A DNA stretch of 64,000 nucleotides from Pseudomonadota bacterium (GTDB lineage: Bacteria; Pseudomonadota; Gammaproteobacteria; Burkholderiales; Burkholderiaceae_C). Under the pieces are notes generated by a model. The model worked only from the letters and a program-made list of their open reading frames with translations. It was not told the origin of the DNA and searched no databases. Below, piece by piece: positions 1 through 64,000 of this stretch (positions are counted from its first letter, which is position 1; each line of letters starts with the position of its first letter). The DNA lies in contig JAFEEB010000004.1 in NCBI GenBank assembly GCA_018241325.1, positions 66,503 through 130,502 of the forward strand, given 5' to 3'. Made by a program: the position numbers and the translations under genes.

Positions 1-705
1 GTCGCCGATGCACTGCGAGGCCAGGGGTTCGACGTCCACATCCTGTCCGTCGAAGGGCGCGGCTCGACCGAACACAACGCCGAGCTGATCGCCGAGCAGC
101 TGTCCAGCGCAGCGGCCGACCCCCGACCGCAAATCGTTTTCGGCTACTCCAAAGGCTTGCCCGACGTGATGGAGGCATTGGTGCAGCACCCGCACGCCAC
201 GCGCCAGGTTGCCGCCGTTGTCAGTTGGGCTGGCGCGGTGGGCGGCACCCCTCTGGCCGATGACATGAGCGGTCTGGAAAAAACCCTGCTGGAGCACCTG
301 CCCCTGGCGACGTGCCCCGCTGGCGATGGGTCGGAGCTCGAATCGCTGCGCCGCGGGGTTCGCCACAGCTGGTGGCAAGCCAACCATCTGCGGCTGCACG
401 TGCCGTTCTATTCGCTGGTGGCGCTGCCCGACCCGGGACACATCTCCGTGCCGCTGCGCGGCACGTCCGCGCAACTGGCACACTTCGACGTCAAAAACGA
501 CGGCCAGCTCGCCACCAACGATGCCATCGTACCCGGCAGTGCGCTGCTGGGCTACGTCAACGCCGACCACTGGGCCATCGCCATTGCGCTGTCGCGGCAA
601 TTGCCGCTGCTGCGCGGCCTGTTCGTCGATGACGTGCCGCGCGCCGCGCTGGCGCTGGCCGCCATCACAGTCATCCACCAGCAAGCCTCGCATCCTCGAC
701 CATGA
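1..705 (+). CDS. alpha/beta-hydrolase-like protein (5' end outside window)
   Basis: The reading frame is open from base 1 to a TGA at 703-705, so the N-terminus lies upstream. The visible part contains VFGYSKG, a G-x-S-x-G nucleophile elbow of the alpha/beta-hydrolase fold, preceded by a strand and helix typical of that fold. A distal D/H pair is plausible (LATNDAIVPG, YVNADHWAIAI), the last resembling the histidine loop of triacylglycerol-lipase-like proteins. The next gene starts inside its stop codon (ATGA), so the two are probably translationally coupled. The substrate cannot be told from the sequence. Confidence 0.6.
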   Translation, partial: VADALRGQGFDVHILSVEGRGSTEHNAELIAEQLSSAAADPRPQIVFGYSKGLPDVMEALVQHPHATRQVAAVVSWAGAVGGTPLADDMSGLEKTLLEHLPLATCPAGDGSELESLRRGVRHSWWQANHLRLHVPFYSLVALPDPGHISVPLRGTSAQLAHFDVKNDGQLATNDAIVPGSALLGYVNADHWAIAIALSRQLPLLRGLFVDDVPRAALALAAITVIHQQASHPRP

Positions 706-2015
706 TTCTTCCATCTGCACGCCGACCTCGCCGATCCGGCGCAACCCGTCTCGCGGCGGCGGCCCTTGGTACCCTGCTGCTCGTGGCGTGTGCCAGTCCG
801 GGCGGCCCGACCGCGGTGGCCACACCCGCGGCGACCGCAGCCAGCGCCACGGCCTACCTGGAGCGCGCCCGCGCACAGGTGAGTACCCGCGACCAGGTGA
901 GCGTGCGCGCGACCGCACTGCGCGCGGCCGAGAGCCAGGCGCATTTCGGCCTGCCGCTGGCCGACCGCGGCGTGCAGCCGGTGTGGTTGGAGATCGAGAA
1001 CCACAGCCCGCAGCCCTACTGGCTCATGCGCTCGTTCATGGACGCAAGCTACTACGCACCCCGCGAAGTCGCACGGCTGTTCAAGTCCCAGGTACCGGCA
1101 GACGCCCTGCGCGCCGCCCAAACCAGGCTGATCGACGACGCCATCAAGCTGCATGTGGCGCCGGGCCACACGGTCAGCGGCTTTGTCTACACCACGAAGG
1201 ATCGCGGCCTGAAGCTGATGAACGTGGAACTGCTGGGCGTGGGCCGCGTGCTGCGCTTTGATCTGGCCGAAGACCAGCCGGACGGCAGCTTCGACTACGA
1301 GGCCAGCCGCATCCGGCGCGCGACTGAACACCAGAGCGCTCGCACCGTGACGGTGCGCGATCTCGGCGCCGAGATCGAACGAATGCCCTGCTGCACCACC
1401 GACGCCGACGGCAAGGGCCTGGGCGACCCGCTGAACATCGTCTTCGTCGGCGCCGAACGCGACGTGCTGGTGGCCCTGGTTCGCGCCGGCTGGGACTTCA
1501 CCGAAACCATCAACGCCGCCAGCGTGGGACGCATGGTCTCGGCCTTTGCGTTCGGTGGCGGCGACCGCACTTCGCCCGTCAGCCCGCTGTACGTCGGCGG
1601 CCGGCCGCAGGAGCTGGCCATGCAGCATGCCCGCACCGACATTGCCCAGCGCAGCCATCTGCGCCTGTGGTTGTCGCCATTGCAGGTCGAGGGCCAGCCC
1701 GTCTGGATCGGCCAGATCAGTCGCGACATCGGCGTGAAGGTGACCACCCGGTCGAAGACGCTGACCACGCACGTGATCGACCCGCAAGTCGATCACGCGC
1801 GCTTTCGCCTGCTCGAGACCCTGCTGCACAGCGGCAACGTCGAACGCTGGGGTTATGTCGACGGCGTCGAAGCGGCCAGCCGCGAGCACCCGCGCACCAA
1901 CCTGACCGAAGATCCGTACTTCACCGACGGCAAGCGACTGGTCGTATTCATCAGCAAGACGCCGCGCGCCATGGACAAGGCCGGGTTCATCTCCTGGACC
2001 CGGTCCGAACCCTGA
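702..2015 (+). CDS. LssY C-terminal domain lipoprotein
   Basis: 437 aa. The N-terminus has a basic stretch, a hydrophobic core and a lipobox ending VAC (Cys30), so an envelope lipoprotein is likely. Residues about 235-400 match the LssY_C domain: LNIVFVGAERDVLVAL, RAGW, PLYVGGRPQELAMQ, HLRLWLSPL and PVWIGQISRDIG are its characteristic blocks. The molecular function of this domain is not established. The start overlaps the stop of the preceding hydrolase-like gene by 4 bases, which supports this ATG and a shared transcript. The middle region (residues 60-230) is not recognised. Confidence 0.65.
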   Translation: MILPSARRPRRSGATRLAAAALGTLLLVACASPGGPTAVATPAATAASATAYLERARAQVSTRDQVSVRATALRAAESQAHFGLPLADRGVQPVWLEIENHSPQPYWLMRSFMDASYYAPREVARLFKSQVPADALRAAQTRLIDDAIKLHVAPGHTVSGFVYTTKDRGLKLMNVELLGVGRVLRFDLAEDQPDGSFDYEASRIRRATEHQSARTVTVRDLGAEIERMPCCTTDADGKGLGDPLNIVFVGAERDVLVALVRAGWDFTETINAASVGRMVSAFAFGGGDRTSPVSPLYVGGRPQELAMQHARTDIAQRSHLRLWLSPLQVEGQPVWIGQISRDIGVKVTTRSKTLTTHVIDPQVDHARFRLLETLLHSGNVERWGYVDGVEAASREHPRTNLTEDPYFTDGKRLVVFISKTPRAMDKAGFISWTRSEP

Positions 2016-2073
2016 GGCCACGCGCAGTCCGTGCCTGCATGCGCACGCGGCGCCAGCGCGCCTTGCGCCGCGG

Positions 2074-4134
2074 CTACTCGAATTCGACGATCGCCTGGTC
2101 CACCGCCAGGCTGTCGCCCTGCTCGGCCTTGACCGCCTTGACCACGCCGTCGGCGCTGGCGAACAGCACGTTCTCCATCTTCATGGCCTCGATCACGGCC
2201 ACGCGCTCGCCGGCCTTGACCTCCTGGCCCGGCTTGACGGCCACCTGCACCAGCAAGCCCGGCATGGGCGAGAGCACGTACTTGCTCATGTCGGGTGGCG
2301 CCTTGTAGGGCATCAGCCGGTGCAGCTCGGCCGTGCGCGGCTGCATCACCAGGGCGTCGAGCTGGGTGCCGTTGTGGATCACGCGAATGGCCAACGGGTT
2401 GCGCGCGCGGCCGCGCTCCAGTTGCGCGGTAAACGCGTGGCCGTTGCACTGGCCTTCGATGCGTGCGTCGCCCAGGCTGTGCTTCAGGTGCAGGTCATAG
2501 ACCCGGTCGCCCGCCGGTGCATGCACGGTGACGCGCGTGGCGGGGCCGACGGCGCCCTCCTCCAGCGTGACGTTGACGTATTGGTTGTCGCCCGCATGGC
2601 CCAGCGTGCAGACCGTGAAGTCGCGCCGCGGCGAGCGCTGCTTGCCCTCCCAGAACTGCCCTTGCAACGAGCGCGCGCGGTTGCGATAGAACTTGTGCAG
2701 GCAAGCGGCCAGCGCGACCAGAAAGCTCGGGTCGGCATGCGGCACGTCGGCGGCCGAAAAGCCGTGCGCGTAGTGCTCGGCAATGAAGCCGGTGTTGAAG
2801 TCGCCGGCCTGAAACTTCGGGTGCGCCAGCAGCGCGGCCTGGAACGGGATGTTGCTTTGCACGCCCTTGATGACAAAGCCGTTGAGCGCCTCGCGCATGC
2901 GGGCAATCGCATCGCCCCGGTCCTTGCCATGCACGATCAGCTTGGCGATCATCGAGTCGTAGTACATGGGGATCTCGCCGCCATCGACCACGCCCGTGTC
3001 CACGCGCACGCCCAGCGCCGTGGTGGCCTGGCCCTGCTGAAGGTCCTGCGCCGGCGGCTCGAAGCGCACCAGCCGGCCGGTGGACGGCAAAAAGCCCCGA
3101 AACGGGTCTTCGGCATTGATGCGGCACTCCATGGCCCAGCCTTCGCGCTTCACGTCCTTCTGCGAGAAGGCCAGCTTCTCGCCCGCCGCCACGCGGATCA
3201 TCTGCTCGACCAAGTCCAGCCCCGTGATCAGCTCCGTCACCGGGTGCTCCACCTGCAGGCGGGTGTTCATCTCCAGAAAATAAAAGTCCTGGTCCTTGCC
3301 GACCACGAACTCCACCGTGCCCGCGCTCTGGTAGCCCACGGCCTTGGCCAGCTGCACGGCCTGCTCGCCCATGGCCTTGCGCGTCGCCTCGCTGATGAAG
3401 GGCGAAGGCGCTTCTTCAATCACCTTCTGGTGACGCCGCTGGATCGAGCATTCGCGCTCGTTCAGATAAACCACGTTGCCAAAGCCGTCGCCCAGCACCT
3501 GGATCTCGATGTGGCGCGGCTGCTCGACGAACTTCTCGATGAACACGCGGTCGTCGCCGAAGGCACTCAAGGCCTCGTGCTTGCAGGAGGCAAAACCCTC
3601 GTGGGCCTCCTGGTCGTTGTAGGCCACGCGCAAGCCCTTGCCACCGCCGCCCGCGCTGGCCTTGATCATCACCGGGTAGCCGACGTTCTTCGCGATCTCC
3701 ACCGCGTGCTCGGGCGAATCGATGGCCTCGTTCCAGCCGGGGATGGTGCTGACCTTGGCCTCGCCCGCCAGCTTCTTGGACGCGATCTTGTCGCCCATCG
3801 CCGCGATGGCCGCGTGCTTGGGGCCAATGAAGGCGATGCCCTGCTCCTCCACCTTGCGGGCGAACTCGGCGTTCTCCGACAGAAAGCCGTAGCCCGGGTG
3901 CACGGCCTGCGCGCCGGTCTGCTGGCACGCCTCGATGATCTTGTCGGCCAGCAGATATGACTCGCGCGAAGGCGGCGGGCCCAGGCGCACCGCCTCGTCG
4001 GCCAGTTGCACAAAGCGCGCGTTCTTGTCCGCGTCCGAATACACCGCCACGGTGGCGATGCCCATGCGGCGGGCGGTGGTGATGACGCGGCAGGCGATTT
4101 CGCCGCGGTTGGCAATCAATATTTTTTTGAACAT
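2074..4134 (-). CDS. pccA: propionyl-CoA carboxylase alpha subunit (biotin carboxylase + BCCP)
   Basis: 686 aa, full length. Order: biotin carboxylase N-domain (ILIANRGEIACR, residues 5-16), ATP-grasp with glycine-rich loop KASAGGGGKGLR (158-169), carboxylase C-domain (EMNTRLQVEHPVTE), a biotin-transfer-type middle region, and a C-terminal biotinyl domain with EAMKMEN; Lys652 is the expected biotin attachment site. It carboxylates biotin and, with PccB, converts propionyl-CoA to methylmalonyl-CoA. pccB, meaB and the mutase lie farther along on the same strand, so the pathway assignment is stronger than for a generic acyl-CoA carboxylase. The pccB-pccA link is broken by a RidA gene and a mazEF-like pair on the opposite strand. 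Confidence 0.92.
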   Translation of the reverse strand: MFKKILIANRGEIACRVITTARRMGIATVAVYSDADKNARFVQLADEAVRLGPPPSRESYLLADKIIEACQQTGAQAVHPGYGFLSENAEFARKVEEQGIAFIGPKHAAIAAMGDKIASKKLAGEAKVSTIPGWNEAIDSPEHAVEIAKNVGYPVMIKASAGGGGKGLRVAYNDQEAHEGFASCKHEALSAFGDDRVFIEKFVEQPRHIEIQVLGDGFGNVVYLNERECSIQRRHQKVIEEAPSPFISEATRKAMGEQAVQLAKAVGYQSAGTVEFVVGKDQDFYFLEMNTRLQVEHPVTELITGLDLVEQMIRVAAGEKLAFSQKDVKREGWAMECRINAEDPFRGFLPSTGRLVRFEPPAQDLQQGQATTALGVRVDTGVVDGGEIPMYYDSMIAKLIVHGKDRGDAIARMREALNGFVIKGVQSNIPFQAALLAHPKFQAGDFNTGFIAEHYAHGFSAADVPHADPSFLVALAACLHKFYRNRARSLQGQFWEGKQRSPRRDFTVCTLGHAGDNQYVNVTLEEGAVGPATRVTVHAPAGDRVYDLHLKHSLGDARIEGQCNGHAFTAQLERGRARNPLAIRVIHNGTQLDALVMQPRTAELHRLMPYKAPPDMSKYVLSPMPGLLVQVAVKPGQEVKAGERVAVIEAMKMENVLFASADGVVKAVKAEQGDSLAVDQAIVEFE

Positions 4135-4187
4135 GTCGGATCTCTTGAATCTGAAACGTCGATCAACAAACTATTTGATAATTTGAT

Positions 4188-4203
4188 ATCATGAAATCAT
4201 GAT
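4188..4203. promoter_or_regulatory. palindromic candidate operator at the mazEF-like start
   Basis: Two copies of TCATGA separated by AA, extended by one base on each side, form a near-palindrome that overlaps the antitoxin start codon at 4199. A GATAAT hexamer at 4177-4182 could be the -10 box. Type II antitoxins usually repress their own promoter, so this is a reasonable operator; binding is inferred. Confidence 0.4.
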
Positions 4204-4558
4204 GAACACTTTGAACGTTCCACCCCGCCAAGTGCTGTTGCGTTTGCCCGAAGACTTGGCTGCGAAACTGGCGCGCGCAGTTGCGCCGCGCCAGCGCAAC
4301 CGGTTTTTGGTGGACATGCTGCGCCGCAGACTGAGCGAGGAAGACCCCGAACTGGTGGCGGCCTGCGAATACATGAACGCCCTTGAAGCCGCCAAACCCG
4401 AATTGGCGCGAGAAGGCCAGGAGTGGGCGGACGCAGCGCTGACCGATCCGGTGGACGTGTGGGACCCGGACTTCGACCGCGAAACCTTCGAGCGCGAAGT
4501 GGCCGAGGCCCAGGCCCGCATGCGCGCCCAGCAAGCCAAACCCACGGGTGGGCGATGA
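4199..4558 (+). CDS. MazE-like ribbon-helix-helix antitoxin
   Basis: 119 aa. Residues about 12-45 (VLLRLPEDLAAKLARAVA, then FLVDMLRRRL) look like a ribbon-helix-helix DNA-binding domain; the rest is acidic and helical, as in toxin-neutralising tails. The next gene, a MazF/PemK toxin, starts in its stop codon (ATGA, 4-base overlap), the classic antitoxin-toxin arrangement. ATG codons occur at 4199 and 4202; either could be used. The upstream DNA is clearly more AT-rich than the neighbourhood, which fits an acquired module. The antitoxin family call rests mainly on context. Confidence 0.7.
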   Translation: MMNTLNVPPRQVLLRLPEDLAAKLARAVAPRQRNRFLVDMLRRRLSEEDPELVAACEYMNALEAAKPELAREGQEWADAALTDPVDVWDPDFDRETFEREVAEAQARMRAQQAKPTGGR

Positions 4559-4893
4559 ACCGCACCATCCAGCGGGGTGACCTGTTCTGGGTTCATCTGG
4601 ATCCGGTCGTGGGCTCGGAGATCGCCAAGACACGCCCCTGCGTCATCCTCTCGAGCAACGAAATCAACCGCAGGCGTAACACCGTCGTAATCGTTCCGCT
4701 CACCACCACGCCCGAGGCGGTGCGCTTTCCTCTTCTGGTGGCCGTACCTTCGGCCGGCACCAGCTCGAAAGCGCGCACCGAGCAGGTGCGCAATGTGGAC
4801 AAGAGCCGTCTGCAAGGCCAGATCGGTGGGGTCAGCGACGCGGACATGGACGCCATCTCGCGCGGCGTGGCGCGTGTGCTGGGTTTGAGTTAG
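4555..4893 (+). CDS. MazF/PemK-family endoribonuclease toxin
   Basis: 112 aa from the ATG at 4555. MazF hallmarks are present: GDLFWVHLDP near the N-terminus, SEIAKTRPCVILS, the VIVPLTT strand, and TEQVRNVDKSRL near the C-terminus. Family members cleave mRNA at short specific sequences and are held inactive by the co-expressed antitoxin. An in-frame extension upstream to 4423 exists but runs through the antitoxin, so the overlapping ATG is preferred. Sequence specificity cannot be read from the protein. Confidence 0.85.
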   Translation: MNRTIQRGDLFWVHLDPVVGSEIAKTRPCVILSSNEINRRRNTVVIVPLTTTPEAVRFPLLVAVPSAGTSSKARTEQVRNVDKSRLQGQIGGVSDADMDAISRGVARVLGLS

Positions 4894-5009
4894 CGCAACC
4901 ATCACTTCACCGCGTCCAGCAAGCGCTGCACCAGTGCCGCGCGCTCGGGCGCAGCCGGCTTGGTCGCCAGCAGGTTGCGCGCATCGACGCGCCCCGTTCG
5001 TCACCGTCT

Positions 5010-5486
5010 TCATCTCGCCGTGCCGGAAGCCATCAAATCCAGCTCGACACTGGCGTTCTTGGGCAACTGGAAAACACCGACGGAAGTACGCGTGTGCAGC
5101 CCCGCTTCACCCAGCACCTCGAACAGCACGGCCGAAGCACCATCCGACACCTCGCTGTGCTGCGTGAACGAGTCGGTGCATTGCACGTAAACCGTCACGC
5201 GAAGAACGCGGCGTATCCGATCTAGGCTGCCGAACTGGCGGCGCAGCAGAGCCAAGGCGCGCATGGCGCAAATTTTGGCACCCAACTGCGCGTGTTCCAG
5301 CAACACCTCAGCACCCACACGGCCGGTAACGATGACGGTATCGCCCACGCGCGGCACCTGACCGCTGACATAGGCAACGTCTCCATCCATGATCAACGGC
5401 GTGTAGTTGCCGCCGATCTTGATTTCGCCGTCGAACGAATAGCCCAAACGCAGGGCCAATTCATCGAATCGTTGATCTGCGTTCAT
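5010..5486 (-). CDS. RidA/YjgF-family protein
   Basis: 158 aa. RidA trimers hydrolyse reactive enamine/imine intermediates; longer members of this subgroup are less well characterised. The family signature is visible at the C-terminus as TRTSVGVFQLPKNASVELD, including the arginine that binds the carboxylate of imine substrates, and DVAYVSGQVPR near the N-terminus. It lies 13 bases downstream of pccB on the same strand, so it is probably cotranscribed with it. It is one of three RidA-type genes in the window (others at 39437 and 63703). The substrate is unknown. Confidence 0.75.
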   Translation of the reverse strand: MNADQRFDELALRLGYSFDGEIKIGGNYTPLIMDGDVAYVSGQVPRVGDTVIVTGRVGAEVLLEHAQLGAKICAMRALALLRRQFGSLDRIRRVLRVTVYVQCTDSFTQHSEVSDGASAVLFEVLGEAGLHTRTSVGVFQLPKNASVELDLMASGTAR

Positions 5487-5499
5487 CGTGTGCGCCTCT

Positions 5500-7032
<1,533 letters not shown>

Positions 7033-7057
7033 CTTGGCTCTTCACTAAAAAAGTCAG

Positions 7058-8077
7058 TCAATTGGCGGTGGCGGCAAAGCCGGCCGCGGCCAGCAACTGG
7101 CGTGCGGCGGTGGACGGCGGCAGCCGTCCCTGCGTCACCTGCTCGGTCACGGCAGCCAGGCTGGCGCGCACGGCGGGGTGTTGGTTGAAGGCGGCCTTCA
7201 GGCCCGAGTCGATGAGCGCGCCCATCCACGCACGCGCCTGTTGCTGGCGGCGCACCACCAACTTGCCGTTGGCGGTTTGCAGGTCGCGAAAGCGCGTGAC
7301 GCATTGCCAGAATTCGTCCAGCCCCTCGCCCTTCAGGCCGCTGATGCGGATCACGTCGGGGTGCCACTGCGCGGCGTCGTGGCGCATGTGCTCGGGATTG
7401 CCCTGCTGGCCGATCAAGCGCAGGGCCGACTTGATCTGCGCCTGCGCGCGGATGGCTGCGGCGGGTTCGATGTCAGCCTTGTTGATGACCACCAGGTCGG
7501 CCAGCTCCATCACGCCCTTCTTGATGGCCTGCAGGTCGTCGCCCGCGTTGGGCAGTTGCAGCAGCACGAACATGTCGGTCATGCCGCTGACGGCGGTTTC
7601 GCTCTGGCCCACGCCCACGGTCTCGATGAGCACCACGTCGTAGCCGGCGGCCTCGCACACCAGCAGCGCTTCGCGCGTTTTCTCGGCCACGCCGCCCAGC
7701 GTGCCGCTGCTGGGGCTGGGGCGGATGTAGGCCTGCTCGAGCACCGACAGGCGCTCCATGCGCGTCTTGTCGCCCAGGATGGAGCCGCCCGAGACGGTGG
7801 ACGATGGGTCAATGGCCAGCACTGCCACGCGGTGGCCCCGCTCGATCAAATAGAGACCCAGGGTTTCGATGAAAGTGCTCTTGCCCACACCCGGCACGCC
7901 GCTGATCCCCAGGCGCAGCGCTCGGCCGGTATGCGGCAGCAGCGCCGTGAGCATCTCATCGGCCTGCGCGCGGTGGTCGGCGCGAGTCGATTCGAGCAGC
8001 GTGATGGCCTTGGCGATGGCGCGACGCTGGGCCACGGGCGTGCCGTGCAGCAGGGGATCGAGCAAGGCGTGGGTCAT
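7058..8077 (-). CDS. meaB: methylmalonyl-CoA mutase-associated GTPase (G-chaperone)
   Basis: About 339 aa from the ATG at 8077; a GTG at 8086 in frame abuts the vapC stop and is an alternative start. G1 motif GVPGVGKSTF, followed by LAIDPSS, TVGVGQSE and NKADIEP are the standard motifs of the MeaB/ArgK family. MeaB protects and reactivates methylmalonyl-CoA mutase by gating cofactor loading, so its position in the mutase operon is as expected. What is odd is that vapBC lies between the mutase and meaB, so the toxin genes and meaB probably share a transcript. Confidence 0.9.
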   Translation of the reverse strand: MTHALLDPLLHGTPVAQRRAIAKAITLLESTRADHRAQADEMLTALLPHTGRALRLGISGVPGVGKSTFIETLGLYLIERGHRVAVLAIDPSSTVSGGSILGDKTRMERLSVLEQAYIRPSPSSGTLGGVAEKTREALLVCEAAGYDVVLIETVGVGQSETAVSGMTDMFVLLQLPNAGDDLQAIKKGVMELADLVVINKADIEPAAAIRAQAQIKSALRLIGQQGNPEHMRHDAAQWHPDVIRISGLKGEGLDEFWQCVTRFRDLQTANGKLVVRRQQQARAWMGALIDSGLKAAFNQHPAVRASLAAVTEQVTQGRLPPSTAARQLLAAAGFAATAN

Positions 8078-8086
8078 GCGCGCCAC

Positions 8087-8506
8087 TCACAAAATCTCGA
8101 AGGCGCGCCCATCGGGCAGGCGGTAGCGCGAAAAGTCGCGCGCGTCCAGCGTCATGACGGTGGTCACCCCCGTCTCCGTAGCCAACCACACCAGCGAGGC
8201 ATCGGCCAGGTCCATCTCGGTACGGGGCCGCTCGGTATAGCGCTGCATCAGGGGCACGAAGTCCAACAGTGACTCTTGCTGAAACGGAAACACCGACACG
8301 GCGCCCTGCCCCAGCCAACTGAGCAGCGCAAAGCGGTTGGGCGGCGGCACCAGGTAGCTTGCCTCGGTCACGCAAGGCCATGTCGTCGAGAGCGACCAGT
8401 TTTCAAGCGCCGCCAACTCCAGCAGATCGCGGTAGCGATCGGCGTGTGGTTCGCCCTGCCCAAAAACCGCCACCATGGCGCTCGCGTCAATCAGCGCCGA
8501 GGCCAT
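8087..8506 (-). CDS. vapC: VapC-family PIN-domain ribonuclease toxin
   Basis: About 139 aa from the ATG at 8506 (a GTG at 8515 is also in frame). PIN-domain acidic residues are recognisable: ALIDAS at the N-terminus, TEAS in the first third, MDLADASLVW in the second half and TLDARDF near the end. VapC toxins cleave specific tRNAs or rRNA in a Mg-dependent manner. It overlaps the end of vapB by 20 bases, the standard coupled layout, and is followed after 9 bases by meaB. Target RNA is unknown. Confidence 0.82.
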   Translation of the reverse strand: MASALIDASAMVAVFGQGEPHADRYRDLLELAALENWSLSTTWPCVTEASYLVPPPNRFALLSWLGQGAVSVFPFQQESLLDFVPLMQRYTERPRTEMDLADASLVWLATETGVTTVMTLDARDFSRYRLPDGRAFEIL

Positions 8507-8780
8507 GCTTGGCACGCAACTTGGCGATCAACGCAGCGCGCGAGCGCTCGGTGTCATACGGAACGTCGTGCTCGGCCGCGAACACCCGACTCAACTCCTG
8601 GGCGCGCGGATTCTGAGCCATCTCCTGCTTGACCTTGAGCATCAACTCATACGGGTTCTTGCGGCCGAGCGCCCGCTGCACTGCATCGATGATGAACTGT
8701 GACTTGGTGATGCCCTGGCGCTGGGCTGCGAGCTCGAGCTCTTTCTCGAGCAAGGGCTCCATGCGAACAGATACGGCCAT
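8487..8780 (-). CDS. vapB: VapB-type antitoxin
   Basis: 97 aa from the ATG at 8780, which has GGAGAA spaced correctly upstream; an in-frame TTG at 8792 overlaps that Shine-Dalgarno and is unlikely. The N-terminus (VSVRMEPLLEKELELAAQR, then ITKSQFIIDAVQRALG) is a ribbon-helix-helix DNA-binding domain and the C-terminus is a charged toxin-binding tail. A perfect palindrome lies 17 bases upstream of the ATG and is the obvious autoregulatory operator. It overlaps vapC. Confidence 0.8.
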   Translation of the reverse strand: MAVSVRMEPLLEKELELAAQRQGITKSQFIIDAVQRALGRKNPYELMLKVKQEMAQNPRAQELSRVFAAEHDVPYDTERSRAALIAKLRAKHGLGAD

Positions 8781-8797
8781 GATGTTCTCCAATCGAA

Positions 8798-8814
8798 ATA
8801 CAGTATTACTGTAT
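8798..8814. promoter_or_regulatory. perfect palindrome, candidate VapB operator
   Basis: ATACAGTA-T-TACTGTAT is a perfect inverted repeat with 8-base arms and a one-base centre, placed in the 41 bases between the mutase stop and the vapB ATG. AT-rich composition contrasts with the surrounding DNA. Type II TA complexes bind such sites to repress themselves; that role is inferred. It also means the mutase transcript must pass through the operator to reach meaB and pccB. Confidence 0.65.
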
Positions 8815-8821
8815 CACATCA

Positions 8822-10978
<2,157 letters not shown>

Positions 10979-11136
10979 GGCGATCTCGGGCTGTGCGGCC
11001 GGGTGTCGGCGTTCGGTCTCGCGGTGGGCACGCCTGTTGCAAGCCTTGCCGAACCGCTTGGATATTTTCGTAATTATTAATTCAAAATTCAGTTTCGGGG
11101 CTAAAATTCGCAAAATTATTTTTCCTCCATCGCCTT
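10979..11136. promoter_or_regulatory. AT-rich divergent promoter region, mutase / GntR
   Basis: The 158 bases between the divergent mutase and GntR genes contain an AT-rich core at about 11066-11125 (several AAAATT and AATTATT stretches) in otherwise GC-rich DNA. This is the expected place for both promoters and for the GntR operator. A clean inverted repeat could not be fixed by eye. Confidence 0.45.
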
Positions 11137-11769
11137 GTGACCGCCACCCTTGCCCCCCGCGCGCTGTACGAAGAAGTGGCCGACCGGCTGCGCCAGCGCA
11201 TCTTCGCGCACGAGCTGGCGCCGGGCGACTGGATCGACGAGCTGAGGATCGCGGGCGATCTGGGCATCAGCCGCACGCCGCTGCGCGAAGCGCTCAAGGT
11301 GCTGGCCAGCGAAGGCCTGATCACCATGAAGCTGCGGCGCGGCGCTTACGTCACCGAAGCTTCGCCCAAGGACCTGGCCGACGTCTACCACCTGCTGTCG
11401 CTGCTGGAGGCCGACGCCGCCCGCGCCGTGGCCCGCCACGCCACCGGCGCGGCGCTGGCCCAATTGAGCGCCCTGCACGAGGAGCTGGAAGCCGCGGTGC
11501 GCGACAGCGAGCGCTTCTTCGCGCTGAACGAAGCCTTTCACATGCGCCTGCTGGAGCTGGCCGACAACCGCTGGCGCCTGCAGGTGGTGCAGGACCTGCG
11601 CAAGGTGATGAAGCTGCACCGCCAGCACTCGCTGCACAAGCAAGGGCGCCTGACGCAATCGCTGGCCGAGCACCGCGACCTGATGGCAGCGCTGATGGCG
11701 CGTGACGGCGAGCGCGCCGCCGCCTGCATGCGCCGGCACTTCGAGGGCGGCCTGGAGGCGGCCAGTTGA
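11137..11769 (+). CDS. GntR/FadR-family transcriptional regulator of the propionate genes
   Basis: 210 aa from a GTG start. N-terminal winged helix ([37 protein letters not shown], residues about 8-75) followed by an all-helical FCD domain typical of FadR-type effector binding ([17 protein letters not shown]). It is divergent from the methylmalonyl-CoA mutase gene and therefore the likely regulator of that operon; a propionate-derived effector is an inference. Divergent placement also suggests autoregulation from the shared AT-rich region. Confidence 0.85.
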
Positions 11770-12010
11770 AATGAAACACCCCCAGTCTCCACTCGCTGCG
11801 CGATGTTTCGCCTGGTGCTCGCCGCCGGAGGCGGCGGCCCTTCGGCCTGTCCAGACCTGCGCCGGCAGGTCTGGAGCCGCGGGCCTCAGCCCGTTTGCAG
11901 GGGCCGGGCCACGGGCCCGGCGCGGCCTGCAAGGCTCGCCGGTGACCGGCGCAGCTCCGGCCACGGCGATCGCGGGCACGGCCTGCTTGGCGTCCTGATG
12001 GCTCTTGGGT
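11770..12010. repeat. dispersed repeat, long copy (family also at 47.8 kb)
   Basis: The 352-base gap after the GntR gene is largely filled by a repeat. Its left end (CCAGTCTCCACTCGCTGCGC at 11782-11801) and its right part (CGGTGACCGGCG, CCGGCCACGGCGATCGC, about 11938-11972) match, in opposite orientation, the copy at about 47773-47916. Between the two shared ends this copy has about 100 extra bases rich in inverted repeats. On the minus strand it reads as a peptide with PAIAVAG..PVTG, a string also readable in the other copy. Bases 12011-12121 hold nothing recognisable other than the upstream region of the peptidase. Confidence 0.6.
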
Positions 12011-12121
12011 TTCACGCACCGCGCTGGACATGCAGCGCCATGGGCAAGCGAGTCCGGTGGGCGACTACAATATCCATAGCTGCACGCGCGCGCTGATTGG
12101 GCGCGCGCGGCCTGTTCGACC

Positions 12122-12970
12122 ATGAATTCACGCCCTGCCACCCCCTCCCGTCGCGCCCTGCTTGCTGCTGGCTTGGCCTGCGCCTGGCCCGCCGCGGCGC
12201 GCAGCGCCGACACGGGCCCCTGGCCGCGCGACGAGCGTGTGCCCGGCGGCGTTGCCCGCATCGATCTGGGGCCGGCCGCCGAACGGCCCCAAGCATTTTC
12301 GGGCGAGATGCCTCTGCTGGTCGTGGGCGACCCGATCAGCTGGACGGCCCTGCTTGGCATCGCCCTGGCGGCAGCGCCCGGCACCCAGAGCATCCGCGTG
12401 CGGCAGGGCGAAGCCGAGCGCAGCGTGGCCGTCACCATCGCCCCCAAGCGCTACGCCGAGCAGCACCTCAAGGTGGCCCCCAAGACCGTGGACCTGTCGC
12501 CCGCCGACTTGGCCCGCTACGAGCGCGAGCGCGATCACCAGCAGCGCGTGATGGCCCGCTTCAGCGCCCCGCCGGCGGCAAACCTGCAGATGCGCCCACC
12601 GGTGCCAGGCAAACGCTCAGACTCGTTCGGCAAGCGGCGCTTCTTCAACGGCCAGCCGCGCAATCCGCACAGCGGCATGGACATCGCGGCCGCCACCGGC
12701 ACGCCCGTGATCGCCCCCTTGCCTGGCACGGTGATCGACGTCGGCGAGTATTTTTTCAACGGCAATACCGTGTGGCTGGACCACGGTGGTGGCCTGCTGT
12801 CCATGATGTGCCACCTGAGCCGCATCGACGTGCAACCGGGCGACCCCCTGGCGGTTGCCCAAGAGCTGGGCCGGGTGGGCGCCACCGGCCGCGTCACGGG
12901 CCCGCACCTGCACTGGAGCGTGGTGCTCAATCGCGCCTCGGTGGACCCGGCCCTGTTTCTCGACGTCTGA
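12122..12970 (+). CDS. secreted M23-family (LytM) peptidase
   Basis: 282 aa. The N-terminus (SRRALLAAGLACAWPAAARS) is a signal peptide with a twin-arginine look. Residues about 180-280 are the M23 domain: NPHSGMDIAAATGTPV supplies the first zinc His and Asp, and GPHLHW the H-x-H. Both are intact, so an active zinc peptidase that cleaves peptidoglycan cross-links is likely; such proteins can also act as cell-division or LPS-export partners when degenerate, which is not the case here. A formylglycine-generating-enzyme-like lipoprotein follows 56 bases downstream on the same strand. Confidence 0.85.
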   Translation: MNSRPATPSRRALLAAGLACAWPAAARSADTGPWPRDERVPGGVARIDLGPAAERPQAFSGEMPLLVVGDPISWTALLGIALAAAPGTQSIRVRQGEAERSVAVTIAPKRYAEQHLKVAPKTVDLSPADLARYERERDHQQRVMARFSAPPAANLQMRPPVPGKRSDSFGKRRFFNGQPRNPHSGMDIAAATGTPVIAPLPGTVIDVGEYFFNGNTVWLDHGGGLLSMMCHLSRIDVQPGDPLAVAQELGRVGATGRVTGPHLHWSVVLNRASVDPALFLDV

Positions 12971-13026
12971 TCCGCGTTTGCTCGGGTTGACACCCACGGG
13001 CGCGCCGCGGAGCATTCCGGGCCATC

Positions 13027-14094
13027 GTGTCCCAGGACCAACGCCCGCAGCCGACCCGTACCGCCGCCCGCTTGGCGCTGGCGCTGGCGCTTGCCGCCGC
13101 CCTGCTCGCGGCGTGTGCCGCGCCGCACCCCGCAGCGCCCGCCAGCGCGGCGCCGGCCCGCATCGTCTCGGCCACCAACCGCCTGGGCATGCGCTTCGTG
13201 CACGTGCCCGCCGGCGAATTTCGGATGGGCAGCGACGAATCCGCCCAAGCCCTGGCCCGCGCCTTTCCCAACGCCGAGCGCCGGCGCCTGCTGCAACTGG
13301 CCGACGAGGCGCCGGTGCATCGCGTGCGCATCACGCGCGATTTCTGGTTGGGGGAGACACCGGTCACCGTCGGACAGTTTCAGCGCTTCATCCGGGCCTC
13401 CGGCTACGTGCCCGAATCGATCCGCGACGGCACCGGCGGCTACGGCTTCAACCCCGACTACGACCCGGCGCGCACGCGCCGCCACGACGCCTTTGAAGGG
13501 CGCGATCCCCGCTATTCATGGCTGAATCCGGGCTTTGCGCAGACCGGCGAGCACCCGGTGGTCAACGTGACCTGGAACGACGCCGCAGCCATGGCCCGCT
13601 GGCTCAGCGCCCGCGAAAACGCGCGCTGCCGCCTGCCCACGGAGGCGGAATGGGAGTACGCCGCCCGCGCCGGCACCCGCACGCGCTATCCGGGCGGCGA
13701 CGATCCAGAGGTCTTGCTGACCACGGCCAACACCTTCGACCGCAGCAGCGCCGCCCACTGGCCGCGCTGGCGCGAGCAGGCCGGCGCCGGCAGCGACGGC
13801 TACGCCTTCACCGCGCCGGTGGGCCGCTTTGCGCCCAACGCCTTCGGCCTGTACGACATGATCGGCAACGTGTGGGAATGGGTGGCGGACTGGTATGGCG
13901 AAGACTATTACCAGCGCTCGCCCACCGACGACCCGCAAGGCCCGGCCGAGGGCACCGTGCGCGTGCGCCGCGGCGGCTCCTGGCACACCTGGCCGTTCTA
14001 CGCGCGCGTGGCCTTTCGCAACTGGAACAGCCCGCAAACGCGCTATGTGCTGGTCGGCTTTCGACTGCTGTGCGAGGCGCGGCCGAGTCGCTGA
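13027..14094 (+). CDS. formylglycine-generating-enzyme (SUMF1/EgtB-type) domain lipoprotein
   Basis: 355 aa from a GTG start. A hydrophobic leader ends in LLAACAAP, a lipobox, so it is probably tethered in the envelope. The remainder is a SUMF1-type domain: FVHVPAGEFRMGS, DFWLGETPVTVGQFQRF, HPVVNVTWNDAAAMARWLS, RLPTEAEWEYAARAG, NAFGLYDMIGNVWEWVADW and RRGGSW are the family blocks. The family includes sulfatase-activating oxidases and many non-catalytic sensors. No sulfatase gene is nearby, so its partner is unknown. The C-terminal region has no CxxxC copper pair of the true sulfatase activator. Confidence 0.8.
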   Translation: MSQDQRPQPTRTAARLALALALAAALLAACAAPHPAAPASAAPARIVSATNRLGMRFVHVPAGEFRMGSDESAQALARAFPNAERRRLLQLADEAPVHRVRITRDFWLGETPVTVGQFQRFIRASGYVPESIRDGTGGYGFNPDYDPARTRRHDAFEGRDPRYSWLNPGFAQTGEHPVVNVTWNDAAAMARWLSARENARCRLPTEAEWEYAARAGTRTRYPGGDDPEVLLTTANTFDRSSAAHWPRWREQAGAGSDGYAFTAPVGRFAPNAFGLYDMIGNVWEWVADWYGEDYYQRSPTDDPQGPAEGTVRVRRGGSWHTWPFYARVAFRNWNSPQTRYVLVGFRLLCEARPSR

Positions 14095-14140
14095 GGTCTT
14101 GCGCGCAACAACCGCCGGTCCGGCACCTGGACGGCAACCG

Positions 14141-16795
14141 CTACACGAGCGCGGGGGACGCGCTGGGCTCGATCTCGCTGTCGGCACCCTCGGACAAGCG
14201 CTTGAGCGCCCGTTCGACCACCGGGTCGATGTCGACGGGGTGCAAGTGGCGCAGGCGCATCAGCTTCTCGCAGGTGCGCTGCGTCATGCTGTGCGCGCGC
14301 CCGCCATGGCTGACGAACATGAACAGGGAGCCGTTGTCGCTCATCCAGCTCAGCTGGGCGCGGCGCCACACGCCATGCACGTACAGATCGACCCAGTCAC
14401 CCACGCGCAGGCGCGCCACCTCGGCGCGAATGCGGGTCAGCAGCTCGCTTTCCGTCAGGTCGGCCGGGCTTGCGGCCGCTGGCGCTGCCGGCGACGGCTG
14501 AACCGAGCCGTCCACTGCCGGTTCGACCGTCTCGGTCAGCACGGGCACTGCGGCATCGGCAGCGCCGCCGGCCGACGCCTCGGCTGGCATCGGCCCGGCA
14601 GGCGGCGCCCATTCCAGCTCGTCCGCCGTGTCCTCGAACCCGGCCGCCTCGCGTTCATGGCGGCCCAGCCACGGCTGCTCGGCCTTGCGCGGCGCCGGCT
14701 GCTCTGCGGCCTGCTCCTCCAGCACCGGCAGCGCATCCCAGGAGTCGCCGGTGCGCGCAAAGCCCGACGCCTCGACGTCTTGCGCGCTGCGCAAGCGTCG
14801 CAGCCGCAGCACCGGATCGTGATAGCGGATCAGCGCATCGAAAAACGCCTGCGTCTCGGCCGGCTCCTTGCCCAGCATGCCCAGCCCGCGGCGCAGGGTC
14901 TTGATCAAGCCGGGCACCACCTCGAACAGCCGCGCGGGCTGCTTGATGGCCTGCTCGCGGTTGACCGACCACAGCAGATCGCTGACCACCGCCAGATAGC
15001 CACCCGGGTCGAGCCGCGCGCCCGCGTTGGTCAATTGCGCATGGGCGATGACCAGCGACCAGTCGCGGTACAGAAAGTCCGCCACCACCGCGGGCACGCC
15101 CACCAGGTCCGAGCGCAAGCTGAACTCCCACGCAATGCGGTCGGCCAGCGTCTGGCGCTCCTGGGCGAACTGCATCGAGTTCTGCGCCTGCATGCGCGCG
15201 TCGTGATCGCCATCGTCACGGGCCTTCCAGCCGGTTTGCAGCGCCAGGCGCCGCTCCTCGAAGTCCTTCGGCGCGGCCACCGGCAACTCGACCAGCTCGC
15301 GCACGGCAGCGCGCACCGGCTGCATGAAGTGCTCGAACTCCGGATCGAACTCGTCGTTGTACTTGAAGCTGCGCTGCGCAACGGCCTCGACGAACAGCCG
15401 TGCCGGATGCGCCTCGTCGCCAAAAAAGCGCGGGTGATCCAGCGCCATGCGCAGCAGCGCCGGCTCCAGCGCCACGAAGGCCTCGCGCACGGGCGCCAGC
15501 ATGCGCTCGTCGCCGGCCACCTGGTCGATCAGCGCGCGCACCGCATCCAGACCCAGCACTTGGCTGATCTTCTTGGCCTTGGCCTTGAGCTCCATCAGCG
15601 CGCGCGCGCGCGCCTGCACCGAGCCGTTTTCGCCCCAGTCGTCCGGCGGCAGCGGCAGCTCCACCCCCACGGGCCGCGCCGGACGCTCCATCACACCCTG
15701 GCTGCGCCGCTGTTCACGGTCCAGCGCGTGCGCGGCGGCATCGAACGCTGTTTGCGGGCGCCGCGCCAACCCGCCCATCTCGGCGTCCACGGCGTCGTAG
15801 TAACCGGGCGGCAAGGGTTCGTCGTATTCCTCCACCCATTGCGGTCGATAGAGAAACTCGCGAATCATCGCCGCCCCCACGGCCGGACGCACTTGCGAGA
15901 GCTGGTCCATTCGCGGCATGAAAGCGCGGGCGCGCGCGCGCGCCGATCCGGACCCCGCGACGGGTGCCCGGTGCGCGCCCTGCGCGGCGGTCGCATCGCC
16001 CGCGCCGCCCGCGCCGCCGGAGCCGAACCCGCCCCCCGTGGCGCCACCGCCACCGCTACGACCGCCCTCCGCGCCCCCGGCACCCTCCGCAAGCTCGGCG
16101 CCGCGGCCACCGCCCCGGCTCGCCCCGGGCCCGCTGCCTTCGGTCAGCCTCAGGCGATAGCGCGCCTCCTCCACCCCGCTGGCCTCCAGCAGGGCGATCA
16201 AGGCCTCGTACAGCGCGTGCAATTCGGCGGCAAAGGGGCGGCCGATGTGGCGCGTCCAGAGCGCACGCACCTCGGCGGCCTCGGGCTGGTCCTCAAGGAC
16301 GCGCAGCAGCGCCCCGCAGTACACGTCCGGGCGAAACGGGTTGAGCTCGGCGCGCACCACGGGCAGCCCGAGCACCGAGCTCATCAGCGAGTCGAGCACC
16401 CCCAGCGAACGCTCGATCACGGGCATGGCGCTTTGCTGCAGACGCGAAGCCTCGACAAAGCGCGCCACTTCGGTGTCATCCAGCAGGGCCAAGGCCGAAT
16501 CCTCGCTGCTCGGCCGACGCCGAGGGTCGGGCTGGGTGTCCTCGCGCAGCGCGGCCTCGATGCGCTGCATCAACACCTGCGGGAATTCCGCGCGCACGCG
16601 CGGCGCGTAGCGCAGCAGCGCCGCATGCGCGTCGCCCAGTTGCAGGCGGCGCGACACCGAGCGCGCATTGCGCTGTTCTTCCTCGATGGCGCCGCAAGCA
16701 GCCTGAATCGCGCGATCGAGCATGGGCGCGGCATGCAGCAGCGCCTCGCGCTTGCTGCGCTCGACCAAGGGGTGGTTCAGGTGCTGGGCGTGCAT
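14141..16795 (-). CDS. DUF1631 family protein
   Basis: 884 aa. Homologous over most of its length to DUF1631, a large betaproteobacterial/gammaproteobacterial family without known function that is often misannotated as thymidine phosphorylase. It is predicted soluble and mostly helical. A Gly/Ala/Ser-rich low-complexity linker lies at about residues 215-290. The last 80 residues (LRVGDWVDLYVHGVWRRAQ, WMSDNGSLFMFVSHGG) look like a small beta-barrel of the PilZ kind, which might bind a nucleotide second messenger; that is inference. The gene stands alone on its strand. Confidence 0.75.
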   Translation of the reverse strand: MHAQHLNHPLVERSKREALLHAAPMLDRAIQAACGAIEEEQRNARSVSRRLQLGDAHAALLRYAPRVRAEFPQVLMQRIEAALREDTQPDPRRRPSSEDSALALLDDTEVARFVEASRLQQSAMPVIERSLGVLDSLMSSVLGLPVVRAELNPFRPDVYCGALLRVLEDQPEAAEVRALWTRHIGRPFAAELHALYEALIALLEASGVEEARYRLRLTEGSGPGASRGGGRGAELAEGAGGAEGGRSGGGGATGGGFGSGGAGGAGDATAAQGAHRAPVAGSGSARARARAFMPRMDQLSQVRPAVGAAMIREFLYRPQWVEEYDEPLPPGYYDAVDAEMGGLARRPQTAFDAAAHALDREQRRSQGVMERPARPVGVELPLPPDDWGENGSVQARARALMELKAKAKKISQVLGLDAVRALIDQVAGDERMLAPVREAFVALEPALLRMALDHPRFFGDEAHPARLFVEAVAQRSFKYNDEFDPEFEHFMQPVRAAVRELVELPVAAPKDFEERRLALQTGWKARDDGDHDARMQAQNSMQFAQERQTLADRIAWEFSLRSDLVGVPAVVADFLYRDWSLVIAHAQLTNAGARLDPGGYLAVVSDLLWSVNREQAIKQPARLFEVVPGLIKTLRRGLGMLGKEPAETQAFFDALIRYHDPVLRLRRLRSAQDVEASGFARTGDSWDALPVLEEQAAEQPAPRKAEQPWLGRHEREAAGFEDTADELEWAPPAGPMPAEASAGGAADAAVPVLTETVEPAVDGSVQPSPAAPAAASPADLTESELLTRIRAEVARLRVGDWVDLYVHGVWRRAQLSWMSDNGSLFMFVSHGGRAHSMTQRTCEKLMRLRHLHPVDIDPVVERALKRLSEGADSEIEPSASPALV

Positions 16796-17010
16796 CGGCT
16801 TGACGAAATTCGATCAAACCCTTCGAAGGGCCTGCGGCACGGCGCAGCACGGATCGGCGGGCCCCATGCCACCACCCACTGCGCGGGCGTGCAGCGCCAT
16901 CGATTCAGCGGACGAGGGACGGTTGCTGGACATGTTGAATGGTGGGCGCAGCGCAGGCCAATCGCCTCCGGCTCGGCATTGCACGACAGGGATGCGCCGG
17001 CCCTGTGGCA

Positions 17011-17967
17011 TCAGGCCGACCGCGGCTTCGTCAAATATACCGCCTCGCGCCCGACAATCGGCCGGCGCGTGGGCATGAAGACAGTGCATTCGTCACACGG
17101 CGAGCGGATTTCACCGGCCGCGCCGTCGCTGGCGATCAGCTCGCCCTGGGCAAAGGTTTCGAAGCCGCTGAGCGGCCGCGTGAACCGAAATGCCTCGGTC
17201 TGAACCATGCAGGTGCGCAGCAGCTCAAAGCGCCGCTGCGCCGCAGGCGTCGCGTTGGCGACCGGTGCATCGATCAGCCCGAAGTGGGCCAGAAAATCGA
17301 GCGCCGTGCGCGTGGCGACCTCAGCCGAGCTGCGCAGGAAATGCTGCCCGCACTCCACCACCAGGGCGGCGCCAGCCACCTCGCCGGGCTGCCCGTGCCG
17401 CCCGTGCTCGATCAAGGGCGTGCCACTGCCCAGGCCGCTGGGCATCACCAGATGGGTGGTGACCGCACCCCCCGCGCCAACGGCCAAGGCCGTGCGTGCG
17501 TTGCGCGCAAAGTCCGGGTAAACCCAGAACGCGCCGCCGTCGTGGCTGGTGGAATGGATGTCCAGAATGTGGTCGGCTGCCGCCACCACCGGGCGAAGCT
17601 GGCGCGCCCGCCGCAGCTCGGGGCTGTCCTCGCTGCCGCTCAACCACGCGTCGGACCACACCCGGTTCAGGTTGTGGACGATCTGCCGGTTGGCAAACGG
17701 GTCGTCGGCGCGAAACGCCTCATACGCCTCGACGTGGGCAAAACTCACGGTCAGCACGCCGATCAAGGGGCGCACGCCTGTGTCCAGCAGATGCGTGGCG
17801 GCCACCATGCCGCAAATCTCGTTGCCGTGCGTCAGTGCATTGACGAGCACGTGCGGCCCGGGCCGGCCGGAGTCGAAGCGGTGTACGTAGTCAACGCCGG
17901 TGTTGCCGGCCCGGTAGGCCGACAGCTCGCGCGGCAGAACTTGCAGGGGAGTGTCGTTGGGCTTCAT
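17011..17967 (-). CDS. succinylglutamate desuccinylase/aspartoacylase-family hydrolase
   Basis: 318 aa from the ATG at 17967. Zinc ligands of the M14-type AstE/ASPA family are present: [10 protein letters not shown] (His and Glu) and [14 protein letters not shown] (second His). ECGQHF supplies the expected downstream catalytic glutamate. Family members cleave N-acyl amino acids. There are no arginine-succinyltransferase genes next to it, so the ast pathway is unlikely and the substrate is unknown. An in-frame extension further upstream runs antisense to the next gene and is not real. The gene is divergent from the flavin oxidoreductase at 18034. Confidence 0.8.
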
Positions 17968-18033
17968 CGGCAGGGTTCGAGGGCTGGCGTGCCACGGGTG
18001 CGCAGTGCAGCGACATTCGCGCACAATCGGCGC

Positions 18034-19041
18034 ATGGCCAAAGCTTTGCAGGATATCGCGTTTTCCATGCTCGATCTGGTTGCCGTGCGCCAGGGGCGCA
18101 CCGTGGCCGATGCCTTGGCGGTGGCGCTGCGCACGGCGCAGCACGCCGAGCGTCTGGGCTTTGCGCGCTACTGGATGGCCGAACACCACAACATGATCGG
18201 CATCGCCTCGTCGGCCACGGCCGTGCTGGTGGGCCACATCGCCGGCGGCACCCAGCGCATCCGCGTGGGCTCGGGCGGCGTCATGCTGCCCAACCACGCC
18301 CCGCTGGTGGTGGCCGAGGCCTTCGGCACGCTGGCCGAGCTGCACCCCGGCCGCATCGACCTGGGTCTGGGCCGCGCGCCGGGCACCGACCCCATGACCA
18401 TGCGCGCGCTGCGCCGCGACCGGGTCGAATCGGTGGACGACTTTCCGCGCGACGTGGCCGAGCTGCAGCAGCTGCTGGACGAACCCCGGCCTGGCCAGAA
18501 GCTGATCGCCACGCCCGGCGCCGGCACCCGCGTGCCGATCTGGCTGCTGGGCTCCAGCCTGTTTTCGGCGCAACTGGCGGCCGAGCGCGGCCTGCCCTAC
18601 GCGTTCGCCTCGCACTTTGCACCGGCGCTGCTGCTGCCCGCGATCGAGCTGTACCGGCGCCTGTTCAAGCCCTCGGCCCAGTGCGCCAAGCCCTACGTGA
18701 TCATCGGCGTGCCGCTGGTGGCCGCCCCCACCGACGAAGAAGCCATGCACCTGGCCGGCAGCGTGTTCCAGCGCGTGCTGGGCATCCTGCGCGGCGAGCG
18801 CGGCTTGCTGCAACCCCCGCCTGAGGGCTTTTTCGCGCGCCTCGCCGAAGCCGAGCGCGCCGGCATCGCCGACTTCCTGGCCTGCGCCGTGATCGGCGGC
18901 CCCGCCACCGTGCGCGCCGGCCTGCAAGCCCTGGCCGAACAGACCGACTGCGACGAGATGATGCTGGTGTGCGACGTGTACGACCCGGCGCTGCGCCTGC
19001 GCGCGCTCGACATCGCGGCGGCGGTGCGCACGGCGGCCTGA
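18034..19041 (+). CDS. LLM-class flavin-dependent oxidoreductase
   Basis: 335 aa. Matches the luciferase-like monooxygenase subgroup of MsnO8/YhbW type: [12 protein letters not shown] at the start, [31 protein letters not shown] and [12 protein letters not shown]. These enzymes use reduced FMN or F420; in this organism FMNH2 is likely. The substrate is not predictable. It lies upstream of gmk on the same strand with a 67-base gap that holds a GATAAAAT-like element near 19048, so gmk probably has its own promoter. Confidence 0.82.
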
Positions 19042-19108
19042 GCGGCATCGATAAAATACCGCCTCCCGAACGCCGCCGCAGCCTCTGGCGGCCCGCCGCC
19101 ACCTTCGC

Positions 19109-19729
19109 ATGGACTACCCTGCAAACCTGTTTGTTGTCGCCGCGCCCAGCGGCTCGGGCAAGTCGAGCCTGGTCAAGGCTCTGATGGAGCTCGACGCCGG
19201 CGTGGCGCCCTCCATTTCACACACCACCCGGGCGCCGCGCGGCCAGGAAATGGACGGGCGGGAGTATTTTTTCGTCGATCGCACTGCCTTTGACGCCATG
19301 ATCGAAGCGGGCGACTTCTTCGAATGGGCCGAGGTGCACGGCAACCGCTACGGCACCTCGCGCCAGGCCATCGCCGCGCGCATGCAGGCTGGCCATGACG
19401 TGGTGCTGGAGATCGACTGGCAGGGTGCGTTGCAAATCCGGCGCCTGTTTGCCAACGCGGTGCTGATCTTCGTGCTGCCCCCCAGCTGGGACGAGTTGCG
19501 CGCTCGCCTGCAGCGCCGCGGCGAGGATTCGGCCGAGGTGATCGAGCTGCGCCTGGCCAACGCACGCAGCGAGTTCGGACAGGTAAGAAACTTCGACTAC
19601 GTTATAATCAACGAGATATTTGAACGCGCGCTTTTTGACCTCAAAGCCATCGTGCACGCGCAGCGCCTGAAGTATGGCGCCCAAAGACGCACCCGCGCCG
19701 CCACGTTCAAAGCCCTCGACATCGACTGA
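19109..19729 (+). CDS. gmk: guanylate kinase
   Basis: 206 aa. P-loop [12 protein letters not shown] (residues 12-23), GMP-binding [19 protein letters not shown], and the lid/core segments [14 protein letters not shown] and [14 protein letters not shown] are all present. It phosphorylates GMP to GDP with ATP. It is followed after 18 bases by rpoZ and then spoT, the conserved gmk-rpoZ-spoT order, linking GTP supply with ppGpp metabolism. Confidence 0.96.
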
Positions 19730-19747
19730 ACACCCCCACACACCGCC

Positions 19748-19948
19748 ATGGCCCGCATCACCGTCGAAGACTGCCTCGAAAAAATCCCCAACCGCTTTCA
19801 GCTGGTGCTGGCCGCCACTTACCGCGCGCGCATGCTCAGCCAGGGGCACGCGCCCAAGGTCGAGACCACCAACAAGCCGGGCGTGACGGCCTTGCGCGAG
19901 ATCGCGGCCGGGCAGGTTGGCCTGGAAATGCTCAAGAAAGTGCCCTGA
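19748..19948 (+). CDS. rpoZ: RNA polymerase omega subunit
   Basis: 66 aa, typical of betaproteobacterial omega. [20 protein letters not shown] and [15 protein letters not shown] are the conserved blocks. Omega assists beta-prime folding and forms part of a ppGpp-binding site in E. coli polymerase. Gene order gmk-rpoZ-spoT is standard, and a strong intrinsic terminator follows 27 bases after the stop. Confidence 0.96.
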
Positions 19949-19975
19949 GCCCGAGCGTCGCTCAGGACATCCCCC

Positions 19976-20000
19976 AAAGCGCCCTTCGTGGCGCTTTTTT
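19976..20000 (+). terminator. intrinsic terminator after rpoZ
   Basis: AAAGCGCC, loop CTTCGT, GGCGCTTT: a perfect 8-bp stem that runs directly into a T6 tract. It separates gmk-rpoZ from spoT, so spoT needs a promoter in the 44 bases that follow or depends on read-through. Confidence 0.9.
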
Positions 20001-20044
20001 CATGGCCGCCACGCCAATGGCTCGCGCATGGTTAAATTCGGGCA

Positions 20045-22279
20045 ATGAGCACGGCAAGCGCGTCGATCGACCCGCCACTGGCCGCAGTCACCGCGGCTGC
20101 GGCCAGCTTTGCCGCGCTCGAGTCCAAACTGGGCTATCTGGACGCGGCCGATATCGAGCAGGTACGCTTGGCCTACCGGTTTGCCGACACCGCGCATCTG
20201 GGCCAATTGCGCCACAGCGGCGAGCCCTACATCACCCACCCCATCGCCGTGGCCGCCCAGGTGGCCGAGTGGAAGCTGGACGCGCCCGCCATCATGGCCG
20301 CGCTGCTGCACGACACGATGGAAGATTGCGGCGTCACCAAGGCGGATCTGGTCGAGCATTTTGGCGCGCCCGTGGCCGAGTTGGTGGACGGCCTGACCAA
20401 GCTGGACAAACTGCGCTTCAACACCCGCGAGGAAGGTCAGGCCGAGTCCTTCCGCAAGATGCTGCTGGCCATGGCGCGCGACGTGCGCGTCATCCTGGTC
20501 AAGCTGGCCGACCGCCTGCACAACATGCGCACCATGGGCGACATGCCGCGCAGCAAGTGGGGCCGCATCAGCGGCGAGACGCTGGACGTGTACGCCCCCA
20601 TCGCGCACCGGCTGGGCCTGAACCAGACCTATCGCGAACTGCAGGACCTGGCGTTTCGCCACCTCAAGCCCTGGCGCTACAGCGTGCTGGCCAAGGCCGT
20701 GGGGCGCGCACGCCAGCGTCGGCGCGACCTGATCCAGAAAGTCCAGCAAGACCTGGAGCGCGCGCTCAGCGAGGCGGGCCTGTCCGCGCGCATCATCGGG
20801 CGCGAAAAACAGCTGTACTCCATCTACCGCAAGATGGACGAAAAGCGCCTGTCCTTCGCGCAGGTGAGCGACCTGTACGGCGTGCGCCTGATTCTGCCGG
20901 ACGTCATTGCCTGCTACACCGCGCTGGGCGTGCTGCACCAGCTCTACAAGCCGGTGCCGGGCCGCTTCAAGGACTACATCGCCATCCCCAAGATCAACGG
21001 CTACCAGTCGCTGCACACCACCCTGGTGGGACCGGCCAGCATCAACGTCGAGTTCCAGATCCGCACCGAGGCGATGGACCTGGTGGCCGAGGCCGGCGTC
21101 GCCGCGCATTGGCTGTACAAGAGCGGCGAGCACGGCCATTTGCACGGCGAGCAGCTGGGCAATCAGTGGCTGCAGTCGCTGCTGGACATCCAGAACGAGA
21201 CCCGTGACGCGGCCGAATTCTGGGACAACGTCAAGGTCGATCTGTTTCCCGACGCGGTCTACGTCTTCACGCCCAAGGGCCAAATCCTGGCGTTGCCGCG
21301 CGGCGCCACCGTGGTGGACTTTGCCTACGCCATTCACAGCACCGTGGGCGACCACACGGTGGCCGCCAAGGTCAACGGCGAGCAGGTGCCGCTGCGCACC
21401 GAGGTGACCAACGGCGACGTGGTCGAGGTCGTCACCGCCCCCGTCTCCAGCCCCAACCCGGCGTGGCTGGGGTTTGTGCGCACGGGCCGTGCGCGCTCCA
21501 AGATCCGCAGCCACCTCAAGTCGCTGGCGCAAGACCAGTCACGCACCCTGGGCGACAAGCTGCTGGCGCAGGCGCTGCGCGCGGAAGGCGTGGGCCAGCC
21601 GCCCGGCACCGGACCCGAAAGCAAGCCGACCTGGGACAAGCTGCTGCGCTTTACGGGCAACCGCTCGCGCGACGAGTTGCTGCTGGACATCGGCCTGGGC
21701 AAGCGCAGCGCCAGCATGGTGGCCAAACGGCTGGCCACGCTGCTGGGCGAGCAAGGCGTCAAGCCCGATGCGCTGCTGCTCACCCGCGCGCGCTACACCG
21801 CCCACGAAAACCTCTCGCAAGGCGCCGTCACCGTGGACGGATCGGCCGACGTGTCGATCAAATACGCCACCTGCTGCCGCCCGATCCCGGGCGACGGCCT
21901 GCTGGGCTACCTCGGGCGCGGCGAAGGCCTGGTGGTGCACACCGACGAGTGCGCCGTGGCGCGCCGCCTGCAACACAAAGACCCCGAGCGCTTCATCACC
22001 GTGGCCTGGGCCGACGAGCCGGTGCGCGCGTTCGAGGTGGGCGTGGTGGTCACCGTGGTCAACGGCAAGGGCGTGCTGGCGCGCGTGGCCGCGGCCATCG
22101 CCTCGGCCGAATCCGACATCGTGCACCTGGGCATGCCCGACGAGGTGGCGCAGGACGCACTGGATCTGCGCTTCGTCATCACGGTGCGCGACCGCACGCA
22201 CCTCGAGCACGTGCTGCGCACGCTGCGCTGGACGCAGTCGGTGCTGCGCGCCACGCGCACCGTGCCCACGTCAAGCTGA
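20045..22279 (+). CDS. spoT: bifunctional (p)ppGpp synthetase/hydrolase
   Basis: 744 aa. N-terminal HD hydrolase (HDTMED at residues 89-94, intact), synthetase domain (GREKQLYSIYRKM, YGVRLI, DYIAIPKINGYQSLHT), TGS domain (VYVFTPKGQILALPRGATVVDFAYAIHS cut by about residue 395-450) and a C-terminal ACT domain. Both catalytic centres look complete, so a Rel/Spo-type enzyme that makes and degrades the alarmone is expected. The end overlaps the convergent greB gene by 9 bases. Confidence 0.93.
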   Translation: MSTASASIDPPLAAVTAAAASFAALESKLGYLDAADIEQVRLAYRFADTAHLGQLRHSGEPYITHPIAVAAQVAEWKLDAPAIMAALLHDTMEDCGVTKADLVEHFGAPVAELVDGLTKLDKLRFNTREEGQAESFRKMLLAMARDVRVILVKLADRLHNMRTMGDMPRSKWGRISGETLDVYAPIAHRLGLNQTYRELQDLAFRHLKPWRYSVLAKAVGRARQRRRDLIQKVQQDLERALSEAGLSARIIGREKQLYSIYRKMDEKRLSFAQVSDLYGVRLILPDVIACYTALGVLHQLYKPVPGRFKDYIAIPKINGYQSLHTTLVGPASINVEFQIRTEAMDLVAEAGVAAHWLYKSGEHGHLHGEQLGNQWLQSLLDIQNETRDAAEFWDNVKVDLFPDAVYVFTPKGQILALPRGATVVDFAYAIHSTVGDHTVAAKVNGEQVPLRTEVTNGDVVEVVTAPVSSPNPAWLGFVRTGRARSKIRSHLKSLAQDQSRTLGDKLLAQALRAEGVGQPPGTGPESKPTWDKLLRFTGNRSRDELLLDIGLGKRSASMVAKRLATLLGEQGVKPDALLLTRARYTAHENLSQGAVTVDGSADVSIKYATCCRPIPGDGLLGYLGRGEGLVVHTDECAVARRLQHKDPERFITVAWADEPVRAFEVGVVVTVVNGKGVLARVAAAIASAESDIVHLGMPDEVAQDALDLRFVITVRDRTHLEHVLRTLRWTQSVLRATRTVPTSS

Positions 22280-22834
22280 GGCCTGCGGCGGCGGATAACG
22301 CACCGCCAGCACCTCGATCTCCCGCACCCCTGCCGGCGTGGCCAGTTGCAGCACGTCGCCCACCCGCGCGCGCAGCAGGGTCCGCGCAATCGGGCTGATC
22401 CAGCTCACCTCGCCCTGGCTGCTTTCGGCCTCGTCGATGCCCTTGATGGTCACCGTGCGCTCGGCGCCCTGCTCGTCCGCGTACGTCACCGTGGCGCCGA
22501 AAAACACCTGCTCGCCGCCGTGGTGCAGGCTGGGGTCGGTCACCTCGGCAATCTCCAGGCGCTTGGTGAGAAAGCGAATGCGCCGGTCGATTTCGCGCAG
22601 GCGCTTCTTGCCGTACAGGTAGTCGCCGTTCTCGCTGCGGTCACCGTTCTTGGCCGCCCAGTGCACCGCCTCGACCACCTTGGGCCGCTCGTCGTCGATC
22701 AGGCCCAGCAGTTCGGCGCGCAATCGCGCACAGCCCTGGGGCGTGATGTAGTTCTTGCCGCCGGCGGGCAGCGGCGGCTGCACCGGCTCGTCGTCGTCCT
22801 CGCCGTCGCTCTCGCGCGTGAAGGCCTTGTTCAT
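22271..22834 (-). CDS. greB: transcription elongation factor GreB
   Basis: 187 aa from the ATG at 22834. The coiled-coil hairpin has the acidic tip (KNGDRSENGDYLYGKKRLREIDRRIR cut; DRSENGDY at about residue 60) that reactivates backtracked polymerase, followed by the FKBP-like domain with VFFGATV and ISWISPIAR-like segments. The ITPQGCARLRAEL start of the hairpin and overall length fit GreB better than GreA. A short acidic N-terminal extension (DGEDDDEP) precedes the core. Convergent with spoT and divergent from the FUSC gene. Confidence 0.88.
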   Translation of the reverse strand: MNKAFTRESDGEDDDEPVQPPLPAGGKNYITPQGCARLRAELLGLIDDERPKVVEAVHWAAKNGDRSENGDYLYGKKRLREIDRRIRFLTKRLEIAEVTDPSLHHGGEQVFFGATVTYADEQGAERTVTIKGIDEAESSQGEVSWISPIARTLLRARVGDVLQLATPAGVREIEVLAVRYPPPQASA

Positions 22835-22895
22835 GCGTCGATGATAGCCATGTGACAATGGCCGACCCTGCGGGCCGCTGCCCGCGAAACACCGC

Positions 22896-25136
22896 ATGAC
22901 CCGCCCGGCCGCCCACGCCCTCTTGACCCGTCTGCGGTTGCGCGCCATGCGCCGCGCGCTGCTGAGCAGCTACGTCCTCAACGGTGCCGCGGTGGCGCTG
23001 GGCATGTTCCTGATCACGGCGCTCATCCATGCCACGCTCGGCCCGGTCGCTTCGGCCAACGCCAGCGTGGGCACCATCATCGCGCTCATCTCCGACAACC
23101 CGCGCGCCTGCCGGGGCAAGTTCTCGCACCTGATCGCCGCGCCGATCCTGGGCGTGCCCTTGTTTCTGGCCGTGCAACTGCTGCGCGAGCACCCGGTGGA
23201 GCTGGGCCTGTTGCTGCTGCCCGGCACCTTCCTGGCCTTCCTGTCCACGGCCTGGGGACGGCGCGGGATGCCGGTGGCGGCGGCTGTGATGTTCGCCATG
23301 CTGCTGGCCATGGCGCCCAAGCCGGCCGCCGACCTGCACGAAGCCTTGCTGCGCACCGGCTGGTGCGCGCTGGGCGCCGCGCTGTACGTGCTGTGGGGCA
23401 CGGCCAGCGGACTCGTGCTCAACGGGCGCTACCGCACGCAGACCCTGGCGGAATTGCTGCTTACCCTGGCCGCGCTGCTGGACCTCCATGCCCGGCGCAT
23501 CACGCGCGCGCTCGACCCGCAAGGCGCCGAAGACCCGCTCGCCCTGGGCGAGGTGCTGCGCCGCCAGGCCGCCCTGGCCGAGCAGTTGCAGGCCGCGCGC
23601 GACCTGATCCTCGAAGCGCCGGGCACGCCGCGCCGCCAGCGGCTGGCCGGCATGCTGATGGTGGCGCTGGAGATGCGCGACCGCCTGATCGCCGGCGAGC
23701 TCGACATCGAGCACGTCCACCCCGGGCCGTCGGCCACGCTGGCACAGCTGGCCACCGTCTTGCACGCCATGGCCCAGGACGTGGCCGACCTGGCCGACGC
23801 CCTGTTGGCGGCCCGCGCGCCTGCCGCCGCGCACGACCATGGGCAAGCGCTCGCCAGCCTGCGCGAACAAGCCTACGCCGAAGCCCATCAAAACCCGGAC
23901 GACGTCCGGGCCGTGGCCCACGCTGCCCTGCTGCGCAGCGTGAGCGTGCGCATCGGTGACCAGAACGCCGCCGTACGCCAATTGACGGCCATCGCGCGCG
24001 GCGAGCAGGCGCCCGACCTGTCGGCGGTGCGCAACGGCTGGCAGTTGTTCGTCAGTCCCGCCTACTGGTCCTTGCAGCCCTTGCTGCGCGTGTGGCACTG
24101 GCACCAGCCGGCGCTGCGCCATGCGGTGCGCGCGGCATTGGCCATCGGCACCGGCTACATGCTGGCCATGCTGTTGCCCTGGGGTTCGCGCGATTACTGG
24201 ATCCTGATGACCATCGTGGTGGTGCTGCGCGGCAACCTGGCGCAAACGCTGGAGCGGCGCAACGACCGCGTGCTGGGCACCCTGGTCGGCAGCATGCTGG
24301 CCGTGGCCTTTCTCGCGCTGGAGCCGCCCGCCATCGCGCTGTTGATGGTGGTGGTGGTGGCGCAGGGCGTGGCGCACGCCTTCGCGGTGCGGCGCTACAC
24401 CGTCACCTCGGTGGCCGGCTCGGTGATGGGCCTGGTGATGGTGCACCTGCTGTACAGCGGCGGCCATCCGACGTTTGACTTCGTCGAGCGCGTGGGCGAC
24501 ACCCTGCTGGGCACGGCCATTGCCTGGGCGTTCTCCTACGTTCTGCCCTCGTGGGAGCGCATGCAGATCGCCGCCACCGTGCGCCGCGTGTGCCGCGCCA
24601 TGGCCCAGCACGCGCGCCAGTCGCTGGCGCTGGCCACGCTGGTCGAAGTCACCGGTCAGCCCGAGCTGGCCTGGCGCCTGGCGCGGCGCGAGGCCTACGA
24701 CGCCCTGTCCGCCCTGGTACAGGCCACCGGCCGCGCGCTGGTCGAGCCGCGCGCGGTGCGCCCGCCCATGGCCGCACTGGAGCAGCTGCAGGGCCACGGC
24801 TACCAGTTGCTGGGGCAACTGTCGGCCATTCAGTCCATCTTGCTGCTGCGCCGCCAGCGGCTGGTGCTGGCCGACGTCACCGCGCCGCTGGCCGACACCG
24901 CGCAAGCCGTCGGCCAGGCGCTCGAGCTCGATCAGCCGTGGCACGTCCGTTCGTCCGACATCCCGCGGGACCCCTCGCTGCCCGAGCGCCTGAGCGCGAT
25001 CCCCGAGAACCTGCCCGACCCCTTCGCGCCCAACACCAACGCCTGGCTGCTGCGCCGCCTGCACCTGGCCGAGGACCTGGCCGCCCACGTGCGCGCCGAC
25101 GCGCTGCGCGTCATCGGCCCGGCGGCGGCGCCATGA
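22896..25136 (+). CDS. FUSC-family (YccS-like) inner membrane protein
   Basis: 746 aa. Two blocks of hydrophobic segments (residues about 25-165 and 410-540) surround a soluble middle region, the layout of the FUSC/YccS family of putative aromatic-acid or small-molecule exporters. GRYRTQTLAELL and the second block RAALAIGTGYMLAM, YWILMTIVVVLRGN, RRNDRVLGTLVGS are typical. Its last about 25 codons recur, in diverged form, at 30587-30674 next to the MFS gene, evidence of a rearrangement at this locus. Function is inferred only from family. Confidence 0.8.
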   Translation: MTRPAAHALLTRLRLRAMRRALLSSYVLNGAAVALGMFLITALIHATLGPVASANASVGTIIALISDNPRACRGKFSHLIAAPILGVPLFLAVQLLREHPVELGLLLLPGTFLAFLSTAWGRRGMPVAAAVMFAMLLAMAPKPAADLHEALLRTGWCALGAALYVLWGTASGLVLNGRYRTQTLAELLLTLAALLDLHARRITRALDPQGAEDPLALGEVLRRQAALAEQLQAARDLILEAPGTPRRQRLAGMLMVALEMRDRLIAGELDIEHVHPGPSATLAQLATVLHAMAQDVADLADALLAARAPAAAHDHGQALASLREQAYAEAHQNPDDVRAVAHAALLRSVSVRIGDQNAAVRQLTAIARGEQAPDLSAVRNGWQLFVSPAYWSLQPLLRVWHWHQPALRHAVRAALAIGTGYMLAMLLPWGSRDYWILMTIVVVLRGNLAQTLERRNDRVLGTLVGSMLAVAFLALEPPAIALLMVVVVAQGVAHAFAVRRYTVTSVAGSVMGLVMVHLLYSGGHPTFDFVERVGDTLLGTAIAWAFSYVLPSWERMQIAATVRRVCRAMAQHARQSLALATLVEVTGQPELAWRLARREAYDALSALVQATGRALVEPRAVRPPMAALEQLQGHGYQLLGQLSAIQSILLLRRQRLVLADVTAPLADTAQAVGQALELDQPWHVRSSDIPRDPSLPERLSAIPENLPDPFAPNTNAWLLRRLHLAEDLAAHVRADALRVIGPAAAP

Positions 25137-25155
25137 AGCGCCAAGCCAACGAGTC
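25058..25155 (+). repeat. left copy of FUSC/MFS junction repeat
   Basis: The 3' end of the FUSC gene plus about 20 bases beyond it resemble 30587-30692. Forward, both copies read LHLA-DLAAHVRADA and end in a run of Ala before the stop. In reverse, this copy reads AWRFMAPPP followed by a stop, matching AWRFMPPPR at the end of the MFS exporter. So this copy also holds a truncated MFS tail with no MFS gene attached. Together the two copies bracket the five-gene cassette 25373-30485. Confidence 0.75.
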
Positions 25156-25372
25156 GATCAGCGCTGCTTTCTCTGCCCCAGATGGCCTGTCCGGCGTCAT
25201 TCGCTGCCACCAACGAATTTGCCGACGTCACCCTTGCCGAGCGCAGCTTGCAGCGGCATCATGTCGGACAAGACGCGTCACGACAGCCTTCTGACCTTCA
25301 GCAAGACGGTCGAGTCTGCCCTGCGAAACGCAAGAAGTGGCTGGCCCGCGACCGCGACGGCAAGGAGACAAC
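25137..25372. other. 236-base leader of the cassette, no gene seen
   Basis: After the MFS-tail remnant there is no convincing gene. A short ATG frame at 25262 has no family resemblance and runs out of frame into the SDR gene. An AAGGAGA ribosome-binding site at 25361-25367 serves the SDR start. The promoter of the cassette presumably lies here, but no -35/-10 pair stands out. Confidence 0.4.
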
Positions 25373-26143
25373 ATGGACCTCGGCGCAAAACTGAATGGCA
25401 AACGCGTGCTCATCACCGGCGCATCGTCCGGGCTCGGTGAAAATTTCGCCCGTCTGGCCGCTGGCTGCAAGGCCAAGGTGGTGATCGCGGCGCGGCGCAA
25501 GGGCCGGCTGGAAAAACTCGCCAAGGAACTGGAGCAACTCGGCGCGCCGCAAGTCACCGTCATCGAAATGGACGCTGCGTCCGAGCCCTCGATCGACGCC
25601 GCCTTCGCGCAGATCGACGCCTCGGGCGACATGCTCGACGTCGTCGTCAACAACGCCGGCGTCTCCAACGACGGACTGGCGCTCACCCTGCCCACCAAGG
25701 ATTTCGACGACCTGATGGCGGTCAACGTGCGCGCCGTCTGGCTGGTTTCGGTGCGCGCCGCACAGCGCTGGCAGGCAGCCGGGCGAGGTGGCTCCATCAT
25801 CAACATCGCCTCGATCCAGGGCGAGCGCGTGATGCCGGGCATCACGCCCTATTCCACGTCCAAGGCCGCGGTGGTGCACATGACCAAGAGCCTGGCGCTC
25901 GAATGGGCACGCTGGGACATCCGCGTCAACGCGATCGAGCCGGGCTACATCGGCACCGAGATGACGGATGCGATGTGGGAAACCGATTACGGCAAGGCGC
26001 TGATCAAGCGCATTCCGATGCGCCGACTGGGCAAGCCCGAAGAGCTGAACGGACTGTTTTTGCTGTTTGCGACCGATGCCGGCTCGTGGATGACGGGTGC
26101 CTGCGTGCCGGTCGACGGCGGGCACCTGTGCTCGTCTCTGTAA
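25373..26143 (+). CDS. SDR-family NAD(P)-dependent oxidoreductase
   Basis: 256 aa from the ATG at 25373 with a good ribosome-binding site. Classical short-chain dehydrogenase: nucleotide-binding GASSGLGENFA (about residues 16-26), NNAGVSN, catalytic Ser in NIASIQG, YSTSK, and EPGYIGTEM. It oxidises or reduces an alcohol/ketone. First gene of a five-gene unidirectional cassette with acyl-CoA and hydroxyacid genes, so a 3-hydroxyacyl or 3-hydroxyacid step is plausible. The AARRKGR stretch after the second strand hints at NADP preference. Confidence 0.85.
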   Translation: MDLGAKLNGKRVLITGASSGLGENFARLAAGCKAKVVIAARRKGRLEKLAKELEQLGAPQVTVIEMDAASEPSIDAAFAQIDASGDMLDVVVNNAGVSNDGLALTLPTKDFDDLMAVNVRAVWLVSVRAAQRWQAAGRGGSIINIASIQGERVMPGITPYSTSKAAVVHMTKSLALEWARWDIRVNAIEPGYIGTEMTDAMWETDYGKALIKRIPMRRLGKPEELNGLFLLFATDAGSWMTGACVPVDGGHLCSSL

Positions 26144-26227
26144 AGCATCAAAGACAGCGCACGGCCTGACCGTCGCCAACGCCCCGATAGCCGGCGTCCT
26201 GCCTGCACTCACATCCAGGAGAAAAAG

Positions 26228-27205
26228 ATGACTGACTCGAATGCCGCTGTGCTTGACCGATATCGCAACGTCGCCGTCGTTGGCGCAGGCGTGATCGGAT
26301 CATCCTGGACTGCGCTATTTCTGGCGCATGGCCTGAAGGTCGTGGTCAACGACCCGCGCGCCGACATCGAGTCCGCCGTCAAGAGCGATCTTGTCGAGAT
26401 CGCACCGACGCTCAAGGCGCTCGGGCTGCCTTCCGAGGGACTTGAGAAGAATTTGCGCTTCGAGGCCGACCTCGAACGCGCGGTTTCCGGTGTCGACCTG
26501 GTGCAAGAAAACGGCCCCGAGAAGCCCGAATGGAAGCAGCAGCTCTGGGCCCGCATTGAAAAAGCGGTGCCTGCCCACGCGCTGCTGCTGTCGTCCAGCT
26601 CGGCGCGCCCCGCCACCGAGCAAGGCAGCCAGATGCAAAACGCAAGCCGGCTGCTGGTCGGCCACCCGTTCAACCCGCCGCACCTGATCCCGCTGGTTGA
26701 GGTGGTGCCGGGCGAGCGCACCGACCCCCAGGCCGTCGAAGACGCGGTGGCGTTTTACGCCGCGCTGGGCAAGGTGCCGCGCGTGCTCAAGAAAGAAATC
26801 CAGGGTTTCGTGGCCAACCGGCTGCAGCGCGCCATCATGCGCGAGGCCTGCTATCTGGTGCAAGAAGGCGTGGTCACGGTCGATGAGCTGGACGACATCG
26901 TCACCAGTTCCATCGGCATGCGCTGGGCCGTCAACGGGCCCTTCAGCTCGTTCCACATGGGCGGTGGCCCGGGTGGCCTGGCCGCCTTCTTCACCGATGG
27001 ACTGGGCAAGAACATGGTGGCCGCCTGGAAGAAAGTGCCCACCGTGGAGATGGACGACGTGCTGCGCGAGCGCATCATCAGCCAGACCGCGGCGTCGTTC
27101 GGCAAGATTCCGATGGAGCAGATGGAGCGCACCCGCGACAACAGGCAGGTCGCGCTGCTGCGCGCGCTCGGCAACGCCCACGCGTCGGGCACGCAGAAGC
27201 AATGA
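26228..27205 (+). CDS. 3-hydroxyacyl-CoA dehydrogenase-family enzyme (short form)
   Basis: 325 aa. N-terminal Rossmann domain with VAVVGAGVIGSSWTALFLAHG, then the SSSSARPATEQG and VGHPFNPPHLIPLVEVV motifs and the NRLQRAIMREACYLVQEG helical domain. The stand-alone size and the NPPHLIPLVE block place it near L-carnitine dehydrogenase and L-gulonate 3-dehydrogenase, so the substrate may be a free 3-hydroxyacid and not a CoA ester. AGGAG lies 7 bases before the ATG. Preceded by the SDR (84-base gap) and followed by a CoA transferase. Confidence 0.8.
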   Translation: MTDSNAAVLDRYRNVAVVGAGVIGSSWTALFLAHGLKVVVNDPRADIESAVKSDLVEIAPTLKALGLPSEGLEKNLRFEADLERAVSGVDLVQENGPEKPEWKQQLWARIEKAVPAHALLLSSSSARPATEQGSQMQNASRLLVGHPFNPPHLIPLVEVVPGERTDPQAVEDAVAFYAALGKVPRVLKKEIQGFVANRLQRAIMREACYLVQEGVVTVDELDDIVTSSIGMRWAVNGPFSSFHMGGGPGGLAAFFTDGLGKNMVAAWKKVPTVEMDDVLRERIISQTAASFGKIPMEQMERTRDNRQVALLRALGNAHASGTQKQ

Positions 27206-27256
27206 TGGCCTCGGCCCGGCGCTGACACCCTGGGCCCCAACCGCGAGGAAAACCCC

Positions 27257-28459
27257 ATGACCAACATCCTGGACGGCTTGCGCGTCATCGACTGCGGCAG
27301 CTTCATCGCCGCCCCTGGCGCCGCCACCGTGTTGTCCGACTTCGGCGCCGACGTCATCAAGGTCGAGCCGCCCGGCGCGGGCGACGCCGCGCGCACGATT
27401 TCGCGCATGCCGGGCAACCCATCCAGCGAGCACCCCTACGGCTGGCTGCTGGACAACCGCAACAAGCGCGGCCTGGCGCTCAACCTGGCCAGCCCCGCCG
27501 GCTTGGCGGTGCTCAAGCGCCTGGCCGAACGCGCCGATGTGTTCATCACCAACTTTCCGCTGGCGACGCGCAAGAAACTCGGCATCGGTTACGAAGCCCT
27601 TTCGGCACTGAACCCGCGCTTGATTTACGCATCATTCACCGGTTACGGTGAGCGAGGGGCCGAAGTGGCCAAACCCGGCTTCGATCTGACGGCCTACTGG
27701 GCGCGCTCGGGCCTGATGGACGGCTGCCGCACAGATGCAGGCACACCGCCTGCGCGCGCGCTCACCGGCATGGGCGACCACCCCTCGGCGATCTCGCTGT
27801 TCGGCGCCATCATGCTAGGGCTGTACCAGCGCGAGCGCACCGGCAAAGGCTCGCAGGTGGGTTCTTCGCTGCTCGCCAATGGTTTTTGGGCCCATGGTTT
27901 TCAGGTGCAGGCGGCGCTGTGTGGCGCAACCTTCTACCCCCGGCCGCCGCGCGATCAGCACTTCAACGCCCTGACGGCTTACTACCGTTGCCGCGACGAC
28001 AAGTGGATCATGCTCACCATCCTCAACGAGAATCGCGATTGGCCGGTTCTGGCCCAGTGCCTGGGCCGCGAGAACCTGATCGATGACCCTCGCTTCGTGC
28101 AGCGCGCCGACCGCTTCAAGCACGCCCACGCCTTGATCGCCGAGTTTGACGCCGCCTTCGCCACGCGCGATCGTCCTGAGTGGCGAAAGATTCTGGGCGA
28201 CGCCGGCCTGGTGTTCGAGATCGTTGCCAGCGCCCAGGACACCGTCACCGACCAGCAGGCCATCGACGCCGGCGTGCTGGTGCCGTTCGACAACGACACC
28301 TTGATGACCATCGACAGTCCATTGCACGTGGATGGGGTCGCCAAGGTCAAGCCACGCAAAGCGCCGGACGTGGGGCAGCACAGCGGCGAGATCCTGCGCG
28401 AAGCCGGCTACAGCGACGGCGAGATCGAACAACTTCGCGCCAGCGAGACCGTGGCTTGA
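27257..28459 (+). CDS. CaiB/BaiF (class III) CoA-transferase
   Basis: 400 aa. N-terminal LDGLRVIDCGSFIAAPGAATVLSDFGADVIKVEPP and LDNRNKRGLALNL are family signatures, and the catalytic aspartate is expected in the FDLTAYWARSGL segment, which aligns with the D-x-x-x-Q/Y-A-R-S-G region of formyl-CoA transferase. It moves CoA between carboxylic acids without a covalent enzyme-CoA thioester release. In this cassette it probably activates the imported acid. The neighbouring Bug receptor supports a carboxylate substrate, identity unknown. Confidence 0.87.
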   Translation: MTNILDGLRVIDCGSFIAAPGAATVLSDFGADVIKVEPPGAGDAARTISRMPGNPSSEHPYGWLLDNRNKRGLALNLASPAGLAVLKRLAERADVFITNFPLATRKKLGIGYEALSALNPRLIYASFTGYGERGAEVAKPGFDLTAYWARSGLMDGCRTDAGTPPARALTGMGDHPSAISLFGAIMLGLYQRERTGKGSQVGSSLLANGFWAHGFQVQAALCGATFYPRPPRDQHFNALTAYYRCRDDKWIMLTILNENRDWPVLAQCLGRENLIDDPRFVQRADRFKHAHALIAEFDAAFATRDRPEWRKILGDAGLVFEIVASAQDTVTDQQAIDAGVLVPFDNDTLMTIDSPLHVDGVAKVKPRKAPDVGQHSGEILREAGYSDGEIEQLRASETVA

Positions 28460-28529
28460 AGGAGCCGGCGGATTGAACACCTGCCCTCGTGCCATCCGAG
28501 AACCTTTCCACACCACCCCAAGAGCCCCC

Positions 28530-29513
28530 ATGACACTGAAACTGACCCGCCGCGAAAGCCTCATCCTGTTGACCGCTGCATCGCTGGGCCCCTCGGCCCA
28601 CGCACAGTCGTACCCGAGCAAGCCGATCACGATGGTGGTTCCCTATCCGCCGGGCGGCGGCACGGACGCCACGGCGCGACTGATGGCCGAGAAAATGGGC
28701 AAGAAGCTCGGCCAGAACGTGATCGTTGACAACCGGTCCGGGGCGTCGGGACTGATCGGCACCGGCGCGGTGGCCAAGGCAGCGCCCGACGGGTACACGA
28801 TTTTGGTGGCCCTGAGTACCCAGTTCGTGATCAACCCCTTCCTGTTCAAGAAGCTGCCCTATGACCCGAACAAGGACATCGCGCTGGTGTCCATGATCGC
28901 GTCGGCGCCGATCGTGCTGCTGGTGCATCCCAGCGTGCCGGCCACCGATGTGCCGTCGATGATCAAATACATCTCGGCCAACAAGGGCAAGCTGGCCTAT
29001 GGCTCCTACGGCATCGGCTCGGCGTCGCACCTGAGCGGCGCGCACTTGAGCCAGATGACCCACAGCGACATGAATCACGTGGCCTACAAGGGCGAGGCGC
29101 CGATGATCCAGGACTTGATTGGAGGCCAGATTCCGATGGGCTTCGGCAGCGTGGTTCAGGCCAAGTCCATGATTGACGCCGGCAAGCTCAAGGCGATCGC
29201 CGTCACGGGCGAAAAACGCCTCGCCCTGCTGCCCAATGTGCCGACCTTCGTCGAGCAAGGGGTCAAGGACGACGTGTTCCGCACCGTTGGATTTGTCGGA
29301 ATGGCCGTCCCGGGCGCAACGCCCAAGCCGGTGATCCAGCGCCTGGCGGCCGAGGTGAAGGCCGCCTGCGATCTGCCCGACGTGCGCGAGCGCATCGCCG
29401 GCTTCGGCTTCGAAGCCGTTGGCCTCGGGCCCGACGAGTTCAACGCGAAAGCCAAGGCGGACGCACAAGTGTGGGCCCGGCTCGTCAAGCAGACCGGCGC
29501 ATCGCTCGATTGA
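28530..29513 (+). CDS. Bug-family periplasmic solute-binding protein (TctC-like)
   Basis: 327 aa from the ATG at 28530. Signal peptide with RRESLILLTAASLG (twin-arginine-like) ending ...AHAQ. Mature start SYPSKPITMVVPYPPGGGTD is the standard Bug opening, followed by NRSGASGLIGTGAVAKAAPDGYT. These receptors bind carboxylates in the periplasm for tripartite tricarboxylate transporters or signalling; no TctA/TctB genes are adjacent, so the membrane partners must be elsewhere. The family is hugely expanded in Burkholderiales, supporting the taxonomic call. Confidence 0.9.
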   Translation: MTLKLTRRESLILLTAASLGPSAHAQSYPSKPITMVVPYPPGGGTDATARLMAEKMGKKLGQNVIVDNRSGASGLIGTGAVAKAAPDGYTILVALSTQFVINPFLFKKLPYDPNKDIALVSMIASAPIVLLVHPSVPATDVPSMIKYISANKGKLAYGSYGIGSASHLSGAHLSQMTHSDMNHVAYKGEAPMIQDLIGGQIPMGFGSVVQAKSMIDAGKLKAIAVTGEKRLALLPNVPTFVEQGVKDDVFRTVGFVGMAVPGATPKPVIQRLAAEVKAACDLPDVRERIAGFGFEAVGLGPDEFNAKAKADAQVWARLVKQTGASLD

Positions 29514-29582
29514 AGCTTGCGCAGACAGATGTGCGGCGCCCAGATGCGTCGCCCGCAGCAACCGCCGTTTTGAGAAAGCACC

Positions 29583-30485
29583 ATGAAAGCATTGCTGGCC
29601 CTGCTGATCCGCTACAAGCGTCTCGTGCGCATCGACCTGGCCGATGGCTCGGTGCAAGACCTGACCGACAACACCGGCGACGCGCCCGATGGCGTCGTCG
29701 TGGAAAACGGTGTCGTCTACTGGACGACGATGGGCAAGCCGATCGTCGACCCGAACGATCGCAGCGAAAAGGGTCGTGACTACTCGCCGAAAAACGGTGG
29801 TGTTCATGGCATGAAGCTGGACGGATCGGCGCCCTTCGACGTCGTTCCGTCTGGCGGCCTGACGACCGGCAAGCAGCTCGCCAGCGACGGTGCGGGCACG
29901 CTCTACTGGGGTGATCGGGAAGGCTTCAAGGTTTCCCGGGTACGCATTGACGGGACGGGTCTGGAAGACGTCGTGGTCAATCCTCGCGACGACCAGGGTC
30001 TGGGGGAGTGCGTCGGTTGCGCGGTGGATCGGAAACGCGGCCACGTTTACTGGAGTCAGAAAGGGCCGTCCAAAGGCGGCCAGGGTCGTATCTTTCGCGC
30101 CAACCTGACGCTGCCCAAAGGACAAACGCCGGCCACGCGCAGCGATATCGAAGTGCTGTGGACAAACCTGCCCGAACCCATCGACCTGCATGTCGAAGGC
30201 GACCGGCTGTATTGGACCGATCGCGGCGCGCCCCCCAATGGCAACACCCTGAACCGCGCCTCCATTCCCGGCCCTGGCGAGCGCGGCGTCAAGCCGGAAA
30301 TTCTGGCCTCGGGCTTTGGCGAAGCGATCGGCCTGTGCGTCAACGAGGCGATGGGTCTGGCCTGGGTATCGGCGCTCGACGGCAAGATTCGCGAAGTGCC
30401 GCTGCCGGACATGCCCGCTGCCGACCGCGCCGAACGCATCCTCGTATCCTTCGAATCGGCCGTCACGGGGCTGGCCGCGCTCTGA
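29583..30485 (+). CDS. YWTD/SMP-30-like beta-propeller protein
   Basis: 300 aa. Repeated blades of the form VYWTT, LYWGD, VYWSQ and LYWTD, each followed by G..I.R, identify a YWTD-type six-bladed beta-propeller as found in LDL-receptor-like and gluconolactonase-like proteins. No signal peptide is convincing, so cytoplasmic. A lactonase or epimerase-like role in the cassette is possible, since propeller lactonases often accompany sugar-acid catabolism, but no catalytic metal ligands are assigned. Last gene of the inserted cassette. Confidence 0.6.
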   Translation: MKALLALLIRYKRLVRIDLADGSVQDLTDNTGDAPDGVVVENGVVYWTTMGKPIVDPNDRSEKGRDYSPKNGGVHGMKLDGSAPFDVVPSGGLTTGKQLASDGAGTLYWGDREGFKVSRVRIDGTGLEDVVVNPRDDQGLGECVGCAVDRKRGHVYWSQKGPSKGGQGRIFRANLTLPKGQTPATRSDIEVLWTNLPEPIDLHVEGDRLYWTDRGAPPNGNTLNRASIPGPGERGVKPEILASGFGEAIGLCVNEAMGLAWVSALDGKIREVPLPDMPAADRAERILVSFESAVTGLAAL

Positions 30486-30586
30486 CGCGTGACGATTCTG
30501 CTCTGCAACAAGCGCCCTGGACCCGACAAGCCTCCCCATTGACGCGCCGCCCGAAAGGGTTGGACGGCATTCCGCTGATGCCGCAG

Positions 30587-30674
30587 CCTGCACCTGGCCG
30601 CGGACCTGGCCGCCCATGTGCGCGCCGATGCCGACCGGCTCATCCGACCACAGGCGGGACCCGCGGCGGCGGCA
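30587..30674 (+). pseudogene. 3' remnant of a FUSC gene
   Basis: Reads LHLAADLAAHVRADADRLI then QAGPAAAA and a TGA, closely matching the C-terminus of the complete FUSC protein (LHLAEDLAAHVRADALRVI). Nothing upstream in this frame resembles the rest of the protein. It overlaps the 3' end of the convergent MFS gene, as the intact tail at 25136 overlaps a truncated MFS tail. It marks the ancestral FUSC-MFS neighbourhood before the cassette arrived. Confidence 0.7.
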
Positions 30675-30692
30675 TGAAACGCCAGGCGATCG
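30587..30692 (+). repeat. right copy of FUSC/MFS junction repeat
   Basis: Imperfect direct repeat of 25058-25155. It contains a FUSC 3' tail without its gene (to TGA at 30672-30674) and, on the other strand, the real C-terminus of the MFS exporter. Roughly three quarters of positions match by eye, too diverged for a fresh duplication made by a transposon. Confidence 0.75.
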
Positions 30693-31857
30693 CCCAACCC
30701 AGCGCCTGCACCCCCAGCAGCAAGGCCACCGTCCCGGGCCAGCCGCCGCGCGCATACGCAAAGCCGCCCACCCAGGCGCCGCCAAAGCCGCCCAGGTAGT
30801 AGGCCGTGTAATACAGCCCGCTGGCCAGCGAACGCCCCTGCGTGATGCGATAGGCCAGAAAACTCAGCGTGGCCGACTGCGTGATGAAGGTGCCGCACGA
30901 AGCCAGCGCCAGTGCCACCACCACGCCGCCCGCCGTCGGCAGCAGCGTCAGCCCCACGCCCAGCACCGACAGCCCCACCGACAGCAAGATGGTGCGCCGC
31001 GCGCCCAGGCGTGGAATCAGGCGCCCGGCGAGCGGCGTGACCACCACGCCGATCAGATACACCGCAAACACGTTGGCCAGTGCCGCCGGGCCGAAGTGAT
31101 AAGGCGCCCCCGCCAGATGAAAGTTGACGTAGGTGAACATGCCCACCTGCACGAACAGCACCGTCAAGCCCAGTGCGCACGCCGCCTGCAGACCCGGATG
31201 GCGCAGCAGCTCGCCCAAGGTGCGCAGCGCGCCGCCCAGGCGCAGGTTGGGCACGAAATGGCGCGAGGCCGGCAGCACCCGCCCGACCAGCACGGCGCCC
31301 GCCAGGTTCAGCCCGCCCAGCACGCCGAAAGCCGCGCGCCAGCTCATCCACTCGGTCAGGTGGCCCAGCACGAAGCGCCCCAGAAACCCGCCCAGCACGT
31401 TGCCGGCCACATACACCGCCATCACCCGCGCCATGGCCGCGCCGCGAAACTCCTCGCCGATGTAGGCGATGGTGACCACCGTCACCCCCGGCACCGCCAG
31501 GCCTTGCAAAAAGCGCAGCACCGTCAGGCCATGCACCGACTCGACCTGGATCATCGCCATCGTCGGCAGCGCCAATGCGCACACCGAGGCGACCACCATC
31601 GCCTTGCGCCCCAGCGCATCGGAGGCCATGCCCATCAGCGGCGACACCAGCGCCACCGCCAGCACCGTGGCGCCCACGGCACTGCCGATCTGCACCACGG
31701 TGGCGTTCAGGTCGCGTTGCAGCTCAGGCAAAATCGACTGCACCGAATACACCTGCAAAAACGCAAACACGCCCACCAGCGCCATCGTCAACAGCAGCAG
31801 CGGACCGGGGCGGTCGTTCCAGTCGGGCAGGGCTACGGGATTTGGTGATGCAGACAT
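30640..31857 (-). CDS. MFS transporter (YnfM/arabinose-efflux-like)
   Basis: 405 aa from the ATG at 31857. About twelve hydrophobic segments. MFS motif A after TM2 is GMASDALGRKAMV, and RFLQGLAVPGVTVVTIAYIGEEF in TM4-5 follows the drug/proton antiporter pattern. Exporter of unknown substrate. It is divergent from mutS with an 87-base gap. Its last codons lie in the right-hand junction repeat. A long in-frame extension upstream would run antisense through mutS and is rejected. Confidence 0.85.
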   Translation of the reverse strand: MSASPNPVALPDWNDRPGPLLLLTMALVGVFAFLQVYSVQSILPELQRDLNATVVQIGSAVGATVLAVALVSPLMGMASDALGRKAMVVASVCALALPTMAMIQVESVHGLTVLRFLQGLAVPGVTVVTIAYIGEEFRGAAMARVMAVYVAGNVLGGFLGRFVLGHLTEWMSWRAAFGVLGGLNLAGAVLVGRVLPASRHFVPNLRLGGALRTLGELLRHPGLQAACALGLTVLFVQVGMFTYVNFHLAGAPYHFGPAALANVFAVYLIGVVVTPLAGRLIPRLGARRTILLSVGLSVLGVGLTLLPTAGGVVVALALASCGTFITQSATLSFLAYRITQGRSLASGLYYTAYYLGGFGGAWVGGFAYARGGWPGTVALLLGVQALGWAIAWRFMPPPRVPPVVG

Positions 31858-31944
31858 GGGCGCGACGCAGACTGCGGGCACGGCCGCCGCGTCCACGCAA
31901 TGACAAACGCCAAGTCTATGCGGACACCGGCCTGAACACATTCC

Positions 31945-34779
31945 ATGACCGAAACCGATTTCTCCGCCCACACCCCCATGATGGCGCAATACCTGCGCCT
32001 GAAAGCCGACTTCCCCGACACCCTGCTGTTCTACCGCATGGGTGACTTCTACGAGATGTTCTATCAGGACGCCGAGCGCGCCGCGGCCCTGCTGGACATC
32101 ACGCTCACCACGCGCGGGCAGTCGGCCGGCCAGCCGATCGCGATGGCGGGCGTGCCGTTTCACTCGGTTGACGGCTACTTGGCGCGCCTGATCAGGCTGG
32201 GCGAGTCGGTGGCGATCTGCGAGCAGGTGGGCGACGTGGCCACCAGCAAGGGCCCGGTGGAGCGCAAGGTGGTGCGCGTGGTCACCCCCGGCACGCTGAC
32301 CGACAGCGAACTGATGAGCGACAAGAGCGAGTCGCTGCTGCTGGCCGTGCACCCCGGCGCGCGGGGCCGCGTGGGCCTGGCCTGGCTGGCCGTGACGCAG
32401 GGCCGGGTGCAGCTGGCCGAGTGCGCCGCCGATGCGCTGCCGGCATGGATCGACCGCATTGCGCCCAGCGAGCTGCTGCTGCCGCAGGACGCCCCGCCCG
32501 CCTTCGAGCAGCGCCTGGGCAACGCACGCGCCGCCCTCACCCACCGCCCCACCTTCCAGTTCGACGCCGCGCTGGGTCGGCGCAAACTGCTGGAGCAGTT
32601 GCAGACCGCCAGCCTCACCGCCTGGAGCGCCGACGACCTGCGCGAGGCCCACGCCGCCGCCGCCGCGCTGCTGACCTACGCCGAGCACACGCAGGGCCGC
32701 GCCCTCACCCACGTGCGCGCGCTGGCGGTCGAGCGCCCGGGCGAGCTGATCGAGCTGCCCGCCACCACGCGCCGCAACCTGGAGCTGGTACAGACCCTGC
32801 GCGGCGAGGACGCGCCCACGCTGTTTTCGCTGCTCGACACCTGCATGACGGGCATGGGCAGCCGCCTGCTGAAAAGCTGGCTGCTGGCGCCGCAACGCGC
32901 GCGCGACGCTGCCAGCGCGCGCCTGCTGGCCATCGGCGCGCTGCGCGAAGGCGGCCGGTGGCAGCGCCTGCGCGCCACGCTCAAGGGCACCAGCGACGTC
33001 GAGCGCATCACGGCCCGCCTGGCGCTCAGCCAAGTGCGCCCGCGCGAGCTGGTGGCGCTGCGCAGTGCACTACAAAAACAAGAGCTACTTGCGCTTGTCC
33101 AGCAAGCGCCAGAGGCATTTTTTACTTCTGATCCTGATCGCGCGCCCGCCCCTCACCCCTCCCTCTCCCCAGAGGGGCGAGGGCGATCGGCCGCGCCCGT
33201 TTTACCCCCTCTCCCCCTGGGAGAGGGTGGGGGTGAGGGCGCACCCCTTGCCTCGCAGCACGGCGAGCGCCCTGCCCTGTTGGCACAAATCGCCAAAGAC
33301 TTGCATCCGCCGGCCGAAGCCCTCGACCTGCTGCAAGCCGCCCTGCAAGACGAGCCCGCCGCGCTGATCCGCGAGGGCGGCGTGATCGCCCCCGGCCTGG
33401 ACGAAGAACTGGACGAGCTGCGCGCCATCCAGGACAACTGCGACGCCTTTTTGCTGGAGCTGGAAGCGCGTGAGCGCACGCGCACCGGCATCGCCAACCT
33501 GCGCGTGCAGTTCAACAAGGTGCACGGCTTCTACATCGAAGTCACGCAAGGCCAGGCCGCCAAGGTGCCCGACGACTACCGCCGCCGTCAGACACTCAAG
33601 AATGCCGAGCGCTTCATCACGCCCGAGCTCAAGGCGTTTGAAGACAAGGCCCTGTCGGCGCAGGAGCGCGCACTGGCGCGCGAGAAGTGGCTGTACGAGC
33701 GCTTGCTGACCCAGTTGCAGCCGCACGTGCCACAGCTCACGCGCTTTGCCAACGCCATCGCCACGCTCGATGCGCTGTGCGCGCTGGCCGAGCGATCGCT
33801 GACCTTGAACTGGTGCGCCCCCGAATTCGTGCGCGAGCCCTGCATCGAGATTCGCGCCGGCCGCCACCCCGTCGTCGAGGCGCGCCTGGCCGAGACCAGC
33901 GGCACGCCCTTCATCCCCAACGACACGCTGCTGGGCCCCAAGGCGCGCATGCAGGTCATCACCGGCCCCAACATGGGCGGCAAGAGCACCTACATGCGCC
34001 AGGTGGCGCTGATCGCGCTGCTGGCCAGCATCGGCTCTCATGTCCCCGCGCAAAGCTGCCGCCTGGGGCCGCTGGACGCCATCCACACCCGCATCGGCGC
34101 CGCCGACGACCTGGCCAACGCCCAGTCCACCTTCATGCTGGAGATGACCGAGGCCGCACAAATCCTGCACGCCGTCGCGCGCCAGGAAGCGCCGGGCCGC
34201 CCCAAGCTTGCTGACTCCCCTCGGGGGACGAGCGAGGCGCAGCCTCGATCCAGGGGCGAATATTCTCTGGTGCTGATGGACGAAATCGGCCGCGGCACCT
34301 CCACCTTCGACGGCCTGGCGCTGGCGTCGGGCATCGCCGCGCACCTGCACGACAAGGCGGGGGCCTTCACCTTGTTTGCCACCCATTACTTCGAGCTGAC
34401 CGAGTTTCCGGCCACCCACCACGCCGCCGTCAACATGCACGTGACCGCGGCCGAAAGCGGGCATGACATCGTCTTTCTGCACGAGCTGCAACCGGGGCCC
34501 GCCAGCCGCAGCTACGGCATCCAGGTCGCACGCCTGGCCGGTGTGCCCGCCGCCGTCGTCAACCACGCGCGCCATGCGCTGGCGCAACTGGAGCAAGGCG
34601 CCGCTGCCCATCAAGCGCAGGTCGATCTGTTCGCGCCGCCGCCGGCGACCGCCGCACCCGAACCCAGCGCCGTGGAAGCGGCGTTGGACGCCATCGACCC
34701 CGACGCCCTCAGCCCGCGCGAGGCGCTGGAGGCGCTGTATAGCCTCAAGGCCAAACTGAACAAGCGCGTGGATTCTTGA
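31945..34779 (+). CDS. mutS: DNA mismatch repair protein MutS with repeat-derived insertions
   Basis: 944 aa, about 80-90 longer than usual. Mismatch-binding domain with [11 protein letters not shown] (residues about 30-40), connector, lever/clamp ([16 protein letters not shown]), and ATPase with Walker [10 protein letters not shown] (674-682), Walker [14 protein letters not shown] and ATHYFELTE. Two in-frame insertions explain the extra length: residues about 376-447 in the lever region (palindromic repeat DNA) and about 749-772 immediately before Walker B. The frame is open throughout, so the protein is probably made, but the second insertion sits within the ATPase fold and could weaken repair. 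Functional status is uncertain. Confidence 0.9.
33070..33285 (+). repeat. two repeat families inside mutS (lever region)
   Basis: 33070-33130 matches a repeat also seen in cobS (38644-38690) and in two intergenic gaps, with the core AGCTACTTGCGCTTG. 33148-33243 is a second, palindromic family: CTCACCCCTCCCTCTCCCC near the left end mirrors GGGAGAGGGTGGGGGTGAGG near the right end, the same pattern as inside cobQ. Both stay in the mutS reading frame. Confidence 0.75.
34190..34258 (+). repeat. palindromic insertion before the MutS Walker B motif
   Basis: Contains GACTCCCCTCGGGGGACGAG and GAGGCGCAGCCTCG, both self-complementary, and encodes about 24 residues ([17 protein letters not shown] and flanks) absent from MutS of other bacteria, where the ILHNAT-type helix runs straight into SLVLMDE. 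A similar CCCCCCGAGGGGG unit lies in the first cobQ insertion. Confidence 0.7.
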
Positions 34780-34811
34780 CGTCCTCGAATTCATGCCGCA
34801 TGATGGCAGCA

Positions 34812-34822
34812 TCGATAATCGA
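34812..34822. promoter_or_regulatory. palindrome upstream of the CcdB-like module
   Basis: TCGAT-A-ATCGA is a perfect inverted repeat 11 bases before the antitoxin start. It includes GATAAT, a plausible -10 box, and is followed by GAGGAA as ribosome-binding site. An autoregulatory operator is the natural reading but is inferred. Confidence 0.4.
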
Positions 34823-34833
34823 GGAACCCGACC

Positions 34834-35130
34834 ATGCTCAAGGAAGTCGGCGCCAGCGGCCAAATTTCGCTGGGCAAGAAATTTGCCGGCCAGTTGTTCG
34901 ACCTGCAAACGCAGGCCGACGGCAGCATCGTGCTGCAGCCAGTCAAGGTGGTGCCCGTCACGCACACCGTTCAAGAGCCACGCGCCCCGTACGCGGCCGC
35001 ATCGCCTCAAAGCGACGTCGCCGCTTGGGCCGAAGCGCATGCCCAGCAAATTGCCGAGTACAACGCTTGGGCTGCCGAGCGCGAACCGTACTCTCAGCGT
35101 GTGCGGCGCTGGCGCAGCGAAGGCGGCTGA
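34834..35130 (+). CDS. putative antitoxin of a CcdB-like pair
   Basis: 98 aa. The first half (MLKEVGASGQISLGKKFAGQ, then DGSIVLQPVKVVP) resembles a SpoVT-AbrB/MazE-type swapped-hairpin DNA-binding fold; the C-terminal half (AAWAEAHAQQIAEYNAWAAE) is helical and acidic as in toxin-binding tails. The CcdB-like toxin starts in its stop (TGATG). It does not look like classical CcdA, which has a ribbon-helix-helix domain. The call depends on gene order and small size. Confidence 0.55.
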   Translation: MLKEVGASGQISLGKKFAGQLFDLQTQADGSIVLQPVKVVPVTHTVQEPRAPYAAASPQSDVAAWAEAHAQQIAEYNAWAAEREPYSQRVRRWRSEGG

Positions 35131-35444
35131 TGGCGCGCTTTGACATTCACCCCAACCCCATCAAGGCCGATCGCGCCGACTTCCCTTACGTCCTTCAGAT
35201 TCAGAGCGATTTTCTGTCTGGTTTTGCCGAGCGCGTGTGCGTGCCGCTGGCGCGTCCCGGGGCGTTTCCCGGCATGACCGAACGGTTCAACCCTGTTATC
35301 CGGGTGGGTCATGAGGCCGCTCACCTGCATCCGTTGGGTATCGCCGTTTTCCTGCATGCCGAACTGCGTGAGCCCTGTGCCACAGCCAAACCCCAAATGC
35401 TGGACATCGAGACTGCTCTGGACATGTTGTTGCGTGGTTACTGA
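35130..35444 (+). CDS. CcdB-family toxin
   Basis: 104 aa. MARFDIHPNP, FPYVLQIQSDFLSGFAERVCVPL and the C-terminal LRGY region correspond to the CcdB/MazF-like beta-barrel toxins; classical CcdB has the same RFD..PN opening and the V.PL strand, poisons DNA gyrase, and ends with a hydrophobic residue followed by a short tail. The end here, DMLLRGY, differs from the WGI end of F-plasmid CcdB, so gyrase targeting is uncertain. It overlaps the antitoxin by one base. Confidence 0.75.
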   Translation: MARFDIHPNPIKADRADFPYVLQIQSDFLSGFAERVCVPLARPGAFPGMTERFNPVIRVGHEAAHLHPLGIAVFLHAELREPCATAKPQMLDIETALDMLLRGY

Positions 35445-35479
35445 TCGGGGGCATCGCGGCTCGCGCCGATACCGTCAGG

Positions 35480-36919
35480 CTACGCCTCCCCCACCCGCCG
35501 CACCGTCACCTTCTTGCCCTTGATGCGCCCCGCGTTCAGCCGCTGCAGTGCCTGCGCCCCAATGTCGCGCGCCACGGCCACGTAGGTGGCCCACTCCATC
35601 ACTTGAATCTTGCCGACCTGCTCGCGCGTGAAGCCGGCCTCGCCGGTCAGCGCGCCCAGCACGTCGCCGGCGCGGATTTTTTCCTTGCGCCCGCCCACGA
35701 TCTGCAGCGTGGTCATGGGGGCGCGCAGCGGGGCCGCCTCAGCCGGCGTGAGCGTGTCCACGCCCTGCCATTGCGAGGTTTGCCCGGTGAACTGCTCGAT
35801 GCGCCCGATGCGGCCCATGTCCTCCATCGTCGCCAGGCCCAGCGCCAGGCCGCCCTCGCCCGCGCGGCCGGTGCGGCCGATGCGGTGCACGTGCACCTCG
35901 GCATCGGGCGTGATGTCCACGTTGATCACGGCGGCCAGCTGCGTGATGTCCAGCCCGCGCGCGGCCACGTCGGTGGCCACCAGCACCGAGCAGCTGCGGT
36001 TGGCAAACTGCACCAGCACCTGATCGCGCTCGCGCTGCTCCAGCTCGCCGTGCAGGGCCAGCGCGTCAAAGCCCTGGTCTTGCAGCAGCTTCACCAGGTC
36101 GCGGCACTGCTGGCGCGTGTTGCAAAAGGCCAGCGTGCTGTCGGGCCTGAAGTGATTGAGCAGTTTGGCCACGGTCGGCAGGCGCTCGGCCGGCTTCACC
36201 TCGAAGAACAGCTCGCGGATGTGCGCGCTGGCGTGCCGCACATCGACCTTGACGGTCTGCGGATCGCGCATGAACTGCCTGGCCAGCCGGGCGATGTCGT
36301 CGGGGTAGGTGGCGGAAAACAGCAGGGTCTGCCGCTCCTTGGGGCATTGGCGCATGACCTTGACCATGTCGTCGTGAAAGCCCATGTCCAGCATGCGGTC
36401 GGCCTCGTCGAGCACCAGGGTGCTCACGGCATCCAGGTTCAGGGTTTCGCGAAACAGGTGGTCGAGCACGCGCCCCGGCGTGCCGATGGCGATGTGCGCG
36501 CCGTGCTCCAGGCTGGCCGCCTGGCCGCGCAGCGGCACGCCGCCGCACAGGGTGACGACCTTGATGTTGTCCTCGGCGCGCGCCAGGCGCCGCACTTCGG
36601 CCGCCACCTGGTCGGCCAGCTCGCGCGTGGGGCACAGCACCAGCGCCTGCACGGCAAAGCGCCGCGCATTCAGCCGGTCCAGCAGCGTCAGCGCAAAGGC
36701 GGCGGTCTTTCCGCTGCCGGTCTTGGCCTGGGCGATCAGGTCCTTGCCTTGCAGGGCCAGGGGCAGGCTGGCGGCCTGGATCGGGGTCATCTCCAGGTAG
36801 CCCAGCTGCTGCAGGTTGGCCTGCATGGCGGGCGCCAGGGGCAGCGCGGAAAACGGGGCGCCGCCGCTGTCCGCAGGCGGAGAAGACGGCGTGAGCGCCT
36901 TGGGTAAGGTCTTGGTCAT
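35480..36919 (-). CDS. dbpA: ATP-dependent RNA helicase DbpA
   Basis: 479 aa. DEAD-box helicase with Q-motif region, AKTGSGKTAAF (motif I), PTRELADQ (Ia), VLDEADRMLDMGF (II, DEAD), LFSATYP (III) and HRIGRTGRAGEGG (VI). The C-terminal 75 residues (RAGDVLGALTGEAGF, IGKIQVMEWATYVAVA-like, KGKKVTVRRVGEA) are the DbpA RNA-recognition domain that binds hairpin 92 of 23S rRNA. A role in 50S subunit assembly is therefore well supported. Divergent from the hydrolase gene at 36978. Confidence 0.92.
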   Translation of the reverse strand: MTKTLPKALTPSSPPADSGGAPFSALPLAPAMQANLQQLGYLEMTPIQAASLPLALQGKDLIAQAKTGSGKTAAFALTLLDRLNARRFAVQALVLCPTRELADQVAAEVRRLARAEDNIKVVTLCGGVPLRGQAASLEHGAHIAIGTPGRVLDHLFRETLNLDAVSTLVLDEADRMLDMGFHDDMVKVMRQCPKERQTLLFSATYPDDIARLARQFMRDPQTVKVDVRHASAHIRELFFEVKPAERLPTVAKLLNHFRPDSTLAFCNTRQQCRDLVKLLQDQGFDALALHGELEQRERDQVLVQFANRSCSVLVATDVAARGLDITQLAAVINVDITPDAEVHVHRIGRTGRAGEGGLALGLATMEDMGRIGRIEQFTGQTSQWQGVDTLTPAEAAPLRAPMTTLQIVGGRKEKIRAGDVLGALTGEAGFTREQVGKIQVMEWATYVAVARDIGAQALQRLNAGRIKGKKVTVRRVGEA

Positions 36920-36977
36920 GGGTGATTATCGGGACTGCGGGCTCTACACTTCAAAGTTGCCTTTCTCCTCTGTCCCC

Positions 36978-37787
36978 ATGACCTCCATCGTCTTCTCCCA
37001 CGGCAACAGCTTTCCGGCCAGCACCTACGGCGTGATGCTGGGCAGCCTGCGCACACGCGGCTACCCCGTGGCCGCCATCGAGAAATTCGGCCACGACCCG
37101 CAATACCCGGTGACCGACAACTGGCCGCACCTGGTGCAGCAGCTGGCCGACTTTGCCGCGCAGCAAAAGGCCGCGGACAAGGGGCAGGCCCCCATTCTGG
37201 TGGGCCATTCGCTGGGCGGCATCCTCAGCCTGATGTGCGCCGCGCGCCACCCCGAGCTGGCGCGCGCGGTGGTCATGCTCGACTCGCCCGTGCTGGGCGG
37301 CTGGCGCGCCGGCGCGGTGCGCGTGGTCAAGCGCACGGCGCTGATGCAGCGCTTGTCGCCCGCGCAAACCAGCCGCCGCCGGCGCGACCGGTGGGACGAC
37401 CGCGAGGCCGTCTATCAGCACTTTGCCGGCAAGAAGCTGTTTGCCCGCTGGGACCCGCCGGTGCTGCGCGACTATGTCGATCACGGCACGGTGGATGCCG
37501 AGGGCACCTGGCGCCTGGCGTTCGAGCGCGAGATCGAGTCGCGCATCTACGAGACCCTGCCGCACAACCTCGACGGCCTGCTGCGCCGCCACCCGCTGAA
37601 GTGCCCGCTGGCCTTCGTCGGCGGCCTGCAGTCGGCAGAGATGAAGCAGGTGGGCGGCATCGACGGCACCGCGCGCCTGGCCAAGGGGCGCGTGATGATG
37701 CTGGAGGGCACGCACCTGTTCCCGATGGAAAAGCCCCTGGCCGCGGCCGCCGCGATCGAGGCCAGCGTGCGCGGCATGGGGTTTTGA
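36978..37787 (+). CDS. alpha/beta hydrolase
   Basis: 269 aa from the ATG at 36978. IVFSHGNSFPASTY gives the oxyanion-hole HGN, LVGHSLGG the nucleophile serine (about residue 79), and GTHLFPMEKP the catalytic histidine near the C-terminus. This is a complete esterase/lipase-like hydrolase of unknown substrate. It converges on cobC, with a palindromic element filling the 165 bases between the two stops. Confidence 0.8.
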   Translation: MTSIVFSHGNSFPASTYGVMLGSLRTRGYPVAAIEKFGHDPQYPVTDNWPHLVQQLADFAAQQKAADKGQAPILVGHSLGGILSLMCAARHPELARAVVMLDSPVLGGWRAGAVRVVKRTALMQRLSPAQTSRRRRDRWDDREAVYQHFAGKKLFARWDPPVLRDYVDHGTVDAEGTWRLAFEREIESRIYETLPHNLDGLLRRHPLKCPLAFVGGLQSAEMKQVGGIDGTARLAKGRVMMLEGTHLFPMEKPLAAAAAIEASVRGMGF

Positions 37788-37792
37788 GGCTC

Positions 37793-37953
37793 AGAGGCTG
37801 TGAATGGATTCGGCGCGCCCGAAAGGGCTGCCAAAACGTTCCTGATCGAGGCGCAAAACGCAGCCGTAGCTCGGGCTACGGCGAGTATTTGCAACGCCGA
37901 GCAGGGGCGTTTTGGCAGTCAAGGCGGGCGTGAGGAATTTTTTCACAGGCTCT
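37793..37953. repeat. MITE-like palindromic element between hydrolase and cobC
   Basis: About 161 bases with terminal inverted repeats: AGAGGCTGTGAATGGATTC at the left against AGAGCCTGTGAAAAAATTC (complement) at the right, 16 of 19 positions matching. Inner arms GCTGCCAAAACG and CGTTTTGGCAG and a central GCCGTAG/CTACGGC hairpin give a nested structure. It ends at the cobC stop codon. It could also terminate both converging transcripts. Confidence 0.75.
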
Positions 37954-38498
37954 CAACGCTCGATCACCCAGGCCGTGCCAAAGGCCAGGGGCTCGGCCGG
38001 CCAGTCGCGGGCCGCGGTGGGCAGCCGCACGCCGCGCTCCAGCAGGCGCACCGCGCGCACCACACCGGCGTGGGTGATCCACACGGCGTCACGCTGGCGC
38101 CGCTGCCAGCCGTCCCAGGCAGCCGCCACGCGGGCCATCAGATCGGCCACGCATTCGCCGCCGCCGGGGCGGGTGTGGGCGAAGTCGGCCAGCCACGCGT
38201 CGAACTCGGCACGCGGAATGGCCGACCAGGGCCGGCCTTCCCAGGCACCAAAGTTCATCTCGCGCAGGCCCGCGTCGGGCTTCAAGGCCAAATCGGGCCG
38301 CAGCGCCCGCAACTCGTGCGCGAGCAGCTCGCATCTTTGTAGCGTCGATACGCGCAGCGTGGCGCCGTGGGGCAACTCGCGCGCCAGCCGGGCCGCAGCG
38401 CGGCGGGTGGCATCCATCCGCGCGGGCACGTCGCTCTGGCCATAGCAAATGCCGGCGGGCAAGTCCACCTCGGCATGGCGCACCAGCCACAGCTTCAT
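37953..38498 (-). CDS. cobC: alpha-ribazole-5'-phosphate phosphatase
   Basis: 181 aa from the ATG at 38498. Histidine-phosphatase family: LVRHAEVDLPAGICYGQSD contains the R-H-x catalytic motif and the GxCYGxxD block typical of CobC; FGAWEGRPW and THAGVVRA supply the remaining conserved residues. It removes the phosphate in the last steps of nucleotide-loop assembly of cobalamin. It overlaps the cobS stop by 4 bases (ATGA), so the two are coupled. Confidence 0.87.
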   Translation of the reverse strand: MKLWLVRHAEVDLPAGICYGQSDVPARMDATRRAAARLARELPHGATLRVSTLQRCELLAHELRALRPDLALKPDAGLREMNFGAWEGRPWSAIPRAEFDAWLADFAHTRPGGGECVADLMARVAAAWDGWQRRQRDAVWITHAGVVRAVRLLERGVRLPTAARDWPAEPLAFGTAWVIER

Positions 38499-39280
38499 GG
38501 CAGTCGCGCCGCCAGGCCCAGGTACAGGGCCAGCTCGCACACCTGTTGCGTGGCGCCCAGCGTGTCGCCGGTAAAGCCCTGCAGGCGCCCGCGCAACAGG
38601 CGCAGCATGGCCCCCAGCGCCAAGCCCCACAGCAGCAGAGAAACTACAAAACCAATAGCACCTTGCGATTGCCAGACAAGCGCCAGCGCCGGGATGGACC
38701 ACAATGCCGCAGTCCGGGCGCTGCGGCCCGAGAGCGATTCGGCCAGCGGTTTGGACTTGGCCTGCCCCGCATCGCTGACGTAGGGCAGCGCGCGCATCAC
38801 CACCAGGGGCGCCGCGCGCGACAGCACGTGGGCCGCCAGCAGCGCCGCCGCGGCCGCCGCTGCGCCGCGCTGCGCGATCAGGGCCAGCAGCGCCAGTTTG
38901 AGCCCCAGGGCCAGCAGCAGGGCCACCGTGCCGTAGCTGCCGATGCGCGAGTCCTTCATGATCTCCAGCGCGCGCTCGCGGCTGACCTGGCCACCCAGCG
39001 CATCGGCGGTGTCCGCCAGGCCGTCCTCATGAAAAGCGCCCGTCAGCCAGGCCGTGGCCACCGTGCAGAGCACCGCCGCCACCGCCGCGCCCCACAGCGG
39101 CAGCGCAGCGCACAGTGCGGCCGCGCCCACCGCACCCACCACCCAGCCCACGCCCGGCAAGTGCCCAGCGCTCGCGTTCAGCATCGCGGGGCTGTAGCCC
39201 ACCCACGCCGCCAGCCGACCGGTGACGGGAATGCGGGTAAAAAACTGAAGAGCAAGCAGAAAGTGGCGCAACGCGTTCAT
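38495..39280 (-). CDS. cobS: adenosylcobinamide-GDP ribazoletransferase (cobalamin synthase)
   Basis: 261 aa from the ATG at 39280. Hydrophobic inner membrane protein with FLLALQFFTRIPV, LTGAFHEDGLADTADALGG (metal-binding D/E cluster) and KDSRIGSYGTVAL, all CobS signatures. It joins alpha-ribazole (phosphate) to adenosylcobinamide-GDP. A copy of the dispersed AGC-CTTGCG repeat lies within it at 38644-38690, read on the opposite strand. No cobalamin riboswitch was recognised in the 156 bases upstream. Confidence 0.92.
   Translation of the reverse strand: MNALRHFLLALQFFTRIPVTGRLAAWVGYSPAMLNASAGHLPGVGWVVGAVGAAALCAALPLWGAAVAAVLCTVATAWLTGAFHEDGLADTADALGGQVSRERALEIMKDSRIGSYGTVALLLALGLKLALLALIAQRGAAAAAAALLAAHVLSRAAPLVVMRALPYVSDAGQAKSKPLAESLSGRSARTAALWSIPALALVWQSQGAIGFVVSLLLWGLALGAMLRLLRGRLQGFTGDTLGATQQVCELALYLGLAARLP
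38644..38690 (+). repeat. dispersed repeat copy inside cobS
   Basis: Starts CTACAAAACCAATAGC and ends AAGCGCCAG; about 34 of 43 bases match the copy at 33070 in mutS, though the two genes are unrelated and read it on opposite strands. That makes shared ancestry of the DNA more likely than protein constraint. Confidence 0.6.
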
Positions 39281-39436
39281 CGAACAAACCAGCCTGGGCG
39301 GCATTTCACACGCCGCCATGGGCGCGGGATCGGCCGGGCCCTGCGGATTGTAGGCATCGGGCCAATCCGCCGCGGCCCTGTGCACAATGCAGCGAAGGCC
39401 TCTGCGCACGCCCACCACCCCAACCTCCATCACGCC

Positions 39437-39832
39437 ATGCCTCTTGTTCAACACCTCAACTCACCCGGCTTCGCGGCGCTGGGGCTGCCCTTCTCGGAGA
39501 TCGTACGGGTCGACGACACGCTGTACCTGTCGGGCCAGATGGGCACCCTGCCCGGCACGCTGCAACTGGCGCCGGGCGGCATGGCAGCCGAGGCCGAGCA
39601 GGCGCTGCGCAACATCCGCCAGGCGCTCGAGCACCACGGCTTTGCCATGAGCGACGTGGTCAAGTGCACCGTGATGCTGGCCGACATGAACGACTGGCCC
39701 GCCTTCAACACCCTCTACCGGCGCCACTTCAGTGCCCCCTACCCGGCGCGCAGCGCGTTGGGCGGCTGCCAGCTGGCGCTGGGCGGGCGCCTGGAGATCG
39801 AAGCCATGGCCGTCGTCACGGGAGCGCGCTGA
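39437..39832 (+). CDS. RidA-family enamine/imine deaminase
   Basis: 131 aa. Contains LYLSGQMGTLPGT, VVKCTVMLADMNDWPAFNTLYRRHF and the PARSALGGCQLALGGRLEIEAMAV end; the arginine of PARSA is the expected substrate-binding residue, so this is a canonical RidA. It is coupled to the amidase by a one-base overlap (TGATG), suggesting a joint role, for example cleaning up an enamine or acting on an amide-derived product. Confidence 0.85.
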   Translation: MPLVQHLNSPGFAALGLPFSEIVRVDDTLYLSGQMGTLPGTLQLAPGGMAAEAEQALRNIRQALEHHGFAMSDVVKCTVMLADMNDWPAFNTLYRRHFSAPYPARSALGGCQLALGGRLEIEAMAVVTGAR

Positions 39833-41259
39833 TGGGCCTGGGCTTCGACGAATACCGCCGCTTCGACGCGCTCGCGCTGGCGCAGGCCATCCAGCGCGGC
39901 GACCTGTCCAGCCATGAGGTGCTCGACGCCGCACTCGATCGCCTGCACGCCGTCAACCCGCAGGTCAACGCCGTCACGCACCTGAGCGAGGCGGCCATCG
40001 ACGCGGCCCGCCACGCCACCCCTGCCGGGCCGCTGGGCGGCGTGCCCTATTTCATCAAGGACCTGCACGCGCCGGTGCAAGGCATGCCGCTGACGCACGG
40101 CAGCCGACTGTTTGCCGATCAGCGGCTGGACTTCGACAGCGAAACCGTGGCGCGCCTGCGCGGCGCCGGCTTGCGCATCCTGGGCCGCACGGCCACGCCG
40201 GAGTTCGGCATGAGCGCGTCCACCGAGCCGCTGCTCACCGGCCCCACGCGCAACCCCTGGGCGCTGGGGCGCAGCGCCGGCGGCTCCAGCGGCGGCGCGG
40301 CGGCCGCCGTGGCCGCGGGCATCGTGCCGGCGGCCCATGCCACCGACAGCGGTGGCTCCATCCGCATTCCGGCGGCGTGCAACGGGCTGGTCGGGCTCAA
40401 GCCCACGCGCGGCCTGCTGCCCACCGGGCCGCACCGGGGCGAGGCCAGCCACGGCCTGAGCCACGAGCACGCCGTCACGCGCTCGGTGCGCGACTGCGCC
40501 GCGCTGCTGGACGCCACGGCCGGGCCGGACGCCGGCGCCCCCTACTTCACCGCGCACCCGGCCGAGCCCTTTCTGGCGCTCATCGCACGCCCGCCCCGGG
40601 GCTTGCGCATCGCCTTCACCACCGAGACCTTCGCCCAGCGGGCCGTGGACCCGGAATGCCGCGCAGCCGTGCACGCTGCCGTCGCCTGCCTGACCGATCT
40701 GGGCCACGACGTCTTCGAGCAGGCGCCCGCCTTCGACGCTGGCGAGCTGGGCAGCGCCAGCAGCCTGCTGTTGCTGACGGGCCTGGCCGCCCAGGTGCAG
40801 GCGCGCGAAGCGGCGCTGGGCCGCGCGGCGCGCGAGGACGAACTGGAGCCCCTGACCTGGCTGGCCGTGCGCCTGGGCCGAACGGTGAGCGGCGTGGCCT
40901 ATGCCAGCCAATTTGCGCGCATCAACACCCAGGTGCGCCGCATCGGCCGCTTCTTCGAATCGGTGGACGTGCTGGTGACGCCCACCACCGCCACGCCGCC
41001 GCCGGCGCTGGGGGTGTTGTCCACGCAGACGCACACGCTGGAGAGTTTTCAGCAGGCGATGGCGGCCTTTTGCCCGTTCACCGGCGCCTTCAACGCCACC
41101 GGCCAGCCCGCCATCAGCCTGCCGCTGCACTGGACGCCCGAGGGCTTGCCCGTCGGCGTGCAGCTGGTGGGCCGCTTTGCCGACGACGCCACGCTGCTGC
41201 AACTGGCCGCCGACATCGAGCGCGCGATGCCCTGGTTCGACCACGTCGCGCCGCTCTGA
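39832..41259 (+). CDS. amidase-signature family amidase
   Basis: 475 aa. Ser-cisSer-Lys triad: Lys in [10 protein letters not shown], the glycine-serine stretch [10 protein letters not shown] and the nucleophile segment [15 protein letters not shown]. The [18 protein letters not shown] block is diagnostic for the family. It hydrolyses an aliphatic or aromatic amide; no GatB/GatC partners are near, so it is not the glutamyl-tRNA amidotransferase subunit. Coupled to the RidA gene in front and followed by a terminator. Confidence 0.87.
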
Positions 41260-41290
41260 GGCCGGCCAGCGCGCATGATGCGCGCCGCCG

Positions 41291-41315
41291 GCCGCGCGGT
41301 CATGGCGCGGCTTTT
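41291..41315 (+). terminator. intrinsic terminator after the amidase
   Basis: GCCGCGC, loop GGTCATG, GCGCGGC followed by TTTT. A second, longer inverted repeat (GGCCGGC ... GCCGGCC, 41260-41293) overlaps its left arm, so two alternative hairpins are possible. It separates the amidase from the convergent serine hydrolase. Confidence 0.7.
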
Positions 41316-41330
41316 GTGTCGGGACGCGCC

Positions 41331-42539
41331 TTACCGCCCCGCGGCCTCGGCATCGACGGCCTGCTGCACCGCCTGGTAAAACGCCTCGCGCGCCGCCGAC
41401 TGCGGGTTGCCCGCCGCGCCCGCCTTGTCCCAGTCGGAATTGGTCACGATGACGAGCTGGCGCTTGGGGTCGATGAAGATGCCCTGGCCGAAGATGCCGC
41501 GCGCGGCCACGCTGCCGTCGTCATAGGTCCACCACTGATAGCCGTAGCCGCGGCCGGGCGTGCCGATGTCGGCCTGCTTGTGCGTGGCCTCGTGCAGCCA
41601 GCCTTCGGGCACCAGCGGCTCGCCGCCCACCTTGGCGCCCTCCAGAATGAACTGGCCAAAGCGCGCGTAGTCGCGCGGCGTGGCCTGCAGGCAGCAGCCG
41701 CTGATTTCCTTGCCGGTCTTGGACAGCAGCCAGGTGGCCTCTTGCTCCATGCCCACGGGCTGCCAGATTTTTTCTTGCAGGTATTCGGCCAAGGGTTTCT
41801 TGATGGCGGCCATCAGCATCACGCCCACCAGGTTGGTCTCGCCGGTGCTGTAGTTCCATCGCGTGCCGGCCGGCACCGCGCGCGGCAGCTTGCGCATGTA
41901 GCTCACCAGCGCGTCCACGCCGGGCTCGGGCACGTGGTTGTTGAAGCGCGCCACGTCGGACTTGGGATCGCCATAGTCCTCGTTCCAGGCCACGCCTGAG
42001 GTCATGGTCAGCAGCTGGCGCACGCTCACGTCGTCGTAGGCCGAGCCCTTCATGTCGGGCAGGTAGTCGCTCACCTTGTCGTCCATGCTCTTGATCAGGC
42101 CGTCCTTGAGCGCCGCGCCGACCAGGGTGGAGGTGAAGGACTTGGCCACCGAAAAGCTGGTCCAGCGCCCGCTGCCGTCAAAACCCAGGCCATAGCGCTC
42201 CAGCCGCAGCTTGCCGCCTTGCACGATCAGCAGCGCCGCGCCGTGCTGGCCGGTCAGGTAGGCGTCCACGTCCACCGCCAGCTTGAGCGGCGCGCCCTCG
42301 GGCAGCGGCCGCGGCGAGGGCCCGGGCTGCGCGGTGTGCCACTTGGCCAGCAGCGGGATGCGGTCCATGGCGCGAAAGGCCGCATCGCGCTGCGACTGGC
42401 TCCAGAACAGGATGTTGCGGTTGGTCGGCACGGTGGCCAGCAGGCCGCGCGTTTCCTTGTCCAGGCTGAACCAGCCGGCGACGGCGGCCACGACCAGAAC
42501 CGCCAGCGTGCCGAGGGTGATCTTCTTCCAGGTTTTCAA
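41331..42539 (-). CDS. class C beta-lactamase-type serine hydrolase, membrane-anchored
   Basis: 402 aa from a TTG start at 42539, chosen because GGAGCA lies upstream at proper spacing and no ATG exists before the membrane anchor. An N-terminal hydrophobic helix (ITLGTLAVLVVAAVAGWF) anchors it. SVAKS gives the S-x-x-K nucleophile motif and YSTGETN the Tyr. It resembles 6-aminohexanoate-dimer hydrolase/esterase relatives more than resistance enzymes. Convergent with the amidase. Confidence 0.78.
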   Translation of the reverse strand: MKTWKKITLGTLAVLVVAAVAGWFSLDKETRGLLATVPTNRNILFWSQSQRDAAFRAMDRIPLLAKWHTAQPGPSPRPLPEGAPLKLAVDVDAYLTGQHGAALLIVQGGKLRLERYGLGFDGSGRWTSFSVAKSFTSTLVGAALKDGLIKSMDDKVSDYLPDMKGSAYDDVSVRQLLTMTSGVAWNEDYGDPKSDVARFNNHVPEPGVDALVSYMRKLPRAVPAGTRWNYSTGETNLVGVMLMAAIKKPLAEYLQEKIWQPVGMEQEATWLLSKTGKEISGCCLQATPRDYARFGQFILEGAKVGGEPLVPEGWLHEATHKQADIGTPGRGYGYQWWTYDDGSVAARGIFGQGIFIDPKRQLVIVTNSDWDKAGAAGNPQSAAREAFYQAVQQAVDAEAAGR

Positions 42540-42574
42540 GCGCGTGCTCCTTGTTGACTTGCGGATGTTAGAAG

Positions 42575-42688
42575 AAACAGCCGGACGCAGAGGACGCAAA
42601 GATGACGCAGAAGGCGCAAAAAAAGAAAATTCAAATGGATTCCTTTTGCGTCCTTTGCGAATCCTTTGCGTCCTCTGCGTCCGGTTTT
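42575..42688. repeat. 114-base imperfect hairpin repeat
   Basis: Left arm AAACAGCCGGACGCAGAGGA plus CGCAAAGAT (42575-42603) pairs with the right arm ending CTCTGCGTCCGGTTTT (42661-42688); inner arms GACGCAGAAGGCGCAAAA and TTTTGCGTCCTTTGCG extend it. The loop is AT-rich. It lies 16 bases beyond the cobT stop and just upstream of the serine hydrolase, and may end the cobT transcript. Confidence 0.7.
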
Positions 42689-42703
42689 CTGGCTCCCAAA
42701 TTT

Positions 42704-43744
42704 TCAGGACTTGTCCGACACGCCCGCCGACTCGAAGCTGGCCATCTCGTTCAGGATGGTGCAAGCCGACACCAGCAGCGGCCAGGCCAGCGCGGCGCCG
42801 CTGCCTTCGCCCACGCGCAGCGCCACGTCGATCAAGGGGCGGGCACCCAGCAGCTCCAGCAGGCGCGCATGGCCGCGCTCGTCGGAGCGGTGCGCGAATA
42901 CGCAGCGCTGCAGCACATGGGGCGCCAGCTTGCTTGCCACCAGCACGGCGGCGCTGGCGATGAAGCCATCGACCACGATCACGCGCCGCTCGGCCGCCGC
43001 CTGCAACACGCTGCCCACCATGGTGGCGATCTCGAAGCCGCCCAGCGCGGCCAGCACCGCCAGCGGCTCGCTCGCGCCGGCATTGGCCGCCAACGCCTGG
43101 CGCAGCACGGCGGTCTTGCGCGCGATTCCGGCGGCGTCGAGCCCGGTGCCCGCGCCCGTCACTTCGGCCACGTCGATGTCCGCCAGCCGCGCCACCAGCA
43201 GCGCGGCGGCGCTGGTGTTGCCGATGCCCATTTCGCCCAGCAGCAGCGCGTTGCCGGGCAAGGCGCGCACGATGTCCGCGCCGTTTTGCAGCGCCTGCGC
43301 GCACTGCGCGGCCGTCATCGCGGGGCCGCTGGCACTGTCTTGCGTGCCGGGCGCGATCTTGCGGACGATCAAGCCCGGCGCCGGATCAAAGTCGTGCCGC
43401 ACGCCGCAGTCCACCACCTGCATCGCGATGCCATGCTGGCGCGCCAGCACGCTGACCAGCGCGCCACCGGCCAGAAAGTTGCCCACCATCTGCCAGGTCA
43501 CGTCGCTGGGATAGGCCGACACCCCGCGCGCGGCGATGCCGTGGTCGGCCGCAAACACCAGCAGCTGCGGCTGCGCCAGGCGCGGCGCGGTGGTGCCCAG
43601 GATCAGCCCGAGCTGCTGCGCCAGCGCGGCCATGCGGCCCAGCGCACCCTGGGGCACGGTCTTGCGGTCGATCTTGTGGCGCAGCGCGGCCGCCCGTGCG
43701 GCATCATGCAAGTCCTCGATGTGGGGAATGGAAGGCAGGCTCAT
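42704..43744 (-). CDS. cobT: nicotinate-nucleotide-dimethylbenzimidazole phosphoribosyltransferase
   Basis: 346 aa. FAADHGIAARGVSAYP, NFLAGGALVSVLARQHG, EMGIGNTSAAALL and VTGAGTGLD are the conserved CobT blocks, with a C-terminal catalytic glutamate expected in VASKLAPHV...-type tail. It makes alpha-ribazole-5'-phosphate from DMB and NaMN, the substrate that CobC and CobS use. Its ATG lies back-to-back with the ATG of the methyltransferase gene (CATATG), with zero bases between. Confidence 0.92.
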   Translation of the reverse strand: MSLPSIPHIEDLHDAARAAALRHKIDRKTVPQGALGRMAALAQQLGLILGTTAPRLAQPQLLVFAADHGIAARGVSAYPSDVTWQMVGNFLAGGALVSVLARQHGIAMQVVDCGVRHDFDPAPGLIVRKIAPGTQDSASGPAMTAAQCAQALQNGADIVRALPGNALLLGEMGIGNTSAAALLVARLADIDVAEVTGAGTGLDAAGIARKTAVLRQALAANAGASEPLAVLAALGGFEIATMVGSVLQAAAERRVIVVDGFIASAAVLVASKLAPHVLQRCVFAHRSDERGHARLLELLGARPLIDVALRVGEGSGAALAWPLLVSACTILNEMASFESAGVSDKS

Positions 43745-44515
43745 ATGTCCGATTCAGTTCACGCCGCCGCGCGGCAAGGGTTTGAAAAACAGGCCGCCGC
43801 CTACGCGCGCGGGCGGCCCGACTATCCGGGCGCGCTCGGCGGCTGGCTGCGCGATGCGCTGGGCCTGGGCCCCGGGCGCGTGGTGGCCGACGTGGGCGCG
43901 GGCACCGGCAAGTTCACGCCGCTGCTGGCCGCCACGGGCGCCGACGTGATTGCCGTGGAGCCGGTGGACGCCATGCGCGCCCAGATCACCGCCACGCAGC
44001 CCGCCGTGCGCGCCCTGCCCGGCACGGCCGATGCGCTGCCGCTGGCCGATGCGGCGCTGGACGCCATCGTCTGCGCGCAGGCTTTTCACTGGTTTGCCAC
44101 GCGCGCCGCGCTGGATGAATTTGCGCGCGTGCTCAAGGCCGGCGGACGCCTGGGCCTGGTGTGGAACGTGCGCGACGAGTCGGTGGACTGGGTGGCCGAG
44201 CTGACGCGCATCGTCATCCCGCACGAGGGCGATGCACCCCGCTTTTACAAGGGCAGCTGGCGCCAGGCGTTTCCGCACGCCGCCTTCAGGCCCTTGCACG
44301 AAAGCGTGTTCGAATACGTGCATGAGGGCCCGCCGCAGCAGGTCATCGTCGATCGCTTCATGTCGGTCAGCTTCATCGCCGCACTGCCGGCTGACGAGCA
44401 AGCCGGTGTGCGCGCGCAGATCGAGGACCTGATCACCACGCATCCCGCGCTGCGCGGGCGGGAGATGCTCCGGTTTCCGTATCACACGCGGGCGTTCGTG
44501 GCCGTGCGTCATTGA
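43745..44515 (+). CDS. class I SAM-dependent methyltransferase
   Basis: 256 aa. Rossmann methyltransferase with VVADVGAGTGKFTPLLAATG (motif I), VIAVEPVDAMRA (motif II acidic residue) and DAIVCAQAFHWFATRAAL (motif IV/post). Close in pattern to the UbiE/Trans-aconitate-type group often found beside cobalamin genes, but its substrate is unknown and it need not be in cobalamin synthesis. Its start touches that of cobT and its end overlaps cobQ by 7 bases on the opposite strand. Confidence 0.8.
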   Translation: MSDSVHAAARQGFEKQAAAYARGRPDYPGALGGWLRDALGLGPGRVVADVGAGTGKFTPLLAATGADVIAVEPVDAMRAQITATQPAVRALPGTADALPLADAALDAIVCAQAFHWFATRAALDEFARVLKAGGRLGLVWNVRDESVDWVAELTRIVIPHEGDAPRFYKGSWRQAFPHAAFRPLHESVFEYVHEGPPQQVIVDRFMSVSFIAALPADEQAGVRAQIEDLITTHPALRGREMLRFPYHTRAFVAVRH

Positions 44516-46644
44516 ATCAGCGCCGCCAGCACGCCGGGCTCAAAAGCGCGCTCGATCGCATCGGCCAGGCCGTCGAACACCGCGCCCAGCGAGGGCGCGC
44601 CCGCGCCAAACAGCGCCCGCAGCACGGCCGCATCCTCGAACAAGCCGTGCAGGTAAACGCCCAGCACGTTGCCTGCAAGGTTCTGCCAGGCCAGGCCCGC
44701 CATCACCTCGCGCGCCACGTCGCCCTGGGCCGCCATGGCCGGATGCTGGGCGGTGCGACCGCTGTGGATTTCGTAGCCCGACACCGGCACGCTGGCCAGT
44801 GCCGACCACGGGCCGATCACATCGCCAAAAGACCGCGTTGCGTGGCGCACCGTCTTGTCGGGCTCGAAGCGGGTCACCAGAGGCAGCAAGCCCAGGCCCG
44901 GCCCATTGCCCTCGGGCTCGACGCCGTGCAAATCGATCAGCGCCTCGCCCAGCATCTGCAAGCCGCCGCAAATGCCCAGCACGCGCCCACCCTGCGCGGC
45001 GTGCGCGGCAATGGCCGCATCCAGCCGCTGCGCGCGCAGCCAGGCCAGGTCGGCCGCGGTGGCCTTGCTGCCGGGCAGGATGATCCAGTCGGCGCCCGCC
45101 AGCACAGCCGGGTGGCGCGCCCAGGTGAGCGACACGCCGGGCACGTTCTTCAGCGGCTGGAATTCGTCCAGGTTGCTGATGCGGGGGTAGGCGACGATGG
45201 CCACGCGGGTGGGCTTGCTCCCTCCCCCGCTGGGGGAGAGTTGGGGTGGGGGCGCGGCGGTGGCAGTGGCAGTGGGCTCTGCGGTCGCGAGCCCCCATCC
45301 CGGCCTTCCCCCAGTGGAGGAAGGAGCAAGACCCTCACCCCGGCCCTCTCCCGCAAGCGGGAGAGGGGGCAAAACCGCGTCGGGGTGAGCCGGCTCCGGT
45401 CTTGCCCTCTCGCCCCTCTGGGGAGAGGTTTGGGGTGAGGCGCACGATGCGCGTCGCGCAGCGGCCTGTTCGCTCTGGGGAGAGGTTTGGAGTGAGGCGC
45501 ACGATGCGCGTCGCGCAGCGGCCTGTTCGCTCCTTCTCCCGCTTGCGGGAGAAGGTTGGGCTGAAGCGCACGATGCGTTTCGCGCAGCGGACTGTTCGCT
45601 TCCTCTCCCGCTTGCGGGAGAGGGTTGGGGTGAGGCGCACGATGCGTTTCGCGCAGCGGACTGTTCGCTCCCTCTCCCGCTTGCGGGAGAGGGTTGGGGT
45701 GAGGGTACTGCGCCCCCATCGTCAAACACCCCATCCTCCTCCGGCAAGCCATGGCCAAAACGCATCGGCACCACGGCCACCGTGGGCACGCCGGTGAGTT
45801 GCTGCAACTGCTCGGGCGCCGGCGCCAGCAGGCTGGCATCGCCACGAAACTTGTTCAGCACAAAGCCGCGGATGCGCGCGCGATCGGCCTCGGGCAGCAG
45901 CGCCCAGGTGCCGTACAGGTGGGCAAAGGCGCCGCCGCGGTCGATGTCGGTCACCAGCAGGCAGCGCGCATCGGCGTGGCGCGCCACGCGCAGGTTCACC
46001 ACATCGCTGGCCATCAGGTTGATCTCGGCCGGCGAGCCCGCGCCCTCGATCACCACCACGTCGTTTTCGGCGCGCAGCGCGTCCAGCGCGGCGGCGATCT
46101 GCGGCCACACGCGCTCGCTGCGCCCGCGCCAGGGCAGCGCCGTCAGCTCGCGGCTGACCTGTCCCAGCAGCACCACCTGGCTGTGCGTGTCGGCCTCGGG
46201 CTTGAGCAGCAGCGGGTTCATGCGCACGTCCGGCACGGCGCGCGCGGCCAGGGCCTGGAAGTATTGGGCCGAGCCGATTTCACCGCCGGGGAACGGGCCC
46301 CCACGCTCCCCTGCTGCGCATGGTGCGCTGCCCCCCGAGGGGGCCACACCCCGCCTTGGGGGCGGCCTGGCGGCGGGGTGGCCACTGCCCTCACCCCAAC
46401 CCTCTCCCGCATGCGGGAGAGGGGGTCGGTCGGCGCCGGTGTTTGCTCCCTCGCCCCTCTGGGGAGAGGGCTGGGGTGAGGGGCCGGCGCCCGCCACCAC
46501 CCTTGCGTTGTTGCTCATGTTCTGCGCCTTGAACGGCGCCACGCGCAAGCCCATGTTGGCGTAGTGCCGGCACAGCGCCGTAGCGATCCAGCTTTTGCCG
46601 GCGCCGCTGCTGGTGCCCAGCACCATCACGCACACGGCCGTCAT
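44509..46644 (-). CDS. cobQ: cobyric acid synthase with two repeat-derived insertions
   Basis: 711 aa against about 480-490 for typical CobQ. P-loop VLGTSSGAGKS at the N-terminus, then FKAQNMSNN, GGEIGSAQ, MNPLLLKPE and the C-terminal class I glutamine amidotransferase domain with ILPGSKAT and the catalytic Cys in GICGGLQMLGEA, plus YLHGLFED. It amidates four side chains of adenosylcobyrinic acid diamide. The extra length is two proline/serine/arginine-rich blocks: about residues 52-119, between NNARVV and GGEIG, and about 312-478, between the synthetase and amidotransferase halves. The frame is open through both. Whether the protein works is untested. Confidence 0.88.
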   Translation of the reverse strand: MTAVCVMVLGTSSGAGKSWIATALCRHYANMGLRVAPFKAQNMSNNARVVAGAGPSPQPSPQRGEGANTGADRPPLPHAGEGWGEGSGHPAARPPPRRGVAPSGGSAPCAAGERGGPFPGGEIGSAQYFQALAARAVPDVRMNPLLLKPEADTHSQVVLLGQVSRELTALPWRGRSERVWPQIAAALDALRAENDVVVIEGAGSPAEINLMASDVVNLRVARHADARCLLVTDIDRGGAFAHLYGTWALLPEADRARIRGFVLNKFRGDASLLAPAPEQLQQLTGVPTVAVVPMRFGHGLPEEDGVFDDGGAVPSPQPSPASGRGSEQSAARNASCASPQPSPASGRGSEQSAARNASCASAQPSPASGRRSEQAAARRASCASLQTSPQSEQAAARRASCASPQTSPQRGERARPEPAHPDAVLPPLPLAGEGRGEGLAPSSTGGRPGWGLATAEPTATATAAPPPQLSPSGGGSKPTRVAIVAYPRISNLDEFQPLKNVPGVSLTWARHPAVLAGADWIILPGSKATAADLAWLRAQRLDAAIAAHAAQGGRVLGICGGLQMLGEALIDLHGVEPEGNGPGLGLLPLVTRFEPDKTVRHATRSFGDVIGPWSALASVPVSGYEIHSGRTAQHPAMAAQGDVAREVMAGLAWQNLAGNVLGVYLHGLFEDAAVLRALFGAGAPSLGAVFDGLADAIERAFEPGVLAALIQ
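45209..45712. repeat. large repeat insertion in cobQ with tandem units
   Basis: Four units beginning GCGCACGATGCG start at about 45440, 45496, 45566 and 45634 (period 56-70 bases); each continues CGCGCAGCGG then CTGTTCGCT, and most end with the palindrome CTCTCCCGCTTGCGGGAGAG. The left part carries further related palindromes. It translates to PSPASGRGSEQ-type repeats, encoded on the minus strand. Confidence 0.85.
46289..46492. repeat. second repeat insertion in cobQ, near its 5' end
   Basis: Contains CCAACCCTCTCCCGCATGCG and CCTCGCCCCTCTGGGGAGAG palindromes (46391-46471) from the same family as in mutS, plus GCCCCCCGAGGGGGCC at 46331-46346 from the other family. It adds about 68 residues immediately after the glutamine/Mg-binding NMSNN motif. 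Confidence 0.8.
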
Positions 46645-47666
46645 GCGCGGGCCTTCGGCGTATGCAGCGCGTGCATCAGCGCGTCTTGCGTGGCCGGTGG
46701 CGCCACGGCCATGCGCACATGGCCAGGCAGGCCGAAGCTGGCGCCATCGCGCAGCTTGATGCCATGCCGGCGCAGGGCGGACAGCACGTTTTGCAGATCA
46801 AATGGGCCGCCAGCGCCCACCCCATCGGCGCGAGAAGCTACGAAAAAATGAGCGTCGCTGGGCTCCACCTGCCAACCCGCATGGCGCAGCGCATCGACCT
46901 GGCGCGCCTTCCAGCCGCGCAGCGTGGCGCGGCAGGCGTACAGCCAGTCCTGGCAATCCGTCGTGGCCCAGCATTGCAGCAACGCCACGCCATGCGCGCC
47001 CAGCGGCCACGACGGCGCCAGCACCTGCACGCGCGCCCGCAGCGCGGGCGGCGCGTCGGCCGGTGCCACGGCATAGGCCGCGCGCACCCCCGTCAGGCCC
47101 AGCGCCTTGTTGGGAGTGATGAGGCGCCACACGCGCTCCAGCGCCGCGCCCTCCAGGCTGGGCGCGCCGTGCAGGCGCAGCGGCGCGTAGGCCTCGTCCA
47201 GCACCAGCGTTTGCCCGCAGTGCAAGGCCGCCACCCACTCGGCCAGATCGGGCTGGGGCTGGCCCAACGGGCTGGAGGGCTCGCAGGCCCACAACAGCGC
47301 CGCTTGCGCCGCATCGGGCGTGATCACCAGGCCCGCCGCTTGCGCCGCGCGGGCGTAGTCGCCGTAGGCGTGCGCGGGTTGAGTCATGGCCGCGCCGGGC
47401 CCCGCCGTGAGCGCCACCGCCACGCTGATGCGCTGGATGAACTCGCTGGCGCTGGCGGCCAGCACGATGCGCGCCGGCACCACGCCGTGCCAGGCCGCCA
47501 GCTGGCGCGTGAGGGCGGTGTAGGCGGGGTCGGGGTAGTGGCGCGCGTCGGCCGTGCGCAGCGCGTGCAGCGCGGGCGGCCAAGGCCCGCAGGCGTTGCC
47601 GTTGCTGGACAAATCGTGTGCCGGCACGCCCTCGGCGTCGGGGCCGCCGTGAACGCTGCTCAGCAT
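46641..47666 (-). CDS. cobD: L-threonine-O-3-phosphate decarboxylase (aminotransferase fold)
   Basis: 341 aa. PLP-dependent class I/II aminotransferase fold. LSSNGNACGPWP at the N-terminus, VLDEAYAPLRL (PLP-contacting D and Y) and the PLP lysine in TPNKALGLTGVRAAY mark CobD/CobC-type enzymes. It produces (R)-1-aminopropan-2-ol phosphate, the linker of the nucleotide loop. It overlaps cobQ by 4 bases and is followed upstream by cbiB after a repeat-filled gap. Named cobD after the Salmonella scheme; in Pseudomonas nomenclature this is cobC. Confidence 0.85.
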   Translation of the reverse strand: MLSSVHGGPDAEGVPAHDLSSNGNACGPWPPALHALRTADARHYPDPAYTALTRQLAAWHGVVPARIVLAASASEFIQRISVAVALTAGPGAAMTQPAHAYGDYARAAQAAGLVITPDAAQAALLWACEPSSPLGQPQPDLAEWVAALHCGQTLVLDEAYAPLRLHGAPSLEGAALERVWRLITPNKALGLTGVRAAYAVAPADAPPALRARVQVLAPSWPLGAHGVALLQCWATTDCQDWLYACRATLRGWKARQVDALRHAGWQVEPSDAHFFVASRADGVGAGGPFDLQNVLSALRRHGIKLRDGASFGLPGHVRMAVAPPATQDALMHALHTPKARA

Positions 47667-47670
47667 GGGA

Positions 47671-47720
47671 TTACTTCACATTTCATAGCTTTCTGCGCTT
47701 GCTGGATGAGCTCAAGCGGG
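47671..47720 (+). repeat. dispersed AGCTTnCTGCGCTTG repeat, intergenic copy
   Basis: CATAGCTTTCTGCGCTTGCT followed by GGATGAGCTCAAGCGGG matches the family in mutS, cobS and at 60830. It lies at the 5' side of cobD, between it and cbiB. Confidence 0.5.
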
Positions 47721-47772
47721 CAATTGTGCATTTATTTCAGCTGTTTCAAAGCGCTGCCGACGACCCGCAGCA

Positions 47773-47916
47773 GATGAAGCGAAAAGAGTCCAAAGGCCGC
47801 GGAGCAGGCCAAGCCGGCGATCGCCGTGGCCGGGGTCTCCCCGGTCACTGGCGATGCCCCCTGCAAGGGGGTTGGCGGAACATCGCGCAGCGAGTGGAGA
47901 CTGGGGTTGTGACATT
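47773..47916 (+). repeat. dispersed repeat, short copy (family also at 11.8 kb)
   Basis: Shares CGGCGATCGCCGTGGCCGG, CGGTCAC-GGCGA and ACATCGCGCAGCGAGTGGAG with the complement of 11770-12010, but lacks about 100 inner bases. Read on the plus strand from 47789 it gives a peptide with QAKPAIAVAGVSPVTGDAP, ending at a TGA near 47910. The gap 47667-47916 is thus filled by two repeats and holds no gene with recognisable homology. Confidence 0.6.
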
Positions 47917-48966
47917 TCAACACCACCATCCCAGCAAGACCGCGCAGGCCCCCACGGTGGCCGTCAGCGCCGTGGCCGAGCCGATGGCGCAGGCGCGCAG
48001 GGTGTCGGCCGGCTCAGGTACCCGCGCGGCGCCGTTCAGGCTGTAGGCGCCGGGCTTGCGCAGCTGCACGCCCAGGGCCAGAGCCATGGCGGCCATGGGC
48101 CAGCCGCTGTTGGGCGACGGCGTGCGCGCGGCCTGCTCGGCCAGCCGCGCCGGCGCGCGCAGGCGGCCCACCAGCGCAATCAGCGCGGCGGTGATACGCG
48201 CCGGCGCCCAGGCCAGCACGTCGTCGGCGCGCGCGGCCCATTTGCCGGCCCAGCGCCAGTCGCGCGGCACGCCGTTCAGGGCATGCACGCCCGGATAACC
48301 CCACATGGCGTCGGCCGTGTTGGCAAAGCGAAACAGCGCCGCGCCGGGCAGCCCCAGCAGCACGAACCAGAACAGCGGCGCCACCAGCGAGTCGTTCAGG
48401 TTCTCGGCCAGGCTCTCGATGGCGCTCTCGCGCACCTCGGACGCGGTCAGCGCGCTCACATCGCGGCTGACCAGCCGCGCCAGCCGCGCGCGCCCCGCGT
48501 CCAGCGACTCGCCCAGCGCGCGCTCCACCGCCAGCACCTCGTCATGCAGCATGGCCCAGGCCAGCAGCGGCTTGAGCAGCAGGCCCAGCGCCAGCGCGGC
48601 CAGCCACACCGGCTGCTGAAGCACCCAGGCTTGCAGCCACCAGGCCAGCGCAAACACCGCGCTCGCCGCGCCGCACCAGGCCAGCGCCGCGCACCAGAAG
48701 ATGCGCTCGTCGGAGCGCACCGGCGTGCGTGCATCGGTGTCCGTGTCGGACCGCACCGGCGTGCGCGTGTCGGACCGCACCCGCGGTGCACCGGCCGCCG
48801 GCGCCACGCGCGCGCCGGCCCAGGCCAGGTAGCGTCCCATCCACACCACGGGGTGCCAGCGCGCAGCGGGCTCGCCCAGCACGCGGTCGATCGCCAGCGC
48901 CAGCGCCGGCACGCAGGCCAGCAGCCACAGGGCTGCGTCGTCCCCGCTCGGCACGGCGCCCATCAT
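47917..48966 (-). CDS. cbiB: adenosylcobinamide-phosphate synthase
   Basis: 349 aa inner membrane protein (CbiB; CobD in Pseudomonas nomenclature). DRVLGEPAARWHPVVWMGR, ESAIESLAENLNDSLVAPLFW, FRFANTADAMWGY and PNSGWPMAAMALAL are the family blocks. It attaches aminopropanol (phosphate) to cobyric acid. Residues about 64-87 hold a short repeated RSDTRTP/ARTPVRSD stretch that other CbiB proteins lack. ATG codons at 48966 and 48963 are both possible. Confidence 0.9.
   Translation of the reverse strand: MMGAVPSGDDAALWLLACVPALALAIDRVLGEPAARWHPVVWMGRYLAWAGARVAPAAGAPRVRSDTRTPVRSDTDTDARTPVRSDERIFWCAALAWCGAASAVFALAWWLQAWVLQQPVWLAALALGLLLKPLLAWAMLHDEVLAVERALGESLDAGRARLARLVSRDVSALTASEVRESAIESLAENLNDSLVAPLFWFVLLGLPGAALFRFANTADAMWGYPGVHALNGVPRDWRWAGKWAARADDVLAWAPARITAALIALVGRLRAPARLAEQAARTPSPNSGWPMAAMALALGVQLRKPGAYSLNGAARVPEPADTLRACAIGSATALTATVGACAVLLGWWC
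48710..48782. repeat. short in-frame tandem repeat in cbiB
   Basis: TCGGAGCGCACCGGCGTGCG at 48710, TCGGACCGCACCGGCGTGCG at 48746 and TCGGACCGCACC at 48770 are near-identical; spacing is 36 and 24 bases, both multiples of three. It encodes the RSD-TRTPV repeats in a loop between the first hydrophobic segments. Confidence 0.7.
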
Positions 48967-48985
48967 GGCAACACCGGCCCAGGGC

Positions 48986-49438
48986 TCAGGCCAGCGGCGC
49001 CGGCTCGGTCTTGAGCAGGCCGCCCAGCGCGTTGGGCGCGCTCACCAGGTCGGCCAGCGTGTGTTTGTCCAGCTCGGCGTAAAACACCTTGAAGGCGCCG
49101 CTCAGAATGCCCGACAGCTTGCACGCCGGCGCAATGCGGCAATGGTGGCTCAGGTCGGCCACCATGCATTCCACATACGCCGCACTGCCCTCGCACAGGC
49201 GCACCACCTCGCCCACGCGGATCGACTCGGCCGGCTGCCCCAGGCGCAGGCCGCCGCCCTTGCCGCGCACCGTCTGCACCCAGCCGGCGCGCCCCAGCTG
49301 GTGCACCACCTTGGTCAGGTGGTTGGCCGAGATGCCGTAGGCGGCGGCGATTTCGTCCACCGTGGCGCGGCGGTCCTCCTGCAGCGCCAGATACATCAGC
49401 ACCCGCAAGGCATAGTCGGAAAAGGTGGTGACTCGCAT
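48986..49438 (-). CDS. nsrR: Rrf2-family regulator, NsrR type (nitric-oxide sensor)
   Basis: 150 aa. Winged helix (MRVTTFSDYALRVLMYLAL, ISANHLTKVVHQLGR, VRGKGGGLRLG) followed by three cysteines, Cys91, Cys100 and Cys106, in ECM, HHCRI and PACKL; the HCxIxPxCxL string is characteristic of NsrR, whose Fe-S cluster is destroyed by NO. It represses NO-response genes. It is divergent from fdxA, and a matching inverted repeat lies in the shared upstream region. Confidence 0.85.
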   Translation of the reverse strand: MRVTTFSDYALRVLMYLALQEDRRATVDEIAAAYGISANHLTKVVHQLGRAGWVQTVRGKGGGLRLGQPAESIRVGEVVRLCEGSAAYVECMVADLSHHCRIAPACKLSGILSGAFKVFYAELDKHTLADLVSAPNALGGLLKTEPAPLA

Positions 49439-49516
49439 CGGCGAAAATCACGCCCGGGCCGCCCTGCTGACAACGCGGACTTGCGTTGCGGGCGGGCGGG
49501 CCATGGCGTACATTAA

Positions 49517-49539
49517 AAGATGTATTCATTATGCATTTT
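49517..49539. promoter_or_regulatory. candidate NsrR operator between nsrR and fdxA
   Basis: Half-site AAGATGTATTC and the inverse complement of TTATGCATTTT, separated by one base, follow the 11-1-11 architecture of known NsrR sites (AAGATGyATTT half-sites). The left half is close to consensus, the right half weaker. It lies 27 bases before the fdxA ATG. Confidence 0.6.
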
Positions 49540-49566
49540 TAGGACTGACTCGCAAGGTCCCTCATC

Positions 49567-49890
49567 ATGACTTTTGTCGTTACCGAAGCCTGCATCCGCT
49601 GCAAATACACCGACTGCGTGGACGTTTGCCCCACCGACGCCTTTCGCGAAGGCCCCAACTTCCTGGTGATCGAGCCCGAGGACTGCATCGACTGCGCCGT
49701 CTGCGTGCCCGAATGCCCCGTCAACGCCATTTACGCCGACGAGGACGTGCCCAAGGACCAGCTGGACTTCATCCCGCTGAACGAGGAGCTGGCCCGGGGC
49801 TGGAAGACCATCTCGCGCAAGGTCCCGGCCCTGCCCGACGCGGACGAATGGGCCAAGGTCGGGCCAAAGCGCGAGCAGCTCCAGCGTTGA
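49567..49890 (+). CDS. fdxA: seven-iron ferredoxin (3Fe-4S/4Fe-4S)
   Basis: 107 aa, the standard FdxA size. N-terminal cysteines [14 protein letters not shown] and the second cluster [12 protein letters not shown] bind one 3Fe-4S and one 4Fe-4S cluster, followed by the conserved C-terminal extension ([12 protein letters not shown]). A soluble electron carrier. The NsrR-like site in its promoter suggests induction by nitric oxide. Confidence 0.94.
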
Positions 49891-49932
49891 TTTGCAACCC
49901 CTGCGCCGTGAAGGCGGCGCCTGAAGACAGCC

Positions 49933-50196
49933 ATGTCAAACCCTCCCGGACACGACCACACCACCCCCGAAGCCATCTACGGCTTTGACGCCCGCGGCAT
50001 CGCGCGGCGCTTTCGCCACTCGGCCATCTTCGGCGCACTCGACGCGCTCAACCCCGGCGAAACCATGCGCTTCGTCAACGACCACGACCCCATCCCGCTG
50101 CTGGGCCAGCTGCAGGCGCGCTACGGCCAGGCCGTGCACATCGAATACCGCCAGCGCTCGCCCGAGGGCGTGGTGATCGACTTCGAGCGGCGATAG
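49933..50196 (+). CDS. DUF2249 protein
   Basis: 87 aa. GFDARGIARRFRHSAIFGALDAL, ETMRFVNDHDPIPLLGQLQARYG and VVIDF are typical DUF2249 blocks. These small proteins occur next to denitrification and hemerythrin genes, and the fold resembles TusA-like alpha/beta proteins. No function is proven. It is 42 bases downstream of fdxA, probably in the same transcript, and hence under the same NO control. Confidence 0.75.
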   Translation: MSNPPGHDHTTPEAIYGFDARGIARRFRHSAIFGALDALNPGETMRFVNDHDPIPLLGQLQARYGQAVHIEYRQRSPEGVVIDFERR

Positions 50197-50321
50197 AGGC
50201 TGCAACGCGCCGGCGCCCGCTCGGCGCGGACGTCCCGCGCATCGGCCGGGTGGCGGGCCGCTCCCCGCATCGCCCGACGCGCCCGACACGCGCATGACGC
50301 GGCCCACGGGCCGGCCACTGT

Positions 50322-51380
50322 TCAGGCGCGGCCGATCTGCTGCCGATGGGCCACCTGCAGCGAGATGCGCGCCAGCCGGGCGATGACATCGCCCATGGCC
50401 GCCGCGGCACGTTCGAACATGGCGCCGTCGCTGGTGCGCATGATGGACTCCAGCGTCTCGCTGAAGGCTTCCAGCGGCTTTTGCGCTTCCACCAGCAGGT
50501 GGGACGACTGGTCCACCGAGCCCGCGGTGGCGCCGCCCGCCGCGCGCCCCTGGGCCCAGCCAGCCAACAAAGTCCGTGCGTCCTCGCCGCCTTCGGCGAT
50601 CGACTCGCGCCCGCGCGCGACATGGTCGTCGATCCGGTCGGCAACCTGCGCTGGCGCCGCGCTGCGCCGAGCTGTCGCAGCCTGATCAAGGGACGGTGGC
50701 AACATCGATTCCAGCAACGCTGCGCTTTGCGGGTCGCCGATCGCGCGCAGGCGCGCGGCCAGGGCGCCGTACTGGCTGGCAATGGCCGCCTCGTGCTGCG
50801 CCAGCACTTCCTCCAGGGCCTTGGGCGAGCTCACCGTCAGGTCGGGCAATCGCACCGGGCGCTGTTCGCCATGCCAGGCGCGACGACGAAAGCGGCGCAA
50901 CACGGCGGCGCGGCGCAATTGCTCGGTGCCCAGTTTTTCGGCCTCCTCCCTCACACGCGGATCGGCAGCGCGCGCAGCCAGATAGCTGTAGAAGGCAAAG
51001 CCGCGCTCGCGGTTGTCCACCGCCAGCGCAAAAGCGCGATAGGGGGTCAACAAGGCGCTGTCGATGCTCTCGTCCCACGACGTCGACAGGCTGGGCGGCA
51101 GGCGCGCGGCATAGGCTTCGGCGGGCCCGATGGCTTGGCCCAGTTGTGCGGCCCGTTGCTGCACCGCGCCGGCGTGCTCGCGCGCGTGCTCGAGCAGGAC
51201 CTCGAACGCCGCCGCGGTGGCGACCTCGCCGCGCTGCTTCATGTGCTCGATCAGCTCGCCGTAGCGATGCACGGCCTGCTCCTCGATGGCACTGGCCATG
51301 CCCACGAGGTCGCGCATGTTCACCGACTCGATCTGCGGATCGTGCTGGAGCCGGGGTTGATGCAAGCTGCGTTCAGGCAT
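50322..51380 (-). CDS. two-domain ferritin-like protein next to nos cluster
   Basis: 352 aa from the ATG at 51380, with GGAGCA 6 bases upstream. The N-terminal helical region has MASAIEEQAVHRY followed by LLEHAREHAG, an E...ExxH pattern as in ferritin-like diiron proteins; a second set, RERGFAFYSYLAA then EEAEKLGTEQL, looks like the other half. The C-terminal half is helical and not recognised. A role in iron handling or NO/oxygen defence is only suggested by its position, divergent from nosR over a shared FNR-like site. Confidence 0.5.
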   Translation of the reverse strand: MPERSLHQPRLQHDPQIESVNMRDLVGMASAIEEQAVHRYGELIEHMKQRGEVATAAAFEVLLEHAREHAGAVQQRAAQLGQAIGPAEAYAARLPPSLSTSWDESIDSALLTPYRAFALAVDNRERGFAFYSYLAARAADPRVREEAEKLGTEQLRRAAVLRRFRRRAWHGEQRPVRLPDLTVSSPKALEEVLAQHEAAIASQYGALAARLRAIGDPQSAALLESMLPPSLDQAATARRSAAPAQVADRIDDHVARGRESIAEGGEDARTLLAGWAQGRAAGGATAGSVDQSSHLLVEAQKPLEAFSETLESIMRTSDGAMFERAAAAMGDVIARLARISLQVAHRQQIGRA

Positions 51381-51692
51381 GAGGTGCTCCTTGTCTGGTG
51401 GCCATGGACCGCTGCCGGGCTTGGGGGACGCCGCGGCGAGCCACGTGCGCCGCCTGGGCGTACGCGTGCGATGCGCGCGGCGATCTCCCGTCTGCTTTGT
51501 TCGCGGACAGCCCCTCACTTTGTAAGCCCAATGAGTGTCCGAACGACATCCTTTCATTTGACCCTGATCAAATAAAACCAAAGTAACAGAGCTGCGCTTA
51601 CGGGTGTTAACACGTTGCACGGCGGTCGATTTCTATACTGGCTCGAGGCTGCCGTGTACCCAACCCGTCCGACCGGACGTCTGGAGAGGCCA
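51381..51692. other. 312-base divergent regulatory region, ferritin-like / nosR
   Basis: No gene is seen. An FNR-type site is centred at about 51564 and an AT-rich stretch (AAATAAAACCAAAGTAACAG) follows it. The nosR leader runs from there to the TTG start with GGAGAGG at 51683-51689. An in-frame ATG at 51615 would give a longer NosR but lacks a ribosome-binding site. Confidence 0.55.
51558..51571. promoter_or_regulatory. FNR/DNR-type box upstream of nosR
   Basis: TTGACCCTGATCAA fits TTGA-N6-TCAA, the core of FNR/Anr/Dnr sites. Oxygen- or NO-responsive Crp/FNR regulators control nos genes in many denitrifiers. The site is near-symmetric and could serve both nosR and the ferritin-like gene; binding is inferred. 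Confidence 0.65.
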
Positions 51693-53984
51693 TTGACACA
51701 GACACTCAGACAGGCCGCGACGGCGGTGCTCGTCGCTTTTTTCCTTGCTCTGTCCTGGGGGATGGCGCTGGCGCAGAGTGCGCCAACGCTGGACAGCTTT
51801 CTGAAGACCGTGCAGCCTTCCGATCTGGTGCCCGGCGCCGACCGGTTCGGGCCGACGCGGGCCGATCCGCCGGTGGCCCCCGCGTTCAAAGGCGAGCAAC
51901 TGATCGGCTACGCGTACCTGAGCTCGCAGTTCGTCAACACCAACGGCTACTCGGGCAAGCCCATCCACACCCTGGTCGGGCTCGACACCAGCGGCACGAT
52001 CGTCGGCCTGCATCTGGCGGCACACAGCGAGCCGATCGTGCTGATCGGCATCCCCGAGCAGCGCATCGTCGATTCGATCAAACCGTTCATCGGCTACAAC
52101 CCGCTGAAGGCGGCAGCCGAGGGCAAGGGCCCTCCCAAGGCCGACATCGTCAGCGGCGCCACGGTGACGGTGCTGGTGATCGGCGAAGGCATCGTGCGCT
52201 CGGCGGTGCGGGTGTCGCGCCTGCTCGGCCTGGGGGGCACGGGGCCCTCAGCGGGGGCGGCTGCGGCGGCGCCCAAGCGCGTGATCGATTCGCAAGCCGG
52301 CGGCATCCATAGCTGGTCCGCGTTGCTGGCCGACGGTTCCATCGCCGCGTTGCATTTGACCGTGGGCAAGGTCAATGATGCCTTCAAGGCCTCGGGCAAC
52401 GCGCAGGCCATCCAGCGACCGCAAGCGGGCGCGCCGGATGAACCCTTCATCGACCTCTACGTGGCGCAGGTTTCGCAGCCGGCCGTCGGCCGCAGCCTGC
52501 TGGGCCAGGCCGAGTTCGACGCCGTGCGGCAAATGCTGGCGCCCGGGCAACAGGCGATCCTGGTGGCCGGCGACGGCCTCTATTCCTTCAAGGGTTCGGG
52601 CTATGTGCGTGGCGGCATCTTCGATCGGATCGAGCTGGTGCAGGGAACCGAGACCATTCGCTTCACCGACCGCGGGCACCGGCGCGTTGGCGCGCTGCAG
52701 GCCGAGGGTGCGCCGAACTTTCGCGAAATCGACGTGTTCGTCGTGCCCGAGGGCGCCGAGTTCGACGCGACGGCCCCCTGGCGCCTGCAGCTGCTGGTGC
52801 AGCGCCCCACGGGCGCGCTCGACAAGGCGTTTGTCTCGTTCGAGCTGCCCTACGAGCTGCCCACGAAATACACCCGGGCCGCAGCCCCGCCGACGGGCCC
52901 CCCGGCTGCCACCGCCACCGCGCCGGTAGCATCGGCGGCGTCAGCGGTATCCGCGGCGCCCGCCGTCGCGGCCACGGGCGCGGGCAGCGGCGCGGCGGCG
53001 CTCGACGACCTGGAACAGGTGCCCCTGTGGCAGCGCATGTGGAAGAGCAAGATCGCCGCCATCGTCGTGCTCGGCCTGATGCTGGCGGCATTGACGGTGA
53101 TCTTCTTCTTCCAGACCTGGTTCGTGCGCCGCGAGAAGCTGTTCGACCGCGTGCGGCTCGTCTACCTGTCCATCATTCTTCTGTGGCTCGGTTGGGTGGC
53201 GCAGGCGCAGTTGTCGGTGGTCAACGTGCTGACCTTCCTCACGGCGCTGCGCGAAGGCTTTCACTGGGAGGCCTTCCTCATCGATCCCCTGATCTTCATC
53301 CTCTGGACCTCGGTGGCCGCGGCGCTGCTGTTCTGGGGCCGCGGGCCGTTCTGCGGCTGGCTGTGCCCGTTCGGCGCGCTGCAGGAGCTCGCCAACCGCA
53401 TCGCCAAGGCGTTGCACGTGCCGCAGGTCAAGGTGCCGTGGGCCGTGCACGAGCGCCTGGTGCCGATCAAGTACATCATCTTTCTCGGCCTGTTCGGCGT
53501 CTCGCTGGGCTCGCTGGCCATGGCCGAGGTGCTGTCCGAGGTGGAGCCCTTCAAGACCGCCATCGTGCTGCACTTCATGCGCCAGGCCTGGTTCATCGTC
53601 TTCGCGCTGGCGGTGCTGCTGCCGGGCTTGTTCATCGAGCGGTTTTTCTGCCGCTACATGTGCCCGCTGGGCGCGGCGCTGGCCATCCCGGGGCGCATGC
53701 GCCTGTTCGAGTGGCTCAAGCGCTACCGCGAGTGCGGCAACCCGTGCATGCGCTGCTATCACGAGTGCCCGGTCGAGGCCATTCACCCCGAGGGCCACAT
53801 CAACCCCAACGAGTGCATCGGCTGCCTGCACTGCCAGGTGCTCTACCACCATGATCGCAAGTGCCCGGTGATGATCCAGAAGCGCCTGAAGCGCGAGAAG
53901 CGCGAGGCCATGCGCTCGTCGACCGGCGCGGTGGTGGCCACGCAGGTGCACCGCATGAAGTCCGAATTGCCCGGTTCGGCATGA
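51693..53984 (+). CDS. nosR: NosR, polytopic flavo-iron-sulfur protein for N2O reduction
   Basis: 763 aa from the TTG at 51693, preferred because GGAGAGG precedes it and it starts the signal peptide directly. Periplasmic FMN domain with SGATVT (Thr157 is the expected flavin attachment site), a Pro/Ala-rich linker (about residues 395-440), then about six membrane helices with CGWLCP (Cys554/558) and CRYMCP (Cys653/657), and a C-terminal 2[4Fe-4S] domain [13 protein letters not shown] plus CIGCLHCQ. NosR feeds electrons to NosZ and is needed for nosZ expression and activity. First gene of nosRZDFYLX. Confidence 0.95.
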
Positions 53985-54033
53985 CCCGGCGCTGGTTGAG
54001 CGCCATCACAGAGAGAAACCAAGGAGTAGCGAA

Positions 54034-56046
54034 ATGAGCGAGGACAAATCCAGATCGGAGCATCACGACCCGAGCCGCCGCGCCGTTCTCGGAGGCGGCG
54101 TCAAGGCCGTCGCTGTTACCGCCGGGGCGGCCGCCACCGGTCTGCTCGCCGGGTGTGGCCAGGGCGAACAGGCCACGACCACCGCTGCACAAACGGCCAG
54201 CAAGCCGGCACCGCAGGCGTCGCAGGCAGCGCAGGCGCCCAGCAAGTCGGCGCTGCAGGCGGCGCTCGAGCGCACCCACGTCGGCCCGGGCGAACTCGAC
54301 GAGTACTACGTGTTCTTCTCCAGCGGCCAGTCGGGCGAGCTGCGCATCTACGGCCTGCCCTCGATGCGCGAGCTGATGCGCGTTCCGGTGTTCAACTACG
54401 ATGGCGCCACCGGTTGGGGTCTGACCAACGAAAGCCGCAAGATCCTGACCGAGGGCCTGACGCCGGAGACGCGCAAGTTCCTGCAAAAACGCGGCGGCAT
54501 CTTCCTCAACGGCGACCTGCACCACCCGCACATGTCGTTCACCGACGGCACCTACGACGGGCGTTACCTGTTCATGCAGGACAAGGCCAACACGCGCGTG
54601 GCGCGCGTGCGCTGCGACGTCATGAAGTGCGACAAGATCATCGAGATTCCCAATGCCTTCAGCGCGCACGGCCTGCGCGTGCAGAAGTATCCGAAAACCG
54701 GCTATGTCTTCGTCAACGGTGAAAACCGCATCCCCTCGCCCAACGACGGCACCAACGTCGACGACAAGTCGGCGTACCGGTGCTTCTTCACCGCCATCGA
54801 CGGCGAAACCATGAAGATCGCCTGGCAGGTGATGGTCGATGGCAACCTGGACAACGTCGATGCCGACTACCAGGGCAAGTACGCGTTCTCCACCTGCTAC
54901 AACTCGGAGCAGGGCTTCACGCTGGGCGAGATGACGGCCGCCGAGCAGGACTGGGTGACCATCTTCAACATCCAGCGCATCGAGGAGGGAGTCAAGGCCG
55001 GCAAGGCCCAGATGATCAACGGCGTGCCGGTGCTCGACGGCCGCAAGAAGGACGGCAAAGATTCGCCCTACACGCGCTACGTCCCCGTGCCCAACAGCCC
55101 GCACGGCATCAACACCGCGCCCGACGGCATCCACGTCATCGCCAACGGCAAGCTGTCGCCGACCTGCACGGTATTCGACGTGCGCAAGTTCGACGATCTG
55201 TTCGACGACAAGATCAAGCCGCGCGACGTGGTCGTCGCCGAGCCCGAGCTGGGCCTGGGGCCGCTGCACACGGCCTTCGACGGCAAGGGCAACGCCTACA
55301 CGACGCTGTTCATCGACAGCCAGATCTGCAAGTGGAACATCGCCAAGGCGATCGACAAGTTCAACGGCAAGGACGCCGACCCCATCATCCAGAAGCTGGA
55401 CGTGCACTACCAGCCCGGCCACAACCACACGTCGATGGGACAAACCAAGGAGGCCGACGGCAAGTGGCTGCTGTCGCTCAACAAGTTCTCCAAGGACCGC
55501 TTCCTCAACGTCGGCCCGCTGAAGCCCGAGAACGACCAACTGATCGACATCTCGGGCGACCAGATGATCCTGGTGCATGACGGCCCCTCGTATGCCGAAC
55601 CGCATGACGCGACCATCATCCACCGCTCCAAGGTCAACCCGATCAGCGTCTGGAAGCGCGACGATCCGTTCTTCGCCGATGCCGTCGCGCAGGCCAAGGC
55701 CGACGGCGTGACGCTGGAGGAAGCGGCCAAGGTCATTCGCGACGGCCACAAGGTTCGCGTGTACATGTTCTCGGTGGCACCCACCTTCAGCCTGACCGAC
55801 TTCAAGGTCAGGCAGGGCGACGAGGTGACGATCTACGTCACCAACCGCGACAGCCTGGAAGACCTGACGCACGGCTTCGGCCTCGGCGGATATGGCATCA
55901 ATTTCGAGGTGGCGCCGCAAGCCACTGCCTCGGTCACCTTCACCGCCGACCGACCGGGCGTCTTCTGGTATTACTGCTCCTGGTTCTGCCATGCCCTGCA
56001 CATGGAGATGAAGGGGCGCATGCTGGTCGAGGCCAGGCGTGCCTGA
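54034..56046 (+). CDS. nosZ: nitrous-oxide reductase
   Basis: 670 aa, clade I type. The twin-arginine signal SRRAVLGGG (Arg15-16) directs folded export. CuZ histidines are present in [31 protein letters not shown] and EPHDA. The C-terminal cupredoxin domain has the CuA set [12 protein letters not shown]: Cys648, Cys652, His656, Met659. It reduces N2O to N2 in the periplasm. AAGGAG lies 7 bases before the ATG. It overlaps nosD by 8 bases. Confidence 0.97.
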
Positions 56047-57307
56047 ACTGAGCTGGCGGGCTCTGGCGCCAATGGTGCTGGGGCTGGCGGTGCTGGGCAG
56101 CGCCGGCGCCGCCCAGCGCGTGGTCGAGCCGGGCACGCCGCTGCAACCGCTGGTCGATGCGGCGGCGCCGGGCGAGGTGCTGCTGCTCGCGCCGGGCCGT
56201 CACCCCGGCCCCCTCGTGATCGATCGCCCGCTCGAGCTGCGCGGTCAGGCGGGCGCCATCATCACGGGTACGGGCACGGGCAGCGTCATCACCGTGACGG
56301 CGCCCGACGTGCGGATCGAGGGGCTGGAAATCACCGGCTCCGGCACCGACCTGCCGGCCATGGATTCGGCCATCCTCGTGCAGCAGGCGGCGCCGCGCAC
56401 GATCGTGCGCGGCAACCGCCTCATGAACAACCTGTTTGGCGTCTACCTGCATGGCGCCGCCGATTCACGGGTCGAGAACAACATCATCGACGGCCGCCAG
56501 GACCTGCGTCTGGCCGAGGCCGGCAACGGCGTGTCGATCTGGAACGCGCCGGGCGCCGCAATCATCGGCAACACCATCAGCCACGGGCGCGACGGCATCT
56601 ACGTCAAGATCAGCCACCACAACCGCTTCGAGAACAACACCTTCTCCAAGCTGCGCTTCGCCATCCACTACATGTACACCAACGACAGCCGCATCGCCGG
56701 CAATCGCTCGCGCGGCAACCATGTCGGCTGGGCCATCATGTATTCCGAGCGCCTCGAGGTGGAGGACAACGTCTCCGACGGCGACCGCGACCATGGCCTG
56801 CTGCTGAACTCCACCAACGATTCGCGGGTCATCGGCAACGTGGTGCGCCAAGGCGGCGAGAAGTGCGTCTTCGTCTACAACGCCAACAACAACCGGCTCG
56901 AGAACAACTGGTTCGAGGGCTGCCCGATCGGCATCCACTTCACCGCGGGCTCCGAAGGCAACATCATGACCGGCAACGCCTTCGTCGCCAACCGCGTGCA
57001 GGTCAAATACGTCGGCACGCGCTTCATCGACTGGGCCGCCAACGGCCGTGGCAACTACTGGAGCGACAACCCTGCCTTCGATCTCGATGGCGACGGCATC
57101 GCCGACCGGCCCTACCGGCCCAACGACGTCATGGACGAAATCCTCTGGACGCGCCCGCAGGCCAAGCTGCTGACCAACAGCCCGGCGGTGCAACTGGTGC
57201 GCTGGGCGCAGGCGCGCTTTCCGGCGCTGTATCCGGGCGGCGTCTTCGACAGCGCGCCGCTGATGCGCCCGGTGCGCGTGCCCAAGCCGGCCGTGCCACT
57301 GCCATGA
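56039..57307 (+). CDS. nosD: NosD, periplasmic copper-insertion protein
   Basis: 422 aa from a GTG start that overlaps nosZ. Signal peptide ([17 protein letters not shown]), then a right-handed parallel beta-helix of CASH-type repeats visible as recurring NRLxxN, ENNxI, GNxI and GN. NosD works with NosF and NosY to supply copper/sulfur for the CuZ site. [20 protein letters not shown] and [17 protein letters not shown] are typical of the family. Coupled translation with both neighbours. Confidence 0.93.
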
Positions 57308-58233
57308 CGCCGATCGCGCAGTGGGTCGAGGTCACCAAGCGCTACGGGCCGCTGGTCGCCGTCGAGGACGTTTGTCTGGCGCTGCGACCGGGCGAGGTGA
57401 CGGCGCTGGTCGGCCACAACGGCGCCGGCAAGACGACGCTGATCAAGCTGCTGCTGGGGTTGATCCGCCCCAGCGCGGGACGGGTCGAGGTACAGGGCCA
57501 GGACCCGGCAGGGCGCGGCGGCGCCCAGGCGCGGCGCACGCTGGGCTTCCTGCCCGAGAACGTGGCGTTTCACGGCGCCATGACGGCAGTCGAACTGATG
57601 GCCTTCTACGCGCGCCTGAAGGGCTGTTCGCCCGCGGGCAACGCGGACTTGCTGGCGCGCGTCGGCATTGCCGCGGCCGCGCGGCGGCGCGTGGCCACCT
57701 ATTCCAAAGGCATGCGCCAGCGCCTGGGCATCGCGCAGGCGCTGATCGGCGAGCCCCGGCTGCTGTTGTTCGATGAGCCGACCAGCGGGCTCGATCCGGC
57801 CTCGCGCGTGGAGGTGTTCGACACCATCGACGGCCTGCGCGCGGGCGGCGCGACGGTGCTGGTGTCCACGCACGCGCTGGCCGAGGTCGAGCAACGCGTC
57901 GACCGCGTGGCCATCATGCATCGCGGCCACCTGCTGGCCGCCGGCACGCTGGGCGAGTTGCGCCACGGCGTGCGCGCCGAGGTGCGCATGCAACTGCGCC
58001 TGCGGCCCCAGGCAGCGACCGACGTGGCGGCCCGTCTGCCCGCGGGCCTGCGCTGCACCGCGCGTGCAGACGGCCTGGCGATCGAGCTTCCGCGCGCACG
58101 CAAGATGGAGGTATTGCACGCCATCAGCGGCCTGGGCGCGGATGTGCAGGACATCGAGATCGCGACGCCGGGACTCGAGGCGCTGTACCGCGACCTGGTC
58201 GAGGCACGGGGCGAAGCGGGCGTGGCGGCATGA
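57304..58233 (+). CDS. nosF: NosF, ABC transporter ATPase
   Basis: 309 aa from the ATG at 57304 (ATGA overlap with nosD). Walker A GHNGAGKTT, signature YSKGMRQRLGIAQ and Walker B LLLFDEPTSGLDP, with the switch histidine in STHAL. It powers the NosFY transporter that delivers a sulfur species for CuZ assembly on NosD/NosZ. A longer in-frame upstream region overlaps nosD and is not coding. Confidence 0.95.
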   Translation: MTPIAQWVEVTKRYGPLVAVEDVCLALRPGEVTALVGHNGAGKTTLIKLLLGLIRPSAGRVEVQGQDPAGRGGAQARRTLGFLPENVAFHGAMTAVELMAFYARLKGCSPAGNADLLARVGIAAAARRRVATYSKGMRQRLGIAQALIGEPRLLLFDEPTSGLDPASRVEVFDTIDGLRAGGATVLVSTHALAEVEQRVDRVAIMHRGHLLAAGTLGELRHGVRAEVRMQLRLRPQAATDVAARLPAGLRCTARADGLAIELPRARKMEVLHAISGLGADVQDIEIATPGLEALYRDLVEARGEAGVAA

Positions 58234-59054
58234 AGACAGGACTGATCGCCATGCAGGAAATCCGCGTCGGCCTGCGCAACCGCTGGGTGCTGGCCACCAC
58301 GTTGCTGCTGGCGGCGTTGGCCCTGTCGCTGGTGCTGCTGGGCAGCGCGCCCACCGGCACGGTCAAGGCCGATCCGCTGGCGGTGGTCATCGTCAGCTTG
58401 TCCAGTCTCACCATCTTCCTGGTGCCGCTGATCGCGCTGCTGCTGTCGTTCGACGCCATCGTCGGCGAGCACGAGCGCGGAACCTTGATGCTGCTGCTGG
58501 CCTATCCGGTGGCGCGTTGGCAGGTGGTTGTCGGCAAGGTGCTGGGGCAGATCGTCATCCTCGCCATCGCCACGTTCATCGGCTATGGCGTGGCGGCCGC
58601 GGCGCTGTGGCTGACGAGCGCGGCAGTCTTGCAGGCCTGGGGCGGCTTTGCCGCCATGGTGCTGACCTCGGTCATGCTGGGCGCGGCTTTCGTGGCCATG
58701 GGCACTCTCGCCAGCACCCTGGTGCGCGAACGGGCCACCGCAGCGGGCCTGGCGGTGGCCGTGTGGCTGTTCTTCGTGCTGCTCTACGACACGGCGCTGC
58801 TCGGCGTTCTGGTGGCCGACGCCGGAAACCATCTGGGTACCCGCGCGCTCGACGTGGCCCTGCTGCTCAACCCGGCCGACGTCTATCGCCTGTTCAACAT
58901 GAGCGCCAGCGCGGGCGCGGCGATCTACAGCGGCATGGCGGGCCCCGGGGCTGCGACCGGCTTGCCGACCGGGCTGCTGCTGGCGGCGTTGACGGCCTGG
59001 GTGTTGGCGCCATTGGGGCTGGCCGTCCTCGTCTTTCAGAGGAGGCCGATATGA
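58230..59054 (+). CDS. nosY: NosY, ABC transporter permease
   Basis: 274 aa, with about six hydrophobic helices. EIRVGLRNRWVLATTLLLA at the start and SFDAIVGEHERGTLMLLLAYPVARWQVVVGK are hallmarks of NosY and related ABC-2 permeases. It partners NosF. ATGA overlaps at both ends (58230-58233 with nosF and 59051-59054 with nosL) show tight translational coupling. Confidence 0.94.
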   Translation: MKTGLIAMQEIRVGLRNRWVLATTLLLAALALSLVLLGSAPTGTVKADPLAVVIVSLSSLTIFLVPLIALLLSFDAIVGEHERGTLMLLLAYPVARWQVVVGKVLGQIVILAIATFIGYGVAAAALWLTSAAVLQAWGGFAAMVLTSVMLGAAFVAMGTLASTLVRERATAAGLAVAVWLFFVLLYDTALLGVLVADAGNHLGTRALDVALLLNPADVYRLFNMSASAGAAIYSGMAGPGAATGLPTGLLLAALTAWVLAPLGLAVLVFQRRPI

Positions 59055-59731
59055 ACGCGCACCTCGTGTGGCGCGTGGCGCGGCGGTCATCGTTGGCACG
59101 GCGCGGGTTTGCAGCCGTGCTGGCGGCCTGCGCGCTGCTGGGCGGTTGCGACCGGCCCGATCAATCGGCTGCCGTGCCTGCGGCGGCCGAGCTGACCGGC
59201 AACGTCGCCTTCGAGGCGACCGGCTACTACTGCGGCATGCTGCTGGCCGATCACGCCGGCCCCAAGGGTCAGATTCACCTGGCGCAGCGCGACAAGCCAC
59301 TGTGGTTCTCGTCGGTGCGTGACACCGTCGCGTTCACGCGCTTGCCCGAGGAGCCGCGCAACATCACCGCCATGTACGTCAACGACATGGGTCAGGCACG
59401 CGACTGGGAACACCCCGAGGCCGGCACCTGGATCGACGCCACCAAAGCCTGGTACGTGATCGAGAGCGACCGACGCGGCGGCATGGGCGCGCCCGAGGCG
59501 ATCCCCTTTGGCGAGCGCTCGGCGGCCGACGCGTTTCGCCAGGCGCACGGCGGCAAGGTGCTGCGCCTCAAGGAGATTCCCGATGCCTACGTGCTGGGGC
59601 CGGTCGATCTTCAGCCCGCGGGCAAGGGCACGCCCACGCAGGGCGACCCTGCCGAGCATTCATCCACGCATTCCAGCGCGCAACCCGCGCCGGCCGCCGC
59701 GGCGGCTGCACCGGGTGCAACGCGACCCTGA
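59051..59731 (+). CDS. nosL: NosL, copper chaperone lipoprotein
   Basis: 226 aa. A leader ends in LLGGC (Cys33), a lipobox. The mature part has GYYCGMLLADHAG, in which Cys61 and Met63 are the expected copper ligands, and FTRLPEEPRNITAMYVNDMG. NosL delivers Cu(I) to NosZ. The C-terminal 30 residues are a low-complexity Ala/Pro/Ser tail with no clear role. Confidence 0.93.
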   Translation: MNAHLVWRVARRSSLARRGFAAVLAACALLGGCDRPDQSAAVPAAAELTGNVAFEATGYYCGMLLADHAGPKGQIHLAQRDKPLWFSSVRDTVAFTRLPEEPRNITAMYVNDMGQARDWEHPEAGTWIDATKAWYVIESDRRGGMGAPEAIPFGERSAADAFRQAHGGKVLRLKEIPDAYVLGPVDLQPAGKGTPTQGDPAEHSSTHSSAQPAPAAAAAAPGATRP

Positions 59732-59742
59732 AGGAGCCTGTC

Positions 59743-60777
59743 ATGCCGCAACGTCGACGTTTTCTGGCCATCGCTGCATCCTGGAGCGCACTCGGTCCCG
59801 CCGCGATGGCGATGCCCACGCCGCAACCGGTCGTCTGGAAGGGCGTGACCCTGGGCGCCCTGGCGTCGATGTCCATCGTCCATCCCGACCGCGCGCACGC
59901 CCAGGCGCTGCTGGCGCGCAGTCTTGCCGAGATCGAGCGGCTGGAGGGCATCTTCAGCCTCTATCGATCCGACTCGGTGCTGTCGCGCCTGAACGCGGCG
60001 GGGCATCTGGCCGGCCCGCCGACCGAACTGGTCGAGTTGCTGTCCTTCAGCCTGTCGCTGGCGCGTGCCACCGACGGCGCGTTCGATCCGAGCGTGCAGC
60101 CGCTGTTCAATGCCTACCTCGAGCACTTCAGCCAGCCCGGCGCCGCTCCGGCCGGACCACCGCCCGCGCGGATAAAACGGGCCCTGGCGTCGGTCGGCTT
60201 TGCCGACGTCGAGCTGGACAGCGGCCATGTGCGCCTGCACCGGCCGGGCGCCGCGCTCACGCTCAATGGCGTCGCCCAAGGCTTCATCACCGATCGGGTT
60301 GCGACGTTGCTGCGCGCCGGTGGGCTGGACAACGTGCTGCTCGACCTGGGCGAGGCGCGAGCCATGGGTCGGCACGCCGACGGCCAGCCCTGGCGCGCCG
60401 CCGTCCGCGACCCGGGCCACACCGAGCGCACCCTGTTCGACCAGGCGCTGGGCAACGGCCGCGGCCAATGGCCGGCGCTGGCCACATCCGGTGGCTACGG
60501 CACGGTCTTCGGCACCGACCCGCGCGTGCACCATCTGCTCGATCCGCGCAGCGGACACAGCGCCAACTACCACGCCTCGGTGTCGGTGGCCGCGTCCAGC
60601 GCCACGCTGGCCGATGGCCTGTCCACCGCACTGTGCATCGTGCCCCCGGCGCGGGCCGACGCGCTGGTCGCCGCCCATCCCGGGGTGCGCGCCTGGTTTG
60701 TCGATGGCCGCAGCCACGTGACGACGCGCGACACGCGACATGGGCCGGCCCACCAGCGGCACGGCCTTTTTGGCTGA
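59743..60777 (+). CDS. nosX: FAD:protein FMN transferase (NosX/ApbE)
   Basis: 344 aa. The RRRFLAIAA leader is a twin-arginine-like signal for periplasmic export. GAFDPSVQPLFNAY, LNGVAQGFITDRV, NVLLDLGEARAMG and VSVAASSATLADGLSTAL are ApbE-family blocks. NosX transfers FMN to the threonine of the NosR SGAT motif, here Thr157. It closes the nos operon, 11 bases after nosL with AAGGAG in between. Confidence 0.93.
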   Translation: MPQRRRFLAIAASWSALGPAAMAMPTPQPVVWKGVTLGALASMSIVHPDRAHAQALLARSLAEIERLEGIFSLYRSDSVLSRLNAAGHLAGPPTELVELLSFSLSLARATDGAFDPSVQPLFNAYLEHFSQPGAAPAGPPPARIKRALASVGFADVELDSGHVRLHRPGAALTLNGVAQGFITDRVATLLRAGGLDNVLLDLGEARAMGRHADGQPWRAAVRDPGHTERTLFDQALGNGRGQWPALATSGGYGTVFGTDPRVHHLLDPRSGHSANYHASVSVAASSATLADGLSTALCIVPPARADALVAAHPGVRAWFVDGRSHVTTRDTRHGPAHQRHGLFG

Positions 60778-61107
60778 ACCACGGGCCGCCGGCGGCAACC
60801 TGCGCGCGCATTTCGGGCGTCGGTTTGCTTCGTTTTTTGTAGCTTCTTGCGCTTGATGGGCGCAGTTTGCGGCCTTGTTTTCCGGCTATTTGTCGATGGC
60901 GCACCAGAACCCGGACCCGCTGGCAAGCCGTGGCACCGGTCTCGATGGCCTTGCGGCAGCCGCACTCGCTGGCCGTGCACATGCGCTTTGGCCTGCCATT
61001 GACGGCCCGCCATCGGTCGGCACGCCTTTTCGGACGTCCTGCGTGGCGCGCCGGCAGGCAAGCGCACCGCCTGATCAGCGCCACGCGTGGCTTGTCACAA
61101 TGCCGCC
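60778..61107. other. 330-base gap after nosX
   Basis: Contains a dispersed repeat copy at about 60830-60890 and no convincing gene. No intrinsic terminator with a T-tract was found directly after nosX; the GCCGCCGGCGGC palindrome at 60786-60797 lacks one. A minus-strand frame from 60982 (MCTASECGCRKAIETGATAC) has clustered cysteines but runs into the repeat and the antisense of nosX, and is not called. Confidence 0.4.
60830..60890 (+). repeat. dispersed repeat copy downstream of nosX
   Basis: TTTTTTGTAGCTTCTTGCGC followed by TTGATGGGCGCAG matches the AGCTACTTGCGCTTG core seen in mutS, with an adjoining T-run. It lies 53 bases after the nosX stop and may act in transcript ending. Confidence 0.5.
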
Positions 61108-62112
61108 ATGGCCGACTCCAATGTCGTTGACACTGCCGCGCAACCCGGCGCGGCGCGCCATTCGCGCCAGTCGCTGGCGCGGCGGCTGCGCTTGCAGCAG
61201 CTGATGATCTTCGAGCAGGTGGTCGCCTCGGGCTCGCTGCTGGCGGCCGCGGGCGAGCTGGCGATGACGCAGCCGGCCATCAGCAAATCCATCCAGGAGC
61301 TGGAGTCGCAGCTGGGCGGCGCTCTGTTTGTGCGCGGCAAGCGCGGCGTGCAGTTGACCGAGTTTGGCCGCCGCTTCGAGCCGCATGCCGCACACATGCT
61401 GGCCGAGCTGCGCCAGCTGGCCGAGACGCTGAACGCCACCCACGCGGGCACGCGCGGCCAGGTGGTGGTGGGCACGCTGATCAGCGCCTCGGCCGCGCTG
61501 CTGCCCGAGGCGATCGTGCGGCTGCGCCGCGGCGCGCCCGACGTGGTGGTGACCGTGCGCGTGGGGCCCAACACGCTGCTGTTTCCGCTGCTGGCGCGCG
61601 GCGAGCTGGACGTGGTGGTGGGCGCCCTGCCCGGTCCCGCGACAGCCGCGGTGGCCGGCGCCGAGTCCGCGCGCCTGGCCAGCCAGCCGGTGTACGACGA
61701 GGCGCTGCGCGTGGTGGTGGGCGCCCAGCACCCGCTGGCGCGCCGGCGCAAGCTGGCGCTGACCGAGCTGATGGCGCTGGACTGGATCGTGCCCACGCCG
61801 GACTCCATGGCTTGGCCGTCGGTGCGCGCCTTCTTTGGCGCAGCGGGGCTGCCGGCGCGGCGCATCGAGTCGGTGTCGATCCTGACAAACCTGGCACTGC
61901 TGGCCAGCAGCCCCATGGTCGCGCTGATGCCGCAGGCCGCGGCCGAGCGCTTTGCGCAAGGGGGCCAATTGGCGGTGCTCCCCATCCGGGGCCTGGGCGC
62001 GTTCGGCGCCGTGGGCTACACGGTGCGCGCCGACCGCGCGCCCAGCGCGGCCACCGAGCGCTTTTTGGCGGCGCTGCGGGCCACGAGCGAGCGCCTGGGG
62101 CGCAGTCTCTGA
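61108..62112 (+). CDS. LysR-family transcriptional regulator
   Basis: 334 aa from the ATG at 61108 (an in-frame start at 61087 is possible). Winged helix at about residues 25-85 (LQQLMIFEQVVASGSLLAAAGELAMTQPAISKSIQELE in segments) and a periplasmic-binding-protein-like effector domain. The pattern LAMTQPAISKSIQELE groups it with regulators of aromatic catabolism such as PcaQ/GbpR. It precedes the 2-aminomuconate genes on the same strand, with a palindrome in the 94-base gap, so it probably controls them. Confidence 0.85.
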   Translation: MADSNVVDTAAQPGAARHSRQSLARRLRLQQLMIFEQVVASGSLLAAAGELAMTQPAISKSIQELESQLGGALFVRGKRGVQLTEFGRRFEPHAAHMLAELRQLAETLNATHAGTRGQVVVGTLISASAALLPEAIVRLRRGAPDVVVTVRVGPNTLLFPLLARGELDVVVGALPGPATAAVAGAESARLASQPVYDEALRVVVGAQHPLARRRKLALTELMALDWIVPTPDSMAWPSVRAFFGAAGLPARRIESVSILTNLALLASSPMVALMPQAAAERFAQGGQLAVLPIRGLGAFGAVGYTVRADRAPSAATERFLAALRATSERLGRSL

Positions 62113-62118
62113 ACTATT

Positions 62119-62139
62119 CCCCTTGGTTATATCAAGGGG
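62119..62139. promoter_or_regulatory. palindrome between lysR and the aminomuconate genes
   Basis: CCCCTTG, seven-base centre GTTATAT, CAAGGGG: perfect 7-base arms. It has no T-tract, so a terminator is unlikely. The spacing fits the T-N11-A rule of LysR-type sites, and it lies 68 bases before the dehydrogenase start, with a TAGACT-like -10 near 62175. Confidence 0.55.
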
Positions 62140-62206
62140 CAAAGTCTTCGCTTGTAAGGCAAGCGTGGGCGGCCTAGACTGGGGCACCCCCCTGCTGGAG
62201 TCCGCC

Positions 62207-63691
62207 GTGACCGAACGCTTTGCGCTGCCGCCCTCGCTCAAGGAAATCCGCAATTACGTGGACGGCGCCTTCGTCACCACCGACCGGACCTTCGACAATG
62301 TCAGCCCGCTCACCGGCCGCGTGCTGGCCAAGGTGCACGAGGCCGACGCCGCCCTGGTGGACCGCGCGGTGCGCGCGGCGCGCCAAGCCGTTGAAGGCGA
62401 ATGGGGCCGCAGCACGGTGGAGCAGCGCGCGGCCGCCCTGCACCGCGTGGCCGACATCATCGAGCGGCGCTTCGACGACTTTCTGGCCGCCGAGATCGCC
62501 GACACCGGCCGCCCCCTGGCGCAGGCGCGCAAGCTGGACGTGTACCGCGGCATCGCCAACTTCCGCACCTTTGCCGATTTGGGCAAGACGGCGCACGGCG
62601 ACTTCTTCGAGACCAACCTGGCCGACGGCAGCAAGCTGATCAACTACACCACGCGCAAGCCGCTGGGCGTGGTGGCCAGCATCTCGCCCTGGAACCTGCC
62701 CATCCTGTCGCTGACTTGGAAGGCCGCGCCGGCGCTGATCTGCGGCAACGCCATCGTGTGCAAGCCGTCCGAAGAAACACCCTCGTCGGCCACGCTGATT
62801 GCCGAGGCCTTCCACGAGGCGGGCGTGCCGGCGGGCGTGTTCAACGTGGTGCACGGCTTCGGCCCCGGCTCGGCCGGCGAGGCGCTGACCACCCACCCCG
62901 GCATCGACGCCGTCACTTTCACCGGCGAGTCGCGCACCGGCGCGGCCATCATGAAGGCGGTGGCTGACGGGGTGAAGGAGGTGTCCTTCGAGCTGGGCGG
63001 CAAAAACGCCGCCATCGTGTTTGCCGACTGCGACTTCGACGCCGCCGTGGATGGCGTGATCCGCTCCAGCTTCACCAACACCGGCCAGGTCTGCCTGTGC
63101 TCGGAGCGCGTGTATGTGGAGCGGCCCATCTTCGAGCGCTTTGTGGCGGCGCTCAAAGCCAAGACCGAGGCGCTGAAGATCGGCTGGCCCGACGAACCGG
63201 GCGTGGACATGGGCTCGCTGATCTCGCGCGAGCACCGCGAGAAGGTGCTGTCGTACTACAAGCTGGCCGTCGAGGAAGGTGCCACCGTGGTCACCGGCGG
63301 TGGCGTGCCGCACTTTGGCGACGAGCGCGACGGCGGCGCCTTTGTGCAGCCCACCGTCTGGACCGGATTGAGCGACAGCGCGCGCTGCCTGAACGAGGAG
63401 GTGTTTGGCCCCGTGTGCCACATCGCCCCCTTCGACAGCGAAGACGAGGTGCTTGCCCGCGCCAACGCCAGCGACTACGGGCTGGCCGCCAGCGTGTGGA
63501 CGACCAACCTGTCGCGCGCGCACCGCGTCAGCCCCCGGCTGCACGTGGGCATCGTGTGGGTCAACACCTGGTTCTCGCGCGATCTGCGCACGCCCTTTGG
63601 CGGCGTCAAGCTCTCGGGCATCGGCCGCGAGGGCGGGCGCTGGTCGCTGGACTTCTACAGTGAGACTTCCAACATCTGCATCAAGGCCTGA
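62207..63691 (+). CDS. amnC: 2-aminomuconic/2-hydroxymuconic semialdehyde dehydrogenase
   Basis: 494 aa from a GTG at 62207 with GGAG 8 bases upstream. NAD-dependent aldehyde dehydrogenase: [20 protein letters not shown], general base Glu in FELGGKN, catalytic Cys in [15 protein letters not shown] and [35 protein letters not shown] is typical of the hydroxymuconic/aminomuconic semialdehyde group. Since the next gene is a 2-aminomuconate deaminase homologue, the amino substrate is favoured, as in 3-hydroxyanthranilate or 2-aminophenol meta-cleavage. Confidence 0.82.
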
Positions 63692-63702
63692 GGAAATCAC
63701 GC

Positions 63703-64000
63703 ATGAGCAACGCATCCAACAAGGCGACGGTGGTCGAAGGCAAGGCCACGCCGCGCGGCAAGTTTCCGCACATCAAGCGCGCGGGCGATTTTCTGTATGT
63801 CTCGGGCACCAGTTCGCGCCGGCCCGACAACAGCTTTGCCGGTGCCCAGGCCGACGCGCTGGGCGTGACCACGCTGGACATCCGCGTGCAGACGCGCACC
63901 GTGATCGAGAACATCCGAGACATCCTGCAAAGCGCCGGCGCCGACTTGAGCGACCTGGTGGAGACCCAGGCGTTTTTGGTCAACATGAACGACTTTGGCG
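63703..64000 (+). CDS. amnD: 2-aminomuconate deaminase-like RidA protein (3' end outside window)
   Basis: First 99 codons, cut by the window end. [34 protein letters not shown], cut here, and [20 protein letters not shown] then [12 protein letters not shown] match the AmnD/NbaF branch of the RidA family, which hydrolyses 2-aminomuconate to oxalocrotonate and ammonia. It starts 11 bases after the dehydrogenase with AGGA upstream. The catalytic arginine region lies beyond the window, so the call rests on the N-terminal part and on context. Confidence 0.78.

Follow-up and report, generated by a model that had tools for sequence, protein, structure and literature searches.

REPINs are dispersed pairs of inverted hairpins separated by a spacer, and are linked to a RAYT gene. 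GTAG and CGTC REPs and their dimers have been described in frame within genes, often genes of DNA repair (Di Nocera et al. 2013, PMC3733652), and the hosts named in that account include uvrA with double inserts (two genes, in O. terrae), UvrD, recBCD, DNA polymerase I and DnaE2. A mutator effect of such in-frame REPs was put forward by the same authors as speculation (PMC3733652). Rickettsia palindromic elements, of about 150 bp, are likewise kept in frame within unrelated proteins (PMC10969869). The TM intrastrand triplex motif, for which inverted pairs were reported, is described as always intergenic in E. coli MG1655, with no tie to mobile elements found in that study (Holder et al. 2015, PMC4666352). 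The palindromic repeats described in Rhodoferax are CRISPR (PMC2755013). Among the papers listed for short words of the repeat designated A below, no title dealt with such repeats; and among the titles listed in searches of a mostly non-subscription literature, which extended to repeats in Comamonadaceae, none concerned repeat A or repeats inside mutS.

Here, we describe repeat-derived inserts in the mutS gene of a Burkholderiales genome, contained in a window of 64,000 nucleotides from a 93-contig draft assembly. Judging by its named relatives, the host probably belongs to Comamonadaceae. A first-pass annotation of the window had noted repeat DNA within the region encoding the lever of MutS, and this observation is confirmed, corrected and extended by the analysis that follows. 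The gene (31945-34779, plus strand) is predicted to encode 944 amino acids in a single reading frame that stays open through two repeat-derived inserts, in agreement with the annotation, which held that the frame is kept. Pfam identifies all five MutS domains (I-V) in the 944-residue protein, and the catalytic motifs of this insert-bearing MutS are intact.

Insert 1 (33115-33273, plus strand) contributes 53 residues (391-443) to the lever in a MAFFT alignment with relatives, its exact ends depending on the alignment. The lever comprises 124 residues here versus 71 in 23 of the 24 same-genus MutS proteins with a complete region, the remaining one having 81, and it is shorter than 124 residues in all 80 MutS proteins aligned from other genomes (MAFFT; longest, 103). 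Insert 1 was seen only in this genome, being absent from 24/24 genus proteins and from 80/80 others, two sets that overlap in at least three genomes. In each of 30 genomes from other genera, MutS was matched once and without a split, although the match in G044 was partial (query 11-735); this excludes inserts of the 53-residue type but not smaller ones, since a match can remain whole across some 30 inserted residues. The annotation had attributed about 50 extra lever residues to palindromic DNA of the type found in cobQ, and both the length and the kinship hold, the insert matching the cobQ palindromes at 78% over 111 nt. It had, however, marked a segment of 216 bases, and novelty of that whole segment is ruled out: alignment with the MutS of relatives shows the lever to be longer than in all of them, but the stretch occupied by repeat A is common to relatives and of the same length there. 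In one relative (G001; L114/L138), the lever site is the point at which MutS breaks into two frames, which may reflect an assembly error.

A second insert, absent from the earlier account of mutS, lies directly before Walker B. Insert 2 (34186-34263, plus strand) consists of repeat C DNA, encodes 26 residues (748-773) and is missing from all 76 other-genome MutS proteins and all 25 genus proteins that span this region in full; the count leaves out one genus row and four of the 80 rows, which were cut off at this point. Repeat C has 30 matches in its own genome, itself included, the others being no longer than 54 nt, and the best of these falls within the frame of phosphoglycerate kinase. Its single-strand fold (z -0.2) is not beyond that of shuffled sequence. 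Several tandem copies of repeat C are present in an AMP-binding (acyl-CoA ligase-like) frame of the same genome (G000:C46; L179/L180/L187), and the uvrA gene of the relative G006 (L203) bears an in-frame insert that resembles repeat C by eye and is lacking from uvrA of G005.

The core of insert 1 (33150-33242, plus strand) is repeat B, a head-to-head, inverted pair of GC-rich, TM-like hairpins whose fold as DNA is beyond that of shuffled sequence (z -3.8). In a search of its own genome that scored 40 of 103 candidates, repeat B gave at least 68 matches at E<=1, counting the mutS copy; the best other full-length copy matches the mutS copy at 89%. No target-site duplication was clear by eye. The possibility that almost all frames of B and C are open proved wrong for B, the core of which is open in three of six frames, as compared with two of six for insert 1 as a whole, five of six for insert 2 and four of six for repeat A. 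Within the window, B-type inserts also occupy cobQ (44509-46644, minus strand), a single frame of 711 codons: one copy lies in frame near the start of the gene (46387-46493, minus strand) and matches the DNA of the mutS lever insert, and a cluster of triplex-motif copies and halves lies in frame in mid gene (45332-45705, minus strand). The CbiA domain of this protein, 112 profile positions, is spread across 290 residues. Altogether, repeat B was found in frame in mutS, trmJ, thiL, uvrA, nnrE and cobQ.

Repeat B resembles each of the described systems in part. Like a REPIN, it consists of a pair of palindromes in inverted arrangement, separated by a spacer, and is dispersed through the genome. 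Unlike the REPIN case, no linkage of A or B to the sole Y1 transposase gene was found: that gene is the only one with PF01797 that was detected, its 3.3-kb locus (L201) holds no A match, and contig C39, which carries it, holds no B match, so that a Y1 transposase locus flanked by the repeats was rejected. With respect to the TM motif, whose plan comprises a C-rich arm, a complementary G-rich arm and a third GGGTGAGGG-type arm, half of repeat B follows that plan. On the minus strand, 33150-33183 reads CCCTCGCCCC-TCT-GGGGAGAGGG-A-GGGGTGAGGG, which nearly equals the E. coli motif; the folding computed here is that of the hairpin only. The motif used in this comparison was derived from a control oligonucleotide in PMC4666352 and was matched in 4559 of 5426 E. 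coli genomes. In contrast to the intergenic TM motif of E. coli, repeat B lies within genes, at sites where relatives are without it. Repeat B (33150-33242) also differs from the GTAG/CGTC REPs in having neither GTAG nor CGTC on either strand, and in the presence of a putative landing-site repeat, a feature that the account in PMC3733652, as far as consulted, does not describe. The likeness to the Rickettsia elements is one of residence, in-frame repeats within unrelated proteins; the host is a different one, and several repeat families are present here, one beside another.

The putative landing-site repeat, repeat A, is a palindromic dispersed repeat of about 65 nt, a copy of which occupies 33068-33127 (plus strand) in mutS and is read there as native lever residues, approximately 375-395. 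A hidden Markov model from which the mutS copies were left out gives 55.3 bits at this position. With 40 of 84 candidates scored, and counting the mutS copy, its own genome contains at least 44 matches at E<=1 and at least 14 at E<1e-3; both repeat units thus occur elsewhere in the genome. A covariance model of A finds at least 85 copies, all 85 scored candidates having matched. The annotation had also placed the 61-base repeat adjoining the palindromic DNA in cobS and in two gaps. It is indeed a real dispersed repeat, with copies in cobS (38643-38698, plus strand, 24.9 bits, within a gene at 38495-39454, minus strand, assigned to CobS by Pfam) and in gaps at 12064-12127 and 47671-47725, but it adds no residues to MutS. 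Further A copies were observed beside the cobalamin genes, in a histidine phosphatase gene (37953-38702) and an aminotransferase gene (46641-47666, minus strand).

The distribution of repeat A in mutS extends well outside this genome. The covariance model, with no more than 85 copies counted in any one genome, gave a match in 28 of 60 family genomes, representing 27 of 59 genera. A hidden Markov model of 22 copies from outside mutS detected A at the same lever site in G006 (2e-17) and G027 (3e-17), and in Simplicispira, Polaromonas and Comamonas at 4e-9 to 1e-5, figures that may carry some bias from the use of the mutS segment as the query with which the A seeds were found. Among 30 further genera, A was present at the lever (E<1e-6) in five, all with at least 83 scored A copies; weak lever matches (4 to 19 bits) were obtained in 9 of 14 genomes with at least 29 scored copies, and none in the 12 genomes with two copies or fewer, G033, where the lever motif was not located, being left out. 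The lever segment has equal length with or without A, and A is therefore not seen as an insertion in mutS. On the evidence of these sequence comparisons, repeat A has long been present in mutS and is common to relatives, and B and C alone are new.

Elsewhere, the record of repeat A differs from gene to gene. At the trmJ site, five A-poor genera are 14-18 residues shorter than G027, A being evident in G036 (38.7 bits) and scoring weakly in G032 (14.4 bits), and here repeat A looks like an insertion on the aligned sequences. At the uvrA site the five A-poor genera are again shorter, and the A-rich G032 and G036 are longer without an A match. At the thiL site, A is found in G032 (29.9 bits) and G036 (22.6 bits), and the A-poor G066 has equal length. 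Among the genera compared, only this genus has A at the nnrE site. The single-strand fold of repeat A (z -1.3) is not beyond that of shuffled sequence, and maintenance of A by synonymous-site constraint within the genus was rejected, pS being 0.383 versus 0.363 gene-wide, with 470 of 805 other windows of that comparison at or below 0.383. Over 18 aligned codons, GC3 within A is 0.33 versus 0.91 in the mutS analysed here, and 0.39-0.61 versus 0.86-0.94 in nine relatives; the A codons are AT-rich across ten species, though their synonymous sites change at the same pace as others.

A comparison of four genes besides mutS, fetched from the relatives G005, G006 and G027, bears on the order in which the repeats arrived. 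In its own genome, the insert-bearing strain carries A and B together in nnrE, trmJ, thiL and uvrA, which with mutS makes five genes. In the three relatives, A occupies the same in-frame site of the four genes in 12 of 12 cases (E <= 4e-6), and B is missing from all of them except uvrA of G005, which has B. As B-type repeats are present at E<=1e-6 in 17 of 29 genus genomes, the relatives could formally have lost B from individual genes. Outside mutS, A lies within 60 nt of 14 of 25 B sites, where 1.24 would be expected (Poisson 7e-11); the expected count was taken from the density of A elsewhere in the same loci, and the limits of B clusters were set by hand. Without hand-set clusters, A is within 60 nt of 12 of 29 raw B loci. 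Repeat C served as a control, with A within 60 nt of 0 of 22 sites against 1.45 expected, a weak control in that several of its sites are 17-nt matches. Together with the genes of the relatives, these counts indicate that B probably lands preferentially at sites beside a resident A. The spacing between A and B varies from about 9 to 50 nt and their orientation is not constant, which indicates that any such targeting is loose.

At many sites A comes before B with their relative orientation unchanged, as would be seen if the two belonged to a single composite element that moved whole, with lone A copies as its remnants. We regard this as unlikely, though more probable than the other alternatives. 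Relatives hold A alone at the same sites in mutS, nnrE, trmJ, thiL and uvrA (G006 and G027 in the last case), and A is present in 27 of the 59 genera sampled; movement of A and B as one unit was rejected on the strength of the relatives' genes that have A at the site and lack B.

Outside its inserts, MutS evolves in an ordinary manner. Its dN/dS relative to five relatives is 0.205-0.244, within the range of 0.177-0.309 found among the relatives themselves, and it has 11 unique residues compared with 7 and 18. An AlphaFold2 model (34 sequences) has a mean pLDDT of 80.5 with mostly confident domains. The pLDDT falls below 50 at residues 394-439, in insert 1, and 749-770, in insert 2, with confident helices neighbouring them, and also in three shorter stretches (721-724, 836-854 and 889-905). 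Placed on E. coli MutS (7ou2_A), insert 1 falls between residues 388 and 405 and insert 2 between residues 689 and 691. Both inserts are thus predicted to be disordered, and these observations fit their being tolerated loops, with which an effect on activity is still compatible.

That the inserts are adaptive, altering MutS activity and raising or tuning the mutation rate, as Di Nocera et al. speculated for other repair genes, appears slightly less probable again than a composite element. Repair genes are among the targets (mutS twice, uvrA and a UvrD-type helicase, with radA- and recG-like frames by eye), and insert 2 adjoins Walker B. Many further genes, however, are also targets, including pgk, gcvP, cobQ, thiL, nnrE and an AMP-binding enzyme, and both the ordinary dN/dS and the predicted disorder of the inserts argue in the same direction. 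The suggestion in the first-pass annotation that the mutS repeat could tune mutation rate accordingly finds no support, the motifs being intact, and a gain of function in MutS is not supported.

More improbable still is that the inserts mark a decaying mutS whose role is being taken over by another MutS. A second MutS-like frame does exist, on the 6.5-kb contig C75 (L262, G000:C75:1500-6564), but the MutS described here changes no faster than its relatives, as judged by its unique residues, and retains its motifs. Even with the twelve MutS proteins most similar to it among those compared, the C75 protein shares only 50-54% identity, the best match being from an unclassified Pseudomonadota assembly (L109), a divergence that suggests a foreign contig, a paralogue being the other option. 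An assembly artefact is the least credible account: the assembly is a draft and repeats are where assemblers err, but both inserts are in frame and diverged from other copies (89% for the best full-length B), the pattern recurs in several genes, and B in uvrA is shared with G005.

On sequence evidence, copies of A-, B- and C-type repeats reside in frame within unrelated proteins. Pfam assigns the copy-bearing frames to UvrA, UvrD-type helicase, CobQ-type, penicillin-binding, GcvP, Mur ligase, AMP-binding and FtsX-type proteins, and to PGK, ParB, leucyl-tRNA synthetase, TilS, FGGY kinase and others; an HrpA-type frame was named by eye, and one frame (L011) has no Pfam match. Some of the short A and C matches in other genes may be due to chance.

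The lever site also bears an insert in a second lineage. In a betaproteobacterial metagenome assembly (G087; L042), MutS has 32 extra residues at the same site, encoded in frame by a palindrome with 26-bp arms (fold z -7.9). The palindrome has 40 matches in that assembly at E<=1, of which two represent its own locus, read on either strand; matches at E<1e-4 occur at 34 other places, most spanning positions 21-74 of the 109-nt query. It is not significantly similar to repeat A or to either of the mutS inserts described above (best E 0.14), and the presence of this different palindrome implies that in-frame palindromes have entered the lever site on two or more occasions. In G070, the lever DNA has 26 weak matches in its own genome at E<=1, itself included, the best other at 3e-5.

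We consider the following ordered scenario likely as a whole: an old A in the lever, B arriving next to it, C added before Walker B, and a preference of B for A. An in-frame palindromic repeat A would have sat in the mutS lever of this lineage for a long time, translated like the rest of the gene. On the branch that gave rise to this species, a mobile palindrome, the REPIN- or MITE-like repeat B, would have entered beside A and extended the protein by 53 residues, and the third family, repeat C, would have added 26 residues before Walker B. Landing of B would most likely follow extrusion of the A hairpin as single-stranded DNA at replication, with a trans-acting transposase of the HUH/Y1 type, or a template switch, joining the stem-loop of B at A. 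Copies that break the frame or the fold were presumably purged, and the survivors would be those forming in-frame, disordered and tolerated loops.

Tentatively, and at somewhat less than even confidence, this scenario may be extended to the family. Core genes of Comamonadaceae would hold ancient in-frame palindromes as landing pads, alongside which current mobile palindromes insert. The MutS lever would be a recurrent integration site occupied in each host by DNA of that host's repeats: by A in several genera, by a different and weakly supported family in G070 and by another palindrome in G087, and proteins would grow by in-frame layers.

Already in print are REPs that lie in frame within genes of DNA repair (Di Nocera et al. 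2013) and the triplex motif that repeat B matches (Holder et al. 2015). Apparently new, in that we have not seen them in print, are MutS as a double target, repeat A itself and the preference of B for A; the word mutS does not occur in the main text of PMC3733652. The case is one of mobile palindromes building protein sequence in two ordered steps, in which an old translated repeat is common to several species (in mutS, to several genera) and a younger repeat then adjoins it in several genes of one genome. The presence of a triplex-motif repeat in genes where relatives lack it bears on the mobility of that repeat, and a phenomenon of the Rickettsia type is extended to Burkholderiales. Finally, the effect of such an insert on a repair enzyme becomes directly testable.
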